Source of the DNA: Paramyrothecium sp. XJ0827 | Lineage: Eukaryota; Ascomycota; Sordariomycetes; Hypocreales; Stachybotryaceae | Assembly (NCBI GenBank): GCA_020881915.1 | Contig: JAJFPB010000007.1 | Location: 2,356,001-2,420,000, forward strand | Direction of reading: 5' to 3' | DNA: 64,000 nucleotides | Part shown: piece by piece, positions 1-64,000 of the stretch | Position numbering within the stretch: the stretch's first letter is position 1 | Layout of the letters: each line of letters opens with the position of its first letter | Position numbers and translations under genes: made by a program | The notes under the pieces: generated by a model | What the model was told of the DNA's origin: nothing | Database searches by the model: none | The model's input: only the letters and a program-made list of their open reading frames with translations

Positions 1-1204
1 CCAAATCCTTGACGTCCTTGAAGCTGTCATGAGCTGTACCCCACCCCACCTAGTCAGTTCGCATGAGGAGCTGTTTGGGGCGGCTGACTGACGTCAAACT
101 TCCGTCTTATCCACATCATTATAGGCGCCTCAGCTCATGTGCAACAATTCGATGATGCTACGGGCGGTATTCTCCAAACCCCTTGAGAAAGGGCTCTCGG
201 TTATGGAACCCTCAATGCGTTGCACGACCAATAAATCAGATGTCCTTTTTAGGTTCTACAGTGCTGCCGGCCTTGCTCGCGATCTTCAACCGAACGTTAC
301 TTCGCTGCCAAAACTGCATCGACACAATTACATTACGGAAACCAGCACCACACTAACTTTCTCCACAGAGGCAAAGTCCTCAGATTAATTCAGAGGACCT
401 CATATGCTAGGAGAAAATACTTTTATCCCAGGGCCTGGATGTTGTATTGGCCTTGACTCTGACTATGCCCCCCAGCGATTGGAGAAAATGCATCATCTAC
501 TGTAAAGTATCCTTGAAGATGTAAGGTGAGAAGCAGATGCTTTTCAACAAAACGTAAATCGCCTGTAATGTAAAAACATAAGAAAGACTGAAATGAAAGA
601 AAAACGGAGGATTCATGTAGGACCGCGCCAATTCTGTACCTACATCTGAAAATGAAAGGTACCTAGCAGCACACCCACCGTATTTTAAAAGGAATAAAAC
701 AGTAATATCACCGTTTTGATCGCTGAATAGACTAACCATAATCCTAACCAGTGATCAAAACGGCGATATTAGTATTTTGTCCCTGACGAGACAACTGGGG
801 TTGGGCTCATAGGTAACCAAATAGCCCGGTATTTATGCCTGGAATGTATCGAAACATTGGAGATGTGACGGCGGCGGCTAAGCATAAGACTAACGCAAGG
901 TAACGTTGGTGCATGCGCATGGTCGCTAGCCGCCCCGTCTCTCCGCCCCGGTCACCCTCCACCAGTACTTAATTATCTACTCCCCGGCCTAGGAAAGAAT
1001 GCTCAACTCTACATGACAGATTGAAGTCGCTCTGCTCTTGGTAACGAGGTTGCGGCATTGCTGTCTCTGCAGATAGCAGCGCTTTCAGATGGCCTCGCCC
1101 AATTAAGCTTCTGACCCGAGGCTAAACGACACCGACTGCGTCGACTTATCGCGAACCCCAACAGCACGGCCTCGACAGCCTTTCGCACAGGAACGTCCTG
1201 GGAG
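1..1204. other. Intergenic region with an inverted repeat
   Basis: I see no supportable gene here. Short open frames at 137-388 (+) and 497-739 (-) have no recognisable protein character and no partner exons. The one structured element is the inverted repeat at about 701-775, listed separately. The last 200 bases are the likely promoter and leader of the gene starting at 1205. Confidence 0.6.
701..775. repeat. Imperfect inverted repeat (hairpin)
   Basis: The left arm at 701-725 and the right arm at about 749-773 are near reverse complements sharing a CCGTTTTGATC core, with a spacer of about 23 bases. Two of the mismatches are G/A transitions. A further weaker match extends outward into A-rich flanks. 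It could be a relic of a small inverted-repeat element or a transcribed hairpin; I could not find a second copy by eye. Confidence 0.6.
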
Positions 1205-3242
1205 ATGATCAGATTCACCTGTGATGAATCTGCCGTCATGGACGACGTCAGAGATGCGGGCGAGCTGGCTCCCGCGGAGGCATCGACCCATGCCACGGGA
1301 AGATCGCCTGTGGCTAAGACTCGGTCCATGTCCGACGGAGGAGGTACACCGTCGAAGCTGTCGCCTTCGCCGCTCATAACCGAGGCTGCTAGGAGGACTT
1401 CCAAGGACGACAGCAACCTCAGAGATCTGATGACTCCCGTCACGCCCCTGCGCACCGAATTCCCCGGCCGAGGCCTCTCTCTGCAGATGCCGCGTCGCGA
1501 CTTCACTCCTCCGCCTGCCACGTCCACCGCCAATGCCAAGCCTGCACCTCTCTCGCCGAAGCTTGATCATTCACAGATCTATGCCTCCCCTACAAACATA
1601 CTCCCACGCCGGTCGCGAGGCCTTGACTTCTCGCGAGCCGCCACAAGCCTTCACCACTCCATCCTCGCCGAGCAATCCTCCCCCGACTCGTCGCCGACGA
1701 TTGGGGGAGGACGTGCCATGAACATACCGCATCCGATGCGCAGGCCGGACTATGCAGGCCCAGAGCAGACATCCTCGTCGTTGTGGTCTATGATGGGGAA
1801 TCAGGAGAAAATGCACATCAGCGGCTCGTTAGGCAGTACTAACGCAATAGGGTCCGATTCATCGAGTTCCTCCGACGAAGACGATATCATGGATGAGGAC
1901 ACGGACGAAGCATACGTAACCACTCCTCAAGTCTCCAAGACAGCTTATCCCTTGGGGCAACACGGAGTCGGCGGGCCGTTTGGGTCTCCCGCCATGAGTA
2001 GTTTGGCTAGTTTCCAGCAAAGGCAGCGCCCACGGAAACAGACCAAGAAGAAGCTCCGGGGACCTTTCGGCTTGGGCTTCGGCAGCAACCCAGCAGCCAT
2101 CTCAAAATCGCCTCCCGGTAATTCTGCGCATGCGAGGAGAGAAAGCATCAGCTGGCAGGCGAACCAACTACACATATCCAGTGGTGACACGGATGACAAC
2201 GCGAGACTCAGCGATGCAGATGCACCGAATGGAGACGGGCAGAGAAATGTCGTCCGGCGAGTAGTGACTAGACGAGGGAATCTTCTGGTAAGCTCATATT
2301 ACCTACTCCCTTTTTTGACAACAGCTTGTTGATACTGACGTCTCCCAGCCAAAGACAAGGACGTTTGCGCGAATCCGAGCAGCCCTGCTCGAAGAAGGAG
2401 CGCCGGCCGAAGCCGAGTTTCGACGTGAAGCAGAAGTGGTAAAGCAGGTCCGTGAAAGCGACGTTGACCTGGAGCCGAGGATCCCTACAGCGGCGTCCGA
2501 CGCACCTCCGGCCAGCACAGCGCTGTCGTCTCCAAATATGAACACGAACCAGGAGTCCTTGGACGACATACCCGAGGACGACATGATGGGGGATTTGGCA
2601 AATGGTCTATCAAGCAGCTTTAAGCAGCAAGCTATGAAGAATTCTAAGGGCAAGAACTTCTGGGACACCTTTTCCGAATCCAGCAGCATTGGCGGCACCC
2701 GAACGACACCCCCTCCGCCGGCCTTCCTCCCTCGCGGTTCCTCGTCCGGCGTGAGCGAGGACGTCGCTATGGATTCGCCGTCGCTAGCTGGCCCGCCAGG
2801 CTTCTCGGTAGGAGTGCCGTCGTTAAGCCGTGCCGAATCTCAGCGATCTGACACGCCACAGAACTTCTCGAACAACCACGGACCGCAGCCACCGACTGCC
2901 GCGGAGATCACCCGCCGGATCAACAGCAAACGACGTCGAGACGACGACTACTTTGACCCGATAGGCTTCAAGCGGCGAGCCGTGAGCCCGGGCCTGAGCG
3001 TGCACAACTCGCCCATCATGCAGAGCCCTCTGCAGCGAGACTCGATCCCCTGGGGCTCGCGGCCTGGGAGCAACGGTGGCGATAGGGGAGGCAGCAGCGC
3101 CCAGAGCGAATCAGGAAGCATGAGCGGGACGCCTGCGACTAATGGAAACAGCAATGGAGGGCGTGTCAACAGCAAGGGGAGGATCGGGTTCCAAGGCATG
3201 GTCGATACTAATGATGGTATCATGCGGATGAGCATTGAATGA
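1205..3242 (+). CDS. Conserved fungal protein, largely disordered, probably nuclear; function unknown
   Basis: There are two exons, 1205-2287 and 2349-3242, giving 658 residues. The 61-base intron starts GTAAGC, ends CCCAG and has a TACTGAC branch site. The junction is in phase and joins NLL to PKTRTFARIRAALLEEGAP, the most conserved-looking block (about residues 359-377). The protein is rich in Ser, Pro and Thr. An acidic Ser/Asp run lies near residues 219-235 and two basic clusters lie near KQTKKK and SKRRRDDD, which could be nuclear localisation signals. Many SP/TP dipeptides suggest phosphorylation by proline-directed kinases, which is inference. An in-frame ATG at 1238 is an alternative start. 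I do not recognise a named family; a cell-cycle or transcription co-regulator role would be a guess. Confidence 0.8.
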
Positions 3243-3714
3243 GGTTGAAGGGAGAGGATCTGGTCGCTGCTGGCTGAACGGGCGCAACATACTCGGGCTT
3301 CTTTGTAAAAGGTCGGGTCTACTTGTACTTTACTGATGCATTTTGGAGGCGTTACATGGATGGTTAGGAGTTATGGGGCGAAGGAAGTGTTTACGAGGTT
3401 GAGCCTCTGTTAAAATGACACGCTCAGCCGATGGATTAAGGTGGAGTAAATTTATTGAATATGATTCAAAGCAATAATCTTGACTTCCACCGATGCTCGT
3501 CGACTGACCCATGAGCAGTACACGACCATTTTCGCGCTGTCGAATTCAACTTGGTATCTAACCCAAACGCCCAGAAAGGATGAACCAGCTGGCAGAGTCC
3601 ACATGGCCGCCACCTCGTTTACGATGACAAAGAGGATAATGACAACGACTCCCCAACGCCGTGCCCGTCGCCTTGGCTCACAGATGTCCCCGGCCGGTCG
3701 CCGCCGGGGTAGCC
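3243..3714. other. Intergenic region between convergent genes
   Basis: This holds the 3' ends of the + gene ending at 3242 and the - gene ending at 3715. I see no further gene or repeat. Confidence 0.6.
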
Positions 3715-4452
3715 CTACTCGACCCCGACGCCCTCCTCGGGGACCCTGAGCGTGCCCAGCTTGTCGTCCAGCCACCGGGACAGCTCGGCCGCATGCCTCC
3801 GCAGGGACACGACGGCGGCGGCGGCTGTGCTCTCGAGGCTGGCGGTGGTCTGGCCGCCAACGCTGATGAGGCTTTCAACTTCGCTGGGGCTGCCAGGTCC
3901 CTGCGGGACGGGGGCTTCGCCATTTTCGTTGTGGGCGTGCTGGGCATGGTGCTGGTCTTGATCTCCCGAGGCGGGGCCAATGCAGACGAAGAGCAAGCCG
4001 CATTTGAGGCGGCGAATGACGACGGTGCCGCCGCTCAGCTGGACAGTTATGGTGCCGGGCTTGGTGGGACTTCTCCTCCGAGACGTGCGCGCTGCAATGG
4101 CAGCGTCCCTGGCAACACCGCCATCATCGTCTGCAATATCGTCGTCGTCCTCATCCTCGTCAGCGCCCGCAGTCGTCGGCAGGGGTGAGCCAGGTCCGGG
4201 ATCGGGCGTGTCGGAGCCGGGTAGGGCAGAGGGCACTGCGACGGAGGAAGAGGTGTGGATGGCGAACAGCGAGGCCGCGACGGTGGCGTGGGTGCGGAGG
4301 ATCGAGACGGGATGCGGGCTGGCGTGGGCGAGGAGCTTCCCGTGGGAGGTGGTGAGGAGCAGCGTGGGCAGCTGAGGGCTCTGGTTGGCGTGGAGGAAGG
4401 CCGTGAGACGCTTGGTGAGGAGGAGGGGAGGCGTGGAGCTTGGAACCGCCAT
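3715..4452 (-). CDS. Roadblock/LC7-type (LAMTOR2-like) protein
   Basis: This is a single exon of 245 residues starting at the ATG at 4452. The N-terminal block (LTKRLTAFLHAN, then PTLLLTTSHGKLLAHASP) and the C-terminal block (QLSGGTVVIRRLKCGLLFVC, then a long helix) resemble the fold elements of LAMTOR2/MAPBPIP. That is a small roadblock-domain scaffold of the Ragulator/EGO complex, which anchors Rag GTPases to the lysosome or vacuole for TORC1 signalling. Animal LAMTOR2 is about 125 residues. Here the domain is split by an acidic low-complexity insert (about residues 92-110, with runs of Asp/Glu) and a second His/Asn-containing linker near 160-175. Assignment rests on pattern similarity only; another roadblock family member is possible. 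Confidence 0.6.
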   Translation of the reverse strand: MAVPSSTPPLLLTKRLTAFLHANQSPQLPTLLLTTSHGKLLAHASPHPVSILRTHATVAASLFAIHTSSSVAVPSALPGSDTPDPGPGSPLPTTAGADEDEDDDDIADDDGGVARDAAIAARTSRRRSPTKPGTITVQLSGGTVVIRRLKCGLLFVCIGPASGDQDQHHAQHAHNENGEAPVPQGPGSPSEVESLISVGGQTTASLESTAAAAVVSLRRHAAELSRWLDDKLGTLRVPEEGVGVE

Positions 4453-5258
4453 TGGATGATGTTACCGAGGCTCTTGGGAGGAAAAAGCGCGCAGATTCGG
4501 TCGAACAGGAATTGTCGCTGGTAACGTGGTCTAACGCGGCGTACGTGCTGGCTGAGCAATATCGAGCGTCGTGGAAACGGCCACGAGGTTGGCGTAGCCT
4601 TGGACGAACGAGGGTCCCTGCGGATGAAAATGTCCGAGGACGGAAGCGAGTCTCGTGCGCGTCCAGGGGCGAGAAACGAGACAGAATGAAGAGAGAGCAG
4701 CCGGGGCGCGGCGTGGAGTGAGCGAGGGTTGGCAGACCGACAGCACAATGCTCCAAACGTCCGTCCGAAAAAGTGCGCTGGGCCGGTACGTCAGTGTTGA
4801 AGCAGCTGCGTTTGGGCCGGCAGCGCCATCGCGACGAGCGAAGCGGAGTAGTTCGGCTGGATAGTGGGGTTGCTCGAAAGAGCTTCCTCGCTTTGGGCGG
4901 GTTTGCCAGGCTGGTTCGTCTTGGAGGCCCCGGTAAATGTGGGGGGACAACTCTGTAAAGCTTCGACTTACCTACTATAGTACCTCACGGCAGCGTATCT
5001 GAGGTACTTTATATGAAGTACTCAAAACTCTCAACTGGCTCGTAATCTCTATCCGTACCTGCACCACGAGTACCTGACGTGACGGCAGGTACATCATGCA
5101 AGGTACTACCTTGGCTCAAGCTTTGAATAACATGCACCTTGCTTCATCTCAAATGCGATGGTTTTGGGAAATGGAATAAAAAGAAGAAGAAGAATGAGAG
5201 GGGAAAAGTATGACGCGAAACTTTGCTGAGCAAATCAACAATCAACACGGTCGGATTT
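4453..5258. promoter_or_regulatory. Intergenic region upstream of the LAMTOR2-like gene, with a GTACC palindrome
   Basis: No gene is supportable. At 4979-5008 a perfect 9-base inverted repeat (AGTACCTCA / TGAGGTACT, 12-base spacer) sits in an AT-richer stretch. Several more GTACC/GGTAC words follow to about 5105. The region contains the promoter of the - strand gene starting at 4452 and the 3' flank of the kinase-like gene ending at 5259. Confidence 0.5.
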
Positions 5259-6669
5259 TCAAACTCGAGACATGACTCCCGCAACCCTGTCCTGTTCCTT
5301 GACCCGTCTTTGGTGCTCTCTCTCCCGGTCTGCTTCCACCTCATCATCGACATCTCGATAGGCCTTCCCTTCTGCAGTGTCCTCCCTCCAGCGCCTGAAC
5401 CCGTACTCGCACTCATCTGCGATGCCCATTGCGCTGGTCAAGGCACGATGACCAGACACGCCGTGGCCTTCGAGGTCTAGCAAGAGCTTCACATGGTGTC
5501 GAAGCCACCAAGAGTAATGAGCTCTTGCGAGGTACGAGTCGACGTTGACGGTGCGCTCGACGCACTCTCCCCCACCACATAATCTGCGAAATGATATGGG
5601 GTGTTCGCACTCGGCTTCAGGAACGTGGCTGCAGCCGCCATTGACGCATTTACAGTTGTCGTTCATGTCAACATGATTCTGGAGGCAACCGCCATCTTGT
5701 CCGCATCGTTGCACATGCGAGCCGTCATGCGTCTTGCAACAGTAGGTAAGTGCCTGTCCCGTCATCATCCTGAAAATGATGACACCAATGGATAGGATTT
5801 CGTCGGCCAGTGTGTATGGCTGCTCGTCCTGTCCGACATTAGCTTATGCATTACGGGGATTCATTTCAGAATCTCACCCATGACAAGCTTCTATTCTTCT
5901 GAGCCAGGTTTGATGCTATGCTCTGTGAGTGCTGCCAGCCTTTGCGTGAAGCCACCGCTACGGCCACGAGTCCTTCACTCGCTGCATCCTCAGGGATATC
6001 CAAGACGTGGTTTGTTAGGACTGCGTTTGTAAATTGGCCAATCTTACAAAGCCCATATGTCTCTTTGCCCTGAGGATGCTGCAGGAAGACGTTCTTCGGC
6101 TCGACGTCTCGGTGAAGAATCGGATTCCAGTCTTCATCCAGAGAAACCCAGGCTCGCAACTTGCCGTGACGGTCAAACGCCCGCCGCTTGCCGTCGTGCA
6201 AGAAAACGACAGCCCTCAACAATGACCGGAGAACGTGCCAGCACAGCGATTCAGGTAGGTAGTGTTGATCACGATCCTGTTGTTGGGGGTGCGTCGAGAA
6301 GAGAAAATCTAGATTCCCAGCATCACAAAATTCCCAGACAGCCCATGAATGCGCCCTCGGATCATCCTTAGTTGCAGGATGTTCGCGCTTGACATAGCCG
6401 AGGAGTGAAACGAGGTTCTCATGATTGAGGATTTGGCTCACACTCGACAGCATCCTTGGATCAGACAGAAGTTTGCGATGGGCCACTCGTTCTACATTGT
6501 CGTCGTTCGAGTCGTTGACTTCGAAGTCGCCAATTAGAGGCTTTTTGACCCGCCGAGCAATGAGCTGGTCGCGGAAAGGATCATGAACTCGTCTGGCAAG
6601 CCACACATCGGCATCGACCTGCTTGGTGAGCTTGACCGTGCTTGCGATGGAATCAAGTGCAGGGTCCAT
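5259..6669 (-). CDS. Protein-kinase-like protein, probable pseudokinase with Cys-rich C-lobe insertion
   Basis: There are two exons on the minus strand, 6669-5878 and 5828-5259, giving 453 residues. The 49-base intron (GTGAGA to GGACAG, with a GCTAATG branch) is in phase and restores continuity from NRSLSW to DEQPYTLADEILSIGVIIF, a clear kinase subdomain IX. The catalytic loop reads HRDVEPKN (about residue 211), so the usual lysine of HRDxKxxN is Glu. The DFG position reads KIGQF, so the metal-binding Asp is Gln. No glycine-rich loop is visible at the N-terminus. After subdomain IX the C-lobe carries at least nine cysteines within about 55 residues. Loss of several catalytic residues favours a pseudokinase. 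I chose the ATG at 6669 because upstream residues in frame look non-coding. Confidence 0.65.
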
Positions 6670-7122
6670 TACTGTTACCCAGATTTGTGTTACGAGTTTA
6701 CTGTAATTAAATGTAGCGGCGATTGGGATGCAATGGTGAGAGTTGAGGAGCCCCTTACTTGACGCTGGCACATAAGAGTGATATAGACAATCATATTCAC
6801 TATAGCATCGGTGCCTGGAAAACATTAGGACAAAGGAAATTCTCGAATGGTATAGTACTGTATCATGAACATGAGTTATCTTCTCGCACGCTCGACACCA
6901 TTGCTGGCACTTGCGCCAACAGGTGTCCTTTGTTGGCGAAATGCCCTCGTCTTGCACATTTCCAGCACGGAAAACGAAGGACCGGTAATTTGTGTTAAGT
7001 CGAGTTCGCTTCTCGGCCTTTCGCCGGAGATGATTAGAGCAAAGGCCACGCAGCTATCCCAGACAGTCCACGAACCGGAGAGGGATACTGCCGTCCCAGT
7101 TCGTGTCGGCAACGGCGCTTAG
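6670..7122. other. Intergenic region
   Basis: This is the probable promoter of the kinase-like gene starting at 6669. The reading frame of that gene stays open upstream for about 96 codons, but the sequence is not protein-like. I see nothing else. Confidence 0.5.
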
Positions 7123-7804
7123 CTACAGCGTCGAAACAAACAGACACTGACGCACACCAAAGACTTCTTCTGACATCAGAGATGACCGGGCACCACTCAT
7201 CAAGCTTGGTACCTTTCGTCTGTGCTGGTTTGAAAAGAGCGGGTATAAGTCTGAACTATCTACGGGGCCACTGTAGTTGGGGCCAGTCCATTGTCTCTTG
7301 TACACAAGAGCGCGCGCGTCTGGTGTTACAGAAGCCGAAGCCAGGGTTTCAAAGGCGACTTGTCTTGGAAGCGCTGATCGGCGACCAACGAAAAGCAAAT
7401 GTGTGCCTGCTGTAACTGCGTCTGTCAGAAACAGACCGGCAAGAGTATGCCGAAGATGAACGCTTGGCACCCCGGGTGGGCTCGTCCCAGCCTTTCGTCA
7501 GATGTTCTAAGCGCGTCCGTCCAGGTAGCAATGGCGGCAAAGCAACTCGACTGTTGCTCGCATCGCTAGGGGTTGCAGCGTCAACATACAGCACCACAGC
7601 GTCAAGTGCCTCGCAATAAGTGGCGCGATAAGCGGGTGCCACATATGGTGGGCCGACGAGAAGGACTCGCATGGCGATTGCATGAACGTCAGCGCGAAGG
7701 GACTCGCCAGCAGTCGGCCCCGGCAGAGCCGTGAGGAGGGCTGCCCGCCAGAAAATGAACTGCTCCTCTAGGCACTTTACCTGGGGGGAGGCACTTTGAA
7801 ACAT
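7123..7804 (-). pseudogene. Doubtful gene: two protein-like frames separated by a frameshift or a weak intron
   Basis: From the ATG at 7804 a frame of good protein character runs to about 7471 (ending near GWDEPTR). A second frame runs from there to the stop at 7123, containing LRHTLAGLFLTDAV and LLFVGRRSALPRQ. They are offset by one base at the G run 7470-7473. A single-base deletion there would join them. Alternatively an intron with a weak GTGCCA donor at 7470 and an acceptor at TGACAG (49 bases) or CAGCAG (64 bases) joins them in phase. I do not recognise the product. It may be a decayed gene, a sequencing slip or a real spliced gene. Confidence 0.35.
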
Positions 7805-9026
7805 GGGTTGGCCGAGGGCCAATCACGCGACCGTCCAGTCCGAAGGAAGACATTCCCAAACCGCCATCCGCCAGCGCTAGGCCGCGAACGGGAAAGCTGG
7901 CTGGGCACGTCCCCTTCTGGTGGGCAACCCCCGCGTCGAAAAGACCCGTTGCTGCTAATTCTAGCGGGCCCCAGGGCAGATTTAGGTACCTTTCGTCGGG
8001 GGTGGTGCACGATCCGCTGCGTCCTTCTGAGAGGTACCGTAGGACAGAATCGTGGACGGCCAGCCAGTTCCTTCGAAGCAGGCCTCAACCCCCCTGACCT
8101 CCGTCCTGTCTGAGAGCGATAGCAGTCCCCGTCTTGGTTGTCGACCCCCTCTTTTCTCTACCTGACTATATCCTATTTGATGTGTCTGCCCATGTATTAC
8201 TGAGCAGGGACCCCCCGCCGCACCCTCCATCCCAAGTCTCGCGCCCCATCCGTCCCTTTTCATTGTTCTTCTTTCTGCATTCATCCGCCCATTGTCTCGC
8301 CCAAACCACCCGCCAGCCTCCGGCGCGAACGCTCATTCCACTTCCCTTCTTTCGCTCTTTGTCTGTTGGAGACAATTGCTTCATCGAAACCGTCAATCGT
8401 TACCTATTCCTTTTGCGACCGTTCCCGATCGTCTTGCTACTTTCGCATCCATTACCACAGGGCCCGCTTTCAGCCCGTTCTGATACTCGAGCCTAGGTCT
8501 GCAGGGACCACACGGAGAGTCGATCATACGCGACGAGCCTTTTAACCCTCGCCCATCGCCGTCCTCATCGGCACAGACGCAAGGGAAGCCTCGCCTTGGC
8601 CGTTCGATCTTGCGATTGATCAGTTCCTTCGCTGTTGCCGTCGCTCGCCTGCCGGTTTCCAAACATCAGCCCCCTACCTCCTCAGCGACATGCTGTTGCG
8701 GCGCTAGGACTTCGGGAACTTGTGATCTGCGTATCTTGGACACGCAGGGCTACGTCCCGACCTCAGCGTCTGTTTTGCTTCCGCCATCTCCTCCGTACGA
8801 CCCTATATGAGCGTCTCCCAGCTCTAGCTTGTGTCTCGAAACGAAGAGTGTTCAGCACCGTTCCTTCGCAGGCGAGGAACCGACTGGCACTTGACGGCAG
8901 GTCCGCACAAACTTACCGCGCTCGTTCACTGATACCCGACATTCATTTCCCTCATTTCGACACCCGCACCATCCATTTTTTATACATCTATATATTTTTC
9001 GAATCCAACATTGATCGCAGGTCACA
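7805..9026. promoter_or_regulatory. Long pyrimidine-rich leader and promoter of the potassium transporter gene
   Basis: No gene is supportable. From about 8115 to 9020 the + strand is strongly C/T-rich, as is typical of promoters and 5' leaders of highly transcribed filamentous-fungal genes. A TATATATTTTT stretch lies just before the start at 9027. Two copies of GGTACCTTTCGTC occur at about 7208 and 7987. Confidence 0.5.
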
Positions 9027-10870
9027 ATGGGTTGTCTCAGTCACCGCAAAAAGCAGACGGAGGAGCTGGTAGAGACGAAATGGGACTACATCAGTCTCAA
9101 CGACTTCAAAGCCTCGGGTTGTGGCACCCAGTTCGCCTACGGCTACCTTTGGTTCCTCCTACTACTATCTGTCGTCTTCTACGCCGTTGACATCTTCACT
9201 GCTGTCAATTTGCTCGCCTTCAACCGATGGGCGTCCGAGATCAAACCTGCCATTCCTATCGACATTTCAAAATGGATCTTTTCCGTGTGTATCATCCTAT
9301 CTATCATCAACCTCGTATATGAGGGCATCCGCGCCTACCGTGTTATGAAGCGTGGCAATGTTGCAGAGTGCTACTTGGATAGCTTGGCCGTGAGATGGGA
9401 GTCGCTCCGCTTCGGCGGCCAGGGTTGGAAGAGGTTCTTGGTCTTTGCTGAATTGACCAAGAGCAAAAAGGGCACCGAGTATATTGCCTTGTTTACATAC
9501 TTTAGCTTTCAGAGTGAGTTTGTTCCTCATACACGACTCCGGCTGATGCTGACAAGATAACCGCAGGTTGGATTCGCGTCCTTGTATGCTCGGGCCCGCG
9601 TCAGGCTGTCAACGCCCTAACCCTGAAGTCAGTTTATGAGGCCAGATTCAATATCAGCAACGCTTCTGTTGAGGGATCCATCTCCGAGTTTTTCCAGAAG
9701 ATCAAGCTTATCGCCGATGATGACTACCGCCAGGCCGTCATCTTGTCCGGTATGCTCTTCACGTTGGTTATCTGGGCTTTCTCACTCCTCTTCCTCATTG
9801 CGGCCATTCTCTTTTACGTTTGTTTTCTATTTCACTGGATCCCCCGTGCGGACGGTGGCCTCTCCGGCTACTGTGAGCGCAAGGTCAACAAGGCGCTGCG
9901 CAAAATCGTTACGGAAAAGGTCAACAAAGCATTGGCCAAGGGGCAGATGAGGGCCGAGATGAAGAATGGCAAAGAGTTTGGACTGGAACGAGCCGCCACC
10001 CTTCCGACACTTCCCAATGTCGGCATAGCTCAAAGCGACAACCTTCCAAGCATGCCTGTGTTGACGCGCCAGGACACCAATACCACTCTCCCCGCCTACA
10101 CACCCACCGGAGCCACCGCATCTTTTGAGCTTGGTTCCATGGATCAAAAGCGACCGGTGCCATCCCGAACAGGCACCATGTCTTCCGATGCCACCTACTC
10201 GTCGCGAGCTCCTCTTACCGCAGCAGCAGCAGATATGGGATACGGAAGGCCCGCTTCGCCTGCTCCTCGCGTTCCCAACATCGATCCGAGCATCTTCCCT
10301 CCCAGGCCTGGCACTTCCAATTCCCAAAGAAGCATGGCATCTCGGCCTGGTACGAGGCCCAACATGGACTATGCGCACCAGCCCGCATTTGCGGAGAGTC
10401 TCAATGCCGCAAATCTTGGCAGGGGTGCGTCAACTGCGTCACGGCCTCAGGACGGTTACAACAAGCCCCAGGCAAACAATGGCTATCCGGGCTCAAACCC
10501 GGCCGCAAGACAATATACGGCCTACAACCCTGATGAGCGAAATGCCGATGCCCAGTACGGTGCCGATTCGTTCTCGGCGTCACAGTGGGATAATCGTTCG
10601 GAATACTCTTCGCCCGGTGTGATGAACCGTCCGCCCTTTCCGCCCGCAAGAAGTGCCACCGCGCCGATGCCGCCTCGCGGCCCCCAGTATCCGCCCCAGC
10701 GTAACTTGACTGGACCTAACGCTGATTACATGGATCGTGCTCCTACTTCTCACAGCATGAGAGAACCCCGTATGCAGGGCTACAACCAAGCGGGCCAACA
10801 GCAGCCGCAGATGCCGCGAGGACCAGACTATGGCTATGATCTGGAGGGGCAGCGGGATCGCATGTACTAG
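9027..10870 (+). CDS. KCH-type low-affinity potassium transporter (Kch1/Prm6 family)
   Basis: There are two exons, 9027-9513 and 9567-10870, giving 596 residues. The 53-base intron (GTGAGT to CCGCAG) is in phase and joins YFSFQ to SWIRVLV. The N-terminus (MGCLSHRKK) is followed by membrane segments at about residues 39-65, 83-104 and 223-252. A cytoplasmic tail of more than 300 residues is rich in Pro, Ser, Asn and Gln. This layout, with the KWDYISLNDF and RWESLRFGGQGW blocks, matches the fungal KCH family. In yeast its members mediate potassium influx that activates calcium signalling during pheromone or ER-stress responses. The MGC start suggests lipid modification near the N-terminus, which is inference. 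The ATG at 9027 has a good context (CACAATGG). Confidence 0.85.
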
Positions 10871-11546
10871 TAGCGTAGCATCGGGCGGATTGGTTTTGTA
10901 AATTGTGTGGAACTATAATGAGATTACGACCTTTTGAACCGTGGCCGGAGAGCCTAGAGTGAGCGAGCGTGGACTGCAAGCACGCGAGAAGAGAGCTGAG
11001 TTACAGGATAGGTAGCTAAAGCATGATCCTTAATTATCAATCAAGACTTTCGCACTTTTGTGGGATGCTTGTTGACTGTGGAATCTTTGAAATGCAGTCA
11101 TCCAGATTCCTCATCGCTTATCACTCAAACCAGTTCATTTTGCCCTGCTTTGTTGGCCTATTATTGGCTTAGGTCTTCCCCGCTTACTGCTGCATGTTCA
11201 TGGTTTTGGTGGCACAATCATGCCGCAAATGCGCCCTTTGCGTTCTTTGGGGAAAATGATTTGTCACGATCTACATCCAATGGAGCCACAACCTTAATTG
11301 ATGTTTAATCCCAACTGCCCCGTGGCATGGTATAGAACAGCTCTGGAGATTCGTAGCAGCCCTGTTGCCATTATATATCTACTTCATTCTGCAGACGCGT
11401 TCTTCACATCGGTCTGCCTACAGCTTCCATAAATCGAAGCTTGCGCAGAAGGCTCACCTTACATGTTGGTAAACTGGCCATCCTTCCTCTTTGGCCACGT
11501 CCTTCTCACAGAACAACCACCTCCGTCGAATCAAAGCCTCTTCAAC
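10871..11546. promoter_or_regulatory. Intergenic region upstream of the oxidoreductase
   Basis: No gene is seen. A TATATATCT motif lies near 11375, about 170 bases before the chosen start at 11547. The frame is open back to an ATG at 11463, which is a possible earlier start. Confidence 0.5.
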
Positions 11547-13422
11547 ATGCCTTCTCGGCTAAGTGAGTGGCACGAGGGCGAGGCTGCCATGCAGCAGCGG
11601 CTCAAAGTGCCGCGGCTGGAGAACCCTACCGCAGCCGGGCTGCCCATGTCCTATGTCTGGCGTGTGGCGGAATCTTCCCTGGCTGCAGTCGGCACGCTCG
11701 ACGAGCAGGGCCGACCGTGGACGACCGTTTGGGGCGGCGAGCGCGGCTTCGCGGGACCTGTCGCACAGGACGTGCTGGGCTTCAACTCGGGGGTGGACGC
11801 GCAATACGACCCGGTCATGGAGGCGTTCTGGGGCGGTGCCCCGCGCGATGGGAGCGACGTTGTACAGCCTAACGAGGGGAGGGGCAAGATGATGTCGGCG
11901 CTGGCCATTGATCTTACCTCGAGAGACCGGGTGAAGCTGGCTGGAAGCATGGTGGCCGGGGCGAGGACGGGGACGGGCGGCGTGCAAGTCGCCATGCATG
12001 TGAAGGAGAGCTTGGGAAACTGCCCCAAGTACATCAACAAGAAAGACATTGTGCCGCATCCCGTGAGCCCTGAGCTGATCTCAGATAAGTTGCCGCTGTC
12101 GGAAGAGGCGCTGGAGCTGCTGGAGCGGGCAGATGTGCTCTTTCTGTCTAGCACGGCTGGCGAGTCAATGGATACAAACATCAGAGGAGGGGCGCCCGGG
12201 TTCGTGAGAGTGGTCAAGAATACTGAAGATGGTGTGGAGCTGGTGTTCCCAGAGTGTAAGTCCCTTGAACTGCCTACTCTTTCGCAGACAAGAAACCTGC
12301 TAACTAGGAAATTAAGTTTCGGGCAACAGGCTCTACCAAAGCCTTGGGAATCTCAAAGTCGATCCCAGAGCAGGAATTGTCATACCAGACTTCACCACTT
12401 CGAATGCTTTGTATCTGACAGGATCAGCTTCGATCCTGATCGGCGATGAGGCCTCGGCTTTGCTGGCGCGGACCAAACTGGCCGTCAAGATCACAGTCAC
12501 GGCAGCACGGTTCGTCAAGTCTACTTTACCTTTCCGAGGAACCTTTGTCGACACCTCGCCTTACACGCCGCCGGTTCGGTATCTCGTCGGAGAGAAGGCT
12601 TCTCACCCGTCTGCAGGCGAGCCCGAGTCACAAGGAATCGAGGCCAAATTGACCGATCGAAAAGAGATAACGCCGTCTATCAGCCGCTTCACCTTCCGTC
12701 TGTCCTCCCCCAGAGGGCCTACGGCAGCTTGGCAGGCTGGCCAGTACATCACTCTAGATTTTGCGTCCGAGTTAGACCACGGATACTCGCATATGAGGGA
12801 CGATGATCCGCAAAGCATAAACGATGACTACGTCCGTACGTTCACTGTGTCGAGTCCGCCGACTGGCGAGTCTGATATTGAAATCACGGCACGGAGAAAC
12901 GGCGCAGCGACGGGGCTGCTGTGGAGACATAACCTCGCAGTACCTCTGGAGGTGCCAGTTCTAGGATTTGGAGGTGAGGAGGCGTTCCGGCTGTCAAAGA
13001 GCCCAACCCCAGCGGTCTTTGTAGCTGGAGGTGTCGGGATCACGCCGCTGCTTGCTCAAGCCGCAGCAGTCTTGGCATCCGGCAGCGGCACCGATGACGG
13101 ACCTCGGCTGCGTGTGCTGTGGAGTTTGCGCGCGGAAGATCTGGCCCTGGCAGTAGATTCATTCGACCGGATCAAGGGCTTGGGTGGAGTGACCACGGTC
13201 TATGTCTCTGGGGATGTTGATAAGGATGGCGTGGCGGCGACGGTGGAAACGCTGCAGGGAGAAGGGGCAAAAGTACACCACAGGCGACTTGGTATCGAAG
13301 ATGTGGATGGGCTGAAGAAGAAGGGAAATAAGTTTTATCTTTGCACCGGTCCAGGCTTCTTGAAGAAGTTAGAGGAATGGCTGGATGGAGAGAATGTGGT
13401 ATGGGAGAGCTTTGCGTATTAG
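11547..13422 (+). CDS. Flavin reductase fusion: PNPOx-like split barrel plus ferredoxin-reductase-type FAD/NAD module
   Basis: There are two exons, 11547-12255 and 12317-13422, giving 604 residues. The 61-base intron starts GTAAGT and ends at a TTAAG acceptor. The obvious CAACAG acceptor 13 bases downstream would break the frame. The in-phase junction restores FPEFSGNRLYQSLGNLKVDP, a typical split-barrel motif. Residues 1 to about 290 form a pyridoxamine-phosphate-oxidase-like FMN-binding barrel. From about residue 350 there is an FNR-like module with RTFTVSSPP (FAD-binding), GGVGITPLL at about 474-482 (NAD(P)H-binding) and a C-terminal LCTGPGFL. No 2Fe-2S ferredoxin cysteine cluster is evident. 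It probably transfers electrons from NAD(P)H to a flavin-bound substrate in the cytosol; the substrate is unknown. A start at 11463 would add 28 residues of poor character. Confidence 0.8.
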
Positions 13423-14830
13423 ATGTTATCAAGCCGGGATTTCCACATTAGGCGAAGGGACGGACTGGCATTAGTTTAGACCGCCGTGATAAATAGTGCA
13501 TCGGAGATTGCGGCCCAGGGTCACTCACGAAGATTGATGAAGGCATAATCAAACGGCGGGGTCAGGTGTTTCGCAAGTTGTAATTGAAGGCAAGCAAATC
13601 GACATCATTTTAGAAGTCTTGATGAATAAGTGTGAATGGGTCGTGGTTGAGTAAGAGCGAAGGCGACGACCCGCATGGGCCAGTCTGGTCGCGATAGTTG
13701 GCGACAACTCCGCCTCCCGGGTTCACCGTAGCGTGTAAAGGGGGGCGACAGCGTGTAAGCAGTCCTGTCAGAAGAGCGATTGAAGTAAGCAAACTCCTAT
13801 AGTCGTAAACGTGTTTTATTTTTTGCGTGGCTGTATGTAGATGTGAATGCGAACGTGGATTTGAATGTGAATGTAAGTGAATGAAATGAAATAATTCCAG
13901 ATTTACCATTGAAAGGCGAGTCACTCTTGTGGTGGCGATGCGAAGGTTGCACCTGCAAAATGAGCCACGGTTGAGGGCGAAGCAGGTGGTGGTTCTTCGG
14001 TACCTCTCATTGTCGCATTGAGACAATTAGATCAAGCCTCACCGTCCTCCTGTCATATCCCCCACACGCGGGTGCACGCGTGCGACGGTGCCTGGTTTCG
14101 ACTGGCAAAACACCATGTTCGACAAAGGCTCTCGTCCTCACCCTCACCGAAATTCCTTATCTGGGCAACGACGGAGTTGGCCGACCATCTGTCTTGGCCC
14201 AGAAACGGCCGCCTCGGCTTGTCGCCCATAGGCCAGAAGTGCCAGTGCCACCAGACAAAAGAACCCCTGCTTCGTTCAGCCCAAGAATAATCGTCTGCCT
14301 TCAATCCCGGACACCACGAATCAAACCCACCCTTGGCATGTCCAGGAAACCATCCGCACGGGAAGAGGCCTACACGTGCAGCACGCCCAGGCCAATTGCA
14401 AGCCGCCAATTCAATAGCTGCGTGGCTTTCATGTGAGTCCTGCCTAGCCTGTGGGACACTCTCAGCGCCGCTGCTTACTGGCCAGGCACCCCGTCCGGGG
14501 CTCGCCGATCGGTAAATCTGCCAGGAACCAATCCTCCTATTGGAGTAGCTTGACAAGGGTGCTGCGATGAATTGGAGATTACGCCCAACCCCACAGACCC
14601 GACCTCCCTATCTGAGCTGCATCCAAGACCTGCGATGGGGGTGCGGGAGGGGACACTGGTCCGGCCTAGAATTGGACCCTACCCGAAAAGGGCAGCTGGG
14701 CTGAACATGCGCTGACCTATATGAAGATTTGAGGTGCCCGGCTTCGTTGGAGAGGAAGAAGAGTCCTGCTCAGGAGCCCTCATCCTGCAAACGTCCGACC
14801 TTGCTCTCGCCCAAGGCACTGTCAATCACC
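13423..14830. other. Intergenic region
   Basis: I see no supportable gene. The open frames at 13610-14026 and 14053-14556 (both -) lack protein character or partner exons. The last few hundred bases are the promoter of the nuclease gene, with a CCTATATGAAG sequence near 14717 that may serve as a TATA element. Confidence 0.5.
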
Positions 14831-16876
14831 ATGTTCAAGGTCGTCGCTCCACTGGTCGCCGCCGCTGCCTCGGCGGCTGCCGTCACCATCGCCGAGATCA
14901 ATGGCAACCGCTTCATCTCGCCCTTCAAGGACAAGAACGTCACCGACGTCAGGGGCCTCGTGACGGCCAAGAGCAACCAGGGCATCTTCTTGCGCTCTAC
15001 GGAGCCTGATGAGGATCCCGCAACCTCGGAGGGTCTGTATGTCTTCAACCGCAACATCATCAACCAGGTTGCTGTTGGAGACATCATCACCCTCGGTGGT
15101 CGCGTTGTCGAGTACAGGTACGTTCATTGACCGCATAATCGCAGAAGCGTGCCACGACAACGGAGTTGATCCTTGTCACGGATGAGGGGCTTCGATGGAG
15201 ATACTCCAGTGCTAATTGCCATCCAGGAGCGCTAATAACTACGCTTACCTGACCGAGCTCGACAACCCCAACAACGTGGTCATTGTCTCGTCTGAGAACG
15301 AAGTCAAGCCTCTTATCGTAGGTGTGGACACCCTGCCACCCCCTACCGAGGAGTTCTCCAGTCTCGACAAGGGCGGTGTGTTCGGCGTGCCCAACGGGGT
15401 TGGTGCTCTTTCCACGAACAACCCCGTGCTGGACCCCACCAAGTATGGATTGGACTTTTGGGAGTCGCTCGTTGGAGAGCTTGTCACCTTGAAGGACGTC
15501 TACCAGGTCAGCCGTCCCAACCAATTTGGCGATGCCTGGGTTCGTGGCAACTGGCCAGTGACTGGCATCAACTCTCACGGCGGTGTCACCATGCTTGACG
15601 GTGGTAAGTGACGAATGGCTCTGAAAATCTAACAGTTCCGCATTGACTTACATCACATAGATGCTAATCCCGAAACCATTGTCATCGGCTCTCCCCTTGA
15701 CGGCAGCAGGAACCCTGACGACACCCGCATGGGCGACTATCTGGGCGATATAACTGGTGTCGTCTACAATGCTTTTGGCTTCTACCGTGTCCTTCCTACT
15801 ACGCGCGTCCAGCCTCTCAAGAATGCCACTACAGAATTCCCCGCTGTTTCTTTCGAGAGCAAGGGTACCTGCAAGGGTGTTACCGTCGGAGTGTACAACG
15901 CGGAGAACCTCACCCCCAGGTCGGCTCACATGCCCTTGATCATTGACCAGATTGTAAACAAGCTCAAGACCCCGGATGTCATCATGCTCCAGGAGATTCA
16001 GGACAACTCTGGCAACGTCAACGATGGCACTGTTTCCGGAAACATCACCCTGTTCACCCTGGCTTCGGGTATTGAGGAGGCTTCTGGTATTGCCTATGAG
16101 TTTGCCGAGGTTCCTCCCGTTGATGGCCAGGACGGCGGCGAGCCCGGCGGCAACATCCGCGTTGCTTACCTGTACCGACCAGACATTGTTGAGCTGTACA
16201 AGCCCAATCTTGGTAACGAAGGTGACGCGACCGAAGTGCTTGAGTCTGAGGAGGGCCCTGTCCTGAAGTACAACCCCGGCCGCATCGACCCCAAGAACCC
16301 CGCTTTCAACAACAGCCGCAAGCCTGTTATCGCTCAGTGGAAAACTGTTCGCGGTACCGGCAAGACCTTTTTCACTGTCAATGTCCACTTCTCCAGCAAG
16401 GGTGGCTCATCCTCTCTGCACGGCGACCCTCGCCCTCCTCTTAACGGTGCTCTTGCCGCCCGCCAATCACAGGCTGAGGTCACTGGTGTAAGTCGCATTA
16501 CTCGTCGAGACTCGTACATTTCGCTGACATTGTATTTTAGGACTTCATCGGACAGATCATGGAGTTGGATCCCAAGGCTCGTATTGTCGCTGCTGGTGAT
16601 TTCAACGAGTTCACCCAAGTCCAGCCCATGCAGACCTTCCTGGGCCGATCCGGTCTGGTTGATCTGGAGGAGGCCATCGGCATGGACCCTGTCGAGCGCT
16701 ACACCTACCTGTTTGACATGAACTGCCAGTCCCTGGATCACGTTTTCGTCAGCCCTAGCATCACCCGCGGCGCTCTGTACGAGCACCTTCACCTCAACAC
16801 TTGGCAGAACTTTGACGACCAGGTTAGCGACCACGACCCCAGCGTCGCTCGCTTCAACCTGTGTGGCTGCGCTTAA
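14831..16876 (+). CDS. Secreted endonuclease/exonuclease/phosphatase-family nuclease (ExeM/NucH-like)
   Basis: There are four exons, 14831-15117, 15227-15603, 15661-16487 and 16541-16876, giving 608 residues. All introns have GT-AG ends (109, 57 and 53 bases) and conserve phase. The N-terminus MFKVVAPLVAAAASAAAV is a signal peptide with an AxA-type cleavage site, so the protein is probably secreted. An OB-like N-terminal half is followed by the EEP catalytic fold. Visible catalytic motifs are YNAENLTP, MLQEIQD (catalytic Glu), AAGDFNEF, LDHVFVSP and a final SDHDPS. This set matches extracellular DNases and RNases related to bacterial ExeM/NucH. Likely roles are nutrient scavenging or degrading extracellular DNA. 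No C-terminal lamin-tail or anchor is seen; the protein ends in NLCGCA. Confidence 0.88.
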
Positions 16877-17268
16877 TGGAAGGTGATGAACAGGGGATGT
16901 CAGCGAATCTCTTGTACTAAAGCATTTCTCTATTTGTAATGTATCATACAGCGCATGATGATGAGGGAATTGGCATACCACAGGCACAATGTATAGAATC
17001 ACATATCACGATTATACGGGTACTTCTGAACCAGAATTAGCCCGGACAAAAGTTCCGGACTCCAAAAACGCGATCCCTTTCTGCCAGGTAAAGCCATTTA
17101 GTAAAGAGGTACGATGTATCATGACCATGTTGCCGACTTCTAGATCATTAACATATTGTGTCCTTTTTCCAAGTTGTCCTATACCTTATCGTACATAACC
17201 ATTGAGCTTGCTGTAAACCAGGCAGGACTGACTTGCCCAATTTCAGAAGCAGCAGAACTAGCCAAGTA
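16877..17268. other. Intergenic region between convergent genes
   Basis: These are the 3' flanks of the nuclease (+) and the DUF2461-type gene (-). I see nothing else. Confidence 0.55.
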
Positions 17269-18751
17269 TTATGGCTCCTCATCCTCATCCTCCCCATTTT
17301 GCTCTTCGTCATTTGCGTGCTCTTCTCCCTCATCCTCGCTGTCGCTCTCGTCTGCGTTGGGGTCTGGCATTACAATATTGTTCAAGAAGGTTACCTAGAA
17401 CGGAGGGAATCAAGTGCAAACGGGTTAGCCTCTGCTGCATCGAAGCCCTTATGACTGCGGATTTCACATACAAAGCCGGAGAGTGCTCGCATTATGGTGG
17501 TGATCTTCTCCTGCGCGTCGTCCGCGCACAGCATCTTGTCGTCGATCTTGGTGCCGACGGTGTAGCTCTTGAGTCGGAGCAGGGCAATGTCTCGGTGCGT
17601 GGCCTCGTAGTCCTGGGCTAGCTGTCAGCGGACCGTGCTCGTGGCCAAGGGAATGGAAATGAAAAAGGGGGGCGAGAATGGGCGTACCATGGGCCGCTTC
17701 TTGAGAGCATACTCCTTGTTCTTCTCCACAAAGGCCTTGACGGCGGCCTCGGGCCCGGCGCCGCGCTTGACGCCCGGGAAGAAGGCGGCCTTGAGCAAAG
17801 GGTCGTCGAGGGCCCGGCGCCAGCGGCCGGGGTGGCGGTCGATGCTGCGGCGCAGCTTGTCGACGTGGCCCTTCTCCGGGCACCAGAGGCCGCCGCCGAC
17901 GAAGGAGGAGCCGCCGGGCTCGCAGTGGATGTAGTAGCACGCGTAGGGGCCCTTGCGGCCGGTGCGGGACCACGCGGCGGAGAAGTGAGGCTGGAAATCG
18001 GGAAGCGCGAACGTGTTAGCGATTGTCGGGCGACTACTTCACAGAGAATAAGAGGGCGGGCTACCTTGTAGGGTGTGGGGTCCTTGCTGAAGCGAATGTC
18101 TCGATGGATGCGGAAGATGACGTCCTTGGTGGGCAGCTCGGGGATGGTCTCGTCCACGTCGATGAGCGTCTGCGTCGTGGCCACGACGAACGAGTCCCAG
18201 TCCTTCAGGGCCCTCCTGTACTCGCCGTCGTGCGCTGAAGACAAGTTAGACGGATCTTACCTATGCCAGATGCTCGAGTGAGAAGAGGGGAGGGGAGGCT
18301 GCTGCTTACACTTGAGCCACGGTCTTTTGTTGTTTGCCTTGAGGTCTTTCAGAAACAGGAGAGTGTTCTTGTGGACTTTGTGCTCCTCATACTCGACGCC
18401 TCCGTCGTCTCTCAGCTTCTCCAGGGGCAGGACCTTGACTCTCCGCGGCGCGTCTTCGTCCTCCTCATCTTCATCCTCATCTTCGTCCTCCTCCTTCTTG
18501 GCGTCTTGCTCACCAGCGTCGTCGTCGTCGTCATCCTCCGCCGGCTCATCCTGATACTGGTCCTCCGAGTCGGAGTCTGCGTCCGCGGCAGCCGCCTTCT
18601 TGGAGATGCGGCGCTTCTTGGGCGGCAGGTCCGCGTCGCTGCCGCCGTCTGAGTCCTCAAAGTACTTGCTTTTCTGGGGCGTGCTGGAGATGCGCCGGGA
18701 ACGCCGCGGCGGCTCGACGGCCTCGGCGGGGGCGCGCTTGCGGGCCGGCAT
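17269..18751 (-). CDS. DUF2461 (TIGR02453-type) protein with acidic arms
   Basis: There are five exons on the minus strand: 18751-18310, 18234-18065, 17990-17688, 17612-17472 and 17394-17269, giving 393 residues. Every junction is in phase. The last one matters: a GTATGT donor at 17471 and TTCTAG acceptor at 17395 join RALSGF to VTFLNNIVMPDP. Without it the frame runs into an early stop at 17391. The N-terminal 105 residues are basic (PPRRSRRIS) and then extremely acidic, which suggests a nuclear or histone-binding protein. The central part (LKDLKANNKRPWLK, FSAAWSRTGRKGPYACYYIH, GGLWCPEK) is the DUF2461 core. The C-terminal 30 residues are again Asp/Glu-rich. Molecular function of the family is unknown. 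An alternative acceptor nine bases upstream of 17612 would add three residues. Confidence 0.85.
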
Positions 18752-19167
18752 TTGGGGTAATTGAACAGCTGGATATCCAAAAATCAATTCGTCGGGGTGA
18801 ATGCAGGTGACTCTAGAGCGAGATGCACAACATCCGGACTTACAACAAGCTTGTCGTGGTGTGCATGTCGTCATTTCGTACGTCTGCTTATCGCGATCGA
18901 CCGCGTTCCTGGTTCTGGGATGATCACGCGCTGTCACGTGCCGCACTCTATCACTTATACGATGGCTTACCGCCTCCAGCTTTGTGCAAAAAGAGGACGC
19001 TCATTGAACAACAATCCAGCCTCGAGAATGAAAACATTTCCGGATATTAGCTAGTATAGAAATCATCCAGCCAAGACACCATGAGAACCCAGTACGAATG
19101 CTCAACCTTCTCCAACTCCATCCTTTTGGCCCTGACCCGTCTACCATACCGCTTTACGTCCTTGACC
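18752..19167. promoter_or_regulatory. Promoter region of the DUF2461-type gene
   Basis: This is a 416-base region between the start of one - gene and the stop of the next. I see no other feature. Confidence 0.5.
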
Positions 19168-20852
19168 TTAAAGAACAGCTCGCTTCTCCATCCCAAACGC
19201 CTCGGGTCCCAAGTATCGTTGCTGCGCATTGAAGAACTTCTTAAGCCATTTGATTTCGCGCATCTTGAACTGAACCCACGCATCCATCCATTCTTCGTCC
19301 ACTTCCTCCTCAGCCGGCCCGGTCACCTCACTGAGAAACGCGCACATCGTCGCCGCCTCTCTGAGTCTATCCCAATCCAGCTGGCTTGCGGCTTCCAGCT
19401 CTTCTGGCAAGTAGATGACCTGGCATATCGCATAGAGACGTTGCCTGATGTTCAGCTTCAGTAACCTTGCGGCTATGTTAGGGCGCATTAGCTCGTCCTT
19501 GTACTTGTTGAAATTGGCGGCCGGCATCCTGTAGAACCGCTTCCACAAGGCATCGAATGAGGTTTTGAGGTATTCCCGGTTGTCAACTTGAGTGTCGGCG
19601 TTGACAGGAGAGCCTGGCTTGGTCTCCAGGCATTGGAGGTCCTTCAACAGCTGTGACTTTTGTGCCTCGAGATACGCTGGCGTCATGTTTTGGACCTGTC
19701 TCTGGATCTCTTTGACCCTGACTGAATATGGATATCCAGGTCCCTCTTTGACCCTGACTGAATATGGATATCCAGGTCCATTTATGGTTTGTGGAGGAAG
19801 ACCCATACATGCTTGGGTATTTGATGGAGGACCGGGACACGCCATGGTAGTGGTAGTTGCGTCGGTCGTGCTGTCTGAACTGTCTTGAGTACCCACGGAA
19901 CTCGGCCCGTTGCTCGTCAAATCGTTTACGACGTGCTCCTCGGGAGTCCTAGCGATCGTACTGAGACCGGTAGTATGAACCTGTTCTTTCGCGGTAGAGC
20001 TCTCGTCATCTTGTGCCCCAGTCAGTTGTTGCTTATCCGTAGAGGTTATAGAAGAAGCTTGACATTCAAAACGCAAATCAGAATAGGATGAGGCCCCGTC
20101 GCTGCTGTGCAAGGAAGGACCATGGCCTATAACCATCGCCATTCCGGATGCTTTCCGTCGGTTTACATCACCCATAGCTTCATTTCCAGCCTGCTTCGGC
20201 AGATGGTTGTCGTTTTGCGCTGTAGTACGGCATTCTGGCTGAGTACCCATGTCAATCTCCCGGAAATCAGTGGAAGCAGTGGTTGCAATATACGCACCAT
20301 TGACTTATGCCGCTTAACTGCATTGCTTTGCATGGATTCTTTTGTCTCCATGTTCCGCTTCAAATTCGCAGTAACCAGGACCATGGTGTCGGTGTGTCCC
20401 TTCACAGTGATATTGTCTGTCACGGTCTCCCGTTCGTTCGTCTCTAGATATTCATCCGGTGCGCATGCGTCGTCCGCACCTGCGCTTTCGATGATGCTTG
20501 GCTGCTTCTGCTCCGCGGCCCGGGAGTTGACCAAGTTTCTCACGATTGCAACGAATCCTTGTAATGTCGGGGCTCCCATCAGGTCGCTCTCGTCTTCGTC
20601 ATCGAGTTCCAGCCAGTTCAAGCTCGGCAAGGTAATCCACGGCAGCGACGAGTCGATGAATGCGGGCGCGTTGTGGCGAGACCTACGAAGAGACCTTTTT
20701 CTCTCCCGAACCTTGAGAAATTTGATGACCCTCGTCTTGAAGTCCAAGAACTTTAACCCACGCCGGAACCCTCTTCGATCGGCTTCCTCGCAAAGCATCT
20801 CCAAACCTTGGAGGAAGCCTGCCGGCTCTGACTCACAGGCTGCAGGAGTCAT
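19168..20852 (-). CDS. Unrecognised protein with an internal 12-residue tandem duplication
   Basis: Two exons on the minus strand are supportable, 20852-20298 and 20238-19168, giving 541 residues from the ATG at 20852. The 59-base intron (GTGCGT to CTCAG) is phase 0 and joins HKSM to PECRTTAQ. I do not recognise a family. The N-terminal third has basic and acidic patches (RERKRSLRRSR, then ELDDEDESD). The middle is Ser/Thr-rich and probably disordered. The C-terminal 150 residues are helical with many Trp, Arg and Leu (WKRFYRMPAANFNKYKDEL, EEWMDAWVQFKMREIKWLKK) and may form the functional domain. GPGYPYSVRVKE is repeated twice back to back. The true start may lie in an upstream exon at 20849-21142. 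Confidence 0.55.
19708..19779. repeat. Perfect 36-bp tandem duplication inside a coding region
   Basis: Two identical 36-base units lie at 19708-19743 and 19744-19779. The length is a multiple of three, so the reading frame is kept and the protein gains one extra copy of a 12-residue segment. Complete identity of the copies points to a recent event. Confidence 0.9.
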
Positions 20853-21142
20853 CGCCGTAGAGGTGGGAGGGTCCTTGGGGCACGGGCTGGATAAGCTTTT
20901 CGCGATCCCTCAGAGCTCAAACTTTTCACATTCTTCTTGAGGTCACGGATGAAGAGTTGAAGAAGTGCTTGAGAGGTGAGCCGGGAGCGGTGGCAGGTGG
21001 CGGCGATGTAAATGGCGCCAGCCGTGCGATAGACCACCCTGAGACTGCCTAGTTTAATGCAGGATGCATCATCTATCACCATTTCATTTTGTAACAATAG
21101 CAAGTAGTCCACTTGGACGGCCCTTGATTCCAGGGCTAGCAT
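20849..21142 (-). CDS. Possible 5' exon of the neighbouring unrecognised gene, or a small separate gene
   Basis: An ATG at 21142 opens a 97-codon frame with protein character (LLLLQNEMVIDDASCIKLG, then VVYRTAGAIYIAATCH and LLQLFIRDLKK). Its stop overlaps the ATG of the next frame as ATGA at 20852-20849. In a fungus the overlap suggests a missed intron rather than two cistrons. I could not find a donor/acceptor pair that keeps phase; ATCCAG near 20892 is the best acceptor. A cDNA read would decide. Confidence 0.35.
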   Translation of the reverse strand: MLALESRAVQVDYLLLLQNEMVIDDASCIKLGSLRVVYRTAGAIYIAATCHRSRLTSQALLQLFIRDLKKNVKSLSSEGSRKAYPARAPRTLPPLRR

Positions 21143-21544
21143 GCTGTATTATCTCCTGCGAGCTTGTGCAAGTGTCCTACCACGTAAAGCGAGGGCGCTC
21201 TCACGCGAAATCGTGTTCTGATATTCGCCCCCCTTCATCACTTGCCAGCAGGCACAATACGACGGAGGGGCCCTCTTTGCATAAACCCGTGTCAAATCTA
21301 GGACTAGATGGAACACCTCTGTCAAGTAGTTCGAGGGCGGTAATAAGGCATCTGAATTACGGTAGCAGCACGTTGCGGTACACTCAAGAACTTATCAGTT
21401 CGTGTAATTTATGCATTTATCTATCGTGCCATCCATCTGCTCACATGTGTATAAAAATTTGCAACACAAGGGCGACCAAAACACCAGAGATTTTAGTAAA
21501 TCATGCTCCCGTATGAACCGTTTCAACAAATAAGGTTTACACTT
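21143..21544. other. Intergenic region
   Basis: This is about 400 bases between the unrecognised gene and the BiP terminator region. I see nothing distinct in it. Confidence 0.5.
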
Positions 21545-22791
21545 TTACAGCTCGTCGTGGAAGTCACCGCCGTCCTCCTCGCCGGCACCGCCAGCACCCT
21601 GGTACATCTTGGAGGTGATGGGGTAGGCGACGTTGGACAGCTTCTCCTTCTGCTCCTCGAAGTCCTCGGCAGTGGCGTCAGCGCCGTTCTCCTCGAGCCA
21701 CTCGGTGGTCTCCTTAACAGCGTCGAGAATCTAGCGAAAGTGTTAGTCATGTGTTCAGTGAAACAAAACATCAGTGTCAACTTACGGTCTCCTTCTCCTC
21801 CTCGTCAATCTTGCCACCCAGACCCTCCTCGTCGTTGACCTGGTTCTTCAGGCTGAAAGCGTAGTTCTCAAGACCGTGACGGGCCTCAACGCGCTCACGG
21901 GTAGCCTTGTCCTCCTCGGCGTACTTCTCAGCCTCGGCGACCATGCGCTCAATCTCCTCCTGGCTCAGGCGGCCCTTGTCGTTGGTGATGGTAACGGACT
22001 CAGACTTGCCAGTGCCCTTGTCGTGGGCAGAGACCTTCAGGATACCGTTGGCGTCGAGCTCGAAAGAAACCTCAATCTGAGGGACACCACGGGGGGCAGG
22101 GGGGATGCCGGTAAGCTCGAACTTGCCGAGAAGGTTGTTGTCCTTGGTCATGGAACGCTCTCCCTCGAAGACCTGGATCAGGACGACGGGCTGGTTGTCG
22201 GCGGCGGTGGAGAAGATCTGGCTCTTGCGAGTGGGGATGGCAGTGTTGCGGGGAATGAGCTTGGTCATGACACCACCAGTGGTCTCAATACCGAGGGTAA
22301 GAGGGTTGACATCCATCAGAACGACATTGGTGGTACCCTCCTGACCAGACAGAATACCAGCCTGGACGGCAGCACCGAAAGCAACAGCCTCGTCAGGGTT
22401 GATACCCTTGGAAGGCTCCTTGTTGAAGTACTCCTTGATCAACTCCTGAACCTTGGGGATACGAGTGGAACCACCGACAAGGACGATGTCGTCGACCTCG
22501 TCCTTCTTGACCTTGGCATCCTTAAGGACCTGCTCAACAGGCTTGATGGTCTTCTTGAAGAGGTCAATGTTGAGCTCCTCGAACTTGGCGCGGGTCAGGG
22601 TCTCGGAGAAGTCGTTGCCCTCGAAGAAAGCCTCGATCTCAATGCGAGTGCTCATCTGGGAGGAGAGAGTTCGCTTGGCCTTCTCAGCCTCACGCTTGAG
22701 CTTGCCCATAGCCTTGAGGTCCTTGGTGACGTCAACGTTGTTCTTCTTGTTGTAGGCCTTGGCGAAGTAGTTGATGACACGCTGGTCGAAA

Positions 22792-22823
<32 letters not shown>

Positions 22824-23762
22824 AGCCAGGACCTCGAAGATGCCGTCCTCAATGGAGAGCAGGGAGACATCGAAAGTACCACCACCGAGATCGTAGACGA
22901 TAATCTGACGCTCACCGTCGGTCTTGTCCAGACCGTAGGCGATGGCAGCGGCGGTGGGCTCGTTGACAATTCGGAGGACGTTAAGACCGGCGATGATACC
23001 GGCATCCTTGGTAGCCTGACGCTGGTTGTCCTGCAAAGAAGGTCAGACCCGAGGGCGATTACTTAGGGTAATTTTGGCGAACTTACGTTGAAGTAGGCGG
23101 GAACAGTGACGACGGCGTGGGTAACCTTCTTACCAAGGTAAGACTCGGCAACATCCTTCATCTTTCCGAGAACCATGGCGGAGATCTCCTCAGGAGTGAA
23201 GACCTTCTTCTCGCCCTGAACCTCGACCTGAACGTTGGGCTTGCCATCCTTGGCAATAACCTTGTAGGGGAAGTGCTTGATGTCGGACTGGATATCCTTC
23301 TCGGACATCTTACGGCCAATCAGACGCCTGAGGGTTTGTTAGCACGTGTCGCATCTATTGAGGGCAGAAGCAGAGGTTTCTTACTTGATATCGTAGATAG
23401 TGTTGGTGGGGTTCGCGGCGGCCTGGTTCTTGGCGGAGTCACCAACGAGGCGCTCCTCATCGGTGAAAGCGACGTAGGAAGGAGTGATTCGGTTACCCTG
23501 GTCGTTGACGAGAATCTCGACCTTGCCATTTTGCATCACACCGACGCAAGAGTAAGTGGTTCCCAGATCCTGCAGAGAAGCAATTAGCAACCGTGGCTCA
23601 AAGGCACGGAACGCTCGAAGCACTTACAATACCGATGACAATGCCGTAGTTCTCGTCGGACTCGTTGGCGTTGACGGACTGGATGAAGGCGGGGGAGAAG
23701 AGGAGGCCGATCCAACACAGGAGTCCGAGGCCAAGGGCCAGCGAGCTCCTTGAACGAGCCAT
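21545..23762 (-). CDS. kar2/bipA: ER-lumenal Hsp70 chaperone BiP/Kar2
   Basis: There are five exons on the minus strand: 23762-23628, 23569-23385, 23327-23087, 23030-21786 and 21730-21545, giving 663 residues. The introns are 55-58 bases, GT-AG and in phase. A signal peptide (hydrophobic core about residues 8-25) precedes the nucleotide-binding domain, which shows [29 protein letters not shown] and [10 protein letters not shown]. The substrate-binding domain follows ([19 protein letters not shown], then the helical lid). The protein ends in HDEL, the ER-retrieval signal, so it acts in the ER lumen in folding, translocation and the unfolded-protein response. A likely 5'-UTR intron spans about 23793-23864 (GTAAGC to TTACACAG). 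Length and sequence are fully typical. Confidence 0.97.
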
Positions 23763-24721
23763 TGTGAGGGTTGTTTGTGTGAAGATGCTTCGCTGTGTAA
23801 ATGCGCCCAGAGAACAAGAGAAAGAAAGGTAAACCGGTAGCAGGAAGACGCAGCGAGGGCTTACAGGACCTCTAGCTGGCGCAATCACCTTTGGGAAGGG
23901 AAGAAAAGGGTATCAAGTGGTGGTGATGTTGAAAGAAGTGGGTTGAAGAAAAAGAGATGCCCTGCTGGAGAACTTATGAAGGTTGCTGTCCAAAAAAGTC
24001 GAGGTGTCCAGATGCACAAAAGGCCAGATTTCACGTAGGCCAACCGCCACCACACCCCCTGGCCTGCAAGGGTACCAAGGGTACCAGGTGCCCCGCACGT
24101 GACAGGGGTTCATTCAACTCAAAGCGCTAGACGAATTCAACAGCGTTCAAACTGTGACGAGGAATGGCGCCAAGGTATCTTTTCCCTTCTGCCGCTCCAG
24201 CAATCGCACTGAAAGCGTTTAGCCACTACCTAAGGTACCTGTGAATATGCAACGTGTACAGTGCAAACCCCCTTTCAGGATAAGGCGGCGGCTGCGCTAC
24301 CGGCTTCGCTGACCTGCTATTACAGGCACACGGTACCACTGCATGTGGGGCCACACCTTTCCATGTGCCGGCGTCCACCTCTCAGATAGAAACCCGTCGT
24401 AGGTTCTCTGGCGGTCCACGGAGTGCATCAGCGAGGCTAAACTCTAGTACGTGTCCTTACCGTGCCTCTTTGTGGCCTCATTGTTAGATCCCCTGGCAAG
24501 GCTATGCATGACGATTACAGGGCAGTTATTTAGACGTGTCTTTTACTGTCCAAAGGAACCAAGGGTTCCCGTTCCAGCTGTGGAGCCTGAACAAACCGTG
24601 TCGTCTTGTTCTCCGAGACACCGTTGTGGAAGTTCCGCTTGATCCAATCTGGCATGTTCTATTCACGTCTAGCACCTACCTTATCCATTCCTGCCCGGAA
24701 CTATATTGTACTTTTTCAACA
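23763..24721. promoter_or_regulatory. BiP promoter and leader, with candidate stress elements
   Basis: Reading towards BiP, the leader contains a probable 5'-UTR intron (23864 to 23793). Further up are ACGTG cores at about 24032-24037 (CACGTA on the + strand) and 24096-24101 (CACGTG), 270-340 bases before the start codon. Hac1/XBP1-type UPR factors recognise ACGTG-containing sites, so these are reasonable UPR-element candidates, though untested. Repeated GGTACC words occur at 24071, 24080, 24234 and 24341. No gene is seen in 24120-24721. Confidence 0.45.
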
Positions 24722-27300
24722 TCACTCCAACAGCCCTGCTGCAATAGTTTCTCCACCACTCCGGATGACAACCCTTTGACCAGCCTCGAGAGGTACCTTT
24801 GACCCTAGCTTAATGACAACGCGTGCCACCCCACCAGGCTGGACAACCCTTGGCTTTTTCTTGATGACCTCGCCTGTTGCCTTGTCGAGAGTGGCGGTTA
24901 TGGACTGGATTTGACCGGGGGCATGCAGTCTGCCCCGGTGGAGATCCACTGGCATAGGCATCAAGTGCTCAAACGCCATGGCTTTCATGGTGAAGGTATC
25001 TCCACATCGAATAGCGTCTTCCGTGTGGCAAAGAATGTCCCCAACTCGAAGATGAATCGGGTCGATGTTCGTCAAGCCAATTGTGACACTTTGCCCAGCA
25101 ACCGCCCACTCCTGTGCTTCCGTATCGACCATGAGCGACTTGATGTAAGCCGTTTCGCCACTTGGTTGGACAACAAGCACATCTCCAACTTGTATCGTCC
25201 CCGAGTCAATGCGACCAGCAAGGGTCGTTGTGCCTTGTTGTGACCGGAAGACTTCTGAAATGGCCATGCGGAAGGGCTTCTCCAATGCTCGTTTTACTGA
25301 AGGGCCAGAGTCCTCCAACGCTTCTACAAGAGTCGCTCCCGTGTACCAGGACGCCGCTGGATCGTCAATCTTCTTCACAATGTTGTGTCCATTCAGCCCG
25401 GAAATAGGCACAAAGGTGACGTGCTTGCTCTGGAAACCAAGCCCGGTCAGGAAACCCGACACCTGCTGCGATATTTCCTCGAAGCGCTCCTTAGACCAGC
25501 CAACCATGTCCAGCTTATTGACCGCTACTATCAGCCGCTGCACGCCTAAGCTTCGCAGCAGCAGAACGTGCTCTCGGGTTTGACCCTTGAGGCCCTTCTC
25601 GTACGCTCCAGTGTTTGCATCAATGACCAGAATTGCAAAATCTGCCTGGCTTGCGCCTGCAATCATGTTGGGAACAAAGTCCTTGTGCCCTGGGGCATCA
25701 AGAATGGTAAATTTGGTCGTGTCCGTTTCGAAATGGTTGGTGGCGATGTCGATGGTCACACCACGGTCTCTTTCCTCGCTCCTCTGATCCATGACCCAGG
25801 CGAGTGCGAACGACTGTTTGCCGGATTTCTCCGCTAAGCGGCGATACTTCTCGACTGTGCGCTCTTCAACAAACTTGAGCTCAACCAATAGTCGTCCCAT
25901 TAATGTGCTTTTACCAGCATCAACATGCCCTATCAGTCATTAGTGCCAAGGTGTAAGGCTGTACGTTGATCAGTTGAAAGCTTACCAACTACCACAAAAC
26001 TGGCGCTTTTCTTGCTTTGGCTGTTTTCAAACTCCTTGAGGACATCTAGACCCTTGCTCTTCGGTGGAGGCGCATCACTGATCTTCAGATTTGCCACGCC
26101 TTTGGTTGCATCCGCGTCCTTGCCTGCGCCTTGGTCCTTCGATGCTGATTTAGGAGCTGATTTGGCTGCGGTTGGTGGCTTCTTTCCGGCTGATTATGAC
26201 ATTAGATTAGCCTATCATTTCGCCCTTGCAAAGTTCGAACCTTTCGCCTGAGCTGCGAGCACGAGATCGTCTGGGCTTGGCTCCGTGAAGGCAGTGGCGA
26301 GGAAGGCAGAAGATGCTGTGTATGGCATGGCAAAGACATCCTTCTTGCGGTGCTTGGCATCCCCAGGAGCAGGACCGAAGAGCGTCTGCGCGAATGCAGA
26401 AGGGTTCACTTTTTCAACCCTGGAGTCAGGACCATCCCTTGGAGCCTCGGAATTTGCAGATGTTTCCACGGTATTTTCCTTGGAGGCAGGAAGACCGTTG
26501 TCTGGTTGGTCGCGCTCTTTCAATGATGCAGGCAGCGCTGTCATTGGATCAGAGATCTTTGTCGGATTCACTGATTGATCTGAGAGCTTTTGCCGTTTGG
26601 CGGACCCAAGTGGTGGTTGGTTTTCTTTGCGTGTATCATCCTCAAGGGATAGCTTCTTTATTCCAGCTTCTGTTTGGGCTGCCTTCTCCTGCTCTTTCTT
26701 CAAGTCGTTTTTCTTCTTTCTTTCAGCAGCCAAGGCCTGAAGTTTCGACATCTTAGGAGCCCCTTCGCCGCCGCCCAGAAGCCCGCCACGGGGGCGAGTG
26801 GGCTCAATGAATGTTGTCAGGCGGTCCTTGGGGACATTAAGCCAAGGCATGTCGATGAAGTCCAAAGATGACGGTGCACCGGCTTGCTTGAGGATCGGAA
26901 ATGGAGAAATGTATGTCGCCTGAGGCACATCCTGGCGATGATTCCAATGCTCGTGGTCTGCTCCCGCGGTGCCCATGCACAAAACATGCCTGGCGGAAGA
27001 AAAGACGAGGCCAAACTCACCTTCTGGGGCTTTCTTGGGCGTTGGTTTAGGCGCGGCGGGCATATACGTCTTCCTTAGGTAGGTGACAGATTTATCGACA
27101 TCGTAATAGTAGTGCCATAGAGCGTCTTGTATTTGTGTGGCGGTCACTTTGCTGGCATCGGCGCCAAGCACCTTGCGCACTTCAGCCATGCCGTTGTTCA
27201 TGGCAACTCTATCCTCAGGGCTGAGCTCATCCTCCTCGTTCTCGTAGTCTTCCCCGTCATAGTCGGCGAGATCATCCGAGTCGTAATCTTGAGGGGCCAT
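24722..27300 (-). CDS. hbs1: Hbs1-type translational GTPase (ribosome rescue)
   Basis: There are four exons on the minus strand: 27300-27021, 26882-26241, 26189-25986 and 25929-24722, giving 777 residues. An acidic Hbs1 N-terminal helical domain (residues 1-70) precedes a Lys/Pro-rich linker. The eEF1A-like GTPase core starts at G1 GHVDAGKST (about 376), with DAPGHKD (G3) and NKLD (G4), then beta-barrel domains 2 and 3. In yeast Hbs1 pairs with Dom34/Pelota to rescue stalled ribosomes in no-go and non-stop decay. The start is the ATG at 27300; the frame continues upstream without an ATG. The first intron is the weak point. Its GTGAGT donor at 27020 is clear, but the only acceptor I found that keeps the frame is GCAAG at 26883 (138 bases), and reading through also stays open. 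The second intron has an unusual GTTCGA donor. Confidence 0.9.
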
Positions 27301-27944
27301 TCTGGCGGGTGAAGGCCTGTTTCGTGGGTATGGAGATGATGGGTTGGACAAGGTAAGACTGGTAATTGGAGCCTGGAGAATGGATAAGAGGACTCAAGAC
27401 TAGGCCACAGACGTGGTTCAGTTCATAAAACCTTTTAAGGAATAAGCTTCTCCGAGTCACCAAAAGAAACAACTGGGGTATCGGAGAACCTAGAAGAAGG
27501 GGGAAGGCAGGAAAGTCAGACAAAAAAGTTCCTGGACACGATAGTTGTACAATGAGTGACGCAGAAGCGTCTCGGGTGAGGCTGGAGCTACATTTTTGGG
27601 CGCTGATGGAGGGGCAACCAAGTGGGTATGGCGGGGTTTCAATGATGACAAGACGAGACTAGGGACCTTGACTGTGCTGTCCAACCCAGTGCAAATGCTG
27701 GTACCTCCTGGCTCTCCAACAGGTTTGGTACATTACGGGCCTTTTCTTTTTCCGCGTGCCGCACACCGGGGTCCAAGGCAACACCAGATTCTACCAAAAA
27801 ATTCGGGCACTACAAGGAAGGGGTAGCTTGGAAGCTTGAATCTACCATAAGGATCTCAGCTATTTCCCCGTGGTTTGGTATTGTTACCACTCGTTTTCTG
27901 AGACCCGTCACTCAAGCTTGCACGCTGTGCTGACCTCAGACAAG
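27301..27944. promoter_or_regulatory. Divergent promoter shared by Hbs1 and CCT5 genes
   Basis: A 644-base region separates the two oppositely transcribed starts, so it must carry both promoters. No open frame of interest was seen. Confidence 0.6.
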
Positions 27945-29828
27945 ATGGCTATGAGTGAGTCCCGCTGGAATCCTGATGAGGAGGGGCACATTCCCTTGAA
28001 AACGAAGCTAACCAGACCCTGCGATAGACCTCGATGTTTCCAATGGTAGAGACTCGCCACGCTTTTCCGATGTGAACAACAGCTGACTTGACGGTTAAAC
28101 AGCTCAGGTGATGAAGGATGAGCAGGGTCGACCATTCATCATTGTCAGAGAGTATGCGTGCAGCCTCCCTCTCTCAAATACCATCTAACAATCGTCAAGC
28201 CAGGGGAAGAAGAAGCGCCAGTTTGGCAACGAAGCCGTCAAGTCCCACATCCTCGCCGCCCGAACCGTCGCCAACATTATCAAGACTTCCCTCGGACCCC
28301 GAGGCTTAGATAAGATCCTGATCTCCCCCGACGGCGACATCACCGTCACCAACGATGGCGCGACCATTCTGCAACAGATGGAAGTCAGCAACCACGTCGC
28401 GAAGCTGCTAGTAGAGTTGTCAAAGTCACAAGACGACGAGATCGGCGATGGCACCACCGGCGTCGTGGTTCTGGCCGGTGCTCTTCTGGAGCAAGCTGCT
28501 GACCTGATCGATAAGGGTATCCACCCTATCCGCATTGCGGACGGATACGACCAAGCCTGCGACATCGCCGTCGCCGAGCTCGATAAGATTTCCGATAGCA
28601 TTGAATTTTCCAAGGAGGATACAGCCAACCTCGTCAAGGTCGCGAGGACGAGTCTGGGAAGTAAGATTGTTTCGAAAGCCCACGACCAGTTCGCCAACAT
28701 TGCCGTCGACGCCGTACTATCCGTTGCCGACCTGGAGCGAAAGGACGTCGACTTTGAGCTTATCAAGGTCGACGGCAAGGTTGGAGGAAGCCTCGAGGAT
28801 ACGCTGCTGGTCAAGGGTGTCATTATCGACAAGGACTTTTCTCACCCTCAGATGCCATCGGAAGTGCGAGACGCCAAGATTGCGATCCTGACCTGCGCCT
28901 TCGAGCCCCCCAAGCCCAAGACCAAGCACAAGCTGGATATCGCCAGTGTTGAGGAGTTCAAGAAGCTTCAAAACTACGAGCGGGAGAAGTTCATCGAGAT
29001 GATTCAGCAAATCAAGGATGCCGGCGCCACGTTGGCCATTTGCCAGTGGGGCTTCGATGATGAAGCAAACCATCTCTTGCTCCAGAACCAACTACCGGCC
29101 GTCCGCTGGGTTGGCGGACCTGAGATCGAGTTGATTGCCATCGCGACCAATGGTCGTATTGTACCTCGATTCGAGGACCTGAAGCCCGAGAAGCTGGGCT
29201 CGGCTGGATTGGTGAGAGAAATGACGTTCGGCACCACAAGGGAGAAGATGCTGGTCATTGAGGAATGTGCCAACACGCGAGCCGTTACTGTTTTCGTCCG
29301 TGGAAGCAACAAGATGGTACGTTGTGGCTTTGAAACACTGGTTTTCTGCAAACTAACCACTTCTAGATCATCGATGAGGCCAAGCGTTCCCTACACGATG
29401 CTCTGTGCGTTGTGCGCAACCTTGTACGGGACAACCGAGTTGTATACGGAGGTGGTGCAGCAGAAATTGCGTGCTCTCTCGCTGTTGAGGACGCGGCCGT
29501 CAAGACACCCGGCCTCGAACAGTACGCCATGCGTGCATTCTCAGAAGCACTGGACACTGTTCCAATGACTCTGGCGGAGAACAGCGGTCTCAACCCAATT
29601 TCGACGCTGGCCGAAGTCAAGAGCCAGCAGGTGAAGGGCGGACCGGGCAGCCGAGGAAAGCTGGGTGTTGACTGCATGGGCCGTGGAAGCAACGACATGA
29701 AGGAGGCTTTCGTTATCGACCCGTTGATTGGCAAGAAGCAACAACTGCAACTTGCCACACAATTATGCCGCATGGTCCTGAAGGTTAACAATGTAATTGT
29801 CTCAGGTGCTGATGAGAATGACTTTTAG
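27945..29828 (+). CDS. cct5: T-complex protein 1 subunit epsilon (CCT5 chaperonin)
   Basis: There are five exons, 27945-27954, 28028-28045, 28103-28151, 28200-29316 and 29367-29828, giving 551 residues, close to the usual length. The first exon is 10 bases and the second is an 18-base microexon. Together they spell [18 protein letters not shown], which fits the conserved N-terminus of this subunit, whereas skipping the microexon loses six residues. The third junction uses an AAG acceptor at 28199. Group II chaperonin motifs are plain: [39 protein letters not shown] and the C-terminal YGGGAAEI. It forms one of eight subunits of the cytosolic TRiC/CCT ring that folds actin and tubulin. Confidence 0.95.
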
Positions 29829-30134
29829 ATGAACGGGAATGGACTACGGGATATACCAAAAGCATTCATGATAGAATAGAGTCGGATTGTCTCGTGCTCC
29901 TGCTATTGTTTTGAAGTTGTATGCGTTGACAGGCTTAATAGACGTGACCAAGCTAACCATGACCGCCCTGGTTGCCACGAGTAAGGCAGCTCTCTGAAAT
30001 CACCCCCTCCCCCCCCCCCTTTGTAAAATCACCTTGCAGGCAGACTACCTATGTCCTGGTTGAAGGTTGAGCGGCGAATTTGTCCAGGCCGCACGGCCTG
30101 ACCATACAATCGGGATGATTCCAACCAAGGCCTC
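29829..30134. other. Intergenic region between convergent genes
   Basis: This holds the 3' ends of CCT5 (+) and the RTA1 gene (-). A C-rich tract with 11 consecutive C bases lies at 30009-30019. Confidence 0.55.
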
Positions 30135-31121
30135 TCAAACCGCGCTTTGCAGTCGCTGGTGTCCCTTTCGACCATTCTGAGCCAATTCCACCCCGTCAGC
30201 CTTCTTGGAAGCTCTGAATGAGGCTCCATTCGACCCGAGGTATCGGCTCGGATGATAGAAGCAGAAGATGCCAATAGCGATGCTCATGGGCAGAGCTTCG
30301 AATACCCAAAACAGCCACTCGGTGCGGAATGCATATCCATTCATCCCTTCAGCGAATTCACAGACACGATATATGCAGCGAATCTGTTTCTTTTAGCAGT
30401 CTGTTGGTCTTGTGGGATATTTGAATCCTTACCATGATCAGTGAACTGGATACATATACCGACTTGACTACCTGCCTCCAACCCAGCGGCGCAGTGTCAA
30501 CGGCCATGCGATTTCCGAGGAAGTGGAAGCGCCCAAAGACCGCAAGGTAGAGCGAGAATGCAACAAGCTGGAAGGCGAGTCCACCAACGAGTATATACCG
30601 GCCTGTCCGTTCGGATGGGCCTTGCCAGTTATCGGAGCTCGCGATGCCGGATCCACTGCCTTGGATGAGACACGCTACTACATCGCACACGACAAATATT
30701 GGCGTGATTCGTCTCCCTGGAACTTTGAAAATCCGGTGGGCGGACTCGGGGAGGACAGCGACGATGAGGCGACTAATGAGGAGGTAATTGCCAGCAGCAA
30801 TAAAGATCGGCGCAAGTACAGTGAAAGTCAAGGTCATAACGAATGGAGCCTATCCATGTTTTAGTATGATGGCCCAGTCGTGGGGGGCCGTATTCCATAT
30901 CTCACGATCTCAGTTGGGCTCTTGATAGAGTAGACTCGGAGAGCGTAGGCGGCCACCTCTATGGCTGCGCCAACGACTACCACGAGAAAGAACCACGCAC
31001 GATACTTGATGATAGTGGTGTACGATATGGCGAGGAAAATCAAGCCATAGACAACACACCCAATCACTGCCAACGCAAACGATGCCTTGTACATCCACAC
31101 GCTGTCAGATTCTTCAGCCAT
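30135..31121 (-). CDS. RTA1-family seven-helix membrane protein
   Basis: There are three exons on the minus strand: 31121-30906, 30849-30433 and 30383-30135, giving 293 residues. Both introns (56 and 49 bases) are phase 0 and GT-AG. About seven hydrophobic segments are visible. RTA1-like motifs include APFVMTLTFTVLAPIFIAAG, RLIVAVLPE, PIFVVCDVVACLIQGSGSG, IRCIYRVCEFAEG and EWLFWVFEALPM. The family includes yeast Rsb1 and Rta1, linked to phospholipid or sphingoid-base translocation and resistance to lipid-like toxins such as 7-aminocholesterol. It is probably in the plasma membrane. The start at 31121 (AATATGG) is preferred to any upstream in-frame codon. Confidence 0.88.
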
Positions 31122-33729
31122 ATTGACAGCACAGTGGGTAAACAAAACAACAAGACTGAAAAGTTTTAACGAAAGCAGTAATCTCAACGAGAAGAGAGGA
31201 GGATGAGGTTTTAGTGTGATGGCTAATTCTACTCGCCAAAGCACGAACTTCTAGGTTGGATTTATACATGAAGCCAGGCTATCGCCGCGAGCACCTCGCT
31301 TTCAATGCGACGCCCTGCGCAACACAATGATGACCCGATCTTACTTCCATTGCACCCTGCACACAGTGAGTCGTGGCTGGGGTTTCATGTCGAATCTCCG
31401 TCGCCAATCTATAGCGGTTCGGTCCTGAGGCTATCTCGTTTTCCTTTTTGGGAGACACTGGAGGCTAGCTTTGGAAAAAAAGCGAAGAGAGCTGACGTTG
31501 CGAATGCGACGAACCCGACGAGCCAATGGCGGGCTTGTGCAGATCCGTAGCCAGGCAACCCCTGGCAACTGGGCCGCGCAATGGCTGGCGTGACTGTGCT
31601 GGGACCGACCAAACGTTGGTGGCTAGAAATGGGACACTGTTTACCTTTGGGAGCTGTTAGAGATTACTTCTTTGGTCGGGGGCTGCTAGTACCTTCAGTC
31701 ATCAAGATCGTATGTCGTTCGCAACGTCGAGCGGTCTCGATGGAATAGCTTACCCTGAAGCCCTGGAAGCAATGACCTCTAGTCGTGGTGAACTCAATAT
31801 GCATACTTGTGTATTCCTTACTCATTGAATTGCTTGGATTGACGTCTTAGTAAACAAGCAGATGATCATTTATTATAGTAAAAGTGTTTATTCCTCGGGT
31901 TGCCCATTGACCTTGTGTGGAGGGAGAGCCACCATTTCCCATCACAACACCTTCTAGGTATGCCTGCCGAATGAGACAACCCAAACTGCACAAGGAACAC
32001 TCATGCTTAGTTTTCATTACAAAAAAATACGAAGGTAATTCTAATTAAGAAAGATCAAAATAATGTAAACCTCCGAGATCCGACCCGGGGGTCTCAGCTC
32101 ATCAAGGGCTTCTGCCCCGGCAGAGAACCGGGGTGATAACCAGGCGAGACACGAAGAACACCACCTAAGGCAGCAGATTTGCAGGCCACTACTTCTGCGT
32201 GGATAAAAAAAACTCTGATACGGGATGCCTCTTTTAGAGGTTGTGCATTGGTTGGACGGCATGGGGAAATTGGTAAACGTCGAGAGGTAGCATGATACCA
32301 CAACTACATCACAACATTGGGTTGGTGTCAGTGACACTATCCATACACCCTTTGCTGAACCGTCCAATCGCTTGCCATGCACAATGTCGGCAATGCAGCA
32401 CCGTACATGAGGAGATTATGATCACAACCCGGTTGCAATATTGATTCTGCAGAGGCCCAATGGCCGCGACCGGTTCGGACAAAGAGATGCTTTCATAGGT
32501 TAGTGAGTCCTTCCTGTCATTCTTCTGTCATGGTCACTGGCGCCAAAAAATCGGTGGGGATCACCGCTGCAGCTTGAACTCGCACATCACTATTGCTTTA
32601 GCTCACACTGTCAATGCAGGCGGCTCCATGGGCATCGTCCGGGAGTGCGTCGGTCTTGTATCACGAGATTGCTCGAACAACTATTCGCTGTCAACGCTGA
32701 CTTAGCGTCGTTGGCGGTCGCCAATAGGTTCGAGTCTTTGCCTTATTTAGCTCTTTAGTTTGAGGGGCGACATGAAATAGCTCCATTGAATATGCGGCTA
32801 TCATCGAGGCGCCTGTGACAAGGAACGATAATGACGTTGATATAACGTTGGGTTGATGCTGGCTCACTCCGAATCAACGTATCCCAAAGATAGGGTTTAT
32901 CGAATCCTAGGGCGAGTTGCAGACCGATAAAATATCATAAAAGAAAAAAAGAAAAAAGAAAAAGATAAAAGGAACCAACAATAAAATATTGGTTGTGAAA
33001 AGCAAGATCCACCCGAGGCGGCTATTTTGCTACAGATACTCCATGTTGTTGTGCCTGGAAGCCCAATTCCATGGACCCACTCGTGCCTTTCAAGGACGGT
33101 CTTCTCGGATAAGGCATGCAGAACTATCAGTTTGGGTCACCGCTCAGTGCCTCATGAACGGTTCAGGGCGATTACGACGGACGGAAACGGCAACGCAGAA
33201 CCGTTTCCAGCCCCAAACAGCGACCTCGCTGGCGGAACGCTCCAGGCGGCCGCGGGACCACATGCTCCTCCACGTTGCATCTATGGCGGTGCACCCCTCC
33301 ATGTCAGATGCTCACCATGGCGGCCCGGCCGAGAGGCCATACATCAGGGAGGGGGATACGGGCACGCTTCGAGTGAGAGAAGGGTCAAGATCAGTTGGGT
33401 AGCAATTGAAAGGGCGGCTCCGTCCAGCTGGAATGCGTCATCCCAGGCAAGCATTGTCGGGCGCCTTCGTTGCCACTCGATTTGTGTAGGACAATTGCCA
33501 TCGCTCGGTTGGCACAGATGTGTAATCCGGCGCGGACCGAGGCTCTCTCCAAACTTCTAGCATCTCCGGGAAACCCGTGGAGACGAATGCTTACAAGTCA
33601 GGCACAGCAGACTTATCGACGGCAGCCGTCGAGTGGGCTGCGCCTGAGCCAAGGGCCCAGCTCTGCCCGAGGTTGCAGTGGCCTGCAGCTGACAAAAGGA
33701 AGAGTCGCAAGAGTCACTGATCGATAACA

Positions 33730-33857
33730 AGGTGGTGGTGGTCGTGGTGGTGGGTGGTGTGGGGGTGAAATCCGAGGGGAGTGGTGGGGGGAGGCCCAGA
33801 GAAAAAAAATAAAAAAATAAAATAGATTAATGGGCGGAGGAGAAAAATAAATAAATG
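33730..33857. repeat. GGT/GTG-rich tract followed by A-rich tract
   Basis: The + strand changes from runs of GGTGGT to AAAAATAAAA within about 130 bases. This is simple sequence without coding potential. Confidence 0.7.
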
Positions 33858-34343
33858 AATGGATAGAACAAATCAATAATGATAAAACATAATACGGGCA
33901 TTAACGTTAACCAATGGCCCATCATACGCGACACCCAACACCCATACCGGTAGTGCTGCGCGCCCGCGTGTAAACATGCCACAGGTTCCGCTGCATAACT
34001 AGGCCCGTTGCCATCCCGCATACCCGCCCTTCACCGCCCGGCAGCTGCAGGTCATGCTGTGGTCATCTGCTTCATGATTGCTGAGTTGGCATGTCACCTC
34101 GCTCAGGACTCATAGGCCACCGCCGCCCACGCGCACACTTCCCTATAGCCAACCGCTCCGGGTCTCGATTCATCGCTGCCCACGGGTTTGGTACGAGGGT
34201 CGTGGTGGCTCGCTGGCCGGTTCGAGGGTGCGCGGATAGCAATTCAAGTGAATGCCATCCTGGTAACCTCCTATCCTGCTATTCTCTTAGTAGTCCTAAG
34301 TTGAGGTAGAAATGGCATGGATGGTTGGTGTAAGTCTAGGTAT

Positions 34344-34387
34344 TGTGTATGTGTGTGTGTGTGTGTATGTGTTGTGGTGTGTGTGTG
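34344..34387. repeat. TG dinucleotide microsatellite
   Basis: Imperfect (TG)n run, interrupted by TATG and TTGTGG. Confidence 0.9.
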
Positions 34388-36237
34388 GAGGATTATTTAC
34401 GTGGCAAGTCATTGGACGCATAAGTCGCCGCTGCTTGCATGAGGAAACTAGACTACCGACGGGTCACCGTTATAAGCGGGACAGGAGGAGGAATTCGCTT
34501 TTCCAGATCGTTGATGCCATCGCCCTTCGAGGCGCAAGCTTGTTCGCGTGTGCGCCATACATGACCAGCGTCACGGTGACTGCGGTCGGAAATCTGGTTA
34601 CAAAAGGCTCATACATTCGGCGACACCGGTTAATGACGCAGTGTGATCGGAGGTTCGCAAGATGAATAGTCGCAGCCCTCCCGATAACGAGCAGCTTCGC
34701 ACTCTAGGCCCAGCGGAAATTCATGAGAAAAAGGAGTTGGGTCCGTTTGATCAATTCACTGGAGGAGCGAAGGCGCCAACCACGTACAGTATCCGTTTCA
34801 AGCTCCAGCGTCTTGTCCACGTCAACTGGCTGAGGGGCAGCCAGCAATGGCCCTCGACTCGGCTCCGCCAATGGATCTCGTCATCTGCACCGTTCAGAGA
34901 CGCCCACGACTACCGAGCCAATGGCGCATCCTCGTCGTCTGACCGAAGGCCCGGGTCCGCCAGCCTCTTGCTCAGCAGGATCGTCACTGCAGGAGCATCA
35001 TTAGGCCCGACGGCTCCGGAGGCGCACCCAAGTTCAAGCGGCTGCATGTTGGCGAGTCCACCACTCAAACCCAAAGCCGCCGGTGAGTGCCTGTATTCCT
35101 ATCTGTAGCCCTGCCAGCTGCATTGTGTAAGCACGCGAGATCAAGCGCCTGCATGCGCCTGGGCATGGGGGTTTCAGTGGCTCGGGCACTAGAGTTTGTT
35201 ATACGAAAGCTTGAGCGATGGAATGACTCGAGCATGACGGCAATTGCTTGAGAACCGGCACATCGAGAGAGAGGTTGCCGAGGGGCATTTGATATGGAAA
35301 TGAGCTTTTCTACTAAACTTTTCGATTCTGATTCGAAATGTCGTTACTCGCGTGCATATGCAAGCAGACGCTCTGGCATTCGGAGCTCGCCTCAACAAGT
35401 TGGATGGGTACCTTTGACAATGGACGACGTCTTTTTTGATTGCCCACGTACAGCACCTAATTAATGACACCCCACAGCCAAGGGGCTCATTCCGTTGCAG
35501 AGACGGTGGATTGAGCTTCGGCGATTTAAGATCTGAAGGAACAGCAGACAGGGGAGGCTCGTGCCACACGAGATTTCACATGGCACCTCTAATCCCATGC
35601 TCGCGAGGCGAATAAGTTGGGTCCTTGTTCTGAATTCTACGTCTATGAAAAACTGTTGGTTAATGCAAAGAAATGCCACCAAGAAAAGAGAAGGAAGATC
35701 AGAGAAAAGAATGATGCTGAGTATCAGAAAGATGAGTCAATATGTGACTAACACTGCTTCCCCTTCAAACACCTGCTTCTTTATAGAAACAAAGTGGATG
35801 TTGGATACCAAACTGGGAGAAAGGCAAATCAAGGCCAGCCACAGCAGAACACTTAACATTCCCACTGCCAATTTGGGTACCCAATTGTTAGCGCTCGACC
35901 CCGCCGTTGCCTCTTAGTCGAAGTGACTCATGGCGCCGTCCCACTAAATCCGAGGCTGGGCGTTGGCCTGATTGACGAACAACCGAGATACTTGCTACTT
36001 GATATTGCCGCTCGGTTTCCATAAAGTGGCAGAGCTCTACGGCTCGAATCCGGTTGGAAGTAAATCGAGAATCCTCAGTATCATTCTGTTTCCTTTGTAG
36101 GCGTTGAAAGGAGTTCCCCTATTTGTTGAAGTTACCAGCCTATAATTCCCGAGGTTTTTGTTGCCTCTCTCATCTCATTCAGACGTCACCCCTTGATGCT
36201 ACAGGTGCAGCAACCATTGGCCTCATCAAGCTTGACC

Positions 36238-38310
36238 ATGATTGCCCTCAAGCCAACCCCAGATGGTTCGCCGCGGACCCGGAAACAGGCCGTCGCGCAG
36301 CCACCGCCATCCCGAGTGGTCCCCAAGCCGGTACCTCAGTCGCAGACTCAGGATCCCCGGTCATACCACATCGAACAGCTGAAACGTCGGTTTTCACCCA
36401 AGGAGACCACCAACCCCGATGGCTCGACCTCTATGGCCTTCAAGCTTGTTCCTTCAGATCCGGATTTTCCATATGAGCTAGCCCACCTTGAGTGCGACAT
36501 CCGCGTTCCTGCAGCATACCCGGAGGAAAGGCCGGCCCTGCGCGTCAGGAACAAGGACATCCCCCGAGGCTTCGGTATCAACATCGAAAGGGGGTGGGAG
36601 AAGCTGGCCGAGGAGAGGAAGAACGCCACGTTGCTGGCACTCACAAATGCTTTGGACAAGAACCTGGAAAGCTTCTTGTCTGAGCAAAAGGTTGAGACGG
36701 TGAAGCTGGTGGCGTTCAGGGATACTCGACATCTCGATGCAGATGCCACCAAGGCAAACGCGGTCAATGAGCAGCCCGCGAAAACTTCTGTTGCACCGCC
36801 GGCGCCTCCAGTGAGGCCCTACGTGTACCAGGAGTCTTACACCAAAGAGCAGATGAATGAGGCTAGGGCTCGCAGGGCGCAGGAAGTGCGTCAGCTCGAG
36901 GCGAGAATGGGCCGGATGCTCATGTACCGACGATCCGCTGACGGTATCGTTTACACATTACCGATAGAACCGAAGCGTAGGGCGGAACTACCACCCGGCC
37001 TGCGCCCTGTGAAGAGTCTCCATCTTATTGTTCCGCTCCTTTACCCTCTGCAAGATCTTCGGATCCAACTCAACCAAGCGGAGTCGGACGTTGCCGAGCC
37101 GGTTGAAGAGTTATTCGCAGAGAGAGCAGCACAGCAGAAGCAGATGACACTCATGAGCCATATGAACTTTCTCGCTCAGAACCTACACAGTCTAGCAAAG
37201 CAGGCAGAAGCGTCCACAGCAAAGGCAAAGGCTGAAGCAGAGGCAGACGCAGCCGCAGCCGCAGCCGCCTCAGCATCTACAGCCTCCCAGGAACCAGTAA
37301 CGAGCGGCCAACAACCTGCTGCGACGTCATCGGCAGAGCGAAGTCACATTCAAGTGATCCCGCGCCCTCCGGAATGGTCCGTGGGTCATGATGCGGAGGA
37401 TTCTTCGGAGGAGTATACTGACTCCGGAGACGAGGACGATGGCGGTGCAGTGCTTGAGGACATCCAGGAACCAGCTCCACTACCGGCTGAGACACCGGAA
37501 CGTGGAACAATGATGTCCTTCCCTTCGGTGGAACTACACGGTATTGAAGTGCTTAAAGTCTCAATACTAAGCATCAGCGTGAAATGCGATCGATGCAAGA
37601 CTGTCAATGATTTGACGGGTCTTAAGCCCGAGGCTGAGAAGGCGATAAGCTGCAAGAAGTGTGCTGCAGGAATGGCGGCCAAGTTTCGACAGACATTGGT
37701 TCACGAGCATTCCGCCAGGGCGGGTTTCCTGGACCTCTCAGGATGCAAAGTCGCAGACATGCTACCGAGCACCTTTGTTCCTACGTGTGAGAAGTGCTCA
37801 ACTGATAGCCAGGGCCTCGTGTCTGTGCGCGGCGAGACGACGACCAACGTGTGCCGGGAATGTCACGGCAAGTTCACTTTCAAAATCCCAGAGGTCAAGT
37901 TCCTCTTCATCACGCCGGGAACCCTTCCCCCACCGAACATGGGACCCCGTCAGAAGCAAGTGAAACTCGGCCTCCACGCGGGCGAGCCCCTCCCCGGGCG
38001 CGGCACATGCGCGCACTACCGCAAGTCGTACCGATGGTTCCGCTTCTCGTGCTGCAGCCGGGTGCACCCCTGCGACAAGTGCCACGACGACACCGAGGAC
38101 CACATCACCGAGTGGGCGAACCGGATGATTTGCGGGTGGTGCAGCCGGGAGCAGAACTACGCCGTCGATGCGTGCGCCTTCTGCGGCCGTAGCGTCATCG
38201 GCAGGAAGGGCAAGGGGTTCTGGGAGGGTGGTAAAGGAACGCGAGACCAGAGGCTGATGAGCCGCAAGGACCCGAGGAAGTATAAGAGGCTAGGAGGGAA
38301 GAAGGATTAA
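36238..38310 (+). CDS. CHY-type zinc-finger protein with N-terminal RWD-like region
   Basis: This is a single exon of 690 residues. The N-terminal 150 residues (SMAFKLVPSDPDFPYELAHLE, then VPAAYPEERPALRVRNKDIP) look like an RWD or ubiquitin-conjugase-like fold. A charged, Ala-rich coiled-coil region follows at about 300-370 and an acidic patch at about 390-425. Two CxxC pairs near 465-495 and two more near 530-560 could form zinc ribbons. The last 105 residues are a CHY zinc finger (CAHYRKSYRWFRFSCC, then CDKCHDD, CGWCS and CAFCG). CHY fingers occur in the ubiquitin ligase PIRH2 and in yeast Hot13, which functions in mitochondrial intermembrane-space import; here no RING is seen. The start at 36238 has an A at -3; an in-frame ATG at 36196 is the alternative. 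Confidence 0.85.
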   Translation: MIALKPTPDGSPRTRKQAVAQPPPSRVVPKPVPQSQTQDPRSYHIEQLKRRFSPKETTNPDGSTSMAFKLVPSDPDFPYELAHLECDIRVPAAYPEERPALRVRNKDIPRGFGINIERGWEKLAEERKNATLLALTNALDKNLESFLSEQKVETVKLVAFRDTRHLDADATKANAVNEQPAKTSVAPPAPPVRPYVYQESYTKEQMNEARARRAQEVRQLEARMGRMLMYRRSADGIVYTLPIEPKRRAELPPGLRPVKSLHLIVPLLYPLQDLRIQLNQAESDVAEPVEELFAERAAQQKQMTLMSHMNFLAQNLHSLAKQAEASTAKAKAEAEADAAAAAAASASTASQEPVTSGQQPAATSSAERSHIQVIPRPPEWSVGHDAEDSSEEYTDSGDEDDGGAVLEDIQEPAPLPAETPERGTMMSFPSVELHGIEVLKVSILSISVKCDRCKTVNDLTGLKPEAEKAISCKKCAAGMAAKFRQTLVHEHSARAGFLDLSGCKVADMLPSTFVPTCEKCSTDSQGLVSVRGETTTNVCRECHGKFTFKIPEVKFLFITPGTLPPPNMGPRQKQVKLGLHAGEPLPGRGTCAHYRKSYRWFRFSCCSRVHPCDKCHDDTEDHITEWANRMICGWCSREQNYAVDACAFCGRSVIGRKGKGFWEGGKGTRDQRLMSRKDPRKYKRLGGKKD

Positions 38311-38746
38311 GCCGAGTGCATATTCTTTAAGCGTCTCTTGATTTGTTTGAACTATTGTACCAAAAATAGGCAATCCATTTCGAACAGGCAATGCATGGGG
38401 TCCACACCAACATGCAAACCGGTTTTTACCACACCAACATTTACACTTTGCATTGTTGATGTTTTCGTAGCGACATTGCTTTTGTTTCTTTTCTCGCAGA
38501 TGTCAAAACGTCAATGGCAGGGGAAAAGAAACAAATCCTTGCCGAAAGTGACATAGATTCGCGTCACTGTTTATAGTGTGACGTCAAGTGGCAGCACCCT
38601 TGTGCGCGACGCGTTTGACAACTTCATATCTACGGTAGCTACAACCGTCAACCACTGCCCAGATTCCCCCTCATCGCAAATGCTGGTTCTGACTGGCTTC
38701 TTGTTCTACCAACGTCGCCCAAAAATTTGACTACGCAAGTGTTGCA
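38311..38746. promoter_or_regulatory. Intergenic region between two + genes
   Basis: This includes the promoter of the gene starting at 38747. A GTGACGTCA-like site lies at about 38577-38585, a possible CRE/bZIP-type element; no other feature is seen. Confidence 0.45.
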
Positions 38747-39973
38747 ATGCCTCCCAAGCGTAAGGCTCTCGAGCCCACCAACGGGAATGTGGGTTCATCA
38801 CCAAGCAGCGCCAAGAAGACCAAACCCAACGCTTCGGGTTCAACGTCTGAGGACGCGCAAGAGCATGATGCAGCGCTGAAGGCAAAATTAGCGCAGCGCA
38901 GCGCTCGCTGGTCAAGTGTCTCAGGTTCCAAGAATCTCGACACGGACTACTGGACTTCCATGAAAGACCCCAAATACGCGTATGAGTTTATGTGCGTGTG
39001 CAACCCAGCACGCGGTGGTGAGGACGAGGACGAGGATGACGAGGATGGCGATGAAGACGACGACGCTTCAGGTGGCACAGGCAAGGCCACGGAGAAGCAG
39101 CCTTGCGACCAGGGTGACAAGTGCCCTTGTGGCAAAACCGCCGCCTCCATCCCTGACCATCCTTATGTTGTCTCTAGAGCCGGCTTAAAGAAGCACCGTA
39201 TGGCCGGAGACATGATGGACCTCCGTATTCCTGATGCCTTCTCAATGTACACTTTCAACGACCACTCGTCATACGGAGCCCTCGAGGTCGTGCAAAATCT
39301 GATGCAGGACTTTGACGAGGCCCTTAAGGCAAACGAACGGGGCGAGGCTTGGGCTGTGGTTGAGGGCTTCGTGCTCTTCATGCTTTTCGGCGACGGTCCC
39401 ATGATGGGCATGGCAGACGACGGTGACAGGATCCGCGATACGGCGGCCTTGATTGCGAGGATGGTCCTCGCCGCACTGGCCATGCTGGACGCCCAAGGTC
39501 AGCTTTCCAAGGACTCAGAAGTCAAAAACATTGGTTACATCATCTCACTGAGTCTGAAGATGGCGGCCGTGATGCGGGATATGAGCCTACTGGATGAAGC
39601 CAAGCCCTCCAAGGCCAAGACGTTCAAATTCAACGGCGACAACTTTGACCTGTACCTGCTGTCATACGCCAAGCGGTGCGGCATCACACCGGTCGGGATC
39701 AAGAACATCGACGACAAGGGCATCACGATGCCGAAAATGGATGGCCAAGACCCATGGAACTGGACGAGGGCTTTCGCAACCTACAAGCGGGAAGACCCCG
39801 GCTCCCACCCAGCCTCCTTCGGGGCCCGCGCCCAGTCCATCGGCGGCGACAGCCTCGACATCACTACCTGGCCCAGTGCCGAGCGGAAGCGATGCAGCTT
39901 CGATAAGAAAGATCCGCTTCCGAAGGATATGGTGAAGAAGCTCAAGGAGGGGCTTGTGCTCTGCCGTCAATGA
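38747..39973 (+). CDS. Uncharacterised fungal protein with a Cys cluster
   Basis: This is a single exon of 408 residues with a good start context (TTGCAATGC). The N-terminus is basic and nuclear-like (MPPKRKALEP, SSAKKTKPN). A cysteine-containing block (FMCVCNP, later CDQGDKCPCGK) is interrupted by an acidic run at about residues 91-107 and might bind a metal. The remaining 270 residues are helical and soluble, with conserved-looking blocks YTFNDHSSYGALEVVQNLM, EGFVLFMLFGDGPMMGMADD and DPWNWTRAF. It does not match a family I can name. Codon use and continuity support a real gene. Nothing in the neighbourhood indicates a role. Confidence 0.78.
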   Translation: MPPKRKALEPTNGNVGSSPSSAKKTKPNASGSTSEDAQEHDAALKAKLAQRSARWSSVSGSKNLDTDYWTSMKDPKYAYEFMCVCNPARGGEDEDEDDEDGDEDDDASGGTGKATEKQPCDQGDKCPCGKTAASIPDHPYVVSRAGLKKHRMAGDMMDLRIPDAFSMYTFNDHSSYGALEVVQNLMQDFDEALKANERGEAWAVVEGFVLFMLFGDGPMMGMADDGDRIRDTAALIARMVLAALAMLDAQGQLSKDSEVKNIGYIISLSLKMAAVMRDMSLLDEAKPSKAKTFKFNGDNFDLYLLSYAKRCGITPVGIKNIDDKGITMPKMDGQDPWNWTRAFATYKREDPGSHPASFGARAQSIGGDSLDITTWPSAERKRCSFDKKDPLPKDMVKKLKEGLVLCRQ

Positions 39974-42900
39974 GTCGGATGTGTTTATTTTTATTTTGGG
40001 AAAGTTTCCTGAATGATGATGGTGATGGATGATGACTTGAAGAGAGCTGGCTCTCTCATGTAAAAGCATCTGTAAGATATTGTTCATTTAGCTTGTTGCA
40101 CTGCCGGCTGGGGCAGTTACGCAGGATTGGGACGTGTATTTGGTAGCTCCCCAAATTGATGTTACTCCATAATCGTTGCTAATGAGTTTTCTGAGTGCTG
40201 TTCTTCTCATCGGTTTTACCTAGTAAATGGGAAAATGCCATACGAGGGACGGGTAATCTATGACTGGGGCTGATAGCCTGAGTTGCGCTACACAATCGAC
40301 GCCTACGCCTTCCTTGATACTGATCATGTCCTGTAACCCTTACTACACAGCCTCGAGCGAGCGACTGCTGAGGTTTGCCTGACCGATTGTTTTTTTTACT
40401 TTTGCAATCTCGGTCACATAAATTGCATGTGCTGCTTGATAATCTAACGTTGTGTTGCGAGTTATTTGGTACAATATCGGTTCAGAGCAATGGTTTAGAG
40501 CAACGAGAAACAAGAGCAAAGGACAGGTCCACGAATGGGATATCAGACCATTCGTGTAATGCCAGGAACTCGCAAATGGACCAAGTGGCTACGCTCTGGT
40601 AACCAATCAAGTTGGAGATATTTGATTTACCAATCTTCGCGGTACCATGCCGATGCCTTCGGATAATGATTGGTAACATCATCCACAGCAGACTCTTGCC
40701 GTGGCTCGGTACAGAAGGATCCGATCAGAAGGATATATCTTCTTGGGTATACAGGAGCTTTGGTCCGCAAGGCGCCATACTCCGCTAGCGTTGGGAGGCC
40801 ATAGCCCGCCTACTTCCGTCTTCTCCACGTGAAGGACGCGGAGCGAGGTTGTGGGGAGCTCCGGGGTGATCTACAAAAAGACCCTGCAGTAACCCGGCTC
40901 CTCGGTTCCAAATGGCCCGCTGGGCCGTGGAGATGATCGGACCAAAGCACAAAGTTCGGACGCTGCTTTCACATGCATTCCCTCATCACCCGGCGCTATC
41001 ACGCCCGTGGCACTGGGGACAAAAATTCCATAGAGGAGTGTTTGAAGGGGGAAGCTGGGCAAGTCCCGCAAAGGACCGATTGGGTACCCAGCGGACCCCG
41101 TTTCCTGATTCGGAAGTTGAAGCGGACAGCCCCCGATTGCGAAACGGACAACAGCCACGTTGGGACCATTCCATCGAAGCGATAGGCAAGCGAGGCGTGG
41201 AGCAGTAGAGTGGTTGTCACGCTTGTTGGCAGGCAATGCTTCCATCGTTCCTTGCACGCACCGGTAGGCTATCGAGATTGTCCGGAGGCCTGGACCAGAC
41301 CAGTGGCTGGGTTCACGTAGCCTATTTCGCGGACCAGAACCGCTGCTTTGGTGTACTAAGCCACACAACCAATCCAGATTATCGGCCGCGGTGCTTCCCT
41401 ACTAGTGACATGTGCTTACACGGCCATGTAGGTCAACTAGAAGCATTGGCCTGGTTATCAGAGCCGATGGGATCGATGACAGAGATTGTGCATTTGACCT
41501 AATCGAGCACATCCCCGACTCGGGTCAGCTTCCCCGTCCGTTGAGGAGCAATGCGCGAACAGGGTTAGGCTATGGAACGGTGGAGGATGTTGGTGATGGG
41601 GGATTGACGGATTTGACCTCAACCTCGACCTCGACCTCGCTAAGCGACTCGGCTCCGAAACCAGGCCAAGGTGAGGCGTTGGTGACAGGTGAGCGGAAAA
41701 GCAGCAGATTCGTGGGATCTCAGTTGCTGGCAAAGACGACGAGCTGGGGGGGCGCAACGTCGGCTTCCCTGGTTCCCTGCTCTTCGGCTTTTCATTCTTT
41801 CTTCTCTGACGGCAGCGGACAAGGGTGCAAGATGAACCGGCACGGCGCGTTGGGAACAAGTTCCGCCAGGCCAATCCCCCCGTGCCCTGAGCCAACGAAC
41901 CCTGACGCCTCCCCCAGCAAACTGCATGCTCACCTTGCGAGGAGGCGCGCGAACCCATGGCAGCAGGCCCGCGGCACGTGGGGAAGGGGGAACACTGTGG
42001 TGATGCCAGGATGGGAAGGACAAACAGAAAGGGGGCGTGTGGGCAGAAAGGAAAAAGAGCGAGGGAAGGGGGGAAAAAAGGCCGCGCCCTTGCTCACCGG
42101 TCCATGTCAGCGACGCCATCGTCAAGGATTTTGGTGAGCTTGTAATGAACCTTAGAGATTGAATGAGTGTGGGGGTGGCCTCCCTCGCGATTTAAAATGA
42201 TCGAGAACATTTTCGGAAGCACACGCCTGTTCGATGCAGAAAACGGTCGATAACGGAGTGTCAGGTAGGGGGGGGGGGACTTAAAAATAATGCCATTAAA
42301 GGCCGAAAAATAAAATACAATAAAATGAAAGGAATTTTCCATTACATGACTCCTACCCCATGTCCGTTCCATACTTCGTAGTATGAGAGCTCTTTTGATT
42401 AATCCCGGCCACACCTGGTACGTGCTCGCAGCATCCAGCATGAGCCCCGTCGTTATTCAAAACGGGCACTCGCGTCAAGCAGCCACGCATTGCTCGTTCG
42501 ATACCCAGGGCCGGTGCCACGGGCATTGCGCGTGCAGCCAACGTGGAAGAGTAGCATCGCCGGGCACGGTTCATCACGACTTTGATGCACCACCCCCCTC
42601 CCTACCCTTCCCGAGTTTCATTTTACTCAGAGGACGGGGGGGGGAGGATTCTGATACTGCCCACGACACGGGGAGGATGCAATTGAATCGTGTCATGCGA
42701 AGGACCGTCTCAAGTGACACGGGCCGCTTCTCGCAAATTGCCGGTCACGAAGTCTAATCCAGCTGAATGCCCGGTTTTGGTAAGGCACGTTGACGATCGT
42801 GGGGGGAAGAGAAGACCGCTCCCGCGGCTTCTAGAAGGAAACCCGTGCTACCCATGCAAGGCAATTAATTGCTGACCGTCAATGCCATCTCGGTCAAACC

Positions 42901-44006
42901 TGACCGCGAGACAATGCTGAAGACGTTTTACTTAGTTTACCCTTAGTTCAGCAGCCGGCATGCTGCGCAACTACCGTCCAAGTCATGCGCCGCCGCATGG
43001 CCAGATCCATGGCTGCGCGCTGAGAAGACCGCTCGGAGCCGAATAGACGCCCAGCCGGTGCATCAGCCATGGCATCGCCAGACGTTCAATTCTCTACGCG
43101 ATCCTTGCTCGACCAGGGAGCCGTTGCCCAAAGCCCGCGTCGACCAAGGCCCACGACCCGAGCCAAGGTGCGAGCTGGTAGCCGGTCTCTGCTCCGTGGC
43201 TTGACGCCTGGTCCGACACGAGGAGCAAGCCATGCAGCGCTTCGCCATCATGCTCCAATCTGCCCTCCCCCCGGGGGGGGTTTCCAGCTGATGCGTCTCG
43301 CCTCGCTTGTGGACCACCTCCGTGGGGTTTTCTTGACAGCTGCATGCAACGCACGTACGCACGCACACGCGCGCGCATGCAAGCCTCAAGCCTCAAGCCT
43401 CAAGCCTCAACACTCAACACTCAACGGCCATCGTGTTTGCAGAGGTTTGGACGGCCGGAGATCAGCCATGTTCGTCATCGTGGATATGCATTGGCGCCTG
43501 TGGCTTGCTCCTTTAGACATGGCTGAGAGTCTCGATGTGGAAGGTCTGATTGTCATCATTCTGCGTGCGACAAATTGACCAGATAAAAGGACGAGATAAA
43601 CGGGTTTATCTTTGTTTTTGTTTTTAATAGTGATTTTCCAATTTTTCTCTTTGTGTAAGTGAATCCCTTGGACAAGCGAAATAGCGTTACAAGGATAAGA
43701 ATGACAGCTGACATTAAGCCAGTAAGTAAAATGCTCTGTTGCCTGCTCCTTGGTCCCATTCAGTTCAAAGATTCAAGCCAGAAGAAATGCTAGAAAGAGG
43801 ATTCAACTTGTTTGCAGGTAATCTCACGCACGTCGTTTAGAATCCTTAACATAACATCAGTTCATTCATGTTGTGAGTAAGTAGAGATAGAAAACAGGCT
43901 CTCCCAATGCAAGCATATTACAAGTACATCTAGCAATTTCGTCGTACCAAAGAGTGCTGACGCCACAGCATCCTGGCCAGGACATTCGAAACAACCCAAC
44001 TGAAAG
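39974..44006. other. Gene-poor stretch bordering the metabolite cluster
   Basis: Four kilobases hold no supportable gene. Open frames such as 41412-42137 (+) and 43069-43578 (+) lack motifs. Simple sequence is concentrated here: G runs at 42268-42278 and 42636-42644, a C6G8 block at 43267-43280 and a 7-bp tandem array at 43380-43421. This may mark the boundary of the cluster to its right. Confidence 0.5.
43380..43421. repeat. 7-bp tandem array
   Basis: Four CAAGCCT units are followed by two CAACACT units. It lies just after a CGCACGCA-type alternating stretch. Confidence 0.9.
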
Positions 44007-47000
44007 TTAGCAGCTGGGGTCTACCATCTCCGCATACTTCGTGAACTCCTCGTCCGTCAGGAACATCTCCAGCTCCTCCGGGTGGGTGCCCAGGGCAAGC
44101 TCCACGCCTCCGTCTCTCCTCATGGGGAAGATGACCAGGAATCGGAAGCGGCCATTGCCGCGCTCCAGCTGGGGCCGCATCGTCTCGGGCGAGCCCTCGT
44201 TGGCGAAGAACTTGTCTCCGAAACAGACCTCGCGGGTCGGGAACATCATGGTGTTCGAGATCATGGCGTGCATGTGCTCCAGGCCCATGTTGGCCGTTGA
44301 GAACCTGCTGTGATCCGGGAGGGACTGCAGGATTGTGAATGCGTCGTGCACCAGCGAAGGCGTGATGCGCGCAGCAGACTGGCGGAGGAGGTAAGCAACT
44401 TGCCCAATGCTTGTCTCGTCGGAGCAGAGGGTTTCCACGGGCATGCTGGACCGATTCAAGATGAGCATACTACCCATGTATGTTTCAGGCAGCAGAGAGG
44501 AAAAATATGGTCGACCGTCGGTCGGTAGCTCGAGGATGGACATGTCGTCAGGCCCAAAGGTCTGCTTGCGAATCTCCTTGGCCACTCGATACCGCGCTCT
44601 GATGGCGGCGCGCCAGAGGAAGGCTTGCACAATGTCGCTGATGGATGTGATGACGCCCTTAGCCGCGGGGTCGGCAATGACATCCTGCTTCATCTGCTCG
44701 AGTCTGTCGGGCGTGATCAGGAAGAGCGTGGTGGTCATGCATCTTTCAGCCCGAGGCAGTGGCCACACAGAATGCAAGGGGAAGACAGGGCGTGGAGGAA
44801 GAGAAACCTCTCTTGGGCTTCTCTTGGAAACGACCGACGTCTCAGTCGCTGGTGTTTTCTGGTCGTCGCGGCCCCCGTCGGACTGTTCCTCCTCTGGCGG
44901 GAAGAACGGCAGAAAGCCCCAGGTACCGGGGTCGATCTCGTCAACCGGTCGGGACCATCCCTCCTGCTCGTGAATAATCTCTGGCAAGCTGTGGTTGAAG
45001 CTCTCTGGGTCATACCAAGAGCACGTCGCCGTCTTGTCGCCTTGCAGGTATCTACAATTCTCAGCCCACGCCTTTAGAGCAATCATAACCCCAAGCCCGT
45101 CCAGGCAGCAATGGTTCAAGTCGACTGCGATGATGCAGCCACCTCGGACAAAGTTGACTTGCCCCACAAAGATGTCGGCGGGCATCTTGGGGAAAGTATC
45201 ATCCCGGAGAACAAGACTGTCTTTGAAACAAGATGGCGCGAAGCCAGCCTCTCTCATCTTGTTGAACGAGGGAAGAACATCAGAGAGATCCTTGTAAACC
45301 AAACGATCGCGTGCTGAAGCCGCTTTGGAGAGGGGAGGAATCGTGACGCAGAGATCTCCTTTGCTATACCCTATCTCTTGCTCAGAGCAATTCATCATCT
45401 TGCCGCTGAGGGCTGGGATCATGTCGAATGTCCGGTTGAGGCCCTCCTGCAAGTTGGCGAAAACCTTCTCGTAAACAACACCATCGTGGAGGGGGAAGTA
45501 GAACATCAAGCCCATGCCGTGATTCGGGTTGACGTAATCAAAAGCATTCAGCCGGAACGACTGCCGAGCTTTGTGCTGGGCAATCATGGCTTTCATGTTC
45601 GCTACAGTGTCGTCAACCGGCTTGGCGACTTCGACCGCCTCGTCTACACTTCTGGCCTCGGCTGCCAGGCGAAAGACGATGTCGGAAAGCTTGTCAACGG
45701 ATGGGCTTGCATACACGTGGCGAGGAGCAATCTGCTCGTCAAGTCCCGTGGCCGCCCGGAGCGACTTGACTAAGGCGAAAACACCAAGTGAGTCCAAGCC
45801 CAGCTCGAATAGGTTCGCATCGACAGGAGCCTCTTGAACGTCTTGGAGTGTAGACGCAAGAATCTCGCCAATGCATGCTTGTACCGAATCTAGTGACTCC
45901 AAGTCGACAGTGAAAGTCCCCGTTGCGTTCTCGTCGCGCGAGTTGTAGAAACGTTCAATGTAGTCAGCATAGAGTGTCAGGGTAGCAGGTCGCTTCACAG
46001 TGCCCTTGTCAGTGCGGAAGAAGGGCTTCTCGGGCTCCGCAAATGTGACAAAGTCCCTCAGCAGCTGATTCTTGTGTCGAGATATTGAGTTTGCTTTCTT
46101 GACCGTGTCCCAGATGCTATCGAGTAGCTCATCTGTCTTATTCAAGGGATCTTTCAACTCAACGAGAAGCCCTGCCTGTGGCCTCCCCGTGCCAAACACA
46201 AGGCACCCGTCGATTGCGGGGTGTGTAGATATGAAGGCCTCCAGCTCTAGAGGTGATATTTTGTATCCGTTTGACAGCACGACGAGATCATCGCTCCGGC
46301 CCTTGAATGCCCATAGATTTGGCTTAGTATGGTGCCTCATGTACAAGTCCTTGAAGTTGATCGACTGCTTCTCGGGAAAGGTATGGAAGATGCCTTGGAA
46401 GAGATCGGAGTGCTCATTGCGATGCACCCAATGCTCAAAAGTATCCTCGTCAACCTGCTTGAACTCGAAGCCGGAGTACGGATGGAAGCAGAACCAGAAC
46501 CAGTCTTCTCGCGGGGTCACCAGGTTGCCAATGAACAAACCCTCCGTCGTGCCTGTCAGGTTCAGCACTCTGATGACCTCGTTCACCTTGCCAGCCCTGA
46601 TGGGGCTCACAGGGCCGCCGGACGCGCAGATGAATTTGGACGGCTTAAGCTTTGCCAAGACGTCAGGGGTTTCCCCCAGCTCGTCGACAAGGGAGGGAAC
46701 CATGCTCCAGATATCAATCTTGGCACGCTCTGCAAGGTTCTCCACAAGATTGACGTTGGGAAGCACTCCCACGGGGCCTAGGACACAGTGCAGGTTGAAA
46801 AGGGCAGGCATTAGGATATCCATAATGATGCCAGCACCCTGATATCGTTGTGGTCAGCAAATCACATCCTTTGTGCTTCCGCAGGCTCAGCAAGGGTCGA
46901 AGGGACTCACATGGCTCATAGGAAAGGCCGAATAGATCCTGTCCCCAGCGATCCAGTCAGCTGTCCAAGGGAGAAGACCGTCATCGCCATCTACAGGCGG

Positions 47001-49233
47001 CAGCAGTCGCACTGCATCCATGGTGCCAATCAGGCCGTGGGACCAAGGAATAGGTTTGGGCACTCCCGTCGTCCCAGAAGTGTGCAGTATGCAGAAAGGG
47101 TCGTTGGAGGCTTCGCTGAACGTCTTCAAATAGGGGAACGGTTCCGTAGATGCGGCATCGAGAAGCTCTTCTAGTAGTGGGAGCTGTAGAAGAGTCATGG
47201 GACGTTGCTTCGTCATTTCCTTGACCAGAGGAACAGGAGATGCGTCGCTTGCATTGACCCAAATGTTACATTTGGTAGCTTCAAGGACCGCCAATGCACC
47301 TTCTGTGTTATTCTTCGGCGAGAGAAAGAGGGCCTGTTGCGTTCAAGCTCTATTAGTATTAAATTTCATTTCCTGAGGAACAGAGGATGGCTTACCGCGT
47401 ATCCAGCCTTAACACATGCATAGGTCAGGAGGACGTGTCGTAAATCATCTATAGTTACCAAGGTATCATTGATTAGTTCAGCAACATGAGTTGGAAAACA
47501 TAGTTCTCTTGACTTACGAGGTCCGATATAACCAACCGGCTCAATTGATTCAGGCTTGCCGACCTGATTGTATAGCCACCAGGCAGTCTTGTCAACGGCC
47601 TTGCCAAAATCGCGCGCGGAAACGTCCTTGAGGTCCAAGGCGTTGCCGCATTGCGTCGCCAGCGAGAAGACGGTGCGCTCTGGCTCAGAAGCTGCCAGTT
47701 CATCCATAATATGAGGAATTAGTCTTTTGCCGTATGGTATTGAGCTCGTTGCGTTGGTCTCCGGCAGCTGTACAAGATCTCCAACGACCACCTGTGGGAC
47801 AACCGCTACATTTTTGGGTGAGGCCTGTCTCTCGGGTGTAGTCACAGCGCTCCCACCGGCAGTCAAGGCTGACGAGAAAACAGAAAAGTCGCTGGGCGAA
47901 GCCAAAGAAGGTGAGGCTAGAGGAGTCGAAACGGTCTTGGGCGTGGATGCTCCACTGAGGTATGCACTGGCGTTGAGCGGCCTCGCCGTCTGGAGATACA
48001 CCGCCGTCGTCTCGTTGATGCCGTGGACGTTGCCCTCTGTTGGCCTCTCCCTAAAATAGCTAGGCCGGCCATCCTCGTGCACGAGCTCCAACCTATCGTC
48101 TTGGCTGAATTCGCCCATGGGAGCGCTGATCCACTCGCCGTCGGCGAGCTGAGCGACGCTGCAGTGCCATGGGGTAGTGAAGCCGGTCTTGGTGTTGAGC
48201 AGACATACGGAGACCTTGTTCACGCCTATCGATTCGTGAATCGAAAGCCGCAGATGGTTGGGGAAGGCGTTCTGAACCGCCCGTGCGAAGGCCTATCGGA
48301 AATCGGATAGTCAGCAACAGCACCCATGTCAACTTGATAGTCTGTGTGACGTACATATCCACGTATCAGCATTTGCTTGGCGAGGTACTTGCAATCCCGC
48401 TTATATTCATTCGCAGTCCTATCTTCTCCTCTCGGGAAGATGTACTTCAAGTCCGACTCCAAGAATCTCTTGTAGCCAAGGTAGGTCAGCTTGGTGTCGG
48501 GATTTTTGGCAATTTCGACGTCAATGTCGAGGTCGACACTGCCATAGGTATTTAGCAACAGTCGACGGAACGTGGTGCAATTGGCAACGTAGGCGATTTC
48601 GGTCATCTTCTCTGGCAGAGGAAAGTTGAGGAGGTCTCGCATGCGAGAGAACCCGATGTAATCGAACTTCTTGTGAATGGCCATTTTGCGGAGAGCCTCC
48701 CCGTAAGCCCATGTCTCCTGATCTGAAATGCATAATAGATCTGGTTGTCACGAAAAGAGGCAATTGCATTAGTTATTGTGTAAAACTGTGATGACTGGTC
48801 TGGATGCATCCGATGTTGCTAACGTACCGTTATATGTGAGACCGTCGGAGATGATAACGACTTGAGCCCCAGGCGGATATATCTCGCGAATCCTCGCGCA
48901 CATGGTATTCAATCGTTCAAGCGCCAACTCTTCAGCCTTATCAGGGAGAACTCCCAGCACCTTGTACACTTTGTTGGCAGATTTGAAGGGGAATGCGGGA
49001 AGACATGCCTCTACCCGCTTCTCGTCTGCAACGAAGCGGCCAATGACTGACAGGAACTTGTCTGCACCTCCCTCCAAGCGATCCCTCGAGTCGTCGAATT
49101 TATTTAGCGCGAACTCGAAGATGATATCCAGGATGAGACGAGAGGTCTGGTTGACCCTGTCGTCGGATTGCGAGGCATCGCCAGTTGCGGCGGCGCCACC
49201 GGCAAGACTGCAATCGTGCTGCTGCACATTCAT
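44007..49233 (-). CDS. Isocyanide synthase / NRPS-like hybrid megasynthase (ICS-A-T-acyltransferase)
   Basis: There are six exons on the minus strand: 49233-48828, 48740-48355, 48292-47518, 47448-47396, 47333-46911 and 46838-44007, giving 1,624 residues with every junction in phase. Residues to about 330 are a DIT1/PvcA-type isocyanide synthase; splicing restores VIISDGLTYN joined to DLLCISDQETWAYGEAL. The adenylation domain follows, with HTSGTTGVPKPIPWSHG (about 624-640) and GRSDDLVVLSNGYK (about 861). The thiolation site is FELGLDSLG with Ser1031. The C-terminal acyltransferase has HCCLDG (His1257, Asp1261). PvcA-type enzymes turn an amino group into an isonitrile using ribulose-5-phosphate. 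The adenylation and thiolation domains would then load the acid, and the transferase would pass it to an alcohol or amine. The domain order equals that of A. fumigatus CrmA. No reductase or thioesterase domain is present. The amino acid used cannot be read with confidence. Confidence 0.95.
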
Positions 49234-50864
49234 GGTGGATAGGGTGAGGAAACTCTATTAGGAAGCGAGGATGAGTGATGATCCACCGCGATGAAGTAGG
49301 TTTATGTGGTGATTCAAGGTCTCAAGGTTCGGCCGAGGGGCGAATGATAGGCGGCCTAGTGCAGCAAAGTGACACAAAAGGAATGGCGAGGCCCGCCTGA
49401 CCAGGACAACTCGTGGTACGGCTGAGCAACAGAATGGAGCGTGGTTGATCCTCACGCCATCCCCATGGGCAAGTGAGGGGAGACCGTTTGGCTTTTCTAC
49501 TCGAGGCTCGTCAAGTTACATCTGCCCACCATAACGATTACACGAAGGCTCACCGAGGTGCGGCCATGCCGCCTCGGGCTGCTCGAGAAAGGATTTCCAT
49601 TATTCAGCCCTTGTGCCACGCTCTAACGGTTGTAGAGATAGTGATTATCATGGTAAGAAGGAGGCTGCTCGGGCTCCGCTGCACTAACGACCCAAGTGTC
49701 GAAACCCGCTCAGGTGGCCGGCCAGGATTGGAGCACGTTTGAGCTCTATGCCGACGCAGCCAAGAACAGGGGCCGAGATACCTCAGACCAGGTGTAAGAT
49801 GGTGAGGCTTCGGTGGAAGGTAAGACGGGCCGGTCACGCGATATGACTGCATCATCGAGGTAACTACAGACGCGAGCACAAAGGCAAAGCAACTCTAGGG
49901 CTGTAGCCTCGAACGCTGCTTCGAGGGGCCGAGACGAGTCGGGCCCAGGATGATGCCATGCAGAGATGAGGACCCGGAAATAGACTGGGTAGCATCTCCT
50001 GTGTACAAAGCTGAAAACCGGTGGGCAATGGCTCAGCATGCAGCATGCAGGACCATGCAACAAACTATGACCATGCCATGTCTTGCTTGCATTGGAGCAC
50101 TGCCGAATGGTGGTCCAACCAGGCGGCGGCAGGCAGGTAGGTAGGCAAGCAAGCAAGCAAGCAAGCATGCAAGCATGCATTCGAGGCACCTTTGTGCAAG
50201 GCGTGCAGTTCGTATCGATCCTGCGAGCTCGACGCACCGAGCTATCGATTCCTGCAACTACGATGGCGGGCGTTCGCGGCATGCCAGTCCGGGATGGTTC
50301 GGTTTCCGGACCATTCCCCATCAACCCTGAGCCGAAGCGTTGGGATCAGAGTTACATCCAACAGAAAGAGAAGGGGAAAAAAAGGGACGTCGCATTAAGG
50401 CTCGTGCATTTCCGCATCGGCCTCTGCGGCTGCGTCTCATTCTTTCCTGCAGCCGGCTTCCGACGAGGTAAGCCCGATTGCACCGGCATGTCGTCTGCTT
50501 ACCGCATTTCAGCACGCCGAGCCATGCGGGCTCGTTGACGTTTTGGGCGCAGTCCGACATCCCGGACAACAACCACACCCTCAGCCCGGTCTCCGTCATG
50601 CATCATGTACGCACTCGCGGAAGCCCGATTTCTTCCTAGTCGACGCCCAGACCCTTGCTTCCAAGACAAAGCCCCCCACCACCACCGGAACGATCACGAT
50701 TGCTAGTATAGTATATACGATGCCCGTTGTATCGGACTACCCTTTGGCTGCTTTAAGCCGTCATCAGAACGCCCCGAGCTCATCTCGCTTCGTACTTCAC
50801 AGCGTTCGCTCCCACCTGCACTCCGAACGGACCGAGCGCCCCTTCACGCAATCTGGAACTCACC
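49234..50864. promoter_or_regulatory. Divergent promoter of the cluster core and the acyltransferase
   Basis: A 1.6-kb region lies between the two divergent starts. A TATA-like TAGTATAGTATATACG sequence sits at 50705-50720, about 145 bases before the acyltransferase start. A GCAA/CATGC repeat is at 50144-50180. I looked for the yeast Mac1-type copper motif (TTTGCTC or its complement) and did not see it. No gene is supportable here. Confidence 0.5.
50144..50180. repeat. GCAA microsatellite with GCATGC palindromes
   Basis: About six GCAA units run into GCATGCAAGCATGCAT. It lies in the divergent promoter of the cluster. Confidence 0.85.
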
Positions 50865-52348
50865 ATGGTCAACATCCATCAGCTCAAATCTCTCCGGCCT
50901 CTAGGTATTTCGAACCCGAGGACCTGGGTATGTGACGTGTCATTGACTTACACACTCTCCTAGGCAAACTCGAGCAGGTCTCAGCCTCCTGCCACCACCT
51001 GGGTTTCTTCAACAATGTCGGCGTCTCAGCTCGGTACAAGTTGGCGTCATCCTCGATTCCAGCTGCATTGGACCTGCGTCGTGTGGTGTTCGCCGCAACG
51101 GGCGACGTGGTTCGCAAGCACCGCATACTGTCCGCCATTCCTATCAATGAGGACACGCCCGACACCTACTTCGCCTCTCTCCCTTCCATTGACCTCAGTC
51201 GGAGCATTACCTTCCTGAAGCGTTCCAAACCAGTGACCGATCCAGGCGAGGGAGAAGACAAGGAGCTTGATGCCATCCTTGAGGAGCAGCACAACACCAA
51301 CTTCAAATCTGCTTACGGCACCTTGCCGTTCTGGCGCTTGGTCATTACTGAAAGCACTCAAGCCGAGAATGAGTTCACAGCGTCCTTCATATTCCACCAT
51401 GCCATAGGCGACGGCATGTCTGGCTTGGTTTTTCACAAAGCATTTTACAGTGCTCTGGAAGCTGCATCACGCTCCTCTTCACTTGCTGCGGAGGGTGACA
51501 ATGTCATTGTGCCGGACGAGAGCGCCTCCATACTCCCGCCTCTGGAGGAGCTGCATCCTCTGCCTCTCAACCCAACGCCTCCAGCACCCCCCGCGGCGGT
51601 TCTGGAGGAGTGGACAGGAAACTCGATTCACATGCCCTGCAAGTCTCGCTGGAAATCTCTGCGTCTTTCACCGAGTGTGTCAAAGTCCTTTTTCCAAGAA
51701 TGCAAATGTCAGAATCTGTCAGTCACCTCGGGGCTGTCGTCGCTCATTGCCACTCTGCTGTTCGGCATTCTTCCTCCCACTGCAGAGGCACTCACCGGTA
51801 TCATCCCAGTCAGCTTACGACCTTGGCTCGGAGTAGAGCGCGAGGTCGCTGATGCAGCAATCGGAACATATTTTGACGCCACGAGGGTACAGTTTACCAG
51901 ACCTGACTTGGGTTCTGCTGATCCCAGCTCGGAAGACGTATGGTCTGGGGCTCAGCGAGTCTCAAAAGCAATTGACGAGTACCTCCGCAATGTCTCGGAC
52001 TCGGGTGAGCCTTACACAGCTGTTGCCATCTTCAAGACCATCCCAGATGTATCCGTCATTTTCAACTCACTGGTCGGCAATCCTCGAGATGCCGCGTTCG
52101 AGGTGACGAATATCGGAGTGTTCTCACCTACGAGCCTTTCCGGCGAAGAGACTCCAGCCTGGCGCGTGGGAAGCGTCTTACTCAGTCGGAGCTCCGTTGC
52201 TTCTGGGGCTGCAGTCACTGTCAGCCTCGCTACTGGCGGAGACGGGTCGATGACCGTAGGTTTCAGCTGGCAAGAGGGCGTCATTGGGGACGACGTCGTA
52301 GACAAGGTTGGCCAAGGCATAAGGAGATACTTTGCCAAGTACCTGTAG
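50865..52348 (+). CDS. Alcohol-acetyltransferase-like (AATase, PF07247-type) enzyme
   Basis: There are two exons, 50865-50904 and 50964-52348, giving 474 residues. The 40-base first exon starts at a CACCATGG context and encodes MVNIHQLKSLRPL. The 59-base intron (GTATTT to CTCCTAG, branch TTGACTTA) joins it in phase to GKLEQVSASCHHLGFFNNVG, which is the typical N-terminus of this family. The catalytic HxxxD is HAIGD (His159, Asp163). A second family-like element is GIIPVSLRPWLGV. Such enzymes acetylate or acylate alcohol groups from acyl-CoA in the cytosol. Position next to the isocyanide core suggests O-acylation of the pathway product, which is inference. Confidence 0.87.
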
Positions 52349-52937
52349 AACATAAGCGGTAGGCTAGCAAGCAATGACGCTGTATGGTAGATGTCACAAA
52401 TATTTGCCCACGGGCATTGTTAGGAAATGCAGTAGCGCACGTAGAAACAATGAAAAACATCGTGGGGTCAGGAAGACGCTGATCCCAACAGCCTTGAGCA
52501 AGTTTGAGTCGGAAAACTCGGGGCACTCGTAAGCACAACACTGATACGTGGGTCGTATCGCCTAAGGCAGTGGCGCTTACACGAAGTGGTAACGAGCATG
52601 CTAGACCATTAACGGGCTTACAGAGCAAGGCCGCGAGAGGATCCGACACCATCTAGACGATTCTCGATGCAGGGTCCGAAGGATAAGATAGTGCTTGCCG
52701 AAGCCTTGCCCTGCATATGCCAAGCGCCATGGATCATATCGCATCACGCATAAGCACTCGCATCCAGTCCGCCCCTTCTGATGCCAACCACGTTCCTTGG
52801 CGCCTTCGGATGCTGTTTTGGGGGCCTTGTAACACAAGAGACTCGATCGTGAAAGAGACTTTGTCGCGAGAATACTTAAGTCAAAGGTGATCCAAGGGGG
52901 GCATTTACCAGGACGCGGTCTTCGCAGCAACTCGACA
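52349..52937. promoter_or_regulatory. Intergenic region upstream of the esterase
   Basis: This is the 3' flank of the acyltransferase and promoter of the esterase. No gene is seen. Confidence 0.5.
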
Positions 52938-54002
52938 ATGGAAAAACAACAAGCAACATACCCTTACCCCTACTCCAAGGCGGCGCAGCTGGATCCAAGG
53001 ATCAAGCTCCCGCGCCCCGTCATTGACCCTACGCTCGCGCCTATCATTGATTCTTTCCTGCTTCCTGAGGAGGTTGATCTGGAGTACATGCGCGGTCTGG
53101 CCACCGGAACAGACGAGGCAGCATTCGTCTACAATGCCGACACTATCCTCCTGAGCGCACCCCATCTCCAGCACGAGGAGCATACCGTCCCCGGGCCAGA
53201 TGGTAATAGCGTCACACTGTCTATCTTTACACCAAAGGAACCCGCCTCTCCTGCGTTGCCAGCCCTCTATCATGTGCACGGTGGCGGTATGGTCTCCGGG
53301 GACCGCTTCACTGCCGTGACTGAGCTTCTGACCCTCCTCCACGACATTGAGTGCGTGGTTGTGTCCGTCGAGTACCGCCTGGCCCCAGAGACTCGCGCCC
53401 CGGGACCAGCAGAGGACTGCTACGCCGGGCTAGTCTGGACATTTGAAAACGCCGCCAGGCTGGGCATCGATCCTGCTAGTATCGTGGTATGGGGCGTGTC
53501 TGGCGGTGCAGCCCTGGCAGCAGCAACATGCTTGATGGCGCGAGACACAAAAGTTCCTTCCGTCCCTATCAAGGGCCAGATATTGGTGTCCCCCATGTTA
53601 GACGATCGCTGTGAAAGCATCTCCGATCAGCAATTCGAGTACGGCAGCCCGTGGTGTGGAGTTGCCAACCGCATGGCTTGGACTCACGTCCTCGGAGAGG
53701 ACCGAGGCACCAACAACGTCTCTTCGTACCAATCGCCGTCTCGAGCAGAGGATCTCTCGGCCCTTCCGACCACCTACATCGACGCCGCTGAGTGCGAGGT
53801 GTTCCGCGACGCCGCCGTGTCGTATGCCACGAAGATGTGGCGCTGTGGATCTACATGCGAATTACACATCTGGCCGGGAGCATTTCATCTGTTCGATGCC
53901 ATGGACAATCCCGAGTTACCACTTGTCCATGCTGCGGTTCGGGCCAAGCAGATTTGGCTGAAGAGAATCATGCAGCACCCAAGTCCGGGAGGTAGTATTT
54001 GA
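52938..54002 (+). CDS. Alpha/beta hydrolase, HSL-type esterase
   Basis: This is a single exon of 354 residues. The oxyanion-hole motif is HGGG (114-117). VVSVEYRLAPE follows, as in hormone-sensitive-lipase-type esterases. The nucleophile elbow is GVSGG (Ser188), instead of the usual GDSAG. The catalytic His is in GAFHLFD (His317). The acid residue position reads AECEVFRD, so Glu287 may replace the usual Asp. There is no signal peptide, so it is probably cytosolic. Location between the acyltransferase and the transporter suggests cleavage or transfer of an ester in the cluster product, or self-protection, which is inference. An upstream in-frame ATG at 52887 is possible but adds residues without character. 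Confidence 0.87.
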   Translation: MEKQQATYPYPYSKAAQLDPRIKLPRPVIDPTLAPIIDSFLLPEEVDLEYMRGLATGTDEAAFVYNADTILLSAPHLQHEEHTVPGPDGNSVTLSIFTPKEPASPALPALYHVHGGGMVSGDRFTAVTELLTLLHDIECVVVSVEYRLAPETRAPGPAEDCYAGLVWTFENAARLGIDPASIVVWGVSGGAALAAATCLMARDTKVPSVPIKGQILVSPMLDDRCESISDQQFEYGSPWCGVANRMAWTHVLGEDRGTNNVSSYQSPSRAEDLSALPTTYIDAAECEVFRDAAVSYATKMWRCGSTCELHIWPGAFHLFDAMDNPELPLVHAAVRAKQIWLKRIMQHPSPGGSI

Positions 54003-54901
54003 CACAAGGTGTGCATGAGGCTGCAGCTTCCCACGCCGACTGCGCCGCTGGGCTCACCGAATGAGTGCAAATGCGCAGGATGCAGCATGTCGTTGCCCCG
54101 ACCCTCCACTAGTGGCAGATGCTACGATACGGCCCGCTTTCGTGAGTGAGAACGAGCAAGTTATCATTGGTAGATTTGTGCCTGGGAGTTCTTGATGTAG
54201 AAATAAGCAAGGGTCTAAGGCAGGGGTCCATTGAAGGAAGTAGAGCTTCAGCGGAAACCATCAAAGTCATATCTAGAATTGAAAAGGTTGACGTATAATC
54301 AGTGTCCAGAATCATGTTAATTGCAATGAATTGTCAAGGCTGTCGTTATTTCAATCCATCAAATGTCTTGGTGTCCGCGTTTCAGATAGGTAGAAAAGAA
54401 AAACTATGCAGATGAGAATTACGCAGGAGGCTGCATTCTTATATTGACTAGGCCAACCTCTATCATGTACAATCTCAGCTGCAGTCAGCCTCCAGCTGTC
54501 TCCCAGCCGAACGGAACACAGCCGATGCGCGCGCAACCAAGCATGGAGCCGAATTAGTATCAAGTTGCCACATGCAGGTTGGCCGAGGTGAGCAAGATAG
54601 ATACATGCATACATGCTCGCGTTCCAGGTCTCGCGTATCTGGAATGCTTCAGGATGTGGTTGAGCCCCTGCGCAGCCAGCCTCAAGCCATTGAAACGCCC
54701 AACATATCGAGCTCATTATCTGCTCACCCATTTCCGGCAACGTCCGACATTCTTGGCAATAGTGAAGCTTGGGATGTAATAAAGCTGCGGTGGGCCATTG
54801 AAGCTCAGTTCGGTGATCACAAGGCCATTCCTGCCCGACCTTGCCCTTCTTCTTCGCTACGACATCGCCTGTCCGCTCCCTACCGATCCAACTCACCAGA
54901 T
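54003..54901. promoter_or_regulatory. Intergenic region upstream of the SIT-type transporter
   Basis: About 900 bases without a supportable gene. The transporter frame stays open upstream of 54902 for about 110 codons but lacks protein character, so I treat it as leader. Confidence 0.5.
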
Positions 54902-56662
54902 ATGGCTGAAGCTCGCGACCCAGCAGTGCCGCCCCGAAATAACGGCGAAGCGGAAAAGGATCGAAACGCAGTGCTATACAACGAGGACCACGAGTCGAAC
55001 TCGGCGCATGATGGAGATGACTCCATCGACAAGGACGCCCAGGCCGGTGTTCAGCAAATCCAGGCTATTGCCACGGTATGGTCGAAGAGCAGCCTGATTG
55101 CTGCCTACGTGACGATATGGATCGTTTACTTCGTCATGCTGATGGAGCAGAGCGCAAAGGCGGCACTGACCCCCTGGGTCACATCAGCCTTCCAGCTGCA
55201 CTCTCTCACACCGACCGTCGGCATCCTGTCCGCCGTGATCGGAGGAGTGTGCAACCTGACCGTGGCCAAGATACTCGACGTCTTCGGACGTCCTCAAGGC
55301 TACGCCATGGCCCTGGTCATCGCCACCGTCGGGCTCATCATGATGGCGGCTACCAAGAACGTGGAAATGTACGCCGCCGCGGACGTCTTCTGGACCGTCG
55401 GGAACACCGCGGTGCTCTACACGGTCAACATCGTCGTCGCGGATACAACGAGCCTGCGCAATCGTGGCCTCATGGTGGCGCTGACTTCGTCGCCCAACAT
55501 CATCACCACGTGGCTGGGTGGCCCCATCTCGGAAGCGTTCCTCAACGGGCCCGGGTGGCAGTGGTGCTTTGGGATGCTGGCCATCATCGTGCCGGTTGTG
55601 TGTCTTCCTCTCTATGGCATTCTGATGTTCAACTACTTCAAGGCCAAAAAGCAAGGCCTCATCGTGGCCGCGCAGAAGACAAGGACACCTTGGCTGTCAC
55701 TTATACACTATGGCCGCGAGTTTGATGCCGTCGGCCTTCTTCTACTTAGCGCCGGGCTGGCCCTCTTCCTATTGCCATTCAATCTTTACGCTCTGCAGAC
55801 CCAGGGCTGGAAGTCACCAATGATCATCTGCCTGCTGGTTTTTGGCATTGTCATCATGGTTCTGTTCGTCCTGTGGGAGCGATTCCTGGCGCCCGTCACC
55901 TTCATCCCCTACTCATTGCTCTTGGACCGCAACATGATCGGCGCGTGCATACTCGGAACCGTTCTCTTCATCAGCTTCTTCTGCTGGAACAGTTTCTTCA
56001 GCTCTTTCCTGATGGTTGTCAATGACCTCAGCGTCACCGAGGCGAGCTACGTGGTCCAAGCTTATAATCTGGGCGGCAGTCTGTTTGCGATTGCTGCCGG
56101 CGTGGCCATCCGATATACGGGTCGTTTCAAAGCAATCACGCTTTACGGAGCTTTGCCTGTCTACACTCTGTTCATGGGTCTCATGATTCACTTCCGACAG
56201 CCGGATATGAACATTGGCTACATCATCATGTGTCAGATCTTCATGGCATTCGCCTCAGGCGTCATCATTATCACACCTCAGATTGCTGCTATGTCTACGG
56301 CGTCCCATCAACACGTTGCGGTGGTCATGGCTGTTCTATCCATGTTTTCGTCTATTGGAGGTGCCATTGGTCTCACAGTCGCCGGCACCATATGGCAAAA
56401 CGTGTTCCCGGTCAAGCTCGCTGAATATCTGCCAATTGAGGAAATGGCAAACTTCCCGCTCATCTACGGCATGCTCGACGTGCAAGTCAGCTATCCCATT
56501 GGATCACCAACACGAATCGCCATTCAGCGCGCCTATGGAGATGCACAATCAATGATGTTGGCCGCTGGCACGGCTATCTGGGTAGTTGGGTTCGTCGCTG
56601 TTGCTTTCTGGCGAGACACCAATGTCAAGAACCTGAAGCAGGTCAAGGGTCGGGTTATTTGA
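54902..56662 (+). CDS. MFS transporter of the siderophore-iron transporter (SIT/Mir) type
   Basis: This is a single exon of 586 residues from the ATG at 54902. An acidic hydrophilic N-terminus (about 55 residues) precedes roughly 14 hydrophobic segments. SIT-like blocks include WIVYFVMLMEQSAKAALTPW, SAVIGGVCNLTVAKILDVFGR, LRNRGLMVALTSSPNIITTW, RFLAPVTFIPYSLLLDRN and a late YPIGSPTRIAIQRAYG segment. Relatives (yeast Arn/Sit, Aspergillus MirB) move ferric siderophores across the plasma membrane. Isocyanides are strong metal ligands, so a SIT-type carrier in this cluster may move a metal-isocyanide complex or a related chelator; this is inference. There is no intron, which is somewhat unusual for the family but the frame is intact. 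Confidence 0.9.
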   Translation: MAEARDPAVPPRNNGEAEKDRNAVLYNEDHESNSAHDGDDSIDKDAQAGVQQIQAIATVWSKSSLIAAYVTIWIVYFVMLMEQSAKAALTPWVTSAFQLHSLTPTVGILSAVIGGVCNLTVAKILDVFGRPQGYAMALVIATVGLIMMAATKNVEMYAAADVFWTVGNTAVLYTVNIVVADTTSLRNRGLMVALTSSPNIITTWLGGPISEAFLNGPGWQWCFGMLAIIVPVVCLPLYGILMFNYFKAKKQGLIVAAQKTRTPWLSLIHYGREFDAVGLLLLSAGLALFLLPFNLYALQTQGWKSPMIICLLVFGIVIMVLFVLWERFLAPVTFIPYSLLLDRNMIGACILGTVLFISFFCWNSFFSSFLMVVNDLSVTEASYVVQAYNLGGSLFAIAAGVAIRYTGRFKAITLYGALPVYTLFMGLMIHFRQPDMNIGYIIMCQIFMAFASGVIIITPQIAAMSTASHQHVAVVMAVLSMFSSIGGAIGLTVAGTIWQNVFPVKLAEYLPIEEMANFPLIYGMLDVQVSYPIGSPTRIAIQRAYGDAQSMMLAAGTAIWVVGFVAVAFWRDTNVKNLKQVKGRVI

Positions 56663-59086
56663 GATAACTAGGTCTCAATAACAGTAGTCTTTAGTCGCAA
56701 CAGCCACGCAATGGACTAAGAGGGGAGTTACGAAGCCTGCTTGATGTATGGTTGTCCATTTGTGGTTGGGCCTATGCGTAGTGTTCTTTGTCCTCAACCC
56801 TACAACAGCAAGGTACTAACTTAGTAGCTAGAGATGTAGCTACTTACATCTAATTGTTAATAAATCCCGATAAAGTTACAGTCTATCATCTAGGCTTAGC
56901 TCATATCTATACGAGAATGCCTGTCTTTTCACTTCAAAACGGCTTTCCTTCAGGTCGCGTATGAATGTCGTCAGTCTGCATATAATTGCCTTAAGCACTG
57001 CATACAATGCCACCACCGGTGAAACATGGGTTTCAAGGACCTGTTGGGCTCGGCTCGGAGATTTGACGAACATAACTGCGGGCGGTCGTCACTGAGGCTT
57101 GTATGCCATCGCAGGTGGGCGTATGCTCTGAAGCATCGTCTCTCGGGCAACGCTCGCACGAGTCTCAAGGGAGGACAATCTCGCGATGCGTGCCGACGGT
57201 CGAACGGAAGGCAGTGCCCAACGCGCAGATCGCATAGTGTTCAATCTCGCTTGAAACTGCGCCCGCTCACCACCAAATATCTGCCGAACAAAACGACCAA
57301 CATGCCCAATTCGAAAGACAATCTGCGGGGCCCCAGGTGCAATTTACGGACGTGGTCTGTGAGAGCAAACATCATGCTGATACGTCCTAGTGCCCGTCTT
57401 GTATCACGGGAACGTTGGTCGGCACACCCCGTCCACGTTCGGGTTTGCGAGCACAACTCCCCGAGCAGAGTCCCACCGGAAGTCATCCGCGTTCTCCAGG
57501 GGTAAAAGTCCGACTAGGGTCATTAGCAGGAAGGTGTGCCAGGGGACTGTTTTCCCTGCTGGCTTCTAGAAGGCCTCGCTAGGACTTTGCCGCGCAGGGA
57601 GAGGTTGGTTCGTACCCTCGGTCTATTGTCTCCCGGACGCAAGGGACTAGCATCGCAAAGCGGGCTTTCAGTTTAATGGCTCGGCCTGGGGTATTTTATC
57701 GATTCATGATTATTATTTTATTTTATTTCTGGAGGGAAACGGTTCGTGGACCCAGAGACTAACCCATGTTTACGTTGAGAACCATGGAAAGACAAACGGG
57801 GAGAGAAAAGAATAGTTTTGCGTTGCTTAAATCATTGGCCGGGGTGAATTAAAGGCAAACGGCGACAAGACGAAGGACAATGGTGTGTTGATCTGCCAAT
57901 TGGTGTGATATGGTCCTGCATGTGGTGAGCTATAATTGCTCTCGTTGTCACCTGACGTGCAGTTCATGTGCCTGCGGTACGTTGGAGGAAAAAAGAAAAT
58001 GATTAAATAAATAATACCTTCCCTCTGTACACCGTTTCCGATACTCCACCTCCCAAACGGAGAGGCCCCCTTACCCATAACGCAAACCAACAATGATAAT
58101 AACACCCATCGCATGTCGAAGTCCGTGCAAAAGATCCAATCAACCTCCTTCCAATTCTTTTGTAGTTGGGCTGCGCGCTACGGCCCAATCAATCTCCCTC
58201 CGATTAGCCTCCCACGCCTGACTCTCTCCCTCCCTTTCAAGCCACCCCTGGCAAACGTCGACTAAATTGCTTGACGGAAGACTCCGGTGCACTCCCGATT
58301 CTCTGGCCTTGGGCCTTAGAGCTATCGCAGTCCCCAGTCTAGCGTCTCCGGAGTGTCGCCGGACTACCCCCGGCACCTGTGCAATTCTGTTGCCTGAAGC
58401 ACGCCAAGCACGCCGGTTCATTCCCAGGTAATGACTCCCAACCGCTCGGATACACTACAGGGGAATCCCTCAAGTCTGAAGGGCCCTTGCTAATGCCTTT
58501 GGACTCTCATGACACCGTCGACACCCCCCCCCCCTCCCCTCCTCTCTCCTCTCTCCTCTCCTCCCCCCTTACGCACTTAGCGGCTCCAACACGTGGGTGG
58601 ACCAACACGACGCCCAGGTTAGGTTCGGTCTGGAGATGAGGAGCGCTCCAAGGGCAGGATGGCACCAGCGGGGAAGACCAGCAAGGACCAGGTCCTGATG
58701 TCAATGGCACACGGCAGACTGGAACGGCTAAACAGGAACCGGCGACGAGAGTGTTTCTGGAAGTCCCCAGCTATGTTTTGACCCATGGCGTGCTTTACTG
58801 GCATGAGACTCCTGTTGTCCCCGCCAACTCCCGATGCGACTCTGACCGGTTGTTTGCTGCTCTGTCATCGGGCAAGGTACCAAGGTCAGCGCAACATCGG
58901 CCCTTCCATGCAAGCGAAAGGCCTCAGTGCCCTGGTGGAGACGTGCGGATGACAAGTTTTTGCCTGCAAGCATCTCAATTTGCTTGAACCGCCCCGTTGT
59001 TCCAATTGGCAACTCGGGCTTACCCGCCTCCCAGTGGATGCGATCCTCTCCTCGGCTTTTCCACTTGGACGCCTCCGCTGGCCCCG
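56663..59086. other. Intergenic region between the two transporters
   Basis: This is 2.4 kb without a supportable gene. The open frame at 57026-57505 (+) is compositionally unconvincing. A C run (58524-58534) is followed by a CT-rich tract to about 58568. An AT-rich patch lies at about 57705-57730. Confidence 0.5.
58524..58568. repeat. C11 run and CT-rich microsatellite
   Basis: Eleven C bases are followed by repeated CTCTCCT-type units. Confidence 0.85.
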
Positions 59087-60939
59087 CTACTGCCCTTCTT
59101 CGGATGACTTTTCACATGCCTGGCCGCCAGGTTCATGCCAGTCAACAACCTGGACGCCGTCTTCGTTGTCTTTGGGGAGTCGAGGGCAACTAGTACAAAG
59201 AGCGAGAATGGCGGCTACCGTGGCAAGCGCGGCACCCGTGAACCAGACCGTCCGGAGAGCCTGGGTGACCGCTTCCAAAAGCGGCTCCCCGTTGCCCTTC
59301 GAATGTGCCAATGAGCTTCGCATGCTCTTGATTAGGTTTTGCGTGGTGTTTTTGCTGAGCCCTTGCGTTTCCAAGAGCTTGCTCAAGCGGCTAGAGAAGA
59401 CGCTTTGGCCGATGGCAACCCCAAGGGTCTGCCCTCCTGCTCGTAACATGTACATCATCGCCACGGCGTGACCAGCGTCAGCACCAGCCACGGTCGCCTG
59501 GACCCCGATGGACATAGCTGGTACTAGTGTACCAAGGGACACTCCAAGGAAGAGACTGATCACGATCAGTTCCCAGCCAGCCGTCTCCTCTCTGATCCGT
59601 GTCATGACAAAGTAGATCGGAATCGCTAAACCCCATCCTACCAGCAAGAAGCTCCGGTAGTGGCCCGTTCTTCTGGCAACCTGACCCACGACCACGGCCA
59701 TGGGCGCCACCGTCAAGGTGGCCGGAAGGGCCCACACGCCAGTCAGCAATGGAGACAACCCTTTGACGCCGAGATAGAACAGCGACATGTAATAAAGTGT
59801 CATCCACATCAGTATCCCATGCAGGGTTATGTTGATGAATTGGAAGACTGTGGAGTATCGTCGGAACAGGCTGGGTCGAAACATAGGATTTTTGGCCGCC
59901 AATGTCTCGTAGCAGCCGAGAGATACAAACCCAGCGATGCCGAGACTGAGAGGGATGATGACCTGCAATGAACTCCATGGAAACTGTGAACCAACCCAGC
60001 TCAAAGGTATAGAAAGCGCCGCTGCTGAGACTACGAAGAGGCCGGTGCCTATCCAGTCAACTTTGGCTAATTGTCGCCAGCCCAAGGGTTTCAACGGCGT
60101 GTCGTAGCCGAGCCAAAGCCAGGCGCCGACAATACTAACAGCGAGAGTCGGCAGATTTACCCAGAAGAGCCATCTCTGTATTGATCAGCAAACGTGGTTT
60201 TCATCTTTGTGAATAGTGCCGGTCTTGCTCACCCAGCCAATAGCTTCGGTCTGCGTGAAGAAACCCCCAAGCAACGGGCCCGATACTGTACCTACGGCCC
60301 ATGATATGTTCAGGAACGAGACCCACCGAGCCCGCTCCCTAATGGGAAACAGGTCGGTCAAAACTACAGCAGCCAAAGGTTGCGGGCCACCAGCTCCGAT
60401 GCCCTGGACGATGCGTCCCGCAAGAAGCACGTCTGTTTTTTGCGCGCAGCCGCATATGATTGTTCCGGCGATGAAGATGGCCAGGGCAAAGAGGTAAGCC
60501 GGCTTCCGGCCGACGACGTGCGAGAGTTCCGTGAAGATGGGTTGTGCGATCGTGGTGGCGAGGAGGAAAGCCGTGCCCAGGCTCAGACTCTCTGAGACTG
60601 TGGCGTTCAAGTCTGTTGCAATGATCTACAAAAGTTAGATGAAGCTGGCCAAGGGGTTGTCCTAGATAAGGCGAAAGAATTTGTGTTTGGACATCACACG
60701 CTCACCGGAAGAGTTACGCAGATACATGTTGCGTCAAAGGCTTGAGTGAGTACAACTAGACTCAGGAGGACAAATATGAGGACACTGCGCGGCTTGCCCT
60801 TGCCATCTTGTCCCTGTTCAGACAGCGATATCACCTTGGACTCTGGAGATATCCCAACTTTCTGCCCCCCGCAGACGGCTTCGAGTGAGTGAGGACGCAT
60901 CTGCTTGGAAGGTTCGAGGGGAAAGGCATGCGTTCGCAT
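59087..60939 (-). CDS. MFS multidrug exporter of the 14-TM (DHA2) type
   Basis: There are three exons on the minus strand: 60939-60706, 60625-60233 and 60175-59087, giving 571 residues. Both introns (80 and 57 bases) are phase 0 and join LP to IIATDLN and IGW to RWLFWVNLP. Characteristic motifs are GRKPAYLFALAIFIAGT (motif A region), GRIVQGIGAGGPQPLAAVVL and WAVGTVSGPLLGGFFT (motif C-like). A C-terminal loop and helix follow the last membrane segments. Such proteins export drugs or fungal toxins with proton antiport at the plasma membrane. As a cluster member it would give product export and self-resistance (inference). The start at 60939 is the first ATG in frame; a second lies at 60897. Confidence 0.88.
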
Positions 60940-61308
60940 CGCTTTGAACGGAGCTGAGAAGATTAGATGAATGATTCGGAGGAGAGAATCCGTTTGACCA
61001 TGGCGAGGAATCTTTGCCACGCAACGATCAGACTTTTGACCCTGCAGACGACTCAACCTTTGCTGTCATAATCAGCTCACTCGTTGAGCGCGGAAACCCT
61101 TGGGAGCGATGGGCCAGAACAATAGATAGAGTTTGGAGAGGCAGTAAGGACACGAGCCCAACATATCAACGATGCAGGATGTCTAGGTTTTACCCCTTAT
61201 CCATCATTTACCTCGATTTTCAGAGATCATGTCTGCGCCACTTCTTTCTTACTTGAGATTACACCATTTGGGCGCCTGGGATCAGAAAATTCGTTCTCTC
61301 TTCCTACC
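60940..61308. promoter_or_regulatory. Short divergent promoter of the exporter and the polytopic protein
   Basis: Only 369 bases separate the two divergent starts, so the genes probably share regulatory sequence. This supports their co-regulation. Confidence 0.55.
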
Positions 61309-63234
61309 ATGACATCGTCGTTCGATGGCTCAACTCTCTTCGCGGGCTTCCTGCTCGCAGTAGTCGGATACTGGATCATTTTCTTCAGTGTCAAGGCAGT
61401 CTTACGCCGGGTATGGCCCGAGGTCTATGAGCGGCTTGACAAGGACAGGGCCAAGAGGCTGATGCCCTTCGTCATCATGATTGTCCGTATCTTCTGCGGG
61501 CTTACCATGTCCTTTCCAACGTGCATATGGGCAGCCGTGACGACGGAATGGGGTTACGGCCGCAAGTTGAACAAGGCTGGACAAGTCTGCGTCGCAAGTC
61601 AGGGGCTGGTCTGGGTTACCGAGCTGCAAGCCATGGCCGACTTGTCGGATCACCTGCTCGTCCATCACCTCATGTGCATTGTCGTCATGGCCAATGTCAT
61701 CATCGCGCCAAACATTCACCAAATCAAGCCGCTGTACATGTTCTTCGCCTCGCAATGTGGGGATTTCGGCCCAGGGAGCATCAGCATCCTCAAGAACTTG
61801 GGGAAAAGGCCGGAGAACTCGTCACTACTACGCTACGTCACCGTGGCCTCGACTTTCTGTCTAATTGGCAGCAAGGCGGGCACCGCGCTTTATTCTTTTG
61901 CCATGGCCTTTCATTCGCCACACAGAGTTGGTGACTGGGCTTGGGGCATATGTCTTCTCTTCTTTGGCGTGTACTGCCTCGAAGGCGCATACAAGAACTT
62001 CAAATGGATTAAAGCTGTCAGTATTCCGCCTGAAAATCCTGCAGGAGTGGCTATCGGCAAATCTGTGTACATGTCGTTGTCGAATCTCATCGCCGGTTTT
62101 GGAGCCATCGGCGTGTTATTGTTCAACGTCTCCTTGTACAGCGCGACCTTAGGCGACAAACTTCAGGCCTCTGAGCTTCAAACAGCATGGGTGGTGAATA
62201 TTACCATGGCAGTTCTTGGTACGGCAACCATAGGCATTGCGAGCCGATTATGGCAGTCGTGCTTGGATAAGCTTCAAGTGCCGTGTAGAAGCACATGGCA
62301 TACAAATCTTCACTCCCAGTTAGCTGCCAGTTGCCTGGTCATATGTCTCTTCATGGCACGAATATTCGACTCGAGCGCCAAGACTGTACCTTTCAACCTG
62401 GAGCACGCTCTATCGGCAATGTCTATGGGCCTTCCCCTATGGGAAGCGATGATGCAAATGGGCAGCTACCTCCTGCTCAAGCAAGAACGTCGACATAGCC
62501 CACAAGAGGAGGATAATATGGAAAAGGCAACAGTTGAACTAGTTCGCGCACGAGCAAGACAGAATTGTTGTGAGGCACTGTTCCATCTGCGCATGGCTGC
62601 CTTGAATATGCTGGTGTTTATCTGCACCATGGGCCTACCCTCCTCGTCCCTTGCCTTTGTTGATAAAGGCAAGGTCGGACTAGGTTCGCATGCCCTCTTG
62701 CAGGTATTTGGGGAATTCTGTCTGAAGCCGGAGTCAACTAAGAACCTGAAGTCGAAACAGCCAGCGACAGCGCCCACAAAAGCCATCGCCGCAGCTCCCG
62801 CTCTACTCGAGGTGCTCTTGGCGTTTCACAGCATATCTCTCACCATACCACTCCAAGTGGCAAGTCATTACCTGGGCATGATAGCCGCAGCCGCCGCCCT
62901 GGCGTGCTCGTCAAGTGTTGTCTTCGGATTGCTTTCCACCACGAAACCCACAGAGGCAAAGTCTTCAGGTTCAACGCCACCAAAATCCGGTTGTGGTAAT
63001 GCCCGCAAGCATACTTTCGGCACTATTCACTACTCGGTTGCAGCCATTTCGGCCCTGCAGGTGCTAATGGCAAAGGAGGTGATGTCAGGGCCGAACTACA
63101 ACGTTCAGGGAGAGACATCCGTGGGCTTTCAAAATCTCCGCACGGCGATCAGAAGCGGCCCTACCGTTCCTGGGATCATCCTTATGTCGATGTCAATGTG
63201 GGCAGTCATAGACGTGATGAAAGCAAAACGTTGA
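61309..63234 (+). CDS. Unrecognised polytopic membrane protein, possible TLC-like N-terminal half
   Basis: This is a single exon of 641 residues starting at ATG 61309 (CTACCATGAC). About 12 or more hydrophobic segments are spread over the whole length. The N-terminal half has a layout reminiscent of TLC (TRAM-LAG1-CLN8) proteins: WVTELQAMADLSDHLLVHHL with His115, His119 and His120, followed by IKPLYMFFASQCGDFGPGSI. The C-terminal half (from about residue 300) adds further helices, a charged loop near 395-415 (KQERRHSPQEEDNMEK) and a low-complexity linker near 545-570. TLC proteins act on or move lipids (for example ceramide synthases), but the match is weak. Placement divergently beside the exporter suggests a cluster role. 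This is the least explained large protein in the window. Confidence 0.8.
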   Translation: MTSSFDGSTLFAGFLLAVVGYWIIFFSVKAVLRRVWPEVYERLDKDRAKRLMPFVIMIVRIFCGLTMSFPTCIWAAVTTEWGYGRKLNKAGQVCVASQGLVWVTELQAMADLSDHLLVHHLMCIVVMANVIIAPNIHQIKPLYMFFASQCGDFGPGSISILKNLGKRPENSSLLRYVTVASTFCLIGSKAGTALYSFAMAFHSPHRVGDWAWGICLLFFGVYCLEGAYKNFKWIKAVSIPPENPAGVAIGKSVYMSLSNLIAGFGAIGVLLFNVSLYSATLGDKLQASELQTAWVVNITMAVLGTATIGIASRLWQSCLDKLQVPCRSTWHTNLHSQLAASCLVICLFMARIFDSSAKTVPFNLEHALSAMSMGLPLWEAMMQMGSYLLLKQERRHSPQEEDNMEKATVELVRARARQNCCEALFHLRMAALNMLVFICTMGLPSSSLAFVDKGKVGLGSHALLQVFGEFCLKPESTKNLKSKQPATAPTKAIAAAPALLEVLLAFHSISLTIPLQVASHYLGMIAAAAALACSSSVVFGLLSTTKPTEAKSSGSTPPKSGCGNARKHTFGTIHYSVAAISALQVLMAKEVMSGPNYNVQGETSVGFQNLRTAIRSGPTVPGIILMSMSMWAVIDVMKAKR

Positions 63235-64000
63235 ATTTGCGCGGGTTCAGATGGGTGCAAGAACATCTCAGCATCAGGGAGTGGCGGCTCGAAATGAATC
63301 GTGTCCGGGCTGGAAACCATATGGTAGCAGTTAAGCATAGTTAATTAATATCATTAATCTGCATTAGGGTCCTGCTCCCCTATACTACTTGCATGCGTTG
63401 CAAAGACCTGCGGCCAGACGCAGCCTGCATAACGGCCCTATATGCAGGTCCACGATGCCTCCGTATGCGGAAGATAAGGTGCCATATTGCCCAAACAGCT
63501 TTCGTCCGGCAATCAAATTTACATTGCAGATAGTATGACGGAACGTCGGTCGGGCGTCGAGGTCAGATCCAGCCAGGGCGCGGGCCACAACCGGGCAACT
63601 TGGCGCATGCTGAAGAAACGAAGTCATCGCGAGCCTGTTTTCAATGCGCACCTGATTGAAAGCTCAAACGGCAAGCGGCCCGACATTCTTGGAGAATCCT
63701 GCTCCGGCGACGAAGTGGTGGTTGTCTGCTCATCTAGCACCGGTAAGACAGGTCCTTGTTTCCTTACCGCCAGCACCCACCCACCATGAAATTTGGCACC
63801 GACAATGGCAATGACAGCATTCAGCGCGAGATGACACCAAGCTACGGTGAGTCAGGCATACAGTTTCATAGATCGTCAGGCGTCCTTTCTTCAAGTCAGC
63901 TCAGCCGTCCGTCCAATGCGACGCACCACAGGGGTTTGCCCGCCAGCTCACAACACTAGATGCCCATCTAAGACCTTGGTTCAGGCCCCAGGACTGGCCC
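63235..64000. other. Right-edge region, possible start of a further gene
   Basis: A + strand frame with ATG at 63535 (MTERRSGVEVRSSQG) runs to about 63740, where a GTAAGA donor-like site occurs. It could be the first exon of a gene that continues out of the window. I could not find a convincing continuation before 64000 and do not call it. Confidence 0.3.

What the first reader, a model, noticed from the sequence alone, without database searches (positions are those of the whole stretch)
44007..49233. Complete isocyanide synthase / NRPS-like hybrid hidden in six exons
The sequence shows a DIT1/PvcA-type domain, an adenylation domain, a thiolation site (DSL, Ser1031) and an HxxxD transferase fused in one 1,624-residue protein. 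No single continuous frame covers all of it; the splice junctions make it coherent, including the 53-base fourth exon. The only close architecture I know is A. fumigatus CrmA, a copper-responsive enzyme making a valine-derived isocyanide. A second fungal lineage with different neighbours could make a new isocyanide product.
Basis: partly seen in the sequence, partly recalled or inferred. Interest (0 to 1): 0.92.

Follow-up and report, generated by a model that had tools for sequence, protein, structure and literature searches.

The report
CrmA isocyanide synthase gene cluster
The window holds an intact copy of a well-known fungal gene, crmA, whose relatives make a small copper-linked isocyanide, together with its usual neighbour genes; it is an ordinary member of a widespread family, though the same genome also keeps a related version split into two genes.

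Summary
Six exons (49233-44007, minus strand) give one 1,624-residue protein: isocyanide synthase (ICS), adenylation, thiolation (Ser1031) and HxxxD transferase.

The novelty claim fails. The protein is 90% identical to a Paramyrothecium foliicola protein already named crmA and 74% to an A. fumigatus protein that I take to be CrmA; 99 of 120 listed hits carry PF05141 plus the A-domain tail. ICS-NRPS-like enzymes were 32.8% of fungal ICS proteins in Nickles et al. 2023. The neighbours are the usual crm set: crmB-like acetyltransferase, alpha/beta-hydrolase, and an MFS transporter that groups with the transporter part fused to CrmA in other fungi. Pocket motifs match relatives from producing species, so valine isocyanide, probably as acylated polyol esters, is predicted rather than a new product.

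Two side results are more interesting: the genome also has a divided relative (separate ICS and A-T-transferase genes), and 19 of 20 further listed hits join an ICS to ABC-transporter domains, beyond the three architectures in the papers I read.

The parts
44007..49233 (-). crmA orthologue, 6 exons, 1,624 aa: ICS - adenylation - thiolation - transferase
   Evidence: spliced translation, Pfam, homologues, trees
48828..49233 (-). exon 1 (406 bp); ICS domain match starts at residue 65
48355..48740 (-). exon 2 (386 bp), intron 1 ends AACCAG at 48741; middle of the ICS domain
47518..48292 (-). exon 3 (775 bp); end of ICS with RLSIH and TPWH stretches, linker, start of A domain
47396..47448 (-). exon 4 (53 bp), within the A domain
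46911..47333 (-). exon 5 (423 bp); A3 motif HTSGTTGVPKP at residues 624-634
44007..46838 (-). exon 6 (2,832 bp); rest of A domain, T domain (S1031), Tri101-like transferase (H1257xxxD1261)
49234..50864 (.). 1.6-kb region between the divergent crmA and crmB-like genes; copper-motif counts in the window are at chance
50865..52348 (+). crmB-like alcohol acetyltransferase, exons 50865-50904 and 50964-52348, 474 aa, PF07247
   Evidence: 82% identical to P. foliicola 'crmB', 61% to an A. fumigatus protein
52938..54002 (+). alpha/beta-hydrolase (PF07859), 354 aa, single exon
54902..56662 (+). MFS transporter, 586 aa; groups with the transporter part fused to the C terminus of CrmA in other fungi

Best explanation
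This is the crmA orthologue of a fungus close to Paramyrothecium, in a standard crm cluster (crmA, crmB-like acetyltransferase, alpha/beta-hydrolase, MFS transporter). Proposed working: the ICS domain turns L-valine into (S)-2-isocyanoisovalerate; the A domain activates its carboxylate and loads it on the phosphopantetheine arm at Ser1031; the HxxxD transferase passes the acyl group to a polyol such as mannitol. The acetyltransferase and possibly the hydrolase add or trim further acyl groups, and the MFS protein exports the product. Domain content, intactness, orthology and gene neighbourhood are shown here. Valine as substrate, polyol as acceptor and copper control are inferred from relatives. 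The division of labour among the A, T and transferase domains is inference alone.
For: Domains and motifs intact. 90% identity to P. foliicola 'crmA', 74% over 98% to A. fumigatus P0017. ICS tree: inside an 18-row CrmA set at 100/98; A-T-transferase tree: inside a 17-row set at SH-aLRT 99; both sets hold P0017 and the P. expansum protein P0036. A4 (FPMSHGAGIIM) and A5 (LTGTTEGLFxGNL) stretches match P0017 and P0036; in those two species crmA-dependent N-formylvaline and mannitol esters were found (PMC9381783). By organism and longest-contig length, a crmB-type protein goes with crmA in 20, and the hydrolase in 15, of 23 entries, which were picked because at least one matched; running locus tags in several. 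The window MFS groups with the four CrmA-fused transporter tails at 99/100 against six own paralogues.
Against: No expression or metabolite data. Copper-response motifs (recalled) are at chance in the window: TTTGCTCA 3 seen, 2.9 expected; TGTGCTCA 0 seen, 2.9 expected; TTGCTCA 14 seen, 11.8 expected. No Ctr copper transporter (crmD type) match in the window; the only Ctr place on the same contig is about 0.47 Mb away. Deletion of crmB-D did not change crmA metabolites in A. fumigatus, so the neighbours' roles are uncertain. Raw identity of the MFS is slightly higher to one own paralogue (61%) than to the fused tails (48-59%); only the tree separates them. Won et al. call the polyol acyltransferase as yet unknown, so giving that step to CrmA's own transferase domain is my guess.
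Confidence: 0.88

Rival explanations
1. The enzyme is CrmA-like but acts on another amino acid or acceptor and makes a new isocyanide product.
For: 74% identity to the A. fumigatus protein leaves room; the T domain is less conserved (63%). Products differ between lineages in acyl decoration (PMC9381783).
Against: The A-domain stretches compared match those of proteins from A. fumigatus and P. expansum and the protein sits in the same clade. Not every pocket residue was mapped.
Confidence: 0.1
2. The ICS and NRPS-like parts are separate genes and the 1,624-aa chain is an artefact of over-joining exons.
For: A divided arrangement exists at another locus of this genome and in Fusarium GCF 8 (PMC10153163).
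Against: Exon 3 runs without a break from the ICS into the A domain, and the first 99 listed homologues carry both parts in one predicted chain.
Confidence: 0.02
3. A non-functional relic of a crm cluster.
For: No expression data.
Against: The frame is open over 4,875 nt, catalytic motifs and neighbours are intact; 96% identity to an unnamed relative, with the ICS domain 100% identical.
Confidence: 0.02

Closest known systems
Aspergillus fumigatus CrmA / crm cluster (PMC5974471, PMC9381783)
   Same: Same ICS-A-T-transferase chain, 74% identity over 98% to P0017, which I take to be CrmA; crmB-type neighbour; same A-domain stretches
   Different: No Ctr copper transporter beside it; has an alpha/beta-hydrolase, which the paper says the A. 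fumigatus cluster lacks; copper response untested
crm clusters of Dothideomycetes (C. heterostrophus, A. brassicicola, L. maculans; PMC9381783)
   Same: crmA + alpha/beta-hydrolase + crmB set; the window MFS is sister of the transporter part fused to CrmA in Bipolaris and Lojkania
   Different: Transporter is a separate gene here, not a C-terminal part of CrmA; order is crmA, crmB, hydrolase here, whereas the paper places the hydrolase between crmA and crmB
Paramyrothecium foliicola crmA/crmB (database names only)
   Same: 90% (crmA), 82% (crmB) and 87% (hydrolase) identity, each with the same longest-contig length
   Different: Gene order there not seen; no difference of substance seen in the proteins
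GCF 8 of Nickles et al. 2023 (single-domain ICS beside an NRPS-like gene, called Fusarium-specific)
   Same: The second locus of this genome, C10:4728477-4734840, has that divided arrangement
   Different: Not a Fusarium by its nearest named relatives; no terpene synthase among the ten ORFs scanned nearby, which is a partial look
Bacterial PvcA / isonitrile synthases (3e59, 9dh4, 9dhm)
   Same: ICS family by sequence; shared KSxN, SDG, RLSIH and PWH stretches
   Different: The matched PDB chains are of 315-330 residues, too short to hold A, T or transferase parts

Membership tests
CrmA (fungal ICS-NRPS-like hybrid) | N-terminal DIT1/PvcA (PF05141) domain | tested here: met
   65-333, E 9.4e-97
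CrmA (fungal ICS-NRPS-like hybrid) | Adenylation domain with A3 core | tested here: met
   PF00501 and PF23562; HTSGTTGVPKP
CrmA (fungal ICS-NRPS-like hybrid) | Thiolation site | tested here: met
   PP-binding 1006-1067; S1031 the same in all 89 of 90 rows that have a letter there
CrmA (fungal ICS-NRPS-like hybrid) | Transferase domain with HxxxD | tested here: met
   TRI-like_N and Transferase; H in 90 of 90, D in 89 of 90 rows
CrmA (fungal ICS-NRPS-like hybrid) | Orthology with A. fumigatus CrmA (taken as P0017) | tested here: met
   Starred sets holding the window and P0017 in the ICS tree (100/98) and the A-T-transferase tree (99)
crm gene cluster | crmB-type alcohol acetyltransferase next to crmA | tested here: met
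   50865-52348, 82% to 'crmB' of P. foliicola
crm gene cluster | crmD copper transporter next to crmA (A. fumigatus; the paper finds crmB, C and D little conserved in distant species) | tested here: not met
   No Ctr match in the window; six matches at four places in the genome. Not treated as defining, following PMC9381783
crm gene cluster | crmC-type MFS transporter | tested here: inconclusive
   MFS at 54902-56662 groups with CrmA-fused tails; no A. fumigatus crmC sequence was compared
crm gene cluster | Induction by copper starvation | not testable with these tools
   Motif counts at chance; three Copper-fist places in the genome prove nothing
crm gene cluster | Valine-derived isocyanide product | not testable with these tools
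   Inferred from clade and A-domain stretches

The most novel reading that the evidence does not exclude
In the crm pathway the isocyanide synthase, its NRPS-like partner and the exporter have been joined and separated repeatedly: ICS + A-T-transferase in at least two separate lineages, a CrmA-MFS chain in some fungi, and an ICS-ABC-transporter chain in others. This genome keeps a fused and a divided version side by side. The recurring fusions would point to direct hand-over of the unstable isocyanide from synthase to carrier to exporter.
Probability: 0.4. Interest if true: 0.45.

Novelty: new member of a known kind. Interest (0 to 1): 0.2.

Why it matters
As found, it adds one more crm cluster, in a Paramyrothecium-like fungus, with a predicted product that can be checked by LC-MS. 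The wider value is evolutionary: fused and divided forms of the same assembly line in one genome, and repeated coupling to transporters, make substrate hand-over in isocyanide biosynthesis testable.

Tried and rejected
Copper-response motif scan (TTTGCTCA, TGTGCTCA, TTGCTCA, recalled): counts at chance, no evidence either way. First models of the acetyltransferase and MFS genes were off by a base and full of stops; corrected. Capacity for fumivaline-type products could not be judged: DMATS-type prenyltransferase and Methyltransf_33 places exist in the genome, but I did not test for an ergot cluster. No structure prediction was run, as sequence relations sufficed. Paper searches for an ICS fused to an ABC transporter (20 of 2,010 listed; 15 of 31 listed) and for isocyanides in Paramyrothecium or Stachybotryaceae (15 of 630 listed) showed no such title or abstract start; I saw listings only, of an open-licence library, so this does not prove absence from print. 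A Stachelhaus code was not derived; only stretches of the A domain were compared. Identity alone misled for the MFS (an own paralogue is slightly closer), so I built a tree.
Full report
What is there. The minus strand from 49233 to 44007 carries one gene of six exons, 1,624 residues, with a single terminal stop. The five introns have GT-AG ends and CTRAY-like motifs (motif recalled). Pfam gives DIT1_PvcA, AMP-binding, AMP-binding_C_3, PP-binding, TRI-like_N and Transferase, each over its curated cut-off. PDB relatives by sequence are PvcA and other isonitrile synthases for the N-terminal part, AMP-forming ligases, weakly, for the middle and trichothecene 3-O-acetyltransferase for the C-terminal part.

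It is a CrmA. The best named match is 'Isocyanide synthase-NRPS hybrid crmA' of Paramyrothecium foliicola at 90%; an unnamed sequence reaches 96%; an A. fumigatus protein, P0017, is 74% over 98%. Of 131 proteins found among the 7,991 candidates scored, 120 are listed, and the first 99 of these list PF05141 and the A-domain tail PF23562; some lack one or another of the remaining domains. I aligned the 90 of them with at least 1,480 residues and left out 9 shorter ones. In an ICS tree of 60 rows (34 chosen of P0001-P0100, the 20 of P0101-P0120, five own paralogues, the window) the protein pairs with P. foliicola at 100/98 and lies in an 18-row CrmA set at 100/98 that holds A. fumigatus and P. 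expansum. A quick tree of residues 600-1620 with 34 rows agrees.

Published background. Won et al. 2022 (PMC9381783; abstract, Results and Discussion read) show that CrmA makes a valine-derived isocyanide under copper starvation. They describe CrmA homologues in three ascomycete classes, and report crmA, an alpha/beta-hydrolase and crmB as conserved in three Dothideomycetes, with an extra transporter domain on CrmA in these clades. Nickles et al. 2023 (PMC10153163; abstract and outline, two of four parts of Results, and passages from a term search) count ICS-NRPS-like proteins as 32.8% of fungal ICS proteins. Lim et al. 2018 (PMC5974471; abstract and outline, one section and passages from a term search) name three architectures.

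The neighbours are the usual ones. Divergent from crmA lie a crmB-like acetyltransferase (50865-52348, two exons), an alpha/beta-hydrolase (52938-54002) and an MFS transporter (54902-56662), with models and Pfam. For the first two, the best named matches are the P. foliicola proteins 'crmB' (82%) and 'lipase' (87%), with the same longest-contig length as its crmA; the MFS was not searched in that database. The entries were chosen because something matched, so this shows that the set recurs, not how often; entries without such a match, for instance Arthroderma sp. PD_2, were not counted. Running locus tags back it, for instance G7Z17_g989, g990, g991 and AK830_g6017, g6016, g6015.

The transporter. 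The window MFS is 52-57% identical to the C-terminal transporter part of CrmA chains from Lojkania, Bipolaris and Verticillium albo-atrum, and 40% to that of a Trichoderma. The second MFS of the window (59090-60625) gave only a 90-residue match at 27%. The genome has many relatives of this MFS, the closest at 57% (61% over the stretch used), so identity alone does not settle it. In a tree with six own paralogues the window MFS groups with all four fused tails at 99/100. It therefore looks like the unfused form of the same exporter. A caution: the fused Trichoderma chain P0047 stands beside an unfused one, P0021, on very short branches, so some fused chains may be gene-model joins.

Product. 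Stretches around A4, A5 and the downstream core match proteins from A. fumigatus and P. expansum closely. Both species make crmA-dependent N-formylvaline and mannitol esters without copper. Valine isocyanide, released as acylated polyol esters, is therefore the expected product. This is inference, not a test.

A divided relative in the same genome. The genome (51.8 Mb, 15 contigs) has at least six ICS places. At C10:4729716-4728477 (minus) a stand-alone ICS is 57-70% identical to the CrmA ICS, and divergent from it at C10:4731098-4734840 (plus) lies an A-T-transferase gene 44-70% identical over four pieces and 37% over the first, with A3, DSL and HxxxD stretches present. Both halves, in separate trees, fall beside a small set of fused chains from Rhypophila, Apodospora, a Naviculisporaceae and an unnamed source (ICS 98/91; A-T-transferase SH-aLRT 99). 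Holding the 35 rows labelled fused together in one ICS clade is disfavoured (p-AU 0.017, with the two C7 rows left out; the 35 include P0100, which lists only ICS and AMP-binding domains). The grouping was chosen after seeing the tree, and the fused chains P0061 and P0099 sit on an unresolved fork there, though the A-T-transferase tree places them with the main CrmA set. Two fusions, or one fusion and a later split, both fit. Nickles et al. call the comparable cluster GCF 8 Fusarium-specific.

ICS chains with ABC transporters. P0101-P0120 match the ICS near their N terminus (residues about 37-404), and 19 of these 20 list ABC-transporter Pfam domains (P0118 does not). One clade for these 20 is neither found nor rejected (p-AU 0.331). 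A Phialophora and a Cladophialophora member have locus tags three and four away from an alpha/beta-hydrolase and an acetyltransferase of the families found here. They may be gene-model joins in part, but the order recurs in over a dozen genera by the names. The sections I read list three architectures, without this one; the listings showed no title on it. No own-genome ICS locus read here (L042-L045) had an ABC match beside it.

Verdict. A correct and careful observation of an ordinary member of a described family; low interest for the finding itself, with a modest evolutionary lead.

Noticed in passing
G000:C10:4728477-4734840 (L044, L046): Divided CrmA relative: stand-alone ICS gene divergent from an A-T-transferase gene, in the same genome as the fused crmA.
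   Followed up: yes
proteins P0101-P0120: ICS domain near the N terminus of chains that, in 19 of 20, also list ABC-transporter domains; not among the three ICS architectures in the papers I read.
   Followed up: partly
G000:C7:622766-625797 (L045): Two ICS genes in tandem with a DJ-1/PfpI protein (isocyanide hydratase type) and an MFS nearby, reminiscent of the icsA/icsB or xan clusters.
   Followed up: no
G000:C10:129621-131525 (L015): A further A domain 38-54% identical in pieces to that of CrmA; the nearest ICS match on that contig is some 0.8 Mb away.
   Followed up: no
proteins P0175 and P0177: Acetyltransferase and alpha/beta-hydrolase domains in one predicted 795-residue chain, another joining of crm neighbours or a gene-model join.
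   Followed up: no
window 21762-23063 (+): Open frame matching PF10712 'NAD-specific glutamate dehydrogenase' lies antisense to an HSP70 gene (21780-23042, minus) and is probably a spurious family match.
   Followed up: no
window 59090-60625 (-): Second MFS transporter near the cluster, not closely related to the crm-type MFS; whether it belongs to the cluster is unknown.
   Followed up: partly
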